Assembly (NCBI GenBank): GCA_035578155.1
Contig: JAPWDM010000005.1
Coordinates: 14,598,832-14,662,831, forward strand
Direction of reading: 5' to 3'
DNA: 64,000 bases
Source: Brachynemurus nebulosus
Lineage: Eukaryota; Arthropoda; Insecta; Neuroptera; Myrmeleontidae
The number at the start of each line of letters is the position of its first letter. The stretch's first letter is position 1. This document shows positions 1 through 64,000 of the stretch, piece after piece. Below the pieces are notes generated by a model. That model ran no database searches, was not told the DNA's origin, and worked only from the letters and a program-made list of their open reading frames with translations. A program made the translations under genes and the position numbers.

Positions 1-140
1 TTTTCCGGAGTAAAAAGTATGTTAGATGTTGACCCAGGTAATAAGTTATCACCACACCAAATTTCATTAAAATCCGTCCCCTAGTTTTAGCGTGATGCGT
101 GAACAGACAGACAGACAGTCAGACAAAAATTTTAACCCTT
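1..140 (+). repeat. 3' tail of a non-LTR retrotransposon-like dispersed repeat
   Basis: The stretch reads into a run of ACAG/ACAGACAG units at about 104-125 after a segment of the type 'caaatttcattaaaatccgt...agttttagcgtgatgcgtg'. That layout is typical of 3' tails of RTE-like LINEs and derived SINEs in insects. The element starts outside the window and no reading frame is visible. The assignment rests on resemblance only. Confidence 0.45.
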
Positions 141-230
141 TGCATTCGATAGGCGCCGTCATGGCGACACAATAAATACCCTTTGCACTCGAAAGGCGCC
201 TCTCAGGCGCCATCCTATTCTTTACTTCAA
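130..230. repeat. piggyBac-like terminal motif with a doubled subterminal unit
   Basis: TTAACCCTTTGCATTCGA-type sequence begins at about 134, and a near copy (accctttgcactcgaaaggcgcc) follows about 45 bp later. Each copy is followed by a GGCGCC-containing short inverted repeat. TTAA followed by CCCTTTGC resembles piggyBac-type ends. I did not find the matching opposite end, so this is a solitary or degraded terminus. Confidence 0.3.
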
Positions 231-2479
231 ATATCACATTAAGGAAAATTATAAAATTTAATATTAAAATATAATGTTTGTAATATGCAAATAAAAATAA
301 AATATGTAAGTAAACTACTTTTGTTTAAAATACTATACTATTTACAGTACCAGTACAATTTAAAAAAAATATTCTATGTACAGAAACGGTCTCGTTACAG
401 TTTTATTATATGTATAGATTCATCAGGCCGAATACTACGAATTTTTTTATGAATTTTAACAAACTACGTGTGGGTGAATATGGAAATGCATTAAATTATT
501 TCGAAATTTCGAATTAATCCATTTCCTGTGAAAGTTGGTCCAATATTTGGGAACTTAGGTTTAAAACATTCTATATTATTACATTATCCCAAGAAAATAC
601 TGAATATTATTTCAAAATGTTTCGTGTAAAGATTTTCCTGTACACTTTTTGAATAAGTATGTTAACAAAAATTTGTTGCCTAGCAATTTCACGAGAATTG
701 TCAACTAGGAAAAATACGACAGCAAAGCTGGAGTATTTTTAGGTTAACAATTTTTCGAGAAGTGTAAATTTAACAGATAGAAACAGATTGGAGATACACA
801 GACCCAATGAGAAAGGACAGCCGGTGCTATAGCCCCGCGGCACGGGGCTACAGTTCTTGGCTGTTTTTTACCCAATTTTTACTCTAGCAAGTTCAGTGGT
901 AAGTCTAATATTTGATGGAGGGCCTGAGATAGTTTATCCCTGGAATCCTTGATTTTTCTTCACGGCCCTGGGCATACAATGGATTATGTACTTTCTTTAT
1001 GTACTTCACTTATTATAAAACCAACAAAAATGAAACACTCGGTATATAAGTATTATTATTGTGTTTTATAAAATTAAATTAACACTCTGCGTAAAATTAC
1101 ATTGAATTATACGTATTACCTATGTATTATAACCAATGTTGTGACTAATCAAGTGTTTATTTTGTTAAATTACATTTTTTACGTAATTTTTATTTAATTA
1201 GGACATACCTACATTTTAGTTTTCAATAAATGGATTTAATTTGAAATATATTCATTCACACTTAACTAACTTGATACTGAATATTCTAGAAAGTTTTTTT
1301 TACAATCGAAAATTGTTATCTCATTTATCTTTGCTTATCAATCAGTACAAATATTCTGTAATCGGTAAAATATACAATCGCTATTTTGATCATTTATTTG
1401 TGTTCAAAAATAAGCAGAGAGATTGAATTTGTGGATTTTGTAAACGGCTGAAAACGGATTTTGTAAAAGAGAAAACGTGTGACGTATTAAGAGTTCCGTG
1501 TCGAAAGGGTCTAAACATGTAATTTCTAAAATAAATACGATAAAAACTTACAATTTAGATGCACATAGTACAAGCTTTATACTTGATCCCAGCGTTGAGT
1601 GTCTGATACGTGAGGTTTTTTCTCAAGGGGCCAAACTACTATAATATGATAGTTAGCATGCCGGCTGTCGCCAGAATTTTACGTCATCATACGTCGCAGC
1701 GAGGCATCCCCACTTTCTATGCTTATATACATATTTAGAGTTTGTGTTTGTATATGTAGTATAGTGAATGTTAGTGTGTGTGATTGTTGTGGCGGGGTGC
1801 GTGCGAGTACATATATGCGTACTATAAACTGCTATATGTACGTATCTGCTAATGATGATGTAACCACGATCTAACAATCAATAGCCACAACCTAACAATG
1901 CTTGTTTGCTCTGGTAGAGCCGATGGACGACTAGTCAGTAAGCAGTATAAAATGCAGTTCCTTACAACTTTCGAACCACATTTTTTTATATGTACGCTTA
2001 ATCTGTTCATCTGTGTTTTCCTCGTTTATTCTCATTTTCTGCAGCTTGTTAGTATAATCGGTTTCTATTTGCAGTTTCTATCGTTATTCGAAATCGGTTT
2101 TGGACTGTAGTAGTTATCTTTAAAGCTTCTTGTTTTGCCTTCAACTCCCATTGTGACTTTCATACCGCAAAATTTCTTTACTGATTGTCCAAATGAGACA
2201 TTGTTTCATATTACGTAAAAGATTCGTCAAGTGCTTAGTGGCTAGAATTTTTTACAGCTCTCAAAATATCCTAGAATTTTGCAATTATAGGGGGAAACGT
2301 ATAAATTTTGAAGTTTAATACTTCACAAACGAGACAAAAAAATTAAAAGTAGATAGAAGAACCTTAACCTTATTTTAAAATATTTTTCTAACAATATCTC
2401 GAACGATAGGCTACGTGGAATTTTTTCTGGAGCTACTTACTAAAAACGAAAATTTCGTCCATTTTCCAGTACTCCGTTT
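231..2479. other. AT-rich non-coding stretch with repeat fragments
   Basis: No convincing coding exon is visible. A small GC-rich stem-loop (TAGCCCCG at 830-837 pairing with CGGGGCTA at 843-850, plus an outer CAGCC/GGCTG stem) stands out at 818-863. A dispersed repeat occupies about 1615-1900 and is listed separately. Confidence 0.6.
1620..1880 (+). repeat. Dispersed repeat (family F), inverted copy of the 10.9-11.09 kb repeat
   Basis: The segment starting 'ggggccaaactactata' and running through a GTGTGTG-rich tract is matched in reverse complement at about 10920-11088, which ends 'tagtagtttggcccc'. Related TG/CA-rich fragments recur near 24.85-25.2, 42.0-42.3, 43.5-43.7 and 49.34-49.43 kb. 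The short reading frames here are by-products of the repeat. Confidence 0.6.
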
Positions 2480-3269
2480 CAGGGCTGGGAAAAATGGTTC
2501 ATAGAAACCATTTAAAATAGAAAATGGAAAATGGTTTTGCTGAACATATTTAAAATAGAAAATGGAAAATAGCTATTTAAAATGGATTATAAAATGCAAA
2601 ATTACTTTTTTATACTATAAATCTTTTATCGTTGTTTATATTAATAAAAAAAAAGTTTAGAAAATGTCAAACGTATTGAAATTAAATAAGGGCAGCGCAG
2701 TCTTTTGAGGAAATTTTATAAAATTTGCATGATACGAAAACAAAATTTAACTCTTGAAATATTGTTACTCAAAAATATTGTAAAATTTAATTCAGACTTG
2801 ACATAATCAAACCGTGACTACGCTACTACTGCGGCTTCTAAATTATGAAAGTCATCTACTTGAAATACTAAAACATTTCTTATCGACGTGTCTTAAAAAT
2901 AATAGCACACGATTTGAATCAGAAAAATTTGACTTGAGAGAACTGCAGCTCTAGTAACTCAAGTGACATTGAAACTCGAATTATAAAAAATTTGAGTCAA
3001 TTAAATTGACTCACATTTAACGCAATTTGTTAGATTACGTTCAATTCGAGTTCTATGATTAATATGAGTCATAAGTGTCATATATATACACATAAATTTG
3101 AGTATACGTGCATTTTCATTTTAAATGCAAAATGGATTCAAATTTCCATTTTAAATACAAAATGGAAAATGGTTTGACCGAACTTATTTAAAATAGAAAG
3201 TGCAAAATGCCATTTTGTATTTTAAATACATATTTAAAATGAAATCATTTTAAATAGTTCCCAGCCCTG
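2480..3269 (+). mobile_element. hAT-like non-autonomous element, family 1
   Basis: The element begins CAGGGCTGGGAA and ends GTTCCCAGCCCTG, giving terminal inverted repeats of about 12 bp. It is flanked by an exact 8-bp duplication CTCCGTTT (2472-2479 and 3270-3277), the target-site length of hAT transposons. The interior is dominated by variants of 'ttttaaatagaaaatgg' near both ends and has no open transposase frame. A second copy, in the opposite orientation and with its own 8-bp duplication, lies at 32343-33166. Confidence 0.9.
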
Positions 3270-4256
3270 CTCCGTTTAATGAACTTGAATTTTTGGAGGA
3301 TGTTTTCTAGTACAGAAACACACCTCGATGCAAAATTTCATTTATTGGGAATCATTTTCTCTATTGCAAATTACTTTTTGAATTTTCAAAAATTTGCTTG
3401 CCTATGCATATATCCGAAAGTTATCGAAACTGTCTTTATCCGAAATAATTTTAAATGAGTGTTTTCATGAAGTGCTAGTTCCTGTAATTTTTTCAGATTT
3501 TTTAAATCAACTGTTTAAAAATTACGCGTGGGGAGGGGAAATTAGTAATTCACCACTTTGAAAATCAATATTTCGCAAATGGGGCTTCAAAATGAAAAAA
3601 TGGTAAAATAAACTTCAATTTCGTTTTATGAGTCCTTTCATACGATATCGCTATGGTACGTGGAAAAAAATTTTCATTCCCAGTTTTTCCAGTACGAGAA
3701 AGTACTTCAAGAAATTAAGGGGACATATATATCGAAGAATATGTCAATAGAATTTTAAAACCAAGGCTAATAATTAAGATTTTAATTATGTTAGAGATAA
3801 CTTTTGGTAATTGCTTTTTCAAAGGAAGGGGGTTTCACATAAAATAAACGCCACTTCGAAGTTCAGTAAAAAGTGTTTAAAATGAAAAATGGTGAAAGGA
3901 ACCTTAATTTAATTTTGAGAGCCTTCTCTAACAGTACCTCACGCAATGAAATACATAGAAAATAATTTTTCATCACCACAGCCCCATCACCATAAAAATG
4001 CGAGCGGCCTTGTCGAATTAACTAATTGGCTGAAAATTACATATAACATGATTTCATAAGGGATCCCGAAATGTCATCTGAACTCTAACAAATTTTAATG
4101 TTCGGGTATCAAAAATTGAAAAGTTGGCAAGCCTGCTTAATACCCGTACCAGAAAAACTTTGTTTTGATTTTCTCCATTGCGGCAATTATTATTCATATT
4201 ACGTAAAAAATCTAAATTATATAATATAATCTTCTAAGAAAATACTTTACGATAAC
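3270..4256. other. AT-rich non-coding stretch
   Basis: I see no coding exon, RNA gene or clearly bounded element here, only AT-rich sequence with many stop codons in all frames. Confidence 0.5.
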
Positions 4257-6060
4257 CCCGGGAAAAAATTTTCATATTTGGTCATATATGATTATATATG
4301 GAAAATTGGCCATATATGAAAATATATGAGCATATATGACAATATAATTATATAACGTTAATACAATTATAGAATTAAAAAATTAAAATAAAAAGTCGCG
4401 ATTAATAACGAACCTACATTTCATGTGTGATCATATAAGCTCATATATGATCGCCTTCTTTTTAGTCGAGAAAACAAACATAGATATGATCATATATGAT
4501 CTATATATGATCATACTGTGTGAGTTTTTCGAGAGTTGCCGTTTTTATTACAGCCAAACCGTTGATTTAATAGAAAAATTGTTCAAACAAGAGTTGTAGA
4601 TATCGACGGGGGCAACCGATTGCTATAGTCAGGAGCTTTATAGCTCTTATCGTTTTCGAGCTATGATACAAACTTATAGATTTTTAAATGGGACTATATA
4701 TTAATTTTTCGATAAAACTGATCTACTAATGCATTAATTAACAACATAAATGAGCAAAAAAAATTTTTTTACCCAAGTTTAATTTTTTAATATTTCTTTA
4801 TCAGTTAGGCGGTAAAAATATGCATGTGTACTTGAGGCTATTTCAACCGATAGTGTTTTTCTTGGTTACACTTCCATTACATCCAAGAAAAAATCTTTTT
4901 CCAGTACCATTTCTCTCATAAAAATTTGGTTGTAATAGAAATGGCAATTCTCAAATACAAATTCGTCAAATGCGTGTTTTTGACACGCATTAAGTAATGT
5001 CATCTCAGTGAAAGTGTTAATTTATGATTTTTTGTTAACTCTATAGTTGTTAACTCTACAGCCCTCTTGCGTTTATTCAATATGGATGTACAACTCAATA
5101 ATTATTCAGTCACACAACCATGTTAATATGTCATCTTCGATGACATAAAAACTCACATGGTATATGATCTATGTTTGTTTTCTCGACTGAAAAGAAGGCG
5201 GTCATATATGAGCTCATATGATCACACATGAAATGTAGGCTCATTATTAATCGCGACTTTTTATTTTAATTTTTTAATTCTAATTGTATTAACGTTACAT
5301 AATTATATTGTCATATATGCTCATATATTTTCATATATGGCCAATATTCCATACATGATCATTAGGTACCGGGTTTCTTCGGACAGGTCAGGACGGTACT
5401 TATTTCAATAAAATTTTGCAACTAAATTACATTAAATTATGCACATTTGAATGAATATAATTGGTCAAAAATTACATTTTTCACCATTTAGAATACTAAC
5501 AGCATTTTTTATTTGACGAAAGTAAGAAAATTCAAAAAATCGAAAAAAAATTTTGTAAAATATATTGAAAAGTTGTTGAATATTTAGACGGTCCACTATA
5601 ATAGCTAAGACGTACGTATTTACTAAGATTTTTTATTATTGGAAAACAAATTTTTAACAAGCAACTATACTTCTGTCTCTCAAAATTGAAAACAATAAAA
5701 AAAGATGAATTTATTTAATTTAAATGACATGTCACATAAATCACGTACATAATATAAACAAAAATACTTTTGATAGTCAATTAAAATTACAGTGGCACTT
5801 TTCAATTGTGCAGGTAATAAATAAAAGAAAAAAAAGGATGTTTACATAAAATACGTATAAATAATATTTTGATACACATATGTATGTGTGTATGTAACTT
5901 GTGTACGTTGTTTTTATGAAAATATTTTGAACTTTTAGTCACATTGAGTGCAATATGTATACCTGCATATGCTAAAGACGAAACTGTCTGATCCGAAAGA
6001 AATCCGATACCTGATGATCATATATGATTGATAAATTTTTTATCAAAATTTTTTCCCGGG
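4257..6060. mobile_element. Fold-back element with 16-bp perfect terminal repeats
   Basis: The ends are perfect inverted repeats CCCGGGAAAAAATTTT (4257-4272 and 6045-6060). Long inverted arms rich in CATATATG/ATCATATATGAT fill about 4265-4530 and 5138-5352. A younger hAT-like insertion at 5363-6013 splits the right arm. I could not find a flanking target duplication. No coding capacity is visible. Confidence 0.75.
5363..6013. mobile_element. hAT-like element nested in the fold-back element
   Basis: Terminal repeats are TAGGTACCGGGTTTCTTCGG at the left and, read inward from the right, CAGGTATCGGATTTCTTTCGG. An exact 8-bp duplication ATGATCAT lies at 5355-5362 and 6014-6021. Sequence on the two sides becomes contiguous with the outer palindrome arm if this segment and one duplication copy are ignored. 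There is no transposase frame. Confidence 0.85.
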
Positions 6061-8754
6061 AAGTATCACAATACCGCTTTCGAATAATTTCTTGAGAAAT
6101 AAAAAACAAGTTTCTCTTTTGAAATTCAGTATTAGACTCCTTTTATTTTATTATTTTAGTTGCTAGGAAAACTAATTCAATAGTTATAATTTTAATTTTC
6201 ATATTTCACACGGCAATCTGTATGAATTTACAAAATTAAGAAATTTACATTTTCACGGCAATCTTGTGCCCGGTACAGAAGTTACATAGTTTTTCTTTAA
6301 ATGACATTCAGAGATAAGTCGTTCCAATTTTATATAAGTAGAAAATTCAAATGATGCACACCTTTGTGTATCAATTATTATCTAAGTGTATATTGTATGC
6401 GTTAATGTCCCGATAACAGAGATAACGAAATTGCTTTCAATGTTTTAAACTTGAAATAGACGTCATTTACCTTGTTGTTATTCATTGTCTACACATATAC
6501 AACATTATTAGGTACAGATAAATGAAACATTATCAATTTTAATGTATTTTTTATTTGTGCAAGGTTATTCGAATTTGTACGTATGGCTGACTATTGGCTG
6601 GCTAGCAACCTTTCTCTTAATGAAATTTTAATAATTTGACCAATTCATTATGTATACTGTAATTTACATATATAATACAATCAAAACCAACTGGAAATTG
6701 GATAGGATACTTTAGAACACAGCGGTTCCAAAAGTGCGGCTTGTGAAAAATGAAAAAAGCAATAGGGTAGAGTCGTGTAAGATGGCGCGGTCAGTAAGAG
6801 TGCGCACCCCTCTTTTCTCGAAACAGGAACGAAATTTGTAACAAACTTTAATCGTATTTGAACTGTTCGGGTATCCGTAATTGCTCACCAAAAAATATTA
6901 GTTTACGACATAATCCCAATATTCTAGATAAGTCTAAAATTTTTAGTACGATTTGATATTATTTTTCTCGAATTTGAATGTGTTACTACGGTTCGAAACA
7001 AGTTAAAAGTTATGAATGTGTCTATGGCTAGTAAAGTTAGTTACGAACTAGCTCCGATCACTTTAGTTTGTGTCAATACGCGGGGATGGTTCCCACAGGA
7101 TGATTTTGTTGATAATAGGCAGCGTGTAAAATGGCGCAGTACAAAGGCGTGTAAGACGGCGTACACATTCTTACACGACAGTTTCTTTTATCATGTTTTT
7201 CTTTAACTTTTCTAAGGAATTCTATACAGAAAACTTCTGTACAGTGTAAATTCGTGTAACCCAAGTTCCTACATCAAAAGTTTACGATTACGAAAACTAA
7301 CGATAACGAAAAGTAATTTTTTAAAGATATTCTATTATTAATAAAGTCACTCCGACTAGTGGAGCCTAAAATTAACCAGTTATAACCAATTTATAAAAAG
7401 TAATTCGATATCGATAATTCTCGATAACCAAAACTATATTTTATTAGTCGTAAAATGTTTGGAATACCCACAACTTGCTTCGCTTAAGCCTTCAAAAATT
7501 TTGTTATTTTTTGCTACGACGCATCGTTCACAAGATACTTACGATCATAAGTTTTCCGTTACGAAAAGTTACGAAAATTAATTTTTTTTTAAATGTGTTA
7601 TTGCTGACCCAATTAATTGGACTAATGGAACCTAAATTAACCAGTTATAATCAATTTATGATAAGTAATTCGGTATCGATAAGTTTCGATAACGAAAAGT
7701 AGGTTTTAACAATCGCAATACGTTTGAGTAAAAGAGCTATGACAGTACGGCGGCACACTACGTCGTTAAAAGTATTGCCACACCTTGAGTCAAGGTATTC
7801 CCATACTTTTGACTCAAACGAATGAGCGCACTCACTACGTTCGTGCGCTCAACTTCGCTTTCGTGGGCAATCGACAATTTCCGGCACTTATTGCACAATA
7901 TACTATTTTAATTTATGCTGCTCCAACTATTCTAAAAATAATTTTCTACCTAAACCACAGAACAGTGAACATATTATATATTATATTATATAGACTGATA
8001 ATACAAATGTGTAATTGAAGTAATAAGTTACGACCAGGTTCCGAACTCAATAGTATCCAACTATTTTAGATGGATTGGACACTGGAAATTCGCCAGTGTC
8101 CAATCTTTGGAAATTCACTATGTTATGCAGTTGCTGCGACAGGGGTATTTTGTTTTTGAATTAGTAACTACAAAAATGATATGAATTAGATCTGTTGGTA
8201 AAATTTGGGTAATATGAGTGCCAAAATTTTCATTGTTCTGAAAATAATGGGTGTTTATAAAATTTTTGACATTTTCTGGGTGTGACGTTTCGGTTAGACT
8301 GTATTCTTATATTCAATTTGTAAATTAGAATAGATCGACCAAATCCCTCTGCGTTCGACTGGTTCGACAAAGCTTATATTTCCTTCCTTATTTATTTATT
8401 TATTTATTTATTTTTTTTGGCCCTACCAAATATTTTGATATTTAAAATTTGGCCCGTCGCGTCAACGTAAAACTTTGGGAACTTCTGCTTTAGAATATTT
8501 ATTATCAGTTAAGGAAACATTTTTTCCAAATATAGTATTGTTCAAGCCCTAACAATGTACGTTTTATAATTATTATTATAATTATTTGATCTACAACAAT
8601 TTCGGCAAAAGGCATGCATTCGGGAAAAATATGTAAGTGCATATAACCCCTTAAATTATTCGAATTTAACATTTTCAGACTGACATCCTGATATACCGGA
8701 AAAACAACCTATAAGAGATTCAAAAACTTCTACATAAGGGTACAAGTAAATTTA
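6061..8754. other. AT-rich non-coding stretch with repeat fragments
   Basis: No coding exon recognised. It contains a conserved hairpin-repeat copy (about 7795-7905) and a fragment at about 8150-8490 that resembles the hAT-like element at 62333-62819 (shared 'gatctgttggtaaaat', 'gacattttctgggtgtg' and 'aaatattttgatattta' segments). Confidence 0.5.
7790..7910 (-). repeat. Conserved CG-containing repeat, copy 1
   Basis: On the minus strand this reads 'tattgtgcaataagtgc', then 'gaaattgtcgattg', 'cccacgaaagcgaagttg'. The same segment recurs on the plus strand at about 12583-12640, nearly identical over about 55 bp. The core is richer in CpG than the surroundings. Its class is unknown. Confidence 0.6.
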
Positions 8755-9513
8755 GGGTGTTATCACACTGACGATTTGTGAGCGTGTTTCCAGCGAGGTG
8801 ATTTTAAACATTCAACATGTCTGTCGACGATATTGTTAACAATATTAATAGATTTGAGCGTTACTTTATGGCATTCCATATTTGTAAATAATAAACAAAT
8901 ACTTTACTTTGCAAAATAGTACTTTTATTTTTGAAACTGTGATAATATTGTTTTGAACCGTTAGTTCATTTTCAAACAGAATAAAAATTATATTCGATAC
9001 ATGCCCTTATATACTAATTTTATCTACCTATACTTATGAAGGAGGAGTGATATATGGTGTGGAAGTGGGAGGGGCGGGGGTAGTGGGAGAATCCGAAAAA
9101 CAAGAAAAACACGTGTCACGTGTTTGTTTGCATTTGTCACATGTAATGTAATCTTGTTTTTCGGATTCTCCCACTACCCCCGCCCCTTCCACTTCCGCAC
9201 CATATATAACTCCTCCTTCATAAGTATAGGCAGATAAAATTAGTATATAAGGGCATGTACCGAATATAATTTTTATTCTGTTTGAAAATGAACTAACGGT
9301 TCGAAACAATATTGTCACAGTTTCAAAAATAAAAGTGGTATTTTGCAAAGTAAAGTATTTGTTTATTATTTACAGATATTGTTAACGTTATATAACACGC
9401 ATAATATGTAATTGCAGTTTTTTCTACAATACGAATAAAGTGGGGCGTGGCGAGCTATAATGCGTCGTAGCGAACTTACAACACGCCGACAAATCGCCAG
9501 TGTAATAATGCCC
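8755..9513. mobile_element. PIF/Harbinger-like MITE with 3-bp TTA flanks
   Basis: The left end GGGTGTTATCACACTGACG matches the inverted right end GGGCATTATTACACTGGCG. Both sides are flanked by TTA (8752-8754 and 9514-9516), the target length typical of PIF/Harbinger elements. The interior is almost wholly a long palindrome (see 8878-9380). No transposase frame is visible. Confidence 0.7.
8878..9380. repeat. Long near-perfect palindrome (arms about 230 bp)
   Basis: The left arm runs from 'tatttgtaaataataaac' through 'gaaggaggagt' and 'gggaggggcgggggtagtgggagaatcc'. The right arm repeats this in reverse complement from about 9150 to 9380. The centre (about 9107-9145) is itself partly symmetric around CACGTGTCACGTG. 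The 104-codon frame on the minus strand is a by-product of the arm. Confidence 0.9.
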
Positions 9514-12004
9514 TTACCTGTTAATAAATTTAGTATGTATTATGTATTATACAAATATCTGCATAAATATCCAATTAATTCTATATATAATTAAACAAAT
9601 GTAAAAAGTTAATTACGGCTATAAAATGTTAACCTATGGCCTTAGATTTTATAAAATTTGTTACTGTTTTCATATCGATATCAGTCATTTTAATAATACG
9701 CAAATAAATATTTGTTAGCCTGTGAATGCCCTGTAATTATTAACGTGTTGAAGGTTATGAGAAATTATGACTAAACGCTCAACTAATACAACAATTATTG
9801 TTATAAGGTAAATAAACAAACGTAGTTTGCTCTTTGTCTAGGCACAATAGGTATCACAGTGGCGCGGTGTGCGATACTTATGATACCTGGATTGAGAGCG
9901 AGCTACGTTTGTTTATGTACCTTATTGGTATATATACTTTATATATGAAATTGTTGACGCGGTATAAAAGTGTGTCGCAGTTAGTCAGGTTTCACTTGAC
10001 GCACCGTACGGCGTTCATGACCGTCAACGTGTTAATTACTAAATAGTATGTAATCAAAATCACGTTAATCGCCAGTGATTTTTCAATTTTTCAATAAATA
10101 TTATTAATATTATCGCTGCTCCAGTTTTTAATTATCAATAATGTTACGTGTGTACAATAAATTTATTTATCTAAAGTTAATCAATCATGCAAAGAACATT
10201 TTATTTTTCTGAATTACCTAGCCATTTCCGGTTCCGGTTTTCCTCCATTCTAATTTCATGTTAAACATGTAATTAATTTCTATTTAATCGTTTGAATCAA
10301 GTCCTAAGCGTATGTGTAAAAAACTGTAGCTAGCAGTGTGTTCAGAGTGTGTCAGATATTGCTTAGGTGATTCAGTCGTCCGCAGCACTTGTAGTCGTTC
10401 GGACATTGATTGTTGCAACAATGTAATACATGAATACGTAAGCCTAGAATACATACATATTACACCAGACATTATCTATACGCACCGTTGTCGAGTGTGT
10501 ATGTATGGTATATATCATAGAACACTGGAAGGAATACAACTACCTCTTTTCTGCAATCACTTATGGGCATTTATGTGCATTTTGCAGAACTATGTTGTCA
10601 TTCACTTAGTAGCTACCAATGCGTGTGTTTCAATTGTTGTCATATTGTTGCCGTCGTGTTGACACGATATACGTGGTATACGTTCATGATGCGTGCCACA
10701 TGCATGTTATGTATATGCGTATGCAAGACACCCCATACACACAACCATCCATCTCACTAACACACACAACTCCGCGTGCACATATATAACATATTGATAG
10801 GATATTTTCTATCCTTTGTCGTTACACTGGTTTTAGTAGTATAGAGATACTAGCGTTCGTTCTGTGGTATATATGGTATATATTGTATCATCTCCCACCA
10901 GCCATCGAGCAATACATACATACGGAATATCACACATACTAACATCAACTACACCACACATACAGACACAAACTCTAAATAATATGTATATAACCATAGA
11001 AAGTGGAGAAGCGCCTCCCATTTTTGTGACGTAAATTTTTGGCGACAGCTGGGATATTAACTATCATATAGTAGTTTGGCCCCTTGGTTTGAATGTTACT
11101 AAGATTTTTTTAGCATTTCGTAGTTTTCATAACGAAATCCTTATGAACTCGTCATTTCTGTCATCGCATTAGATGGTCTATCCGCACTTGGCCACTTTGT
11201 AACAATCAGTGTCGTTTTTTAAAAGCTATTATTGAAATAGTTAAGATAATCATTATTAACAAAAAGGCTAATTTTAATGTTAAATAAATAAAAGCAAGAA
11301 ATATTTTATCCCGAAAATACTGAACAACTCTAGCTACTGAATTACGAAATCCTGACTTAATACGTGTTTAACACGCGCTTGTCTAATTTTGTAAGATCTA
11401 AAAACGTAGGAACAGAGAATAAAAATTGGTCGTTAACACTGATATTAGAATATGTATGTATCATATAATAAATGGAGTACATATTTTTTTTTTTTTGATG
11501 TAAAATCGCCATATTGGTTAACACCTCTTATAACCTACACAAAGTGTCGGCGGTAATAAATACTTTTTAATTTATATGTGATTTTTGTTGTAACTTATTA
11601 ATAAATATTCTAACAATACTTATAACAACAAATATAACATCAATAAATATACAAAAATTTTAAATCCAACCTTATATAACCGCCATATTTGTCAACACCT
11701 ATCACTTTTTTGGCTTCATTTTCATATACATTGTATATATTCCTGTACTCCCTCTATTTATTCGATACTCAGAAGTCGTTAGTTATTGAAGTTATTATTT
11801 ATAATACTTATTAAAAAATTCTCTATGAAAAAGGTTATTTACTAATATCAAATATGGAATACCATAAAGTAACGCTCAAATCTATTAAAGTTATGTACAG
11901 TGTATATGACCAATAGAAAAGGAGATATTCATAAAAAGAACCTGATTTTTGTAACCTTTGATCTTGAATAATAGAACTCGCTTATCGCACACCTTCTTGC
12001 AATA
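9514..12004. other. Non-coding stretch with family F repeats and a dispersed-repeat tail
   Basis: Includes a family F repeat copy at 10300-11090. A segment ending about 11400 carries 'ctctagctactgaattacgaaatcctgac' and 'acacgcgcttg' and resembles 52.68-52.79 kb. No coding exon recognised; the 108-codon frame at 10336-10662 shows no domain. Confidence 0.5.
10300..11090. repeat. Family F dispersed repeat copy
   Basis: TG/CA-rich sequence with 'gttacactggttttagtagtatagagata' at about 10823. A related segment is found near 25165 ('gttacactggtttcagtagtaaagaaata'). The right part (10920-11088) is the reverse complement of 1620-1790. Boundaries are approximate. Confidence 0.6.
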
Positions 12005-12533
12005 CAGTTGAACCTTTTTTTATACGGTGGATAAGGACCGTATAAAAAAAATCGCACAAAAAAATATATTTAGAAATATCATAAATAACTAGAAAAAGAT
12101 TAGTTAGGTCCAGATTCTAAAAAAAACTTTTTTAAGCCGTGGATCGGGACCGTATAAAAAAGTTTCATCGAAAATACAAAAAACTCAAAACGCTCAAAAC
12201 CTCACAATTTCAATAGAAGTTGCTTTTCTAAATAAGATAAAGCCTTAATTTACACGTAGAAACATTTTATTTCATTTTTATGAAAATTTTGAAAAATACA
12301 TCTGTAGGAAAATTAAATGATGCAATAACTTATGCTTTTATGCAATGTATTGACTAAATGCTTAAAAACCGTTAAAAAGTATTTTTATCAAAGAAAGTTA
12401 CTCTAGTAAATATTTAAGTTTCTTACTGTCTCTTAATTTTGATTCATATTAGGCATTTTAGTGGCCATTTTTTTAAAAACCGCATAAAAAAACGCACAAA
12501 TAATGACCACATAAAAAAAAAGGTTTCTAGTTG
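12005..12533. mobile_element. TA-flanked MITE, family A copy 1
   Basis: Begins 'cagttgaacctttttttatacggtgg' and ends with 'accacataaaaaaaaaggtttctagttg'. The imperfect terminal inverted repeats carry the motif ACCTTTTTTT...GCGGT...ACCGCATAAAAAAA. TA lies on both sides (12003-12004 and 12534-12535), suggesting a Tc1/mariner-type target. Other copies are at 23224-23666 and 47113-48749. Confidence 0.7.
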
Positions 12534-12579
12534 TAATAACTTTTGACAAATTGAAAATTTTAATTTATTGGATCATAAC

Positions 12580-12705
12580 TATAGTATATTGTGCAATAAG
12601 TGCGGGAAATTGTCGATTACCCACGAAAGCGAAGTTGCACTCATTCGCTTGAGTGGGGCAATCGACAATCCCGCACGAGTTGCACATACTATTTTTTATT
12701 ACGAA
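12580..12705 (+). repeat. Conserved hairpin repeat, copy 2
   Basis: An imperfect palindrome: 'gcaataagtgcgggaaattgtcga' at about 12592-12615 pairs with 'tcgacaatcccgcacgagttgc' at about 12664-12685. The loop contains 'cccacgaaagcgaagttgc' and 'gcttgagtgggg'. About 55 bp of it recur at 7790-7910. The CpG-containing core contrasts with the surrounding AT-rich DNA. A possible third relative with 'tatgcgggaagagtac' and 'cttctcccgcacgagt' lies at 12948-13027. Confidence 0.6.
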
Positions 12706-13086
12706 TTTCACATACTTTTTTCTATTATTATCACTATTTTTGACATTTTTATTACTTTTTAAAATAATATTTTTAAGTGTTCGTTTTTTTTTTCTGAATT
12801 AATTATCGTTTAAATTACCTTGTTGGTGGTTTCTATAGAAATAATTATGAAATATTTATTAAATGAAAAATTAAGAGGCGGCATTGCGTGTTTTGATTAA
12901 ATTTTGCGTGTTTTATTGTCAAAGTAACTTTCCACACGCAAAAAAGTATGCGGGAAGAGTACAGTGGGCAAACAGCTATTTTGCGTACAGAAATGTGTGC
13001 GCCAAGTTAGTACTTCTCCCGCACGAGTAATAAAAAATTAGTAAAATTGATGTTAATATAATTTTTCTTCTTTTTTCCTGTTCCAG

Positions 13087-13488
13087 AATGAATTAGATCC
13101 GTTACGTGGCCTATGCTATCCGGAAACGGATGTATTTATGCTCTGCTTTTCCGTGGTACGGCCATCCAGCTTTCAGTCGGCCTGCACACGTTGGGCGGAC
13201 GAATTGACCGGTTTCGGTGTACCGATTGTATTGGTTGGAACGCAGGCCGATCTTCGTGATCATCCGCCAACAATGCATGCATTGATGCAAAGTGGACAGA
13301 GTCCCGTGTCACAGAGTGACGCGCTACAATTAGCCGAACGTTTGAAAGCGCCTTACATTGAAACATCCGCGTTAACATGTAAACATCTTAAGGATGCATT
13401 CGATCAAGCGATACTCACCGCGCTACGCCGTAAACATCATTTGTGCCGTCGGACTCCGTTGTGGAGAAAATTTTGTTGTTTAAAATGA
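13087..13488 (+). CDS. RhoU: RhoU/RhoV-like small GTPase, terminal exon (partial gene)
   Basis: This exon encodes the last 133 residues of a Rho-family GTPase, a membrane-tethered switch that controls actin and adhesion. It starts after a TTCCAG acceptor, just where the switch II DTAGQ would end, and opens NELDPLRGLCYP, matching the Rho switch II helix. It continues with the strand VFMLCFSVVRPSSFQ, the guanine-specificity motif TQAD (usually TKxD in Rho; RhoU/RhoV have TQSD) and the G5-type SALT. The C-terminus is RTPLWRKFCCLK, close to the palmitoylated W-K-CC tails of RhoU/RhoV rather than a standard CAAX box. The insert helix region is present. The G1, switch I and DTAGQ exons were not recognised upstream and may be short, distant or outside the window. 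RhoU/V-type is well supported; the exact orthologue is inference. Confidence 0.85.
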   Translation, partial: NELDPLRGLCYPETDVFMLCFSVVRPSSFQSACTRWADELTGFGVPIVLVGTQADLRDHPPTMHALMQSGQSPVSQSDALQLAERLKAPYIETSALTCKHLKDAFDQAILTALRRKHHLCRRTPLWRKFCCLK

Positions 13489-14335
13489 AAAAAATATATT
13501 TTAAAAATTCTGGTGATTTTTATTATTTATACCAAATAATTTCATTTATATACTCAAATATAATGTTTCATTCGATGGAAAGTGTTAATTTTTACATATC
13601 AGCGACAGTGATGATTAATGTTATTGGTTAGTTATTTGTTTTTACAATTAAAATATTACAAAAGTGTTTCCAAGAACGAAATTTTTTTTTATATAAAGAT
13701 TATAAACTAATATTAGACAACGAGTTTTATTAATTTTTCCTTAAGGGGAAAAATATACCTACTTTAAGTAAGTATATTCGATTATTTCTTTGTTTTTCTC
13801 TAAAATGCAAGAAAAAGTAATATATCGAGAAACCAACAACAACTGCAAATGATTCATTCTCATAAACTTACCTTTTACACAAACTCGTAATATAGCTATC
13901 TCTCACAAGATCTACTATCTAATATATTGAAAAAGGGATAGTAGAAATTATAATATCTTTTATATGCGACAAAACGATATTTTTAAAATGAGTCATTTGC
14001 TTTATAAATAAATTTGACTTTAGCTACGTAACACTAATACTACAGCTTTTCAACTGTAACCTGGCCGATCAAGGTCATATGTGCAGTATAAAATCGCCCC
14101 TTGATATATGTATGTGATTGGTACTATGGAGGGAAAATATCAGGAGAACTATCTTGGCCGGAAAACAATAGAAAAATAGTTCAAAAACTGGCCCGTTTTA
14201 AGTACTAAGTAACAGTTCAAAAACTCGCCAGAATAGCACTAGAGTAGCAAAAGAGTATAGTGATTTTTTTGTGTTGAGTTTTATAAAAATTTTTAAAATA
14301 ATAAAACTATTATATGTAACAATTATAATAAATTA

Positions 14336-14655
14336 AAGTAAAAAAATGTTTTTTAAGAAAAAGCTTTTATTTAAAAATGGGCAAAAAAAAAAAATAAAAT
14401 AACCTTTGAGTGAAGTTTGAAGCAATATGCAACATAATTTATAAAAGCTTAAGGCGTTATCATTAATTATTTCTGTTTTGGATATAAGTGTAGCTGTTTT
14501 ACTTTTCAGTACTTACCAAACTTAATTAAACGCCTCAAGCTTTTATAAATTATGTTGCATATTGCTTCAAACTTCACTCAAAGGTTATTTTATTTTTTTT
14601 TTGCCCATTTTTAAATAAAAGCTTTTTCTTAAAAAACATTTTTTTACTTTAATTT
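14336..14655. mobile_element. Fold-back MITE (arms about 125 bp)
   Basis: The left arm (about 14336-14460) reads 'aaagtaaaaaaatg', 'aaaaagcttttatttaaaaatgggc', 'ataacctttgagtgaagtttg' and 'ataaaagctta'. The right arm (about 14529-14655) is its near-perfect reverse complement. The spacer is about 70 bp. Such fold-backs form stable hairpins if transcribed. No coding capacity. Confidence 0.85.
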
Positions 14656-15312
14656 ATTTTCTACTTTTTAGTCTGATTACAATTAATTTTAAAAAAATTA
14701 AAGGTGTAATTTTTTACCTATATTTTAATCGGTTAATTTACCTTAATCAAGCATAACTATGGAAACAAAAAATTGCAGTGTAAAATCAGTGGACAATATT
14801 TGACAATTCTAAATGTCAAAAAGTTGCACAGGACTAAAAATCAACAATTTTTTTTTGGGGGGGGGGGCAATGTGGGACAAAACTAATTATACAATATTGC
14901 ATTGTCATCAAGGTTAGACACGTATGTAAAATTTGAAACCTCTAGCTCAATTAGAACCTGTCTAAATTTTGATTCCAAGATTTGATCTAAACCAACATAC
15001 TAACATATCAAGTTAAATAAAAGCTTTTAATAAAAAAACAATAATTACATAACAACGCGGATGTTTTTCTTTCCTTGTTTACTTCTCTAAATTTACCCTT
15101 TTGCTACAGTAGCGCCGCCACTATTTACGCCTTTCGATGGACACTTTTTGATACAGAGATGGTGCTCCTGATATCTACCCTCCATAATTGGTACATAATG
15201 GCAGTGAATAGAGACGTAAGTAGAAAACGCAACCTGTGTTAATTTTTTTGAACAATTTTAGATTGAGGCAAGACAGTAGTTCACAGAGGCAACTACTATG
15301 TGGCACTGCAAG

Positions 15313-15558
15313 CATTTTTCTAGTCAGGACATGATATTTGATAGTCTGCCATTTTCCATCAGTCTGCCGTTCGTCTAAAATAAACCGGAAATAAATTAAA
15401 TATTTACAAAAAATCATTTAATTTAAACTTTTAACTTATAAGATATTAAGAATAATTAAGGACTCAGACATATTTACTTAAACATATGATAATTCTTTTT
15501 GACATTTCTTTGATGAAAAATGGCTGACATGTCCCGACTATGTTATAGTATAGGGACT
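15313..15558. mobile_element. MITE family B, partial copy
   Basis: The right end reads 'gacatgtcccgactatgttatagtatagggactcg', matching the right end of the family B copy at 21789-22099. The middle shares 'aaataaattaaatattta' and 'aagatat'-type segments. The left end ('agtcaggacatgat') is truncated or diverged. Confidence 0.55.
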
Positions 15559-17167
15559 CGACATAAATTCATAGTGTTTTGCCATCTAGCTGTTGTTTTT
15601 TACACTTTTATTTCAGGACAAACAGTTACAATCATACGAATGCGTGTTCAAGTTACGTCTCTGTTCTCTGCTAGTGGTTTATTTATTGACCACGTTAAAT
15701 TCCATGAACTGTATATTGGACAAAACGTTATGTACAGTGCTATTTATTTTCTCGGTTACTAATTAGTTCTCAAATATTCAACTCAGTAATGTCTTGACAT
15801 AGTTGTAGAGACCCGGCAAAAGCTATAAATGTCTCTGAAGAGCATTTGTAAGAACTATTTAGTTGGTACTTAAATATGGGATAAAATGTCAAATTTGGCT
15901 TTCCCAAAAGTACATAATTTTTGATTTACTTTTAAATATTACACCAATAGTAACTTAAGTCACCACTAGTTGGCACTGAAGTCAACTAGTACGTAAAGCC
16001 CGGTCTCTACTGGAAGAGAGAAAATACATAAATGTATTTATAGAAATAGAAAATTGTCTGTCACTTTTAAGTCTTTCAGGTACGGTAGCATAATGGCAGA
16101 TAATATAGCATTTCGCACGTTGGCTGTCTCTACCTCGTATATCAAAAGCTACATGTTTTAGGACACACAAAAAACATATTAAATACTGTATTTACATATA
16201 TACTTATCTATATATATTTATATATATGGGTAGCCACGGATTTAAAATATGTTTTTTTTTTGTATCCAAAAATTGGGAGTTTTCAGATACGAGGTTGAGA
16301 CAGAGTACGCGCGATTTGTCACAAATGTGTAGATTAATGGCGGCATAAATAATACTGTCATGAAGATACAATACACCAACTTTTTTATAACAATATTTCT
16401 GTGCTTGAAAGAGTTAAAATGGTTAAAATTAAGAGTCTAGTTGAAAAAACATTGCAAACTGATATGTAAAAAATCACATTTTTCTTTTATTTCATGTTAA
16501 AAATCTAGAAATGTAATTCGTAAAAAAGACCGTCCATCTTCTTAGTAGATGGCAGTAATTTACAGATGCTTCTTCTATAACATCTAGTATAGGTATTAAA
16601 ACACATTCACTGCCAAAAATAATTTCAATGCAGTAGAACTGTGATGTGTAGAAAATCGAAATTCTACTGTATTTTGATAAAAAAAAAGTCTATCGATTGA
16701 CCAGAAAATTATATGGTGGACAATGAATGTGTAAATTTGTAAATAAATATTCAACAATCATAGAAAGTCTAAAATAAAAGTTAAATTTTATGTAGTAATT
16801 TAAAACATCTGTTGTGCAAAATTCTGTGCCAATTGATGAAATGTATGGTCTTTAATGATACAAACAACAAATATTATGATTTTGTAAAAATTTCCTGTAT
16901 AATGCGTCACAATTTTTAAAATAGGTTCACTAGAACTGTTGATCTTAATATTCTGAAGTCTGAATACATTCCATTTTTAATAATATTATTATTTATTATT
17001 TACATAATTATAGTTTTTTTTTATTGTTGATAAAATCGTGTAAATGTTAAAAGTTATTGGACGCATGCGCTTGAAGAAAAGAACTGATAAACATTGCGCA
17101 TACGTCTTCTAATTTATAGTATTACTGGTTATTAATTGTTATGATTTAATCATTTTTTTTTTTAGTA

Positions 17168-17407
17168 ACGTAAAAGCCCCCATTATGGAACGGTATCTAA
17201 TACTGGAACAGTTTTAACATTTATATATTTATTTCTTTAATTAAATAAGGAAACATTAAATGCGAGGTGAATTTAAATTGAAAAACAATCATTCTATTAA
17301 TAATAATTTTTGTTATCAGACGTTTCTTTCAGAAATAACTTCATTAATATGTAAATGTCAAAACTGTTCCAGTATTAGATACCGTTCCATAATGGGGGCT
17401 TTTACGT
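17168..17407. mobile_element. TA-flanked MITE, family G copy 1 (240 bp)
   Basis: Near-perfect terminal inverted repeats of about 35 bp: the left end 'acgtaaaagcccccattatgg' continues 'aacggtatctaatactgg', mirrored at the right. TA lies at 17166-17167 and 17408-17409. The copy at 49822-50051 has the same ends and an interior about as long, partly in inverted order. No frame of interest. Confidence 0.8.
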
Positions 17408-17955
17408 TAGTTTTATTTAAAATAAATGTTTCAAAAACATTTTTTTCGAGTATCTAGTTTTTGTTTTTGCTACAAGTTTAGAAATTGTGAAGTTGGGTGG
17501 AAAAAGGACGTACTTGAGATTAAAAAAAAAAATACAAATTATTGAAAGAGGGCGTATGTAGACTTACGCCCTTTTTGTACCCAGCTCCTCAGTGGCTCAT
17601 TTTAAATTTGAAATGATATGCAACAGGAAAAGTAAATAACAAAAAGTATACTTTTCATTTATATATTTTTTCGAATCTGCGATATAAGAATTTAATCCAA
17701 ACGTGTATACTTTTAACTTATCGCCAAGTAAAAAAATATTTATACGTAATTTTAAATATTATTGTTTGATAAAATTCAAGGTTTTTTCATTTATAATAAA
17801 TAATTTTAATAACTTAATCTATCTACCTGCTCCCAAATATAACTAGTATTTCGTACCAAAATTAGCAAAACGGAACACTTGGGTCTCCGTCCGTCCGTCA
17901 CAGACAATTTTTTCTGAAATTACCCAAAATGTAAATTTGAAATTTAGTACAGAGA

Positions 17956-19732
17956 TAAGGGCCAATTAGTATCGGCATGAGCGCAGGTCGCTTGCAATAG
18001 CGACCATTATCCATTATAAAAAAAATGGACCGTTTACTGACGCCGCTGTAACTAATATTCCAGATGGCGTTGATGTACTAGAATAAAATTAGAGTCGGGA
18101 CATGAGTTTTGATAGTTCGCTATTTTTCATCAAAGATTCATCGAAAATAAATTGGAAATAAATTAAATATTTAAAAAAATACTTTAATTCAACCTAAAAA
18201 GATTAATTGAATTAAAAAATTTTAATTCTTCGTTAACACAACTTGGTGACTATACTTTTATACTCAATCATATGATAATTAATTTTGACATCTATTTGAT
18301 GAAAAATGTTCACATGTCCCAACTCTATTTAGTATGCTCCAATACCATTAGCGCCACGTAACGAACTGTGACATTGAAAGGTCCGTTCTTGAAAATAAGT
18401 GGCAGGGACATGGTTGCAACATAAGCTTAAAAAAGTCGTCAAATGCGTGTTTGACACGCATTAAATATAGGTCCTCAGTGATTACTGTTTCTCAATTTTC
18501 GGGATAAAGTATATAAAGCATTTAAGTACATTTTTACGTTTTATTAAAGAAATAGATGAATATGTTTGACCATAGACATTAGAAATGAAAGGACCAGTAA
18601 TTTATATTACGTACGAAAGATAATACGTACACGTTAAAAAGAGACAAATATTATAAATAGCATGTAAAATGCCAATATATATTTCCTTTTTTAGGATACC
18701 CCAAACTTTAAAATTAAAATTGAAGCATAGTCAGCCATGTTTGCATTAAAAAATTTGAAAAAATAATGTAAAAATTGTCGCTATTTTCACTTTTTAAATT
18801 GTGTTTTTTGTTATATTTTTTTAAAGAAAATATTATGGCAACAAATTTTGCAACTACAAAATATCAAATCAAAAGATAGAAACTATATTTTCTAATTCAA
18901 CAAAAATTGTAAAATAAATTTTTTAAACACTTTTTTATTAAAATAATGATAATGATAATAATAAGGCTTGAACATTGAACTCTATTAAATAAATATAATT
19001 AAACTCAATTTAATTAAAAAATAATAACAAATATTATGTTTTTTAATAATAACGAAAAATAATAAATTGCATTAAAATCAACAATGTATAACAATTGCAA
19101 GAATCGATTCAAAACCTGTAATATAACATGCATAGGTAAATTAATAATACTTTAAGATAAGCATACAATATGACGATACATGACTGAATAGCAAGAATTT
19201 GAACGAAATTATAATAGGTCCGAAGATTGACGAATGTCTTCGGACCTATAAAAACACAGAACACTAGAAGGAAACTAAAATCAAAATTGTTTAGCTCGCT
19301 TGGAGTCATTTGCTGGTCTGTCACAGACAGATATTCCTATTTTGATCAGAAACGCAACTTATTTTCATTGAATATTAATTCAAGTGAATTAGGTAAATTC
19401 TAAATAATTAACAACACATTTTCTAACAACTTTAACATATTATTGTATTAAAAACAAATTTTATCAAAAATCTAGTATAATATTACTCTTGTATTTACAT
19501 TAGCACTTTGTGAATAAGAATCATACTATGTACATTTCTATGATACAATGACTCAAGCATACATAGTTTATGGTCAACCATTAACGCTAACTACTTCTCA
19601 GGAGAACATGGAAAATGAGATAGGAATATACATATATATCATGTACATTAAGGTAACAAGCTGAGTGTGCTTGTTTTTAAGCGTATGTTGCAACCAGTTG
19701 AGCGACTTGCGCTCATGCCGATACGAACTGGC
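17956..19732. mobile_element. Probable 1.8-kb element with long inverted ends
   Basis: The left end 'aattagtatcggcatgagcgcaggtcgct' (about 17963-17991) is matched in reverse complement by 'agcgacttgcgctcatgccgatacgaactgg' (about 19701-19731). The interior holds a family B-like segment (about 18080-18350), whose reverse-complement relative lies at about 34850-35235. I found no clear target duplication, so the two ends might belong to separate copies. Confidence 0.5.
19214..19249. other. Perfect 13-bp stem-loop
   Basis: ATAGGTCCGAAGA at 19214-19226 pairs perfectly with TCTTCGGACCTAT at 19237-19249 around a 10-base loop. It sits inside the probable 1.8-kb element. It is too short for a typical animal pre-miRNA. 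Its role is unknown. Confidence 0.5.
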
Positions 19733-20359
19733 CTACAGCGTATGGTGGTCCAGTTTTAAGAGTATCACAGAATTGTATTTTACTTGGATATGGTGTAAAA
19801 ACCGAAAGTCGGTTCGTGTTATGTATGGGTTATAGTGAAAAGTGACGAAGTAAACCATCTCATAATACGAATTTTCACAAAGTAAATTTTTCGAACGTTA
19901 ATTATGTATATTTTTATTCTTTTTATTTTGGCAAATCTTGAGAAATGGTTTATAATATTCAAAATCTATAACCATAAAGTAAATACTTTTACTAAATCTC
20001 TTAAATGTATGAATATTTTTTTATTGTTCTATTAACTCTAGAAATGATACGTAGAAAAAAAACATAAGAGGATATCGTGGGCCTAGTAGGCCCATTGTAC
20101 TTTTTAGACAATTTTATAGAGAAATTTGAAAAACGTTTATTACAGTTATCATTTTAATACGTTGGTGCACGCAGTCGCTGTACAGCGCCAAAAATTTTTA
20201 TCCCTTTGTGGTAGTACACTGTTCAGCACTAGTAATTGTATTTAAAATATTAAACGCCTCACTATACCACGATATGTTGTAGATGAGTGTCATAGAACCG
20301 AAATAGTGTTTTATTTTATGTAATTGTCCTTTCCAGTTTCCTCCTACCATGTTTAGATT
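19733..20359. other. Non-coding stretch, nothing recognised
   Basis: AT-rich sequence without a coding exon, bounded repeat or RNA gene that I can identify. Confidence 0.5.
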
Positions 20360-20727
20360 GACAGGATGTTATGGATATGAAATTACGGATACGGGTACGG
20401 ATATTTAAAAACATTTTTTTCGATTTCGGTTTAGGTTACGGATATGTAATAATATCGGATAATGTTTTGGATACGGTTACGGTTACGGATAATTGCTCAT
20501 AGTGAAAAGGGGGAATTTTACTCCAAAAAATGAACGTTAAACACGAATCAATGGAAATCTATTAAAAGAAATACATGCAGCAAAAACTCTGATTTAAACT
20601 CAGTTTTTCAACGGTAATTGTCTTTTATTATCCGAGACAAATCCGAAACTTTTATTTTCGGATACGGTTTCGGTTTCGGATATCCGGTAGTTTCGATTAC
20701 GGTTACGAATATCCCTAACATCCCTAG
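20360..20727. mobile_element. MITE with GGATACGGTTACGG-type subterminal repeats
   Basis: The ends contain GGATGTTATGGATAT and its inverse ATATCCCTAACATCC. Both flanks carry many variants of 'ggatacggttacgg' or the inverse. A degenerate 8-bp duplication, TTTAGATT (20352-20359) and TTTGGATT (20728-20735), is consistent with an old hAT-type insertion. No frame. Confidence 0.6.
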
Positions 20728-20735
20728 TTTGGATT

Positions 20736-21496
20736 CGAAAAAAAAAACAACATAGTATTCCAATTGGAATTGTTTTCATAATTGCTTGCGTCCATTAACG
20801 TATTAATTATCAATTATATGATTACAAATTATAATAATCACCAATTAAATGCAATCTAAGTGGTACACAAACATAGAAAAATTTGCATGAAATAGTAAAA
20901 AATAAAATAGTCTTCACAGGCCTCGTATGTACTTTCTAGGGTTAATAATTTAATAGTTTTCCTATTTTTAATTTAGTTTTTATCAATTAAATTGCCTTAT
21001 TTTATTCTTTTTTTTTTTTTTTTTTTTTAAATAAGATCTCATATTAAGCAACTAAGCACAAAATAATGTTTGTTTTTTTTTTTGTTTTTATTAAATTTTA
21101 GTTATATTAAATGGTTTTGGTGATGATACTTTAAGTAAATAAAAATACTTAATAAAGTTAATAATAAATACTCCTTTATAATTTTTAATAAAATACTTCA
21201 TTTTTGAAGTTAATGTGAAAATATTGTAAATTAAATAGCGCTGCTGTATCATTTTGATAAATTTCGCCAATGACGTATAATAATGAATCCGTCGATTACA
21301 CAGGTTGAATTATTTGGGAGTTGCCATTTTAAATTTTTGCTCAAATTTTTAATTTTGCGACAAGTAGATCGTATCTGTAAGCTGAGTTCAAGTAGGGTCA
21401 TTTTTACTTTTATCTAGGAAACAAACCAATACTCTAACAAGTAGTTTATTTTTAAAAAAGTAGATGTCGTGCCCAACTTTTAACGGTTAGGGGTCA
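20736..21496. other. AT-rich non-coding stretch
   Basis: Includes a T-run of about 19 bases near 21009. No gene or bounded element recognised. Confidence 0.5.
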
Positions 21497-21498
21497 TA

Positions 21499-21776
21499 CA
21501 CAATCAATGAAATAAGGAATAAGAAGTAGCCATCTAGTGACGTTGAATGGAACTTTAACGTAACTTCCCATAGGTATATGTATTTAGGTATTTTTGTACA
21601 TCAAAATTCATGAAAAAATAACGTTCGTGATGACTTTTTTTGTCACTAAAGTGAAAAAAATCACGAATTTTGACGTACAAAAGTACCTACATATTTATAT
21701 CTATGAGCAGTTACGTTAAAATTCCACTCAACGTCACTAGATGGCATACTTCTTATTCCTTATTTCATTGATTGTG
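21499..21776. mobile_element. Fold-back MITE (arms about 130 bp)
   Basis: The left arm starts CACAATCAATGAAATAAGG and runs through 'gccatctagtgacgttga'. The right arm is the reverse complement, ending 'ccttatttcattgattgtg'. TA lies at both borders (21497-21498 and 21777-21778), so a TA target site is likely. No coding capacity. Confidence 0.8.
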
Positions 21777-21788
21777 TAGACACCCTTA

Positions 21789-22099
21789 GAGTCCCTATAA
21801 TAAATAGAATCGTGACATGTGTGCTAAAAGGGTGATTGGTTCCGGCATTTTCTGTCCAAAGTTGAGTAAAATAAATTGAAAACAAATTAAATATTTAACA
21901 AAATTCATTTAGTTTAACCTAGAAAGAATACTTAAATTAAAAATTTTTAATTATTCATTAATTTATAACTTATTAACGATAATTATTTATGTACTCAAAA
22001 ATATTTACTCAAATATGTGATACTTTATTTTGAAGCTTCCCGCTCTGTTTTGGACAGAAAATGGATAACATGTCACGACTCTATTTATTATAGGGACTC
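21789..22099. mobile_element. TA-flanked MITE, family B complete copy
   Basis: Terminal inverted repeats of about 30 bp: 'gagtccctataataaatag' then 'aatcgtgacatgt' at the left and the mirror at the right. They are flanked by TA (21787-21788 and 22100-22101). Relatives lie at 15313-15558, 18080-18350 and (inverted) about 34905-35155. Confidence 0.8.
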
Positions 22100-22841
22100 T
22101 ATTAACGGTTTGGATATTTTTTTAAACTGGCAGTAAAAATAACTGCTAAATTTGGTGCATATTAATTCGTTGAAAATTATTTACTTCAGTAATGCTAAAT
22201 ATTAACTTTAATATAGTTGAATGACATTTATCTGTGTGTACTTTGTTAAACATTGCTTCAAGAGTCTAAAAATATTAAAATATGAAAAAACGATTGGGCA
22301 GGTTTATTAGCCGCGGCAGAAAATGCAAATTTTTTAAATTAACACCTTTCGAAGAACTAGGTGGGAAACGCGGCACGGCGCAGTTCCGCTCTCGGAGATA
22401 AATACATCTAAATAAATGCAGGTTCGTCCGCTAGGCGGCGCGTTACCGCCCCGGAGATCTTATTAATGTAAGAACCGTGCCGCGTTTCCGAGCCAGTGGA
22501 CGCTCAGCATAATATTCCTAACAAAATTATCGAACATAGGTTTCCATTTAAAAAAAAGTATAAATTTAAATCATAGCTCGAAAACTAAAGGAGCTATAAA
22601 GCTTCTGACTATATGAATCGATTGTCGTCAGTGGTAGCTACAATTCCTATCTAAACAATTTGGCAACTCTAAAATTTTTCACCTGTATATTATTACATAT
22701 GTACGTAACGAAGACTTTGAAGAAACTTAGCCAAAAAAAAATAAATGTGTCTTAAAAGTGTATGAAACTTAATTCACAAGTCTATAAGGTGAAGTTAATT
22801 ATTTCTTGCCATAGCAATTTAATTTTTATTACGTATAAAAA
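22100..22841. other. Non-coding stretch with a small GC-rich inverted repeat
   Basis: At 22367-22489 'gggaaacgcggcacgg' is mirrored by 'ccgtgccgcgtttcc' around a 90-base interior, much richer in GC than its surroundings. A segment near 22570-22640 resembles the inverse of about 4560-4680. No gene seen. Confidence 0.5.
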
Positions 22842-23130
22842 TGGACCATTTTCTCAAATATGTAGCAATCTGTCACCAGGGCGGCGACACAGGTATTTGG
22901 GAATACATGTCTATAATCGAGATATTAATTTAACCAACCAAAAATCACCTAGGGTTACCTAGGAATATTGTTTATTTTTTAGAAATTAATATTCCAACTA
23001 TAGAGATGTAGTTCCGAATAACCCGTGTCGCCGCCCTGGTGTTAAACAATTTTCTCATGCGGTTACATAGCAATTTTTAAATTAAAATTTCAATCATATA
23101 GATGTAGATATTTTGAGAAAATGGCTCATT
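22842..23130. mobile_element. MITE family C copy 1
   Basis: The outer ends 'tggaccattttctcaaatatgtag' and 'ttttgagaaaatggctcatta' are inverted repeats, as are the inner 'caccagggcggcgacac' and 'gtgtcgccgccctggtg'. A second copy, inverted, lies at 36706-37075. The GC-rich inner repeats are strongly conserved between copies. The target duplication is unclear. Confidence 0.7.
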
Positions 23131-23223
23131 AATACATTCTTAATTCATTAACAAAATATTTTAAAAGTGTGCCAAAATTTTTTGATTACTTGTTACTATT
23201 TAAATAAATAGAAACAAAACGTA

Positions 23224-23666
23224 CGGTATAACCTTTTTTATGCGATAGATAGGGGTCGCATTTAAAATAATATTAAAAACCTTCATAAATTAGCTATAAA
23301 TTGTTCGCTCCAAATTGCATAAAAAAAAAAACTTTTTTGTGCGGTGGATTGAAATCGCATAAAAAAGTTTCATAGAAAATACATAACTAAAAACGCTTAA
23401 AATCTCACGATTTCCTTAAAAGTTGCTTTTCTAAACAAGATAGAACATTCATTTACACATGGGAACATTTTATTTAATTTTCATAATATAAAAATTGCAA
23501 TAAATATACGTGTAAAAAAACTTAATGATGCCAATAACTTATATTCTTATGCAATGTACTGACTAAATGCTTAAAAATAATCATTAAGGTCCATTTTTTT
23601 TTTTTTTTTTATGAAAACTGTTAAAAAAGTCGCACAAAAAAAGGCTGCATAAAAATGGTTATGCTG
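23224..23666. mobile_element. TA-flanked MITE, family A copy 2
   Basis: Begins 'cggtataaccttttttatgcgatagataggggtcgcat' and ends 'aaggctgcataaaaatggttatgctg'. TA lies on both sides (23222-23223 and 23667-23668). The interior shares 'gttgcttttctaaacaagatag' and 'caatgtactgactaaatgcttaaaa' with the other two copies. Confidence 0.65.
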
Positions 23667-26600
23667 TATTGTTAATAAAAACATCCGTCGTTGCCTAATA
23701 GAACTTTATTTTGTAATTGATAAATTTTTAGTCCAACTGTTTCTATATTTTTGCGTTAACAGAGTATGTACTAAGATTATAATTACGTACAATTAGTGAT
23801 AATTTATTATTATAGCTTTGTTAATTAGAATTTATTGTAAATACTTGTTGTTTTGTAATTTTCATTCAATCATCAGTATTGACATAATTTATAGTTATCA
23901 TTTCATGATACAGCAAATTACAGTTTACATATTTTAAAATGGTCATCATAACAATTTGAAAAAAAAAAAACTGCAGAAATTAAAATGATTATTGCAGCTT
24001 CCCCTATATTAAAATGTAAAACTGTCAAACACGATGGCCTAAAGAAAATAATTCTAATCGTGATACAAAACAGTATTTATATATTTTTAACCATATTATT
24101 TACAGCCTTACTAAATCTTATCCATTTTAAAATAGATAAACTGTATAAATTGTAATTCATTTGTGAATATAAAAAAAAAATCAGAAAGAGACATGACAAA
24201 TATGTATACTTTGTAACATATTAAGAAATCTGTAGATTTCATTTAAAATTAATCGCTAAGATTAATCAGGTATTGTTTCTTTGTTAGAAATTCATTATTT
24301 CGTAAAACTAATAGAATATGTGCCTTAACGATTAAAATGTTATTGGCATTTAGCAATATTAATAGAAAAATTGCATTTATGTAGCGAAAAGAACCTGTTT
24401 TAAAATACTTCAAATACAAATTAACCCTTTCAGTTTCATGTTAACAAAAATGTAAGCTTTAGAAAAATTAGCCTTGTGTTGTTTTTCACAAGCCATAACA
24501 ATTGTTCAAGGAGGCTTGCCAAGTGAAAAAAACATCTGTTTTACACATGTTGCATACAATATTTTTTGTGATTTTGAATTAAAACGGAAAAATGATTTCA
24601 AATATTTAAAAGTTAATTCGTCGTAATTTTTCGACTCGGAAGCCTTCTTGAACCACTGTCACGACTTGCGAAAAAAGCACCTTCATTCTTCCGATTAACT
24701 TTTTTCATTTTAATTCAGAATTTTAAAAATTAAGTACATTAACTATACTTAAAATTAACTAAAAATGCTGTGACGTCATCAAACGAAGACAATAAATAAA
24801 GCAGCATTAGACGTGTCTAGTTTTTTGTCTTTTTTATATTAGAATAACCACAGAATATCAGAAGGAATGCTACTATCTCTTTTCTGTAATCACCAGTGTG
24901 CATTTCTGGACACGTTAGACTACTTAATATTCACTCGTTCAGTGGCAGTCGATGAACGTAAGTCAATTGTTTTGATCACGTTTTGATTGTTTAGTCATTA
25001 TTGCCACCGTAGTGTTACACGGTATACGTATCACATACATACGTACGTAGTATTATAAATGCGTGTACAAGAAAGTTACCTCACTAACATACACAACATA
25101 GATCACACAAACACAAACTAAACCGAAGTACACATATATAACATTTAAGTGGGGATTTTCTGTCTTTGGTTACACTGGTTTCAGTAGTAAAGAAATAGCA
25201 GTATTACCTCTGCACTCTGTGAAAGTAACTATAGTAGCTTAAAATTATACGTCTAATTTTACTTCATTTGTTAATATAATTTAGTTAATTTGAAGTATAT
25301 GACGATTAGGAAAATTGTTCAAATCTAAACTATTTATTTTGTTTTAAATATTCTCTTTATTGTCCATAACCGTCCAATTCTTTAAATTTCATGGGATATA
25401 CTTATTTTATATTTAATATTCTGCATTTTCATAATTTTCTAACAGAGAAACAAAATCCGGGGTTTTGTTTTATCAACTCTTCGCATATATAGTGCTAATT
25501 GATAGGTTATTATGAGTAATGATATTAATATTTTGTATTATTGTATTCATAATAATGAAAACAAAAGTTTTTGCTCAATAAATAAAATTTATTTATCCAA
25601 ATCAAATTATAATACTTACGTTATATATTTGTATAATTATGTTCTTCCAAAATATACCAAGTGTTTCAGTGAAAAGGTTTATGTAAGAAATAAGCACCTA
25701 TAGTTTTTTCTCTCTTTAAAGAAATGCATCACATTCGTTTGTTTTTTGTATCAATAGTTTTTATTGATATGTTACGCGAAATTTGTCATATTTTATTTAC
25801 GTTTGTCATAATTTTAATTCTTTAAATGATTAAGACGAGTTAACTCGTCCTGCAATATGGCAGCTCAAAATGCTGTGATATGTATATATCATATATATTC
25901 ACTGGTACAGGTGCCACCATCTGTGACAGATTTTCCGAAATACGGTATAATTCTAAATAATGTTCAGTTGTATCAACATAGTTTAGTATAATTTATTTAT
26001 ATTATGTAAATTCCTAGGGTTCACTTTTTTGATGTTTCCATATCGTTTGTTTAACTTCTTCGCTACGAATTTTTAAAAATTTTTAAACGTCAATGAGCAT
26101 ACTTTTGTTCAGCATACTGGACAAAAATTTAAACGAGCGTTTATTTTAATTAAAAATTTTAATCTTACGTCTTTAAACAAGCGTAATTTAGTAATTTTAA
26201 ATAATATTAAGAAGTTTTTAATTATTTCTGAATTAAAAAATAATGTTAGCATAACCTAAATTTGATGTGCAATATATTGTACATCGGTAGCGATGAGGTT
26301 AAAAGAGTTAAACAAAAACTATTTGCATTTTTTATTCCCTTTTAAATTCTATATCTTGATGGGAGTAACTTACTCGCCTAATTTCACAATAGTTGCAAAC
26401 ACGACCATTGTTTGGTACTTGGCGCATGCTTGATGACTTTTTTCGGCTTTTCTCAAAAGTGATTTCCTCAATGAAAGTTTGGAGCCATTTTATAAATATT
26501 TTCGTATATAGGCTTGTTCATTTGAACACTTGGTATAAATATATATAGTTTTAGAATGCACTACGATTGGTAATGATAAGATTCCCTAGCGGCGAGTCGT

Positions 26601-27862
26601 GGAACTGACGTATGATTTACACAATTCTTACAAAACTAAAGGTTCTAATAATCATTTTATTAAAAACAAATTTACATCAGTTATTTACCCTGACGAAGAG
26701 GTCTTGTAGTGTTTTTTTACTGTCTTGTAAATGTCTAACAACGAAAAACTTTTATAAAATAATTAAATAAGTTTAAACTCGGTACATTTTTCACACTACT
26801 GTGAGAAAATATCTGTCAAACGTTAGTTCAACAGACGCCCACCGGGAAAATTTGATCGCTGCCAAAACTGTTAAGTATACATTAATTATTATTAATTGCT
26901 CCTACTAATAAAAAGAATAGTTCATATTATTCAGTATTCTTAGGATAGATGTTGAAATTTTAAGAAAATTATATAGATATATTATATTATTAAACATATC
27001 AGTTAATTTTAATGAATTTTCCTGTGAATATAAATAACAAACAGTTTTTCTTTCTTATTTACAATAAAACTGTTAGTACATTTTTTTATTGCCTTAATAA
27101 ATTATTGCACTAAAATATACATCACTTGAAAAGAAACGAGTTTTATTTTTCCTTAGAAAAATTCAATTATTACAGCAGGTTTTATGGTGTGATTTGATTT
27201 CGAAGAAATTGGTTTTGAAGTTTCTGAAAATCGAACATTTATTTCGACAGTGGATTCTACCAATCACAGTAATTCTTTTATTGAATTTCCAAATTCAGCT
27301 ATTACAGCAAGTGTCATGGTAAGGTTTGAGCTCAGGACTGTTATAGAAATTTGTTTTGCATTCACTAAAATTTATATACATGTGTTCGCTACGAACGAAA
27401 TATTTTTAAGAAAGGACTCTGCACAAACCTTATAAAAATTTGGTCCCGGTTAATTTCTTCGAAACCTTGGGAAAATAATAATTCTTGACCTGTAGAACAA
27501 AAGTCTCCCTAGACGCAAAGCTCAATAATGGACAGATTTTGAGATATATGTACTTAAGGATGTTTGGGAGGTACAATCGGAGATAAAAGTACATGAAATT
27601 AGAAATTCGTGAATAATTGCGTTGTATAACAAACTATGAGATAAATAAATAGTTATCTTTGTTAAATAATAGCTATCACTACAACTGATTGTACAATACA
27701 TCAAACTATAGCTCTCAGCTGACTACAAGAGCTGAGTACATTCTGAGGATTTTTCGGAGGAATTTCAAAATGCTACGAGACGATTGAAAATTTAGTAGAA
27801 TGTTCCTCATTAAATACTAAGGCCCCTGTGAAAATTTCCAACCGATTCACTAAGCCCCACTT

Positions 27863-27864
<2 letters not shown>
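23667..27864. other. AT-rich intergenic stretch, no gene recognised
   Basis: Contains a family F copy (24848-25220) and the palindrome GACGAGTTAACTCGTC at about 25836-25851. Two diverged copies of a unit reading 'attacagca..tgtcatggt', '..tttgagctcaggact' and 'atagaaatttgttttg' occur near 27165 and 27290, with relatives near 29110 and 29310. All reading frames are short and lack recognisable domains. Confidence 0.5.
24848..25220. repeat. Family F dispersed repeat copy
   Basis: Opens 'ccacagaatatcagaaggaatgctactatctcttt' and closes with 'gttacactggtttcagtagtaaag'. Both ends are related to the 10.5-10.87 kb copy and to the fragment at 42.2-42.3 kb. Confidence 0.55.
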
Positions 27865-27950
<86 letters not shown>

Positions 27951-27951
27951 T
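27865..27951. repeat. (TA)n microsatellite
   Basis: About 87 bases of almost uninterrupted TA dinucleotides with one phase slip (AATAT near 27929). The YIYIYI-type frames on both strands here are artefacts of it. Confidence 0.97.
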
Positions 27952-29557
27952 AGACATTTTTTTCTACAGAATCGTGTTCTACGAGTCCGAAAACGGATAG
28001 CGCCCCTACTCTCGCCGTTCTTGTCGTATAGGCTGTATAAGTCTAATTTTATCAAGGAAAAATTCGACAAAAAATGAACATACTTTTTTTAACAAATGCA
28101 ATATATAAATATTAAGTAATTTAAAAATGTTATTAATGTCACTGTTTATTTATAAAGTAGGAATTCTTGATTTTTATTTATAAAATAGAAATTTTGGATT
28201 TTTTTGGAAAGAAAAAATATCTTCATAAAGGCCTTCCTGTTTACTATTTAAGGTCCTTTTTAATATTTAAAAATAAAACACAAAGGCAATTGGCGGATAA
28301 GCATGGGTAGGAATGCCGTCGTACGAATTGTGTTGGCTTTTTTCCTGCTAACTGCTATCAGCACAAAATTGAAATTTACTGAGATTCAGCCCTTAAAAAC
28401 CTAAAACCTTTTTTTAAAGCCCCGATCAGCCGGACACTCATCATCAATTTTGAAACCATCAAAATGACATTGCTTGTAGACTTTCAATCACATTTCGCTT
28501 GTAGACATTGAATACCGAAGATGTAGCGAAAAATTCGACTTCCGTGATGGGGCCCCGCTGCTCACGGCGTTTTTTTTTTATTGCAACCAAAAGTTTATAT
28601 GAATAACTTCGTAAAATTAAATATATTAAATATGTATTATGAATACCTGTGAACACTTTCATTTTCGTCCTAAAGCTAGTAGTAAAATCAAATAATTAAG
28701 AAATTTCTGTTATCCGTTCGATTAAATTCGATTAATTGTTACAGTCTAAGTCCTGATGGGGACGGTTAATCGAAGTTCTACTGTATTACAAAGATCAAAA
28801 ATTATACAAATTTTATTATAATTTTTCTTTTTAATTACTTTAACATAATTAATTAAAGTCTGAAGTTTATTTATGCATGAAATTTGTAATCTGATTGTGA
28901 GTCAATGTCATATTTTTTTTTTTTAAATACCTAATATACATACCTATAATAATAACTAATAATAAAATCTATTATACCTACATTACATAAAATATAATTA
29001 TACCTTGCAAAAAAAGGCTCTAATGATATATACACAAAGATATATACCATATGTACTCTTATAATCACTTGAAAATAAACATATTTAATTTTCTTTAAAA
29101 AATTCAACTATTAATGGCAGATGTAATGGTGAGCCTTGAGTCCGGAGAAATTTGTTTTAAGGTCTCTGAAAGCTAAAAATTAATTTCTTGTGTCTGAAAG
29201 CTATCCAACATTTTTTTTTTTTGTATGATGATTTATGCAGAAGTTAAAAATGTTGAAAATATATAGACTATTTTTTTTTATTAACGAATTTTTTTAAGGA
29301 AAATTAAGTTCTTACAGGAGGTCTCATGGCGAGACTTGAACCCCGAACTCTAATAGAAATTTGTTTTGACGTCTCTAGAAGCCGAAAATCATACTTTTTC
29401 TATTGAAAAATTGAAACAGCCATATTTCTGAATGTATTTATTTTATAATAAAGAATTTATTTTTCTACAAAATATATTTAGAAGTGACCTGAATTATTAT
29501 TTTTAATTTTTTTTACTGAGGATTTTGTTTTTTTGTTACTAAATTGTTATTTTCTTC
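27952..29557. other. Region downstream of the NRF-6-like gene; degenerate repeats
   Basis: A poly(A) signal AATAAA on the minus strand (TTTATT on the plus strand near 29438-29445) lies about 115 bp past the acyltransferase stop codon and may end its transcript. Two more copies of the diverged unit described for 27.1-27.4 kb occur near 29110 and 29310. No gene recognised. Confidence 0.5.
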
Positions 29558-32500
29558 TTATTGTTTCTGCTGTTGTAATGGTTCTGCTAGCAATTTCATC
29601 AAAGCTGACATAGGAAATTCGACAAATAACGCCATTAATAGACTTAAAAACGTTGAAAGTACATAAAGTCCTGTAATTCGAAGCGTCTGAAAAAATTAAT
29701 TGAATAGAAAAAATCAATCAAAATCTTAAAAAAAAAACGGTTAAGTAAGATTTGATGCTTACAAGATTCATATCGTTTATATAATATAGTTCCATGGCAT
29801 TTATTGCCCTTAACAAAGGCCAATGCACTAAATAAAAACAAAAATTTAAACGGCTAAGAACAATAAACAGATTCGATCCAAAAAGTCTGACATAAAATTC
29901 TAAAAATATATAGAAACAATTATATGAAAAAAACATTTTTATAACAATGTCTTTAAGGTTTATTCTAAATGGGAACATTTTTTACTCAATCAATTTTTTG
30001 AAAAATATTTTAGTTTCTTCGGAATTAACAGCCCCTTGGTGTATAAAATACTATTTCAAGAAATCAATAGTAACAAATTTTTGCCATTTCCTAATATTTA
30101 TATAATATTTATACCTCCACGTCCAGATGTTACAAGCAGTGTAATAATTGCAGCACACAATGTGAAAATAACTTTATGCAAAGATGCAAATATTGTTGCG
30201 AAAATCCGATTATACTGATATGTGTCTGTATAAAAGTAACCGGTGCCCAAAAGTATACAAAACGGGGTACTAATTGCTAAAATATGCATAATTGCAATAA
30301 TCTGAAATTCATTTTTTTGTTTTGTTTTAATAAAAAATTCAAAATTGAATCTGGTTTTCTAAATTACCCAACTATTAGCAGGTAATTTTTTTGCAAGACC
30401 ACCAGTATGAAGCAAATAGCCTGTCGCTAGGCCCATGATAGAAGCACTGATATTTGTAAACGATTTCATATAAGTAAGATGAATTGTCTGATAATTGGAA
30501 AAATAATTTTTCATATCCCTAAAAATAATTCACTTTTCAAAATTAATTAAAAATTAAGTTATTATCAAATTTGACAACTTTACTTATTAAAAGTAACTTT
30601 GCCAAACCATATTTTATGTAAAGCAAATACAAATTTTTCATGGCTTATGATGTCTGTAGCATTTTATTTTAGTGACAAAGGCACTCCAAACAAATTATTG
30701 GTATCATATGAATTTTTCTGGAATTGGTAGCTGCGATTTCTTCAAATTTACTAGTTAAACACAGTAAAGTATCATGTGAATTAAAAAATACCAATACATA
30801 ATTTGAAGAAATCGAAGAAAGAAAATTTATATAATACCACTGATTTGTTAGAAATGTACCTGTCACTAAAAAAAAGTGCTATGGACATCACGAGCCATGA
30901 AATTTTAATTTGTTTCACATAAAATGTGGCCGGCAAAGCTGCCAGGTTTGAAAGTATTTAATTATGCCTATATGCTTACTCAGGAAATGCCAGAACTAAA
31001 GGATCTGCGCTGTAGACGTAAGTAATTATAGCGGGTATTAACATTGATATAATAAAAGCAAAGCCCAAAATATACCACATCCATGTTATTTTCAACGCTA
31101 TCAACAAAGATAAGCCTACCAAAATTAAATATAATTGAAAATCTGCCGAAATATACCACCCATGCTGTAAACACTATCGGAAAATTTATTAAAATTGTTG
31201 TTTAATATTGACAATAATATAAAAAGTAACATTATTACCATTTTGTCAAAACGTATTTCATTACTGACGAAAAGCAAATTGGTCCACCACATTTTACGAC
31301 AATTATCCCTGTCAAAACCTATACTTTTCTCCCAAAATGGTCCTTCGCTCATGTGATACAAAAAGGTTGCGGTAATAAGAGTCATCACAGCGAACATCGG
31401 TATCAATCTAAACAAACAATTTGCTAGAAGGTTAACGTTTTTAAAATTTCATTTACGTAATTAAGTGTACCTGATAAGGCGATGTAAAATAATCAGTACT
31501 ATCATTTTTATTCGAAATTTATTTTTAAGTATATTTGTAAAATTATTATAACCAAAGAACATAGCACTCATAGCGAAGAAAACTTGAATTGCAATTGTCC
31601 CACTCAAAATTATAGGATAAAATGGATTATGATAGTTCTGTTAACAAAAAAGATAGATTTTTCAATTATACCAAATCTACTGTTAATAAGCGAAGACTAA
31701 AGTATCCATATTATGTCCTGGTTTTTACAGATTTGTCCCGGCATCTCAACAAATTTTTTCGGGGATGGCTGAGTCCCGATTTTGTTAACCAGTTATTATT
31801 CATTTATTAGGGAGTGGCAAGATACGCATACACTCGTAACGAAATAGAAATTAGAAATGTGTTGAAAAAATCAATCACATATTTTGTATAGATAGCTATT
31901 TTTAAAGTGAAAACTTATTGACTGACATAGCATTTTTGGTTGGGGTAAAACTTTTGAGTTCACAAGGAGCGTGACGTGCTTCAACAGTATACTCGACGAA
32001 GACCTAATGTAAAAACGTAAGAGAATAACATTTGTATATTCGGTACAGTAGGTCGAGTACACCCGAATGAAAGAGTATTACACTATCTACTAATTCTGTC
32101 TGTACTTCGGATATAGTAGATGGCAGGACGAGCATTAGTTTTGTAATGAAAAAGTACATTTTCAGACGTAGTAACAAGTTTTCACTTTTACCATATGGTC
32201 TTAAACACAAAGATTTTTCTTGGGAAATTCATAGACTACTATGAGTGTAAAATTGAGGTTTCGGGACTGGAAATGTTGTAGATAGGTTGTGTTTTTTTTA
32301 AAAAAAAGTTCGAAATTAATTTATTAATTATCTTCATATAACCAGGGCTGGGAACTATTTAAAATGATTTCATTTTAAATATGTATTTAAAATACAAAAT
32401 GGCATTTTGCATTTTCTATTTTAAATAAGTTCGTTCAAACCATTTTCCATTTTGTATTTAAAATGAAAATTTGAATCCATTTTACATTTAAAAAGAAAAT

Positions 32501-34570
32501 GCGTGTATGCTCAAATTTATGTATATATGTATGACACTTATGACTTATATTGATCATAGAACTCGAGTTGAACTCAGTCTAACAAATTGTAAGTTAAATG
32601 TAAGTTAATACAATTGACTCAAAATTTTTATAACTCGAATTGCAATGTCACTTAAGTTAAATTTATTAGTAGAGCTGCAGTTCTCTCAAGTCAAACTTTT
32701 CTGACTCAAGTTTTTTGTTATTATCTTTAAGACACGCCGTTAAGAAATGTCTTAGTATTTCGAGTAGATGATTTTTATATGTAATTTAGGAGTCGTAGTT
32801 GTAGCGTACTCAAGGTTTGTTAAAGCTGAATTAAATTTTAAATATTTTTGAGTAACAATATTTCAAGAGTTAAATTTCGTTTTCATATGCAAACTTTATA
32901 AAATTTTCTCATAGGACTGCCCTTATTTGATTTCAGTACGTTTGACATTTTCTTAACTTTTTATTTATTAATATAAATTAAGATAAAAAATTTATAGAAT
33001 AAATTTAAAGTAAGAAAAGCATTTTGCATTTTATAATCCATTTTAAATAGCTATTTTCCATTTTCTATTTTAAATATGTTTAGCAAAACATTTTGTATTT
33101 TAAATGCATTTTTGGAAACCATTTTCTATTTTAAATGGTTCCTATGAACCATTTTTCCTAGCCCTGCATATAACCATGAGACCATAATTTATAAAAGACC
33201 CTTTTTTGTAAATAATACGATTATCTACAACTTTTATTCGTAATTTCTTGAAGAAAAATCAATACTATATAATTTATGAGCAAAAACATATAAAAAAGGA
33301 TGTTACTTTTTCGATCGGTTCTACGAATAATTCAATTGAATGTTCCAAATCAATGTGCAAAGTAAGGGCTTTTTTCGTACATCCCGATTTTGCCGTGTGG
33401 AAATATGGACACCCTAGAAACGACGGGACTGCAAAATTTGGTAAGGTTTGTACAAAATGTGGACAATTATTCAGGTTGCAACTTGGAAATGGCAACAAAG
33501 TTTTGCAATCGCGTCTTAAACTACAACCTTTTCCAGCAAATCTAAATTTGGAATCGGCGATGACGCAAGCATAAAAAGACAGTGGCCCATAATAAACAAA
33601 TACATCAAAACAGTACGTATTCCGCAAATAAATTTAATTTGATCCGTAGACTGTTTCACTGTAAAAATTCGTTTCCAATTCTTTGCCAACGAAAAACATT
33701 GTAAGTATTTAATGACTTAAAAAAAAAAAAATTAATAAATAAAAATTTTACATAGCAGTCTAAATTTAAGTCGTTACAGATACTTACTCCGTGTTGATTT
33801 GAAATCGTCTAAATTTTCCAAAATAAGAATATCGAATAGCGTGGCCAAAATAACAAATATCACAATTATTGCAATCGCCAATCTAAAATTAACAAATAAA
33901 AATTAAGCTCGCTCATTGCTTAATATTCTTGCATACTATCAAGCACTGCTCACATCCCAAACACGTCATATCCATCAATTTTCTTGTGAAAGTTATCGCA
34001 CACAATTTCTGTTATATTTTTCACTTCAAGCTCGTCTTTATAAAATTCTTTATTTAGTATCTGTGTATAATATTTTATATCTTCCTCGTGCGTTCTATTA
34101 CTTATATCTACACAAAATCCACGTCTTAGATTATCGTGCCGAAAATGTCGTCGATCGCTACTCCTGTCCTACAAATTTGTAAATTCAAAAATAAATACTG
34201 TGAATAGGGTACAACATATTGTGACATTAAATACAATTTAGCATTAATAGATATATTTAAGAAAAGTCACACATTATTATGTATAGTCAACAATAATACA
34301 AAAGAAAAGCAGATAATGACAATCACAATTTGTTAGGGAAATTTTTAACAATTCACAAGTAACATGTAGAATTTTCTAAACTTATATACTAAAGAGAATA
34401 ATAATAATATTTGTTAATCACCTGTATAAGGCTCCAAATATAATTTGTATCATTTTTATTAGAATAAATTTCTACATCGAACACACAATATTTATGTGTA
34501 TTTGCTTTCAATTTACATGAATTGTAGTCTTCAATTTTGATTAATTTGGGCAAAAGATCGTAGTCTTTTT
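29558..34570 (-). CDS. NRF-6-like acyltransferase-3 membrane protein (11 exons, N-terminus not found)
   Basis: Member of the nose-resistant-to-fluoxetine (NRF-6) family: integral membrane proteins with a cysteine-containing NRF domain and an acyltransferase-3 domain, implicated in lipid or drug transport. Exons (minus strand, 5' to 3'): 34570-34422, 34168-33954, 33882-33788, 33715-33528, 31637-31471, 31407-31239, 31164-30980, 30518-30368, 30301-30115, 29899-29763, 29686-29558. All joins keep phase with GT-AG sites, giving about 590 residues to a TAA stop. Landmarks in order are KYCVFDVEI and RRGFCVDIS (NRF domain), GIRTVLMYLFIMGH (conserved R and H), DNCRKMWWTNLLFV, HGWYISADFQLYL, MGLATGYLL and LSRLNFCFYLVHWPL. 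The usual VDTFFFLSG segment reads IQVFFAMSA, so it is diverged. Roughly 80-100 N-terminal residues with the signal peptide were not located. The 1.9-kb intron 31638-33527 holds a hAT-like insertion. Confidence 0.88.
32343..33166 (-). mobile_element. hAT-like non-autonomous element, family 1, in an intron
   Basis: Second copy of the element at 2480-3269, in inverse orientation, starting CAGGGCTGGGAAC and ending CCTAGCCCTG. It has an exact 8-bp duplication CATATAAC at 32335-32342 and 33167-33174. It sits in the fourth visible intron of the NRF-6-like gene and carries no frame of its own. Confidence 0.9.
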
Positions 34571-36394
34571 CTAAAAAGAAAAAAGTATTAATCGCTACCC
34601 AAGACATAAGATAACGAAGGCATAATTAATTTACCATGTTCTCAACTTTTTCAGTAGGTAATCGAAAAAGTAAAATTCGTATTTTAATTTAAAAGTGAAT
34701 ACCTACCACAAAACTCTTAACCAGGTGGGATAGTATTTGTTTTCAGTACAAAATATTCGGAAAATTAACATTTATAATGACGAAAATTCGTAATCTCCCC
34801 GCCCAAAAAAATTTGAATATCTAAATCATGTCCCTGCCACTTGTTTTCAAGGACGGACCTTTTCATGTCACAGTTTGCTACGTTTGCTACGTGGCGCTAA
34901 TGGTATAGGGGGTAAACTAAATAGAGTTGGGACATGTGAGCATTTTTCATCAAATAGATGTCAAAATTAATTACCATATGATTGAGCACAAAAGTATCGT
35001 CACCAAGTTCTGTGTTAACGAGGAATTAAAATTTTTTAATTTAATTAATCGTTCTAGGTTGAATTAAAGTATTTTTTAAATATTTAATTTATTTCCAATT
35101 TATTTTAGATGAAAAAGAGCGAACTATTAAACCTCATGTCTCGACTCTAATTTTATCCCCTAGTAAATCAACGCCATCTGGTATATTAGTTACAGCGACG
35201 TCAAAAAGCGGTCCATTTTTTTATAATAGACTAAATGGAGAGTGACAGGGACATGATCTAAATCAATCTACGATAAAAATAAATTTAACGTCTACTTTTT
35301 GTAATTTAAATCATAAAAATCGAACGACGTTGTCATTTATGAACTGGTCAAGTTTGGTTTGGCCACTCCCTATGACAGACCTGGCGAATTTATAAGGATT
35401 TTGTGATTATGACTACGAAATTCTAAAAAGGCTTCAAATTATATTCACACACATACATTTCAATTTCTACGATAAAAATAGATTTAACGTCTGCTTTTTG
35501 TAATTTAAATTTAAAAAAAGGCTGTAAATTATTTTTACGACAATTAGAAAAAATTTGTTTAAATTTAACTGGATCTACAGAGATTAACGTAGATCTAAAA
35601 TTCAATGTTTTTAAATCTATCTATACAGTGATTAAAATTACTAAACCATCTTTTCTCGAATCAAAACTGACTTTTTATAAACAAAATTCAATTTTGTTAG
35701 ACAATTAAAAATTAAAAATTTATAGGTTTCCTAAAAATTCCCATAAATTTCTTAAAAGTTACCTTTTGTCGACTCCACGCTTATTGTATTTTTGATAAAT
35801 AATATTGTTAAGAAACATATTAATAATGAACCTTTTTCAAAACAAAACATTTTAGCGATATATTGTTGCTAGCTATTGCAAGATGATCACTCAAAACAAA
35901 TGTAGCAGTTCTAACAAATTACTACTGGAGAAACCAATTGTCGAATTCATCTTTATTGTTTATTGTTTATAATAAAAATGTATTCCTTAATGATAGTATT
36001 ACAAAGATCAAAAATTCGACAAATTTATTAATTTTTTTTTAATTATTTGAATATTTTAAAGTCTGAAGTTTATTTACGAATGCAGTTTGTAATTTAAACC
36101 AATTTGAATGTCATAACTTTCTGAATAACAATAGCTAAAAAAAATTAGTAATTAGTTCTATATTTAAAAAAAAAAATTATAGCTAAATTAAAACATTATA
36201 TTGTAAATAAGTAAATAATTTATTAAAAATACATTTACAAAAATTTTTCAAGGATCAATACAATATAATACTGAACAAAAATAATTTATTTTGTTAATAT
36301 ATATATTGAATTTTTTATATTCTGTACAAAATATAATTTTAGTCAATAAAATAGTTTGAATAAGTTAAGCAAATTATAAAACAAAGTATACAGT
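34571..36394. other. Region upstream of the NRF-6-like exons, with an inverted family B relative
   Basis: About 34850-35235 is the reverse complement of 18010-18400 ('ctaaatagagttgggacatg', 'catgtctcgactctaattttatc'). The missing first exon(s) of the NRF-6-like gene should lie here or further out, but I could not recognise them. The 60-codon minus frame at 35423-35605 shows no NRF motif. Confidence 0.5.
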
Positions 36395-36563
36395 CAGTGG
36401 CGGCCGTAAATCATTTCCTAGGTGGTGCGACATCTCCTGATTGCGTCCCTACACTATAAATTTGAGCTCTTTCCGTGCAGCGATAAATGGGAGTTGTGGG
36501 CCCCTCGTCATGATGACGTGTAGAGGAGGGTGTACCGTTCGCACCACCCTAGGGCCAGCGCTG
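36395..36563. mobile_element. Short GC-rich hAT-like MITE
   Basis: Begins CAGTGGCGGCCG and ends GGGCCAGCGCTG. The flanks TATACAGT (36387-36394) and TATAGTGT (36564-36571) match at 6 of 8 positions, consistent with an old 8-bp duplication. Its GC content stands out from the AT-rich surroundings. Confidence 0.6.
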
Positions 36564-36705
36564 TATAGTGTTAAAAAATGTCCAAAAATTTAATAATTTA
36601 TAGTATAAAAATAAATAATAATATTTCTATACGCACAATTTCTGAATGGAGAAGTTTACCATTTTTTTATGAATGAAAATAAAAATTAAAACAAGTTTAA
36701 ACAAT

Positions 36706-37075
36706 GAGCCATTTTCTCAAAATATGTAATAGTCTGACACCAGGGCAGCGACACAGGTAATTTGGGGCTACATCTCTATGATTGAAATTTTAATTTAAAA
36801 ATTACTAAGTAACCGCATAAGAAAATTGTTTAACACCAGGGCGGCGACATGGGTTATTCGGTACTATATCTATAGTTGGAATATTAATTTCTAAAAAAAA
36901 AATAATATTCCTAGGTAACCGAATTGGAAAATTTCGTTGCTAAAGTGGAATTAACAGAAAGTGATTTTTGGTTGGTTAAATTAATATCTCGATTATAGAC
37001 ATGTAATCCCAAATACCTGTGTCGCCGCCCTGGTGACAGATTGCTACATATTTGAGAAAATGGTCCATTAAGTAT
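36706..37075. mobile_element. MITE family C copy 2 (inverted)
   Basis: Ends 'gagccattttctcaaaatatgt' and 'catatttgagaaaatggtcca' are inverted repeats. Internal 'caccagggcagcgacacagg', 'caccagggcggcgacatggg' and 'gtgtcgccgccctggtg' match the copy at 22842-23130, but this copy has an extra internal CCAGGGC unit. Confidence 0.7.
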
Positions 37076-37411
37076 GACAGAAAAATTAAGATATTTCCAC
37101 AGCTATGAAAATTATGAAATTTTAAAGTTAGACTTTGCACAAATTGTGACGTCATCTCTCCTACGGTATTAGAAATAGTGCAACAAGCTCTATTTTTTAA
37201 ACTTTTACAGAACTGGTAAATACGTTAATTAGTATTGGGAATCGTAAAATTCAGATACGCGAACTACTGGCCAAAAAAATAACTATTGTCAGTAGGCAAG
37301 GTTTGTTTATTGACAATTCACAAAATTTATGTTATTTTTTTTTTAATGTCATTCGTATTTTTTCATTATTATTTACTGATTTCAAATAAAAATGGACAAT
37401 TTCAAATAGGC

Positions 37412-38181
37412 CAGCCCCGGATTTACGATTTTTTAGAACCGGGGCAGAAACTTGAAAATGACGCCCCCCTTCTCCAACGTTTGACATAAATTGTCAAAAA
37501 AACTCATAAGTATATAAGTCCTTTATAAAACTTCAATTTTTCCCGTTGCGGCAATGATAAAAATTAAGGATTTTGTAAAGGATTAATATAGGTACAAGTT
37601 GATTTTTTATTTTAATAAATCTACTCCGAAAGCACTTACAAACTGTGCAAATTTCAAATTTTTATCACCAGCCCATCAGAAATACAGGAGCTCAAAATTC
37701 TAAAATTTGGAAAAAAGTCAATTTTCGGAAGTTTTTAAAATTAAAGGATACAAGTTTCACCATTGAAATAGTGTCATTTGTTTCATAATGGGTAGTTGTA
37801 CCCGTATAGCTATTCTCATAGAAAATACTAAGCGAGGTTTAAAACATTCCTTCTATAAGAAAAAAAATGTTCAATAAGTGAATTTTGCTAAATTTTGGTA
37901 TCCAACTTTAGGTAAAGTTTTCTTATGGAAGGGACGAACATAGGTTAAATATGAACATCACTTAAAGAGACATTTATTACGTTTAAATTGTTCACAAAAC
38001 TTCAAATATAATAGAAACAACCGGAAGAATATTAATTTTTTCTAAAATGGTCGAGCAACCAACTTTTCTTTTAGACATTTAGACCATTTGATATAGACCG
38101 ACCTAGTATGATTTTGGCGCTCCCTGAAACTGACGCCCGGGGCAGGGGCCCCGGTTTGCCCCCCCCTTAGATCCGGGCCTG
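37412..38181. mobile_element. hAT-like element, CAG-CCCGGAT ends
   Basis: Terminal repeats CAGCCCCGGATTTA and, read inward from the right, CAGGCCCGGATCTA. The right end is followed inward by a C-run and 'ccccggtttgcc'; the left has 'gaaccggggcag'. Exact 8-bp duplication AAATAGGC at 37404-37411 and 38182-38189. No transposase frame remains. Confidence 0.9.
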
Positions 38182-38189
38182 AAATAGGC

Positions 38190-39389
38190 TATTTGACGAT
38201 ATCAACAAAAAAGCATAAAATATATATGGAACGTAAGCTTAAGTTGTAGGGATAGATAAAAAATGCATTTTATTTTAAAATAATCAGAAATATCTTTTAT
38301 TTTATTAAATTAAATTAATTATTTTTAACCTATTTTTTACCTAGTCGCAAACGCCAATCACGAAGTAGACGGCGTGTGACGTCATTAAACTCAAGCAACA
38401 TATGTTGACATATCCATTGTGTAAAATATTACTTTTAAATAAAATGATTTTTTGAGTTTATTGGTGCCAAATCTATTTATTCCGAAGCTAAAACAAATCC
38501 TCAATTTACAAACGTTAATTACTTATTCTTTTCAAGCTAGAATACCTCAAAAAACGTCAATTTTGTCACTGAGTGACAGATTGACTTTTTCACTTATCAT
38601 CAAAAATAAAAAGCATTTCTAATAATCTTAGGTTAATGAAATTCGACAGAGTTGTAGAAGCACTAAGCAGCACTGGTAATAAAGTATTTTACTCATATTT
38701 TCAAAAAATCAATTATATTTAGGATACATAATTTTTAGCTTTTGCTTCGTGTTAAGTACAATGACGTCATTCATCTCATTTGACAGCTGGTAAAAATTTG
38801 ATACCGTTTTAGCGGCTAATTTTAAATCCAAATGTTTTTATGGTTATAATTCTCAAGATGTAAGGTATTTTTAAGAAAAAACATTTCTTATGGGTTTATA
38901 ATAAAGCAATAAATAGGGCTCGGGACATTTCTGAAATTAATCAAATAGCCTATTGCTACCATTTTTTTAAGTCTTACATTTTGCCATCTGGTGACGAACA
39001 AAAAAAACTACTAGTAGTAGCCTAAATAGTTAACTACACCTCCATCTGATTTCCAAATACGTTAATATTGACAATTTTGATTAATTAGATTGAAATTAAT
39101 TAATATTGATTTAAATTGTCATTTTTTTGAACTTATTACAAAAATATTATCTCTAAGACACTCGCCACAGGGCTATACGAAGCCGCGACCTCATAAGTAA
39201 ATTGGGGGTCTATATTTTAGTAAGTCTATATTTTAGTTAAATGTTACAAAACTTCTCCAATATGTGACTTTTTTTAACACTCTGCGTTCATTTTCAAAAG
39301 TAGTTCAAGCGTCATAATGCATTGAGTTTAGTATGAACAGACTTTTTGAACGGAAAATCGATTCAATTCAATTTGTCAGAAATTTTTAA
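38190..39389. other. Intergenic stretch downstream of SCO1
   Basis: AT-rich, no coding exon or bounded repeat recognised. The 3' untranslated region of SCO1 (minus strand) should begin at 39389. Confidence 0.5.
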
Positions 39390-39781
39390 TTAAAACCAAC
39401 TATTACTGTGCAACTGATCGTATTTCGCAACATTAAATATTATTGAATCATAAATCTCTTTGGCATTACGATTTTGTCCGTAATAATCAACAAATTCACC
39501 ATCAGGATTTACTAAATATATAATAATTGTATGATCCACAATGTAATCGTTATCGTCATCACGGGGTCCGGCACTGAAGTAGACCCGATATGATTTACAC
39601 GCTTGACGCACTTGTTCCTCGGTACCGGTTAAACCAATTAAACGATTACTAAATTCCTTTACGTACTTGCCAACAATTTCTGGTTTATCTCTTGCAGGGT
39701 CCACCGAAATGAATAACGGTTGCAAATCGACTTTATGTTCTTTATCATTATCTACAAAAAAATAAATAAATAAATAAATAA

Positions 39782-39829
<48 letters not shown>

Positions 39830-41604
39830 CAAGGTAATATTAATAAAAAATATGTTTCAAATTCTACCCTCCTTAGTCCAATAAAATTATGTTGGGAATC
39901 GTAAAACTTAGATACGCGAACTGGTGATTAAAAAAGTAACTACCTACTCGTATTACTAGTAGGCAAGATACCTAAATAATGCATAACACTATGCATACTA
40001 ATACAGTGAAAATAAAATTACTAAAGTAAATTTAATTTAGAAAAATAAATTTGCAGGTCAAATTATTTTGTGAAATTTTACAGTTGATAATTATGTAAAT
40101 TATTTAATTTTATCTAAGTTTCACTGACTTTTTTAACATTTTTAACGATGGCAGTGGAATTTTAACTGTCATTAAATTTTTTTTATTTAAAGCTTGTCAT
40201 CAGTTATTTTTGATATTTCCTTGTAATTTTAGTGTGTTTTGTGATCTGTAAAATATTTCTGATATGTATTTAATTATTATGGTGGCTTAAAATGTCTGGT
40301 GATAACTCCTGTGCTGCTAAATTTTGTTTAAATCATTCAAAACAAAATTTCAATTTATGTTTTTTCTGAGTGCCGTTTGATGCAAATTTGTAAGTATTAT
40401 TATAATTTGAATGCTTATGTAAAAATACGTTAAATAATAAATAATTATTAATATTTTATAATAATTCAGTTAATATTTTCGATTTCGACAGTGGTTGGTG
40501 CTAATAGGTCGTGACGATCTAAATTCTCGTGTTGAATACTGTCATCAGTTTCGCGTTTGCTCAATTCATTTTGAAGAAAGTTGCTTTTAGTTGTTCATAT
40601 AATTTAACATGGCCATTATCAACCTTCAATCTCACATGTACAAACACATACAATCACATAAGTAAAAAAGGACATACATAATTGTTTGTACTTATATCAA
40701 AAAAGGATAGAAAGTGCGTTTCGCTACTGCCTATGGTAATAATCTTTTATTTATACTGTGCCACAACGATACCCACTTGCCTAGGCCATCTATAATGAGT
40801 ACTTCCATCTACGAATACGATACGTGCGTTACTATTGATACAACCAATTCATATGTACCGATGGATACGAACATATTAGCAATACGAATGATGCGAGTAA
40901 CGAAATATATTTGAGAGTAACGATTCGGTACTTCGAACTTGTCAATGTACCCGTTACTCAGTAACGAATACATACGGTTTGCAACAGCACTAGTCGGTGG
41001 CAAAGTTTGAGCGTGTGGACGGACCTTAAGAGATTAGTAAAATACCTATTAAATTGACCACAGTCGCTAATTTCTCCAATTCTTCGGGACAAATATCCGG
41101 ACAATGAGTAAATCCAAAATATATTAAAAGCCATTTTCCAAAAAAATCTTCACTCTTTCGTAAATTTCCTTCTGAGTCGACTAGTTCAAAACGACCTCCT
41201 ATTGCAGCTTTTCCTAACATACGTTTGCGTTCCTTTGCAATCGCTAAAAGTTAAATATTTAAGTAAATTAGTTATACGAAACATTAAAATAAATTAATAA
41301 AATACCTAATTCTTTCTCTTTTTTAACATGTAACATAAATGCTAATAATCCACCGCCAATAAGAGCTGTTACTCCTAAACTCTTCCACGTTACCGGTCCA
41401 CCTTTACCCACTTTCGTATCTTTTGGTGGTATTTTTGACGATGATTCAACAAATCGAATTATTTGATTGATCTATAAAAAAATAATAATTCTAGTATTTT
41501 ATATACCTACGCAGAAATGTACAAAAATAATTGCACAGATCATTGCATACCTTTTTGTGATTGCGTAAATTCAACAGTCTGTTAATTTTTAAAATTTGTG
41601 ACAT
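39390..41604 (-). CDS. scox: SCO1/SCO2 copper chaperone for cytochrome c oxidase (complete, 4 exons)
   Basis: Mitochondrial inner-membrane protein that delivers copper to the CuA site of cytochrome c oxidase subunit 2. Exons (minus strand): 41604-41551, 41471-41306, 41243-41046, 39751-39390, with GT-AG borders and matching phases (0, 1, 1), giving 259 residues. The start is the only ATG in frame in exon 1 ([18 protein letters not shown]), a basic, matrix-targeting-like N-terminus. A membrane helix follows at about residues 48-67 (after KGGPVTW). The thioredoxin-like SCO domain shows the copper-binding CPDIC (Cys121, Cys125) after [16 protein letters not shown], and the third ligand His213 in IVDHT. 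Length and motifs are normal for the family. I cannot tell SCO1 from SCO2 by sequence; insects usually have one gene (scox in Drosophila). The third intron holds a microsatellite and a THAP-like remnant. Confidence 0.95.
39752..39830. repeat. (AAAT)n/(AAT)n microsatellite in a SCO1 intron
   Basis: Five AAAT-type units followed by about 17 AAT/TAA units directly next to the acceptor side of the last SCO1 exon. Length variation here could affect the polypyrimidine tract, which is short on the minus strand. Confidence 0.95.
40292..40590 (+). pseudogene. THAP-domain gene fragment, decayed, antisense in a SCO1 intron
   Basis: A first segment from ATG 40292 reads [22 protein letters not shown], then an in-frame TGA (40367-40369), then VPFDANL up to a GTAAGT-type donor at 40390. 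After a short AT-rich gap a second segment from a CGACAG acceptor (40492) reads [14 protein letters not shown], then [13 protein letters not shown], then TAG. Together these show the C-x4-C ... W ... C-x2-H zinc pattern of THAP domains (DNA binding, found in P-element-type transposases and many animal proteins). The stop codon and the phase clash at the apparent splice join indicate a remnant. The rest of the parent gene was not seen. Read-through or recoding cannot be excluded but is unlikely. Confidence 0.6.
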
Positions 41605-44261
41605 TTTTAAATAATTTATATATTTAAATTAATCAATATATATTGTTAATATAATTAATGTATAAATTTCTTATCGATAAATCAACTTTTGCTGCCTTAA
41701 ATGATTAACTTTGTAAGAATGACATCATTCAAAAATATAAAATCTTCAATAAAATGATATTTCTACTACTATTAAAAATTAAATAACATTTTCAAAATAA
41801 ATATTATAATCGATTAATTTTTTAAAAATTTTTTTGTGTAACAGATTTGTAAATCATTCTATTTAAAAAGAAAAAAAATCTTAACTTTTCATGTACACAA
41901 GCACAAAAATTACAAATTTTTGAACTTGAGTAGCGATGTGGTGGGGCTGGAATATGTGTACGATGTGTACCATGTGTACACAGAATACAGAAACAAGCCC
42001 TAAGCGTATATGTAAAGAAAAGTGGACAAGCAGTGTGTCAGATACCGCTTAAGGCATTTAGTCGGTCGGTGTTGGTCACCGAATGCACGACAATTGTTAT
42101 ATATTGTTAAGACCATTATTGCTAGAACTGCACGTTGCTTTGTCCCATATGCGTGTTACGTAGTTGTGTGTGTGACCATTGACACACATTCAAACATCAA
42201 ACCAACACCACTATAAACAGTGTGTACCTACACAACATAGTGGTGGGAAGTGGAGGGGATTCTTTTATCTACACTGGTATCACTAGTACAGAGAGAGCAA
42301 GTTGGTTTCTCAATTATTTTGTGGAAACAACGTACATAATACATATAAAAATCTGTGGACAGTAGGAAGCCGATCGAGTCCATCTCACTGCTTAACTGTT
42401 AGCTAATCATTCTTTCGATAGCGGTGACTGAATGAGCGTCAGTAGGGAATTTATGCATGTTTTTTTAGAAAAATGTGAAATATTTTTTAAAATATTCTAT
42501 ACATGTCGCAAATTCTTATGACAGTTCTTTTTGTTTGATTAATTTTAGTTTTCATAACGTAATTAATGTAAATTATCTACCTTAAATAAAAATTTGGTCA
42601 AAATCGTACATTTGAGCAATGCCTATTGGTTGTTACACTTGTGACGTATAATGTAAGTAAAACACCAAATATGCTGGATACACATACTGAATGAAAAATG
42701 CACTAAAGGTATACTTTGTCACTAATACGAAAACATATATCAAGTAGAATAAAAATTAATTTTTAAATATTTAAAAATATTTTAACTTGTCAGAATAAAT
42801 ATGAATATTTTTAAAATTTATTTAGGTAACTAGGAAAATATTAAATATTGATATTTTTAAAAAACATTGAGGAAACAATCGACTAGAGAGAATGCTGTAT
42901 ATTACAATTACATTAAGAAATTTAAGCTAAAAAATTGATTGATGTGATTACTTTAATGGCGGTCAAACCATTAATTTAATTGTTTATCTAATATTTATGT
43001 ATAAACAAGTCTCCGTGGTTACAAGTTGGGTCTAATAAATTAGAGTCATACTTCATAATTTACTGCCTGTGGTATCTCTAGGACACATATATTAATATAT
43101 GTTTGATTTAGTATTCAGTGTTAAAAAAGGAGTTGCTTTGAAAAAAATAAAAGAAAAATATTTATTGATTTTAATTTTTGAAAAAGTTTATAAAAGACAT
43201 TAAAAAAATTAAAATACTGACAGATGTGGAAAGTGGAAAATAATAAACGATTAGATTTTTGATATTATCCGAAGCAGTGCCATCTACAGAACGAATTTAT
43301 TATATAACAATGCTGCTGGCCTGGGTGGTAATAGCCTTCTTATTTGAATATTTACAAATGACGTCAACGCGCCAAAAGGTGTTGTTTAAATAATGATAAT
43401 GTAAAATTAAAAATCATTTTTTTATTTTTCTGAAATAAAGGTGAAAATTGTACTCACAATATATTTTTGTGATTTTTTAAAAGCATTATTAGTTACACTG
43501 CTTGTTGTTCTCTCCGCAATACGTATATATGTAGCTGTATGTGTGACCACTCACAGAGATGCAAACATCAAACATATAAATACAACTACAAACAGCGTGT
43601 ACATAGTGGACGGAGGTGGTAGGAATTTTTTGTCCACGCTGGTATCGCTAGTACAGAAATATAAGTTTCTGTATTCTGTGTATGTGTAATTATACACATT
43701 CTAATGGAGTGTGCTACAGTTATTCAGTAAAGTTGACCCCAAAATCATTCACATATCGTGACTGTTTAGGAAATAATCCATTCAAATTAAAATTACAAAA
43801 CAAATTTATTTTTTCCTCTATGTATTCTGATAAAATACATAATTTTATTTATGTAGTCATAATATGAGTCATAGTTCCTATGGTTCCTATTTTTTCTCAT
43901 GATTCATACGTTGGTAATAGTACGGTTGGTAACGTTGTTTACACATACATATTTTGTTACGTTTTATATCACGTGGTATTTATTTCTGTGGTAAATAAAA
44001 GTTTACGTTTTATTTTTCACTATTAAAAAATAATGTATATTTAAGTTTTATCAGTCAATTTGTTCTATATTAATATGTATTACGTTTTGAAAATGAGTTT
44101 TTGAAGTTCTAATTCGTAAGAGAATATTAGTATATTTAATTTAATTTATTCGTTTGATAGTAAACGAAAACTGATTTTTGTTCGCTGGTTTTGACAAACA
44201 ATAATATTTTTATAAAACTGTTGGTGTTGGTACATAAACTGTTTTGAAAGACAGTATCAAG
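41605..44261. other. Divergent intergenic region between SCO1 and NELF-A
   Basis: About 2.66 kb separate the two divergent start codons. Family F repeat fragments occupy about 41990-42330 and 43490-43690 (shared 'gtgtgtgaccattgacacacattcaaacatcaa' and 'gaccactcacagagatgcaaacatcaaa' types). The two promoters are therefore probably independent. No other gene is seen. Confidence 0.55.
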
Positions 44262-47200
44262 ATGGCTAATGTACGTGATAGTGATACATCATTGTGGCTG
44301 CATAATAAACTTGGAACATCGAACGATTCTTGGACTGGTGGTTCAATATGTTCACAATTAAATGCCGAAGTGTTACGGAATATCAAAGACTGTTTTCCAG
44401 ATCTACAGACTCAAGTCAAATTGAAATTACTTCTAAGCTTTTTCCACATCCCGCGCAGAAATGTAGAAGAGGTACAAAATAATTAAAATTAAGAATAATA
44501 TTCGTGTTAGTGGTAAAATTATGTGAAAAAATTTCGTTTATTTTCATTAAAATATGGTATTTTTTTGTAATTTATCTGTTTAATTGAATAAATATTAAAT
44601 AACTTTTTAGTTGTTTATAATTTCGTAAGTGTGTTACATTTACAAGTTTTGTTTATTATCTATGAAAAGCGCGTAAAATTATAGGAATTAATTTTAATCA
44701 TTATAATTATGTAATTTTTAATGTATTTTATTGAGTGATATAATATTTTATTTTCAATTTATTTCTTTAATAGTGGCGTGTGGAATTAGAAGAAATTATA
44801 GAAGTAGCTGGCTTAGATTCCGAATTATGGGTTTCGATGTTGGCTGAAGCTATGAAAACGTTTCCAGCAACTGGTTCTCTCAATACAGAAATTACAGATG
44901 CAGATGAAACAAGACCTATTTTTTCGGATTTAGTGAACGAATTGAGGAAATTAGTTAAAAGGCAGTCAGAAGCTAGTTTATTGCCTTTAGAATGTCATTA
45001 TTTAAATAAAGCAGCTTTAATTTCAGTTGTAAGTTATTAGTTATAATATTTTTTTACTTTTCATAAATAAATTACCAAAAAATTCAGATTTAAGTTTTTT
45101 TGACCATTTAAGGGGCTATATGCACTTAAATTGTGGAAATAGAACAGATTTCACTATTTTTTAATACTTCGAAATATTAATGCGATCGCACTGTCTGTCG
45201 TTCTTGCGCTGACATTTTGCACTTGACTCGTTTTTTTTTATTATTAGGTAGGCGAACAACCAGCGGCTGTAAAACATTTTAATATTAAGAAAAAACCAAA
45301 GTCTGTATATTTGCGAGCAGAACTTCTACAGAAAGCTGCGGATGCTGCATCGAATGCTAAAAAGTCTTCCGCTCCAGTAATTCCAATTCGTTCTCGGGGC
45401 ATGCCTAGAAAAATGACAGATACAAGTATGTAATTTTATATTTAAGATAGTTCTGTTGGCACAAGTCGCCATTATAATTATGTTTGTACGATACATTGTT
45501 TTGAAAGCTATTCAAAACTACTAGTACCAGCATTATTAACCCTATAGAATCATACGTACTCGTCAAATTGACGACCAAACTTCTCTACCTGCTTCAGTAC
45601 TACAACTTGCAGTTGCCTGCCTGCTCTGAAACTTCTGTTATCTAATTTATTTGTTATGATAACACAGAAGACGTATCAATTTTGTTGATAGTTGCTGTCG
45701 TTTTATTTATATTAAAATAGAGTGCGTCAATTTGATGACGATGTATGATTAACGTATGTTTTTTTAAAGATTTTGTACCTTACATATAAAAGTTTTCCTA
45801 ATTTTTCTGAAATTTATTAAAGATATAGATGTTATAATTAATTTATTCAATGATAATGATAATGTGAAAGATGATTACAGCTGTTTGATTTATAGAGGCG
45901 ACATAATACTGAAGTTTTAATATATTGAATGGAAAACTAAAGAATGGATTTCAAGTGACTTGATAGAAGATTAACAATTTATTTTATGGAAAATATTTTA
46001 ATTTTTATTATTTTTTAAGATCTTATTCGAAAAATTACTAACAAATTTTAGAAAATTTACAAATATGCCCAATCAGGAAATAACTACATATCTACGGGAA
46101 TATTTGTGACCGAGAAATTTCACATTCTGTAAAGTCACACATGTCCACCGACTCATAATAGTTCATAAATTAATTATATGAAAGACATGTCTTATGATAC
46201 AATTGATGTATTTACCTATTTTTTAATTTTTATAATAAAAATATGCTTTGATAAAAAGATAAATGCAATTTTTTAAAATATTTTGTTCACTTTTGTAGTA
46301 TTGTTATGTAAAAAAAGGTGTTTTTTGCAAATAAACTCTAAAATTCTCCGTAAAAAGTCCATTCGTCAAATTGACGACGATGTATGATTAACGTTTCTCG
46401 TAGACTAACGTATGATTCTAGCGTTAATAATACTGATGTTAATCATATAGGCTCACTACTTTGTCTACTTGCATGTATCAATAGAACCATCTGAAAGAAA
46501 TATAATATTAATTACTAAAAATCACCCCTTTTTTTATAGCACCCTTAAAAGGAATTCCAAGTAGAGTTCCCATGTCAGGCTTTCGTAGTTCAGGATTGGC
46601 GAGTGCTTCAATGGGTGGTCGACCCCCGTTATCACGACCGGCTGGTCGCAAAGATGGTGGAATCAAATTATTGGATATAACTGAACAACCACTGGGATAT
46701 GCAGCAGCGAAAAAAAGGAGGAAAATGCAAGAAGTTGAAGATGCCAAGAAAAGTACAGAAAATCAACCAGCACCCATTCTTAGTCCGGGTGGTTCGAATC
46801 CGGCACCATCTGCAACACCCGATTACGCCGTTGGTCTTACCGCAACACCAACTTATGCCCCAAGTACACCACAGCCCCCAAGAGAAGCAGGTAAAATTAT
46901 AATTGTATCGAAAATTTTTTGGTACACATTGTACAATGTACAATAATAGATCGGCTTGATTAAATTTATGATTTGACTCCCGTTTTAAAATTTATGATAC
47001 TTCAATAACATCGTTATTTGTCAAATTTTTAACCCTCGTGTATTTAGTATCAGAAAAATGTCTGTCACACATTCACCAAGTGCGTGTAGCACACACAAAT
47101 GTTTTTCCAATACAGCTAAACCTTTTTTTGTGTGGTGGATAGAGACCGCATAAAAAAATCGCACAAAAAAATATATTCAAAAATTTCATAAATAGTTATA

Positions 47201-48398
47201 CATAATATAAAAAGTATAGTTTGGTCAGATTGTAAAAAAAAACTTTTTTTGCAGTGTATCGGGACCGCTTAAAAAAAGTTTCATTGAAAATACATAACTC
47301 AAAACCTCACAATTTCCTTAGAAGTTGCTTTTCTAAAAAAGATAAAGTATTAATTTACACATGAGAACGTTTTACTTCATTTTTATAATATTATGAAAAT
47401 TCTGAAAAATACATCTGTAAAAAAAACTTAATACAGTCGACTCTCGTTAATTCGAAACTCGAGGAACTCTTAAAATATTATGAATTATCGAGTGTTTGAT
47501 ATATCGAATGATTCAAAATCAATCAAAATATACACTGTATTCAAAATCAATCAAAATGTATTTACAATCTTTCTGTCTCTTTCTCTCTGCAACTTTGAAT
47601 TGTCGTTTTGTTACGTGGCAATGATTTTTTCGTTCGAATTATCAAGTGCAAAAAAATGTATTGATTTGGTTCGAAATATAAAGAGATTTTGTAGGGAACT
47701 CGTGATAACTTTGAATTATCGCAGGTTTAAATTAACGAGAGTCGACTGTAATGCAATAATTTATATTCTTATGCAATGTATTGATTAAATTTTTAAAATA
47801 CCCCTGTCGCAGCATTCTGCATAATATAACGAATTTTCGTTTATAAAAATTAGTTTTTCTTGGAAACTAGTTGACATAGAATAATAGTTTATGAACCTTT
47901 TTTATGTAATTTTTTCTCCCCTTTCTAATGGTGTAAAAAAATTTCACAACAATTTTTGAATGACGGGAAATTTTGGCAAAAAAATAATTTTTTTCACAAA
48001 AAATATGTACCCCCAAAAACTATGTTCCGGGCATGGAACGTGTCTGGTTCACGAACTTGTCCAACGGTTTGGAACTTCCAACATTTTCACCAAATTTTGT
48101 AAAAGTAGAACATTTCGTTCGAGAGTTATCGTGCGGACACACACACACACACACATATATATTTAACCAGACACGTTCAATGCCCGGAACATAGTTTTTG
48201 GGGTACATATTTTTTGTGAAAGAAAATTAGTTTTTTGCCAAAATTTCCCCTCATTCAAAAATTGTTGTGAAATTTTTTTACACCATTGGAAAGAGGAGAA
48301 AAAATTACATAAAAAAGGTCTTTAAACTATTATTCTATGTCAACTAGTTTCCAAGAAAAACAATTTTTATAAACGAAAATTTGCTGTTATGCAGAATG

Positions 48399-48469
<71 letters not shown>

Positions 48470-51400
48470 TGAATATTATTTTCAGTTTCTAGGGACCTCA
48501 AAACAAACAAAACAAATTTCTGTCATAGTCCTGGACTCAAGTCGCGTCATGACAGTGACCGTAATAGCTGACTTTTCGATTCGAAAATTCGCTAAAAACC
48601 ATTAAAAATTAATTTTTTCAAAGAAAGTTATTATAGTTAATGTTTAATTTTCTTACTTTCTCTTGCTTTTGATTTACATTATACACTTTAATGGAAATTT
48701 AAAAAAAAATCGCACAAAAAAGGACCGCATAAAAAAAGGTTAATAGCTGTATTTTAATATTTTCCTTTTTAAATTTTGAATCGATTAAAAAAAAATCAGC
48801 CACTAAAACGCTTGTGGTCACTTTTTGTTAAAAATTAGGGTTAAATCGCTCGCCCAATGTACATACCGTGAATTGTACCCATTTTTATACTTTTTTTTGT
48901 CTTTTTTTTTTTTTGACGAAAATTTGATTTATTTCAGCGGCTACAACAATCTCATCACCACCAGCTAGCATCACCGGAACGTGTACGACAGCAACAAGTC
49001 CGTCAACAGACACGGTTACTACAACACCACCAACTCCGACATATGTTCCTCCGGCAACGCCTGTTACACCGAAGACAGTTACAGTTGCCACGCCGGTAAT
49101 GCCTCCATTAACGCCACAACATACGGCACAACAGTTCAACGAGTCTTCCAGTAGTAGCGCAACAACGCCGGCCACTGTCACCACAACAGTTGTAACAACA
49201 ATCAACCCGCAACCGTCGGCTGGCGCTCAACCAGTTCGTCATGCACATGTTACACAAATTCGAATACAACCGCCACCGGCCGCAACAAATCCTCTACAAC
49301 GAAAGGGCTTGTCTCTAACGGTAATTATATTTTATTTATACCACAGAATAATTCAGAAACCAACTTGCTATCTCTGTACTAGTGATACCAGTGTAGACAA
49401 AAAATCCCTTCCATTTCTCCCCATTAGGTAGCGGTTACACTGGATACGAATTCATCCGAAAATTCATTCGTACGAATTCGTACGAGTTTATACGAATTAA
49501 ACAAATGCATACATTTAGACATGCGTGGTTACATTGCTTACGACTCGTTCGTACGAGCTCGTACGACTTTTTGATACGACCAAAATATTTTGTTTTTTGA
49601 TGTGAATTCGTTCGAAAAAAATGCAATGGATATAGAAAAAATAACTATTTTTGTTGAACAAAGGCGGTCTTTAAGGGCATCAAAACATTAATATTATCAT
49701 AATAGAAATTTAAATAAGAAATTGTGGAATGAGGTGGCAGAGGAAATGTTTAGATAATTTTTTAATTAAATATATTACACTATAATAAAGCTAACCTAAG
49801 CTAACAAAAACATTTTAAGTAGGGTAAAAGCCCCCTTTGTGGAACGGTATCTAATTATGAACATTTACATATTAATGAAGTTATTTCTGAAAGAAACGTC
49901 TGATAACAAAAATTATTACTAATAGAATGACTGTTTTTCAATTTAAATTCACTTCGCGTTTAAAGTTTCCTTACTTAATTAAAGAAATAAATATGTAAAT
50001 GTCAAAACTGTTCCAGTATTAGATACCGTTCCACAAAGGGGGCTTTTACCCTATGTGTAATAAAAAATTAATTAACTAAATATTGAAGTTGAAATTCAGT
50101 AGATTTTAAAATGTAATTGAATGTGACTTGCGACATGTTCAAGTATTCTAAAAATTTCTGTTCGTCTTGAAAAATTTCCTCAAAGTAATTCCAGAACTCA
50201 GCTTTTTTTGCTCTACATGATTAATAAATAATCGTTAAATAATCGTTTACCCAGAATTAGGTTTTTAAAGAAAAATTTTTTTTCTCATAAATGGAAAGAT
50301 CATATATAAGTTTTATAAGAAAACTCTTTTTATTTTTTTTTTTAAACGTAATAATTAAGAAGTTATATTAAATTAAAAATAAATTTTCAAACTTAGAACC
50401 GATAACGGGCCGATAGTTCACGAGCGCTTATGTGACGTAATAAAGGTTATATGGCCTGAACATAGCGACATTAGTGCCTTTTTATTTTCAAACAGATTAT
50501 AGACCAAGAGCTACTGGCCGATTTGCGATGGTCATTTCAACACGCGTTAAATTAAGAAGATAGAATCTTGGATACTTACTCTACACAGAAATTCAGTTCT
50601 GGCAAGCCTATTCGACTCAACCCGGCTGAATAGGCTTGCCAGAACTGAATTCTTATGTAGAGTAAGTAGTATCCAAGATCCTATCCTCTCAATTTAACGC
50701 ATGTTGAAATGACTATTGCAAATCGGCCAGCAGCTCTCCTACTATTATTGTTGCTATGAAATTATTGTTACTATGAAATTATTGTTGCTCTGAAATTCTT
50801 GTTTCTATCCAAATTATTGCTTGCTATAAACTTCACTGTCGAAATATCGAAACTAAAGAAATATCGAGCTTGTTTTGTACCACTTTGTGATAGTAGTACA
50901 AAAGTAAATCCGGCAAAAATGTCCCTCAAGATTTTAAACGTCGAAATCAATGAAGCAACCATCAATAATTTTTCCTGCTAAATTTTAATAATTTTGACAC
51001 TTTTGACATATACCTTTATGACGTCACAGACATCGCGATCTTTTTTTTTTTAAAAAAGAAGGGAAATAATATACATAAAAAAACATAACAATAAATAAAT
51101 AAAATTTTTAAAAATTTTTTCGTATTGATTATCAATATTATTTATGATGTAGAATTGAAATAAAATAAAAAAAATGATATTTATTTTTTATTCAAAAACC
51201 CAATTGTAGATAGCGGGTTTCGAAATTAGAGGATTCACATAAAGATGCGAAAAAAATATAAATTTTACTATAAATACAGCAAATTTTTCTCTATCTAACT
51301 CGGTTTTAAAAGTACTGTCAAAGAGTTTGCAGGCAGACAACTTTCCAGAGCGTGAAAGTTACTTGAAAGTACTCTCAAATGAACGCGTAGCCTAATAGTA

Positions 51401-51765
51401 TAGTTTGCGATTTATATTAATCAAATTTTTTTTCTCTATTTCAGCGAGAACAAATGTTGGAAGCTCAAGACATGTTTAGAACCGCGAACAAAGTGACAAG
51501 ACCAGAAAAAGCGTTGATCCTTGGATTTATGGCTGGTTCACGTGATAACCCGTGTCCACATCTCGGTAATATTGTCACAATTAAACTCTCCGAGAACCAG
51601 GAGAATGTGATACAAGGCGATAACACGATCTTAACAATGACCGTCGAGACACACTTCCAGATGAATTACAACACCGGCGAATGGAAACGAATCAAAAAAT
51701 ATCGAAAGACCGAACCGATACAGAATAATTTACAAACGCAAACACCTGCCGCAGCACTGACTTGA
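44262..51765 (+). CDS. Nelf-A: Negative elongation factor subunit A, NELF-A (complete, 6 exons)
   Basis: Subunit of the NELF complex, which with DSIF holds RNA polymerase II in promoter-proximal pause in the nucleus. Coding exons: 44262-44471, 44774-45028, 45248-45425, 46540-46890, 48938-49320, 51445-51765. All GT-AG joins keep phase, giving 565 residues. The N-terminus MANVRDSDTSLWLHNKLG and the following helices (KLKLLLSFFHIPRR, PLECHYLNKAAL, VKHFNIKKKPKS, LRAELLQKA) match the conserved HDAg-like NELF-C-binding domain. TTPLKGIPSR and KLLDITEQ are family motifs. Residues about 300-455 are a Thr/Pro/Ser-rich linker. The last exon (LTREQMLEAQDMF, KVTRPEKALILGFMAGSR, HFQMNYNTGEW) is the conserved C-terminal domain. 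Start chosen at the first ATG matching the family; an upstream in-frame TTG is not a start. AATAAA at 51862-51867 may end the transcript. Confidence 0.96.
45540..46423. mobile_element. TTAA-flanked piggyBac-like element in NELF-A intron 3
   Basis: Left end CCCTATAGAATCATACGT and right end ACGTATGATTCTAGCG are inverted repeats flanked by TTAA (45536-45539 and 46424-46427). A second inverted pair, CGTCAAATTGACG, lies just inside each end. TTAA target and CCC start are piggyBac features. The interior has a decayed AT-rich sequence without a full transposase. Confidence 0.75.
47434..47748. mobile_element. Tc1/mariner (pogo)-like MITE nested in family A
   Basis: Ends CAGTCGACTCTCGTTAATTCG and, inverted, CGAGAGTCGACTG with flanking TA (47432-47433 and 47749-47750). 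The CAGTCGA(C/T)TCTCGTTAATTCGAA type of end is typical of pogo/Tigger-like elements. Interior repeats of 'tcgaattatcg' type follow. The 102-codon frame here is not a transposase. Confidence 0.8.
47815..48398. mobile_element. Long fold-back element (arms about 240-265 bp)
   Basis: The left arm runs from 'gcattctgcata' through 'cttggaaactagttgacatag' to 'tgttccgggcatggaacgtg'. The right arm returns in reverse complement from 'cacgttcaatgcccggaaca' to 'tatgcagaatg' at 48398. The loop includes a (CA)n tract. The arms are highly similar, suggesting a recent insertion. An (AT)n tract adjoins the right end. Confidence 0.85.
48400..48467. repeat. (AT)n microsatellite
   Basis: About 67 bases of pure AT dinucleotides directly beside the fold-back element in NELF-A intron 4. 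Confidence 0.97.
49333..49640. repeat. Family F end plus TACGAATTCG-rich repeat in NELF-A intron 5
   Basis: 49339-49428 is the inverse of the family F end near 42255-42340 ('ccacagaataattcagaaacc', 'gatctacactggtatc' type). Next to it, 49432-49640 is dense in TACGAATTCGTACGA variants and starts 'agcggttacactggatacg', probably part of another MITE. The first base block lies directly after the exon 5 donor. Confidence 0.55.
49822..50051. mobile_element. TA-flanked MITE, family G copy 2
   Basis: Terminal repeats 'gggtaaaagccccctttgtgg' and mirror, with TA at 49820-49821 and 50052-50053. The interior contains 'aacggtatctaat' and 'ctgttccagtattagataccgttcc' as in the copy at 17168-17407, with the middle inverted relative to that copy. 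Located in NELF-A intron 5. Confidence 0.8.
50311..50740. mobile_element. Dispersed repeat (family E) containing a 105-bp-arm palindrome
   Basis: 50311-50455 ('agaaaactcttt', 'acttagaaccgataacgggccga') is matched in inverse at 63860-64000. It adjoins a long palindrome whose arms (about 50510-50612 and 50627-50735) share 'ggccgatttgc', 'atcttggatacttactctac' and 'cagttctggcaagcctattc'. It lies in NELF-A intron 5. No coding capacity. Confidence 0.7.
50856..50930 (+). pseudogene. Possible THAP-like N-terminal fragment in NELF-A intron 5
   Basis: The frame reads KKYRACFVPLCDSSTKVNPAK, with a CFVPLC (C-x4-C) start like THAP-domain N-termini (commonly CFVPxC followed by a short polar loop). The later W and C-x2-H parts are not found downstream within the open frame, which ends at 50981. 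It may be a repeat-borne fragment or a chance match. Confidence 0.35.
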
Positions 51766-53360
51766 AATAATCAAAATTTGTACAATATAGAAATTGTTGT
51801 TTAATTACGTTGTCTTTACTCTTTAGTATTTTGAGTAATATTTTCGGGCCGGTTATTTCAAAATAAAAATTTCCAAAATCAAAAAAATATGTCAATATTT
51901 GTATGAGCGAAAAATTTGGAATGCAGTAGAGAAGGAGACGCGGTAAAAAGTGAAATAGAAATAATTATTTGCACTGATCAGTGACCACTCTACGTACGTC
52001 AAACAATTTTTATATTCAAACTGTGATGTCATACGATTTTGTATAATAATTATATGATATATTATTTTTTTATAATTAATTATTGAAAGATCATACAGTG
52101 CGCATGTCTTGAATCCAGATCGAATTGTGCAATATGTAGAAACGTGTAATTCGTAGAATTGAAATTGACCAAAAAAATGTATTTCTAACGATTTTTGTTT
52201 TTATGAAATTATCAACGGGTGACATCTACATCGGATAAATTTAAAGATGTTGTACCACAATCGAATTTTTTGTATGTAAGTGACGAGCTTAAAACAGTAT
52301 AGGGGTCAATAGATGATGTCGTCAGTCCTTTGTGTAAAATAATGCGGTGTGTAGAAATACGGACGGGTTACAATGGGTTAAAATAGTTTAACTACACCGA
52401 TTGAGATAAGAATGTCTTATTAAAATGTCAATGATTTTGTGTTTAATATTGTTTTTCCCTTTTGTATATTAAATTGATATGTTTGTAATTTGAAATTTTG
52501 GACAGTTTTTAGGGTTCCGTAGTAAATACAACCGGTATAGTTTCGTTACATTAAAAAAACGTTAAAAAAACTTTTTAAACGATTTTAAAGGATAGTAAGG
52601 AACCATATTATCGCTTAATTGACTCCTGTAGTAATACATACAGTGAATGAGTACACAAGTGTTTTTTTACGTATTTTTGTAACAAATTAGTAAATTTTCA
52701 TTATTTTATCCTGAAAGATTGCGAAAAGCTCTAGCTACGGAATCCTATTGTGCGTGTGTTCGACACGCTCTTGGCCGGTTTTTGAGTGATTTACTACGAT
52801 GGTTATTTAATTAAGTTAGAATATTATTTAATTATATAGGTTTATTAGATATTTGTACTAAATTTTATGTTATAAATATTAAAATTGTTTTTTAAAAGAT
52901 TTAAACAAAAGAATAATTCATGTATAAAGAAAATTGAAAATTTAATATGGAAACAAGTTATTGAAGTTAAAATTTCTTTTTGTATCCTTTCCTTTGATAC
53001 CTTGTTCAGCGGCTCAGCCATAAATATTGATTATTTAACAATTATTAACCTCTTTAATGAAACACTAATAATCTATAACATCATCTACATAATTTACAAA
53101 TATAGCACACATTTTCTTGCAAATTAAACAATGAAACAATTATATTAAACATTTTCATTCGATCAAAAGATATATTATCAGCCACAATGATATATTGTCA
53201 AATTTAAAAAACCCTAAAATAACATTTTAGATTGTTTGTTGAACGAGTTAACTCGTCTTAATCATTAAAGGTGTTAATTAAACTGATAATTTTAAAAAAT
53301 CAAAAAAGAAGATTGAATAATTTTGGAATATATAACTCGCTAAAATAAGCAATTTTCTTT
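51766..53360. other. NELF-A 3' region and AT-rich intergenic DNA
   Basis: A dispersed-repeat tail at about 52510-52790 ('ggttccgtagtaaata', 'gctctagctacggaatcct', 'cgacacgctcttggccgg') resembles 11.06-11.40 kb. ACGAGTTAACTCGT with flank 'cttaatcatta' at about 53245-53270 matches 25.83 kb in inverse. No further exon recognised. Confidence 0.5.
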
Positions 53361-53374
53361 CAACTAGTCCAGAA

Positions 53375-53630
53375 TTTATGTCCAAGCAGGCCTTCATTTT
53401 GAAAAGAATCTCACTCGTGCCCCTAGTGGTGAAATTAGGAACTGTATCAGATAGAACATGTAGGTATACGTCTAATTGGGATAGAAACGCATATTGTACG
53501 AATTATGTGCGCATTTTTAAATTCCTGTGTCCAAAAAACGTCAGTATGTAATGTTCTACATGATACAGTTTCTGATTTCACCACTAGAGGCGCGATTGGG
53601 AATCTTTGCGTCGCAACGATTTAATTGACT
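53375..53630. mobile_element. MITE family D copy 1
   Basis: Left 'ctcgtgcccctagtggtgaaattagg', 'aactgtatcagatagaacatgta'; right 'tacatgatacagtttctgatttcaccactagaggcgcg', forming inverted repeats of about 50 bp. The same architecture recurs at 63466-63688, immediately after a BubR1 exon. Confidence 0.7.
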
Positions 53631-53829
53631 AGTTAATATGTATAATTTATTAAATATGTCTTATTTATTATTGTTTAATTATTAAAAATCACTTTTATTT
53701 ACGAAGTAACTGTTAAAAAAATAAAGCTTTATTTTTAAATCGAAGTTAGTATTTATTTAATTCTCTTCCATAGAATGGATCACAAAGAAACATTTCTTGT
53801 ACTTGTTCTCTCGGAAACTAGTTTACATA

Positions 53830-54051
53830 TAGAGATGGGCAAAATACTCAATAATTACCCAAATGGGAATATTCTCGGGAAAATCCCGATGGGAATTTTC
53901 CCTTCGCCTATCTCTAGTGGTATATAATATATTCTGTATACCTAATCTGTATACTAATTACGCATATATGTACGTATGAGATGAGCGACGGGAAAATTCC
54001 CATCGGGAATATTCCCATTTGGGTAATTATGGGGTATTTTGCCCATCTCTG
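53830..54051. mobile_element. hAT-like MITE (222 bp) with exact target duplication
   Basis: Ends TAGAGATGGGCAAAATA and, inverted, CAGAGATGGGCAAAATACCC, with subterminal 'taattacccaaatgggaatatt' pairing. Exact 8-bp duplication TTTACATA at 53822-53829 and 54052-54059. No frame. Confidence 0.9.
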
Positions 54052-54059
54052 TTTACATA

Positions 54060-55244
54060 GAGCAATGGTTCAAAAACCTAACTAGTGATTCTCCCACTTT
54101 TTACGATACTATAATGAAAAGTTTGATACTTCAAACGTTCTCACTAAATTTCGCAAGAGTTTAATGTTTCGTATGACGGCTGAAACAGTTTCGAGCTCGT
54201 CTCATAATGACATCTTCTGTGATTGTTGAATTTTCTTTATGAAAACGCTTCTAGAGTAGATCAGTGGTCGCCAAAGTCGAGTGCACGAACTAATTTGTAA
54301 TTATGTACTTAATAAATCTCTTAACACTGACTGAGTGACAGACAACGCACAGCCTTGGGTTTAGAAGCATGAAATTTTGCATAGGAGTTCCTTATGTAAC
54401 GTAGGTGAGCACTAAGAAAGGATTCTTGAAAATTATCTTCTAAGTGAGTTAAACGGAGGATGAAAATTTGTAGGGAAATTCGTTATTTTTGAAGTTAGTG
54501 ATATGGTCCATTTTACTTAAATTTAATCATGATTCATCACTTATGAATTTAACCCCCCAATTTTGCTTAATTTATTTACAATATGACCGATCTTTACTAT
54601 AGAGCCTCCAGTTACCGATATAAGACAATGCACACTCGTCAGTTGAATTTTTTAAAAAGTTAGTATGACGGACTGAGCTCGTCATTAGCCCTAAAGGCGT
54701 TAAATAATTTCCGTTTTCTTGGCTTTATCTCTTTCATTATTGCACTTATGTAAATTTCAAATTTGCAGTTTGTTTTTAGAAAAGAATAGAAGATTGATTT
54801 GTTTCGAATATAAAAATTATTTAACGATTACTCTTCCTCAATTGTATTTGAAACAGGGTATATATAAAAATTTGTTACTGACTATTAAAGAATCATATCT
54901 TATCTACTTGATAAATTTTTAACACTGATTGACAAACAACAGACAGCCTAAACTGTTGGGTTTAGAAGGTCATTTTTGAAGTTAGAAACCTGGAAGTTGG
55001 TATTTAGACTTATGAAAAACATTGAAAATGAGCAGAAAGTGAGCACTTAATGTTGCCGATGGGAAATCCCATAGGGTATACGATTAGTTTCTGAATAATT
55101 TGAAAATCTTTTTTTGGAGTACACACAAATACGACTACCATAAATTGACGTGCGCCTTCAAAAAAGTTTAGAGAACGCCGTTAAAATTAAATTTTTTTTT
55201 CAAAATTCGATAAAAACGTCCTTAAAATTATTGTAATAAATAGG
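54060..55244. other. AT-rich intergenic stretch
   Basis: A solitary hAT-like end, CAGTGGTCGCCAAAGTCG, lies at about 54262. Two diverged segments around 54.3-54.45 and 54.9-55.05 kb share 'cactgactgagtgacagacaacgcacagcc' and 'cactgattgacaaacaacagacagcc', so they are repeat copies. No gene recognised. Confidence 0.45.
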
Positions 55245-55250
55245 TTTATT
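55245..55250 (-). terminator. Poly(A) signal for the securin-like gene
   Basis: AATAAA on the minus strand (TTTATT on the plus strand), about 110 bp past the stop codon of the gene ending at 55359. Confidence 0.5.
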
Positions 55251-55358
55251 TAATAAAAAAAAATTATTAAAGTTACAAGTAAAAATACCATTACAATACA
55301 TTAAAATAATGTTAATGACAAATAAATACAAAAAAAAAAATAAATAAATAAATACTGA

Positions 55359-55983
55359 TTATAAAAATAGATCGTCATCTAAAGATTTTGGTGGATCCAA
55401 ATAAATATCCTCAAATACATCTGGAACATATAGATCGGGTGATACTCGACTGTAATCAATATCGAATTCATCATCGATTTCTATCTCTGACGGTACACGT
55501 TTCATTGTTTTTAACGGTTGCCGTGGACCTGGTGTTATCATACAATTTAATATATTAACAATATCGTCACTATTAATTCGTTTATGTTTCGGTAAAATAT
55601 CTTCAAAATCATCGTCAATCTCTTTAAATTCAATTTTATCCGGAACGTCATTTTCCTTGTTAAACAGCGATTTGTTTTTCAGTTCAATCTTAGGTTTGCA
55701 TTCCGTTAATTTCGTCGTATTTGATATTGGTTTACAGTCTGCCAAAGGTTTACGTACACTCAAAGCTCCACCAGATTTTAAACGGATTGGATTTTGTTCA
55801 ATTGCTTTCAAATGTACAAAATAAATTTAAGTTTGAGAATTATAATTTTATCAAAACGTTTTAATACTTACGTTTGAGTGTCTGATAATTATCGTGAGTA
55901 ATATTTTTTCGAACGGATTTTGAAATATTTACAACTGGAGTTTTTCCAGCTGAATTAAAGATGTCAAATACGTGATTAGACAT
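55359..55983 (-). CDS. Securin-like KEN-box protein (complete, 2 exons, 185 residues)
   Basis: Candidate securin, the separase inhibitor destroyed by APC/C at anaphase. Exons (minus strand): 55983-55872 and 55804-55359, donor GTAAGT, acceptor after GAAAG, phase kept. The start is MSNHVFDIFNSAGKTP. Visible in order: RKPLADCKP (residues 55-63), an RxxL destruction-box-like motif similar to the RKALGT box of vertebrate securin; LFNKEND with a KEN box (87-89); DDFEDILP (102-109), an acidic stretch ending in Pro that could be a separase pseudo-substrate; MITPGPRQPLK (126-136); and a strongly acidic C-terminus (VPSEIEIDDEFDIDY, DDDLFL). Length fits securins (about 200) and the basic-N, acidic-C layout fits too. 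Securins are barely conserved in sequence, so this is inference; another APC/C substrate is possible. It lies head to head with BubR1. The acceptor's pyrimidine tract is weak. Confidence 0.6.
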
Positions 55984-56686
55984 TTTTTAAAATTTTATTT
56001 CAATCACCAAATATTATTTGTATATTCGTTTCAATGGCTACCTTTGCTTCCTTTTAAATTCTATTACTCTCTTCAACTTTTAGCGGTTAATAAAAATATT
56101 AACGATTGATTGGTTCGTTACGTTTATATAAAAATTTCAAATATTATACTTTGTCAAATCAAAAAAATTAATAACATACATTTGTCAAATTTGCACAAAT
56201 TTATGTTCAGTAGCTACGAAAATTTTAATTATTTTTATAAATATCAATAATACAAATTTTAAATTTTAATCTAATTAATTAAAGTGGCAAAAGTGATTCA
56301 ATTTTTAAAATTATAATTTGTGTTAAATGAACTATAGCAACAATTTATTTTTAACAAAGTATAAAGGCAAAATTAAATCAGTATTGACAACATTGTGATA
56401 TAATAAAGTTAAATATCTCAAAACTTAATTCTTTTCAACCGAAATATCATCGCCATAGAAAAAAATTTCTATCCACTCTAAATAATTTTAACCGTTTAAA
56501 AATTGAGCAGTTTAACTGTAGCTTATGTATTTAATAATAATATATTCATTAAAAGTATACAGATTTTTACAATATTTTGGAATTAATTTATACGTAAGTA
56601 TTCAATATAATTAAAAAATTCTGTTACACATGCAATCGTTGACAGGTCATGGATGATTATTCATGTTTTTTCTCAATAGATATGAT
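55984..56686. promoter_or_regulatory. Candidate bidirectional promoter between the securin-like gene and BubR1
   Basis: 703 bp separate the two divergent start codons. The stretch is AT-rich and, unlike most intergenic DNA here, contains no recognisable transposon. A possible splice acceptor (TTTTTTCTCAATAG, ending about 56679) just before the BubR1 ATG suggests an untranslated first exon of BubR1 within it. No core promoter element can be assigned with confidence. Confidence 0.45.
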
Positions 56687-59600
56687 ATGGATTTCGATTT
56701 AAGTAAAGAAAATATTCAACCCTTGCGAGGGGGCCGTAATGTTTCGCAACTTGGGGCTGCACTACAGGCTCAGAATAATTCAGAATATCAAAAAGAACTT
56801 CTACAGCAACGAGAGTATGTAAAATATTTCTGTTTAACATCCTTGAATAACTCAAAATTTATACACCCCAGTTGAAATAAGTTAAATTTACCAAATTATT
56901 TTTAAAAATAATCACTTTAAGATAATTCATTTTAAATTTCAAATATTTAAATTTGTTGATAAGTCACTTAAATGTCAGATAAAACTTAACATGACAATTT
57001 CTTACTGACACGAATGTTTACAGTTTTCTTTCTAGCTCTTTCAATATTTACCGTGTTCTCAGACAAGTCTTCGAACTTATTTTTGATATTTTTTTCAAAT
57101 AGCTTTGACCTTTTAGTGTGCCCTTATAAGGACTAATCTTAGAAATAGCAAAAACGGATTCGATATGTCTGTTTTCTGTACACCTCAGAAATGTTACTAA
57201 ATTTTTTTAATATAATTGCTCAAACTATTTGGAAATTCTCAGTGAAATAGGTCAAGGTTATACATTAACTGTAATGTACAAATGATTTGAAAAAATTTAG
57301 AAATTTAAATTCTAAGTTTATTCAAAACTATACTTAGGCAAATCAGCATTGACATACATCACTTTTTGAACTGAAATTCTCAAACACAAATGTATGTAAA
57401 AAATATAAATAATGTTTGCTACGCTACTGGTCTGAGAACCGAGTGTGGTAGAGTAACGCTTCTTTCACATTGTACGGTTTTCGCCGCACGGTAAAAAACC
57501 GTACGACTTTTTGCCGTGATATTGTTGCTTTCACATTGCACGGTTTTTTGCCGTTGTAAACTGAATATCTTCATTTAATTTGCAACATTACACAAGTAAC
57601 AAGTATGATTAAAGTTAATTCTATAAATCAGAGGAAATAGAAAATAAGATTATTTATAATCACACTCTTTCAAGACCTGAAAAATGACAAAAATAAATTT
57701 TTTAACTATTTTCGGACGTTTACAAGCTCCTTTGATTAATTTCTTGGCGAACTTAACGTAAAAACACACAATTTGGAAATTACATACAATCTATTAAAAT
57801 GGTTGTTACCACATTCAGCATTAGTTTCATCCATTTCACAAATAAAATTAATAATTAACATAAAATTCAACAAAATAATGTTACTGCCGTACGTTAAAAA
57901 ACCGTCAAATGTGAAAGCATCAATTTAATTACATACACTACTGAGTTAAAAACGCCGTACGGCAACCGTCAAGTGCAGTGGCAAGAGACGGCTGCTACAC
58001 GGCACGGCAACGGCATTTTGCCGTGACCGTGTAATGTGAAAGGTCCAATGCTCTTCTTCACTCCACTAAAAAAATGTGATCGTACGGTTTTTTGCCGTAC
58101 GGCAAAAACCGTATAATGTGAAAGGAGCGTAACGGAATTTGAACTTTTTTATACTTTTTTTGTTTCACTTTAACACGTTTGATTTGCCATAAACTGTCAC
58201 ATATGTTTGTATGCGTTATACAAGAAAACTCTGTGGTGCACACTGAGTACTGAATCGAACATATTAACATATGTTTCCTAGAGATACCACAGGCATTAAA
58301 TTGTGAAGTATGACTCCATTTTATTAAACCCAACTTGTAACCACGGAGACTTGTTTATAAGTATTAGATAAACCATTAAATTAATGGTTTGAACGCCGTT
58401 AAAGTACAGTAGAATTTTAACTAAAAGAAAGAGCATAAATTCCTCTTAGTTACAATTTATCTCTTTTTATTGAATATAAAAGATATATAATTATCTCTCT
58501 TTCATTTATTTGTCAGTGTTGCCTTGGTTAACATTTAAAATATTTGTAATCCCCTTACCTCAGAATTCCCCTTAAAAAACTTTCTTTTAGTTAAAATACT
58601 ACTGTAATTACATCAGTCAATTTTTTTGCTTCAATTTCTTAATGTATTTGTAATACACAGCATTCTCTCTAATCTATTCTCTCCTCAATAATGGTGCATG
58701 TATTTAGCTAATTGGTATTAATTATCTCATTTTGATTAGAAGTGTACAATAAATCTATACTTACATTTGTTTAAGATATTTGCATATCTACTTACTATTT
58801 CTTACTTACCACTTCGATGTGAACGAATTACTAGGTTTGCCAGGATTTAACTTAAAAGTTTCCAATAGGGTACTTGACTGCAGTTAAAAAAATAATTCTA
58901 AATGTTTTATTTTTACGTATTAACTAATTAATTTTTAATAAATTTTTGAAAATCATAAAACAAAAAAAACTGTTCAATTTTAAATGAATAAATTGGCGCG
59001 AAAAACGACCCACCATGGTGACGTATGCGATGACGTCACATTTTGATGCAAGCATATATTAACGGTTCATTCATATCTACAGACACTGAAGTCACAGACA
59101 CGTATCGTGGTAGACACGACATTTTCAAAAGTATTCATATATACAGACAATTAGCAGACAGACACAGACAGTAGGTACTATACGTATAGTATGTATCAGT
59201 GAATTACAAAAATTAAATTGCAGCAGATCTGACAACGTTATGTGATTTATAGTGAAGATTTTTCCGAAATTGCATTATTGGAAGAGGAAAAATTTCCTTT
59301 CTTGCTGCATACTTCTGTTGATCATCGCCAAATTTCTTATCAGTTTAATTGTGGAGAAATGTACATAACCTAATAAATTCGATTAAATGTTTGTTATTAA
59401 TATCTTATATACTTAACAGAAAACGTTTACTTTCTAACAAATTCGATTAATTTTTCGTTGTTTGTACTTCATAAAACAAATACAATGAAAATTTATAAAC
59501 AAATTTTAGGAATTTTGTTTGTACGTTTCGAAACATGCATTCATATTAGCCGCGCAAAGTCAACAGACACGTTCCAGCACAGACAAAATATTCTTCTCGA

Positions 59601-62600
59601 GAATACTGTGCGGACACTGTCTGTCACTGTACGTGTCTGTGCGTTTACGTTACGCTATAATATGAATACGCCCATAAGAAAAACATTAAACAATATTTGT
59701 CGTGTCTGGCACGATACGTGTCTGTTACGTTTAGTGTCTGTAGATATGAATGGACCTTAATGTGTTCACACTACTGTAACGTTAGGAAACATTTTGCAAC
59801 ATAAAATTTTCAACAAAAATATATTTTCAATAGATGTTAGTCTTTTTGTTTTGCAATATTTAGCAATTACTTATTGTGTCCAGTCGAAATAATATTTAAC
59901 ACACGCGTAAAAATTATGCATCAAACTACAATAACTATTTACATCATTTACATGTGCCTTATCTTATTTATGATATTTGTCATATTTACTACAAAATATG
60001 ATGTCATTTTAATGTAACGGCGCGTTTTTACTCATTTAAATGAAGGTTAAAAATTTATCATTTTCAAAGTAGAATTTTTAAAGAACTAAAGAATATTTTT
60101 ATTTGTCACTACTAAAATTTGATATATTTACGAGTAATACATAAAATTATTTAATATTTAAAACAAATTTTGAATACAATCAGGTACTCTAAAAAATTAA
60201 AAAATATATATTTTGAGTTTTGTGTTGATAGATTTGAGATAGAAAGGCTTCTGTAAATTCAGAAATTATAAAGCTTGTTTACACGTATTAAGTTGTTAAG
60301 AAATTAACTAAATTTTTAATGACCTAATGCATGTGAACGCTACATAAGTAATGATGTCGGATGATTAATCGATTAGTCGGTTTAGTCGACTAATTTTATT
60401 TAAATTTAGTCATTTTTAGTCGACTATTTTACCCACGAGTAAAACACTAAAATAATTTTTTTTTAAATAACTAAACGACTAATTTAATTATTTATAAAAT
60501 TCCAAAAAATGAAAACTAAAAATGCTTGCTTGTATGATTTTCCATTCTGGAAAAGGTCTAATGGTTACCCTCCTGTTCATAAATTCGACTGTAACTTTAG
60601 TCCATTAATCGATTATATGCTCGATATTTTCGACTAATGACTAATTTTAGTCGATTAACCGCCTAACTGCTCGTTGGTTCGACATTGCAATACGTGAGTA
60701 GACAATAGTGATGTCGAATAATTAATCGATTAATCGGTTTAGTCAACTAATTTTGTTTACTTTTAGTCACTTTTTAATCGACTATTTTACTGTCGACTAA
60801 ATGACTAAAATGACTAATATTTTTTTAAAAAACTAAAGACGACTAATTTAATAATTTTTCTGCATTATTTATGACTCGAAAAAATGAAAACTAAAAATTA
60901 TCATTATTTATGATTTTTTACTTTTATGTGAATAATACATTATATAATATGTAATTTTTTTCTTTTTTTTAAAAAAAATAATAATAAAAGTCAATAATTA
61001 AATTTAAAACATTGTTTTTGAAAGAGTTACAATAGGTTACCCTATTCATGAATTCGACTCAAATTTTGTCGATTAATCGACTATTCTATGCTCGATATTT
61101 TCGACTAATGACTAGTTTTGTCGGAAAAACAACTTTAGTCGATTAATCGATTAACTGCATCTCGACTCGACATCACTAGTAGACAAGCAAAATAGAATTC
61201 CGTCTATTTTTCGGTTAAATTGATGGGCGTGGCCAATCACTTGATATAACGTTCTTATATTTTACAGAGAATTTGAAAATGCGATTCGCACGTACAAAGG
61301 TCCTGATCCATTACAAAATTGGTATAATTATATATCATGGATTGAACAGAGTTATCCAAAGCATGGCCACGAGGGAAATTTAGCCAAGTTGCTGGAAGAC
61401 TGTTTAGGCACATTTGAGAATGATACCCGTTATAAGCAAGATAGACGATTTTGTAAATTATTCATAAAATATATAGATATGCAAGAACAACCGTTACAGT
61501 ATTGTCAACTATTATATAACAATGGCGTTGGTACTGAATGCACTGATTTATATAAAGCGTGGGCGTATTATTATGAAGCACTTGGCGATTTCAAACGAGC
61601 CGATCATATATTTAAGTTAGGATTTCAAGCGAATGCGCAACCGCACGAGGATTTATTACAAGCACACTGGTACGTATTAATATACCACGGGGGTTCCCAA
61701 AGTGCAGCGTGCGAACTCAAAAAATGCCGCCCGTGATGTTGGATTGTCTGCAATCTCCAATTCGTAAATTTTTTTCAAAAAACCCTATAAATCTGACTAG
61801 ATTACAGTTGAAGATTTTTCCGTAAAAAATATTAAATATTATATGGAATATTAGATTTTATATATCAGTGGTTCTCAAACTTTTTAGTATGCGACCTCCC
61901 TTTGTACTTAAAAAATTTAAGGGACCTCCGAAATATGTAGAAATGGTTAGGAAATGTGTATAAATATCTAGAAAGTGGGTACGTGATCTGTAATTAGTTG
62001 TTTCTGTGACCCCACGAAATGTTTTTCTGGGTGGCGATCGACCTGGAAAACCTGGAAAAGTCAGGAAAGGCGAGAGTGTCAACTGATAGTTTTTCTAAAA
62101 AGTTTTTTTTTTTTTTTTTGCTCTTCAGTTGTATTTTTTGCCACTAACGAGCAAAAAAAAGGGGTCGGCAAAAAACTTTATTTTTAGAAATTATTAACAT
62201 TTAAACAATATTTTTTCAGAGTAGGCCCTGGAATTTTATTCAGAGTCAGGGAAAAGCCAGGGAATTTTGAAATTGGTTTTCAATCGCCACCCTGTTTTCG
62301 CGACCCAAACCTTGAGAATCACTGTTATATATCAATGGTGTTCAGCCATTTTTACTATGCGAGTTCTTAAGTCAAAATCACCAAATTCGCCCAGGAAATG
62401 TGATTTAATTTCCGTCGGCGATTTTTCTGTGGTCTCTACAATTCTTGATTTTGTCAAAAATGACAAAATACTATCGAAAATTTATCAGTAGCTTCAAATT
62501 TTATGTTTCCAGCATCAGAATGACGATTTTTGAAGCCTTTAAAAAAATTTAGTGTTCGTGATGACGTCATCAGGATCATTTTTTTTAATTAATAGTTTCA

Positions 62601-63457
62601 AAAATGATACGAGTCAGATCTGTTAGTAAAATATGGTTAATATGAGTGTCAAAATTTTCATTTGGAATTTTTCATTTGGAAAAAAGACCAAGTTTGTTTG
62701 GAAAATATGACATTTTCTGGGTGTGTGTTAGTTTATGTAAATAAACGCATTTTTTTTGTCAAATATTTTGATATTTATTTACCATTTGGCTCGCTGACAC
62801 AAAAATTTGGGAATCCCTGATATACATACACTATACTTCTTATATAATGAACTTCCGGTTATAAACGATCTCAAAAAAGTTTCGATAGTAAAATTCGATT
62901 ATAGTGAACTTTCTTCGGTTACGTTTTTGAAAATTTTAGAGGTAATATATTGAAAAATGATTAGTTATTGATGAATATGTTTGGTGTTTAGCAATTTTAC
63001 GTTAGCTGTTGGGCGACACGTTTTACAAGGTGGTACAGACAAAAATCAACTAGAAGAGAAACGATTAGCGTTAACGTCCCTACGACCATATAAATATAAA
63101 AACCGTAGTGTCGTTCCAAGTCAACGTAGTGGTTCAAATGTAGTCGATTATTTACCAGGAATAGTAAAATTAGCCGTAGAACCTCATCGAAATCATAATT
63201 ATCGAGTAGAAGTTTACCAGGTGAGTACTTTCTTTAAAAAAGTCTTAAATATTTTATTTAAATAATAAAAAAAATCATTTAGGATGAAGAAGAAGAATAT
63301 CCTGGTCCCAGCCAAGCGGCTGTAAAACCAAAAAGTATTTTAGACAGTGTTACAAAACGTGAAGCTGTTCATAAAGAAAACATGTTAAAAGCAGGACCAT
63401 GGAATGGTGCTCTGTCAAAGAAGAGTATATTACCTAGTTCTAGTTTGAAATTTACAG
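56687..63457 (+). CDS. BubR1: BubR1/Mad3 mitotic checkpoint protein, 5' part (4 exons; continues beyond window)
   Basis: Part of the mitotic checkpoint complex that blocks APC/C-Cdc20 until kinetochores attach. Exons: 56687-56814, 61268-61669, 62992-63220, 63283-63457, GT-AG and phase-consistent, giving 311 residues so far and ending in phase 1. The N-terminus MDFDLSKENIQPLRGGR carries the first KEN box (7-9) in the Mad3/BubR1 context SKENxQPLR. Exon 2 is the TPR-type Bub1/Mad3 homology domain: DPLQNWYNYISWIEQSYP, LYKAWAYYYEALGDFKRADHIF. Exon 4 has the second KEN box (284-286) followed by AGPWN, as in vertebrate BubR1. An acidic DEEEEYPGP opens that exon. Whether a kinase domain follows cannot be seen. 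Start chosen at the ATG giving the family N-terminus. Introns 1 and 2 are packed with transposons; intron 3 is 62 bp. Confidence 0.95.
57457..58129. mobile_element. PIF/Harbinger-like MITE in BubR1 intron 1
   Basis: Ends CGCTTCTTTCACATTGTACGG and, inverted, CGCTCCTTTCACATTATACGG, flanked by TAA on both sides (57454-57456 and 58130-58132). Subterminal copies of 'acggttttttgccgtacgg' and its inverse occur at both ends and internally near 57.9-58.1 kb. No transposase frame. Confidence 0.8.
58133..59062. other. BubR1 intron 1, repeat-derived AT-rich DNA
   Basis: The segment at about 58210-58390 ('gtggtgcacactgagtac', 'gataccacaggcattaaattgtgaagtatgactccatttt', 'cttgtttataagtattagataaaccattaaattaatggttt') is the inverse of about 42950-43110, a further dispersed repeat. 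No exon recognised. Confidence 0.5.
59063..59756. mobile_element. TTAA-flanked element rich in CAGACACG motifs, BubR1 intron 1
   Basis: Left end 'cggttcattcatatctacag' and, inverted, right end 'ggtccattcatatctacag', flanked by TTAA (59059-59062 and 59757-59760). Both sides continue with repeated ACAGACACGTA/TACGTGTCTGT motifs. The 100-codon frame at 59458-59760 lies inside it and shows no domain. Confidence 0.7.
60349..60690. mobile_element. hAT-like MITE, older copy
   Basis: Ends TAATGATGTCGG and, inverted, TTGCAATGTCGA, with subterminal 'attaatcgattagtcggtttagtcgacta' repeats. Flanks TACATAAG (60341-60348) and TACGTGAG (60691-60698) match at 6 of 8 positions. It is related to and directly precedes the copy at 60706-61178. 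Confidence 0.7.
60706..61178. mobile_element. hAT-like MITE, younger copy
   Basis: Perfect 12-bp ends TAGTGATGTCGA and TCGACATCACTA, with an exact 8-bp duplication GTAGACAA at 60698-60705 and 61179-61186. The interior repeats 'tcgattaatcg' and 'tagtcgacta'. The right end is only 90 bp from BubR1 exon 2. Confidence 0.92.
61866..62324. mobile_element. hAT-like MITE in BubR1 intron 2
   Basis: Ends CAGTGGTTCTCAAACTTT and, inverted, CAGTGATTCTCAAGGTTT, with an exact 8-bp duplication TTATATAT at 61858-61865 and 62325-62332. The CAGTGGTTCTCAAACTTT end is a common animal hAT terminus. No transposase frame. Confidence 0.92.
62333..62819. mobile_element. Second hAT-like MITE abutting the first
   Basis: Starts CAATGGTGTTCAGCC and ends 'ttgggaatccctg'. 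The preceding TTATATAT and following ATATACAT match at 6 of 8 positions. The middle is related to the fragment at about 8150-8490. The two elements share one flanking 8-mer. Confidence 0.65.
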
Positions 63458-63465
63458 GTAAATTT

Positions 63466-63688
63466 ACTAGATTGGTGACGCAGAGCTTCTCACTCGCGCC
63501 TCGGGTGGTGAAATTAGAAACTGTATCAAGTAAAACATGTATAAATCTAGTAAGTCGCACATAATTTTTGTAGAAAACCTATATTTCTATTACCAATTAA
63601 ACATATACGTATATATGTTTTACTTGATACAGCTTATAACTGTACCATCAGAGGCGCTCGCGCAATCTTTGCGTCGCCAGTAAATTAT
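63466..63688. mobile_element. MITE family D copy 2, just after BubR1 exon 4
   Basis: Left 'cgcctcgggtggtgaaattag', 'aaactgtatcaagtaaaacatgta'; right 'tatgttttacttgatacagc', 'ctgtaccatcagaggcgct', forming inverted repeats. Matches the copy at 53375-53630. It starts within about 10 bases of the exon 4 donor. Confidence 0.7.
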
Positions 63689-63729
63689 TTTAACACAAAA
63701 AATTTAAAATCCTTGCCATTTAAAAGAGC

Positions 63730-64000
63730 CATTTTTTTAAAAAAATTAATTTTGACATTTTCTATATAATGCCCGTATTACACTATGCAAGATTATATGC
63801 AAGCAATAATTGCATAGCAACAATAATTCAAAATTAAAAGACATTAATGTATTTTCAGGTAAATAAACATTATGACGTCACATATGCGCTCGAGTAATTT
63901 CGTAAACTGTCGGCCTGTTATCGGTTCTAAGTTTAAAAATTTATTTTTAATTTAAATATTACTTAAAAAATAAAGTAGTAAAGAGTTTTCTTATAGAATT
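63730..64000. repeat. Family E dispersed repeat, cut by the window edge
   Basis: 63860-64000 is the reverse complement of about 50311-50455 ('gtcggcctgttatcggttctaag', 'gagttttcttata'). It lies in the next BubR1 intron. Confidence 0.7.

Follow-up and report, generated by a model that had tools for sequence, protein, structure and literature searches.

The window analysed here, a stretch of DNA of 64,000 nucleotides, carries two genes placed head to head, a small minus-strand gene that is a candidate securin and a plus-strand gene coding for BubR1. This arrangement, with 703 bp between the two genes, had been described in an earlier note on the same DNA and was confirmed from exon placement, since the genes are divergent and their start codons (55983 on the minus strand, 56687 on the plus strand) are 703 bp apart. 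The small gene has two exons and a coding length of 558 bases (185 codons and the stop). The features that the earlier note had listed for its 185-residue product, an RKPL motif, a KEN box and an acidic C-terminus, are all present, with RKPLAD at residue 55 and KEN at residue 87. The first 11 residues of this protein (MSNHVFDIFNS) are identical in a protein of Chrysoperla carnea, and its spliced ...LKP... aligns with ...VKP... in the same protein. The BubR1 exons have GT-AG borders, keep one open frame and code for 312 residues inside the window; no exon was seen beyond 63457 up to the window end, and the gene is expected to continue past it. The features of the locus are as follows.

55359..55804, minus strand: securin-candidate exon 2, stop included, with RKPLAD (residues 55-60), KEN (87-89), DFEDILP (103-109) and the acidic tail
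55590..55610, minus strand: codons of the pseudosubstrate-like DFEDILP (residues 103-109)
55805..55871, minus strand: securin-candidate intron, GT-AG, 67 bp
55872..55983, minus strand: securin-candidate exon 1, ATG at 55983, residues 1-37 and one base of codon 38
55984..56686, no strand: gap between the two start codons, 703 bp, 21% G+C, candidate shared promoter
56594..56679, plus strand: candidate BubR1 5'UTR intron, proposed from a GTAAGT donor, a T-rich tract and a CAATAG acceptor
56687..56814, plus strand: BubR1 coding exon 1, carrying KEN1 (SKENIQPLRGGRN)
61268..61669, plus strand: BubR1 coding exon 2, most of the Mad3_BUB1_I region
62992..63220, plus strand: BubR1 coding exon 3, carrying the RxxL motif RLAL (residue 201) and the beginning of the ABBA-like VEVYQD (residue 249)
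63283..63457, plus strand: BubR1 coding exon 4, with KEN2 (residue 284) and AGPWN

Several repeat elements lie in and around BubR1. Intron 1 contains a 681-bp element (57453-58133) with 54-nt terminal inverted repeats that are 89% complementary (GTAACGCT...) and with further inner inverted repeats, which suggests a transposon of the MITE or foldback type, as well as a second inverted-repeat element (59064-59756), another likely MITE, whose arms pair at 93% (59064-59090/59730-59756) and 90% (59091-59121/59698-59728). Directly behind exon 4, an inverted repeat with 48-nt arms (63496-63657, 83%) resembles, by eye, a stretch at about 53400-53610.

Other genes were also recognized in the window. 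A NELF-A gene, with a probable extent of 44774-51765, lies on the plus strand, its NELF-A_N domain being matched at 44774-45037 (Pfam, E=1.3e-34). An open frame that ends at a stop near 51765 and has no Pfam match looks like the last exon of this gene, in which case the 3' ends of NELF-A and the securin candidate would face each other. Pfam matches were also found for a SCO1/SenC exon on the minus strand (39393-39839, E=2.7e-26) and for an exon of a Ras-family small GTPase on the plus strand (13057-13485, PF00071, E=6.1e-17), while the search of the window against Rfam at gathering scores returned no match.

Identity of the BubR1 gene

The plus-strand gene had been called BubR1 in the earlier note, and this assignment, made from protein and motif comparisons, can be regarded as certain for practical purposes, being well supported by a PF08311 match, by KEN1 and KEN2 and by the relatives found. 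In the Pfam search, PF08311 (Mad3_BUB1_I) was matched at E=9.8e-42 by residues 40-161. A protein search with the 312-residue fragment as query, in which full-length BubR1 fell outside the candidate length limits, returned 9 relatives among 879 candidates, with a best E of 2.5e-86 and insect species names on five of the nine. Residues 1-19 are identical in P0002 (Callosobruchus analis), P0003 (Anoplophora glabripennis) and P0004, and P0009 differs from them at one residue. The Mad3/BUB1 region is common to the window protein, P0002, P0003 and the partial P0005 (Rhamnusium bicolor); P0002 and P0005 also have EKR.ALTSL and KEN.LK.GPW in common with it. An alternative in-frame start upstream, at 56663, was rejected because P0002, P0003, P0004, P0007 and P0009 begin MDFDLSKE, in a comparison in which P0008 and P0010 begin otherwise, P0005 is partial and P0006 was left out.

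The motifs of the fragment are a KEN box at residue 7, an RxxL at 201, the ABBA-like VEVYQD at 249 and the second KEN at 284. VEVYQD fits a loosened ABBA pattern only, and the strict form, Fx[ILV][FHY]x[DE], has no match in the BubR1 fragment. Human BubR1 has its ABBA motif at residue 272 and KEN2 at residue 305 (PMC5179498, cited, like the other articles below, from partial text). The distance from the ABBA-like motif to KEN2 is thus 35 residues in the window protein vs 33 in the human one, as calculated from those residue numbers, which fits the BubR1 type. In Bub1-type proteins, according to the same article, both the N-terminal KEN and the ABBA-KEN-ABBA cassette have nearly always disappeared. 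The second ABBA of that cassette would fall beyond the last BubR1 exon found, the C-terminal part of the protein, where a kinase or pseudokinase would be expected if retained, being outside the window.

The gap and the divergent arrangement

Divergent pairs with start sites less than 1 kb apart account for 31.6% of D. melanogaster genes (PMC2670823), a figure that counts transcription starts, the 703 bp in the window being the distance between start codons. As a class these pairs are described in that source as strongly co-regulated, and those of insects as fully conserved more often than random pairs and as less conserved than vertebrate ones. Since divergent pairs are common in flies, the layout of the locus is ordinary, and only the partners are suggestive. 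The sequence of the gap suggests a BubR1 5'UTR intron running from GTAAGT at 56594 to a T-rich acceptor ending at 56679; if this intron is present, transcription of the two genes would start at sites closer than 703 bp.

Nineteen patterns were tried on the gap. One strict CCAAT box was found at 56115-56107 on the minus strand (0.02 expected), along with three Myb-like YAACSG sites (0.38 expected; Poisson 0.007 uncorrected, about 0.13 over the 19 patterns) and four TATA-like matches (1.8 expected). TTTGAA sites were fewer than expected, and no E2F, DRE or motif-1 site occurs between 55984 and 56686. With 19 patterns tried, neither the CCAAT nor the Myb count is significant after correction, and the Myb count is a lead only and not evidence of cell-cycle control.

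That the gap is a true bidirectional promoter, timing securin and BubR1 together in G2/M, seems to us rather unlikely. The distance of 703 bp, which the possible BubR1 intron may shorten as measured between transcription starts, would suit such a promoter, as would the CCAAT box and the three Myb-like sites before correction, and both the co-regulation of divergent pairs as a class and their conservation in insects above that of random pairs (PMC2670823) are in its favour. However, none of these motifs remains significant over 19 patterns, E2F, DRE and motif-1 sites are absent, TTTGAA is below expectation and divergent pairs are commonplace in the fly genome. Furthermore, co-expression is a general tendency of Drosophila mitotic genes (PMC2537813) and by itself would be no proof of a shared promoter.

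We lean towards the explanation that gene rearrangement brought the two genes together by chance, that each has its own independent promoter and that they are functionally unconnected. This agrees with how frequent divergent pairs under 1 kb are in flies and with the lower conservation of insect pairs compared with vertebrate ones (PMC2670823), and the pair was selected in a scan, a procedure that favours striking coincidences. The choice of partners is harder to reconcile with chance, since, if the small gene is a securin, both genes act on one switch, which is unlikely for any single random pair.

In Drosophila, BubR1 is located on 2R at 42A, a map position for which the literature search gave no paper naming BubR1. 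Since pimples is located on 2L (PMC7642946), the two genes are not paired in the fly, and their pairing is not general in insects. In the collection of papers searched, none joined securin, BubR1 and a bidirectional promoter. Support for a shared-promoter mechanism is low, and we consider it very unlikely that in Neuroptera securin and BubR1 form a conserved bidirectional unit in which one promoter sets the ratio of the inhibitor to the substrate that it protects.

Relatives and candidate degrons of the small protein

A homolog of the small protein was found in one of 125 candidates, the uncharacterized Chrysoperla carnea protein LOC123290762 (E=3.2e-26, 39% identity over 99% of the query), and a profile search of 957 candidates gave two relatives, LOC123290762 and a 109-residue fragment, P0011. 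The one named relative makes it probable that the window belongs to a lacewing or a near relative; the beetle relatives of BubR1 do not count against Neuroptera, since a Chrysoperla BubR1 of full length would have been too long to be a candidate in that search. As these were the only two relatives among 957 candidates, nothing in sequence connects the protein to an insect securin established by experiment, e.g. Pimples. A profile of the small protein had no match among solved structures. Literature searches found no paper naming the C. carnea locus, and the matches for a Chrysoperla securin look, by their titles and the starts of their abstracts, like uses of the word 'securing'. Geminin, cyclin and shugoshin have Pfam models, and the identity of the small protein with any Pfam family was rejected, as neither of the two members scanned gave a match at E up to 10. 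A missing Pfam match is a weak criterion, since securins diverge extremely and are difficult to recognize with bioinformatic methods (PMC4852461).

The C. carnea protein resembles that of the window in its N-terminus, its D-box, the sequence EDILPKHKR and the C-terminal VFED..L.PPK; it differs in having no KEN box, and 10 residues before VFED have no counterpart in the alignment of the two. The D-box-like site, RKPLAD in the window protein and RQPLAD in its relative, shares PLADC in both sequences that reach it (2/2). KEN is present in one of the three sequences covering its site, that of the window, and therefore cannot carry the identification as securin. In 20,000 shuffles of the window protein KEN arose in 8.6% and RxxLx[DENQ] in 13.9%. 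KEN alone was rejected as proof of a securin for its frequency in shuffles and its presence in a single sequence, and the D-box alone for its frequency in shuffles. With KEN missing in both relatives, degron content may change fast within this family.

The pseudosubstrate-like motif and the comparison with human securin

The small gene is probably a securin, a reading that we favour over others and that depends on a motif not named in the earlier note. The label of securin candidate given there was fair, and the identity is made likely by a pseudosubstrate-like motif together with an order and spacing like those of the human protein; the KEN box on which that note had relied is absent in both relatives. 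Human securin has its degrons in the N-terminal part and its separase-binding part in the C-terminal one, where the likely pseudosubstrate, 113-EIEKFFP, blocks the active site of separase (PMC6858450). Separase substrates follow the rule (S/D/E)xExxR, and securin has a large hydrophobic residue at P1 instead of the Arg (PMC10317155). The window protein has 103-DFEDILP, which agrees with (S/D/E)xExx followed by a large hydrophobic residue and Pro, and the C. carnea protein has 100-TYEDILP, with Thr rather than S/D/E at P6; EDILPKHKR is identical in all three sequences (window, C. carnea and P0011).

The window, C. carnea and human proteins each contain a single match to the pattern [SDET]-hydrophobic-E-x-hydrophobic-[FLIMYW]-P; among 20,000 shuffles it arises in 0.7% (window) and 0.3% (C. 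carnea), rates that serve as a guide and not as a test because the pattern was fitted after the sequences had been seen. A looser pattern arises in 6.4% and 3.7% of the respective shuffles and is also found once in BubR1 (DEEEEYP, residue 254). Another stretch of the small protein, PSEIEIDDEF (residues 142-151), was considered as the pseudosubstrate and dropped, because the EIE within it is not shared by the C. carnea protein. Folding of the exon 2 product without an alignment, which often yields a poor model anyway, gave a mostly unstructured chain with a mean pLDDT of 54 and one 12-residue helix at residues 116-127, just behind DFEDILP.

Direct comparison with human securin was less favourable. 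Local alignment scores were not above chance, being reached by 183/1000 shuffles for the window protein and 668/1000 for that of C. carnea, and global alignment was marginal (45/1000 and 99/1000, respectively). The exosite NxLxPhiE is absent from both proteins. Conservation of LPE extends over vertebrates and part of the lower eukaryotes (PMC6858450); matches to [LV]P[ED] in the window protein are VPD at residues 91 and 164, neither at the human position, and the C. carnea protein has none. Given the divergence of securins, these failures lower confidence in the identification without excluding it.

Alternatively, the small gene may code for a conserved neuropteran cell-cycle protein that is an APC/C substrate but not securin, e.g. 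a lineage-specific mitotic regulator, in which the D-box-like site would confer instability after metaphase and EDILPKHKR would bind another partner. The lack of significant similarity to human securin, of a Pfam match and of NxLxPhiE, and an LPE that is not in place, all suit this alternative, as does the 14% of shuffles in which RxxLx[DENQ] is expected. We nevertheless regard it as somewhat unlikely: the protein agrees with human securin in the pseudosubstrate-like motif, in how far this lies from the D-box and in having a basic and an acidic half, and extreme sequence divergence is a known property of securins (PMC4852461).

For the favoured identity, securin, we infer a protein that binds separase and is degraded through APC/C. 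Such an inhibitor would be disordered and would attach to separase through its acidic C-terminal half, with DFEDILP entering the active site as a non-cleavable pseudosubstrate in which Leu stands where a substrate has Arg, and APC/C-Cdc20 would destroy it via the D-box at anaphase. BubR1, with its N-terminal KEN, RxxL, ABBA-like motif and second KEN, would belong to the mitotic checkpoint complex, by which APC/C-Cdc20 is restrained, and the two genes would sit head to head as an ordinary kind of divergent insect pair. Taken as a whole, this account of securin and BubR1 seems likely to us.

The usefulness of the locus lies in the candidate ortholog, the gene pair itself being of an ordinary kind. 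Securins diverge so much that sequence comparison hardly detects them (PMC4852461). With its readable pseudosubstrate motif, the lacewing-type candidate provides a starting point for finding securins in other insect orders, and it helps to annotate the uncharacterized Chrysoperla protein LOC123290762. Should the arrangement with BubR1 turn out to be conserved, the locus would provide a simple natural example of dosage coupling within the spindle checkpoint, which is speculation at present.

Among known systems, human securin (PTTG1, PDB 7nj1 chain B) resembles the window protein in its general plan. The N-terminal D-box starts at residue 55 in the window protein, 56 in that of C. carnea and 61 in human securin, and the pseudosubstrate-like motif, DFEDILP in the window protein and EIEKFFP in the human one, starts at 103, 100 and 113, respectively, with 83, 78 and 90 residues from there to the end. 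All three proteins are basic before the motif and acidic after it, so that a basic front half and an acidic tail of similar length are common to the window and human proteins; disorder, which is predicted for the window protein, may be another likeness. Unlike human securin, where KEN precedes the D-box, the window protein has its KEN after it. Drosophila Pimples, a protein that is also small in size, offers an analogy in function, as the role of securin that it fills in the fly is the one proposed here for the window protein.
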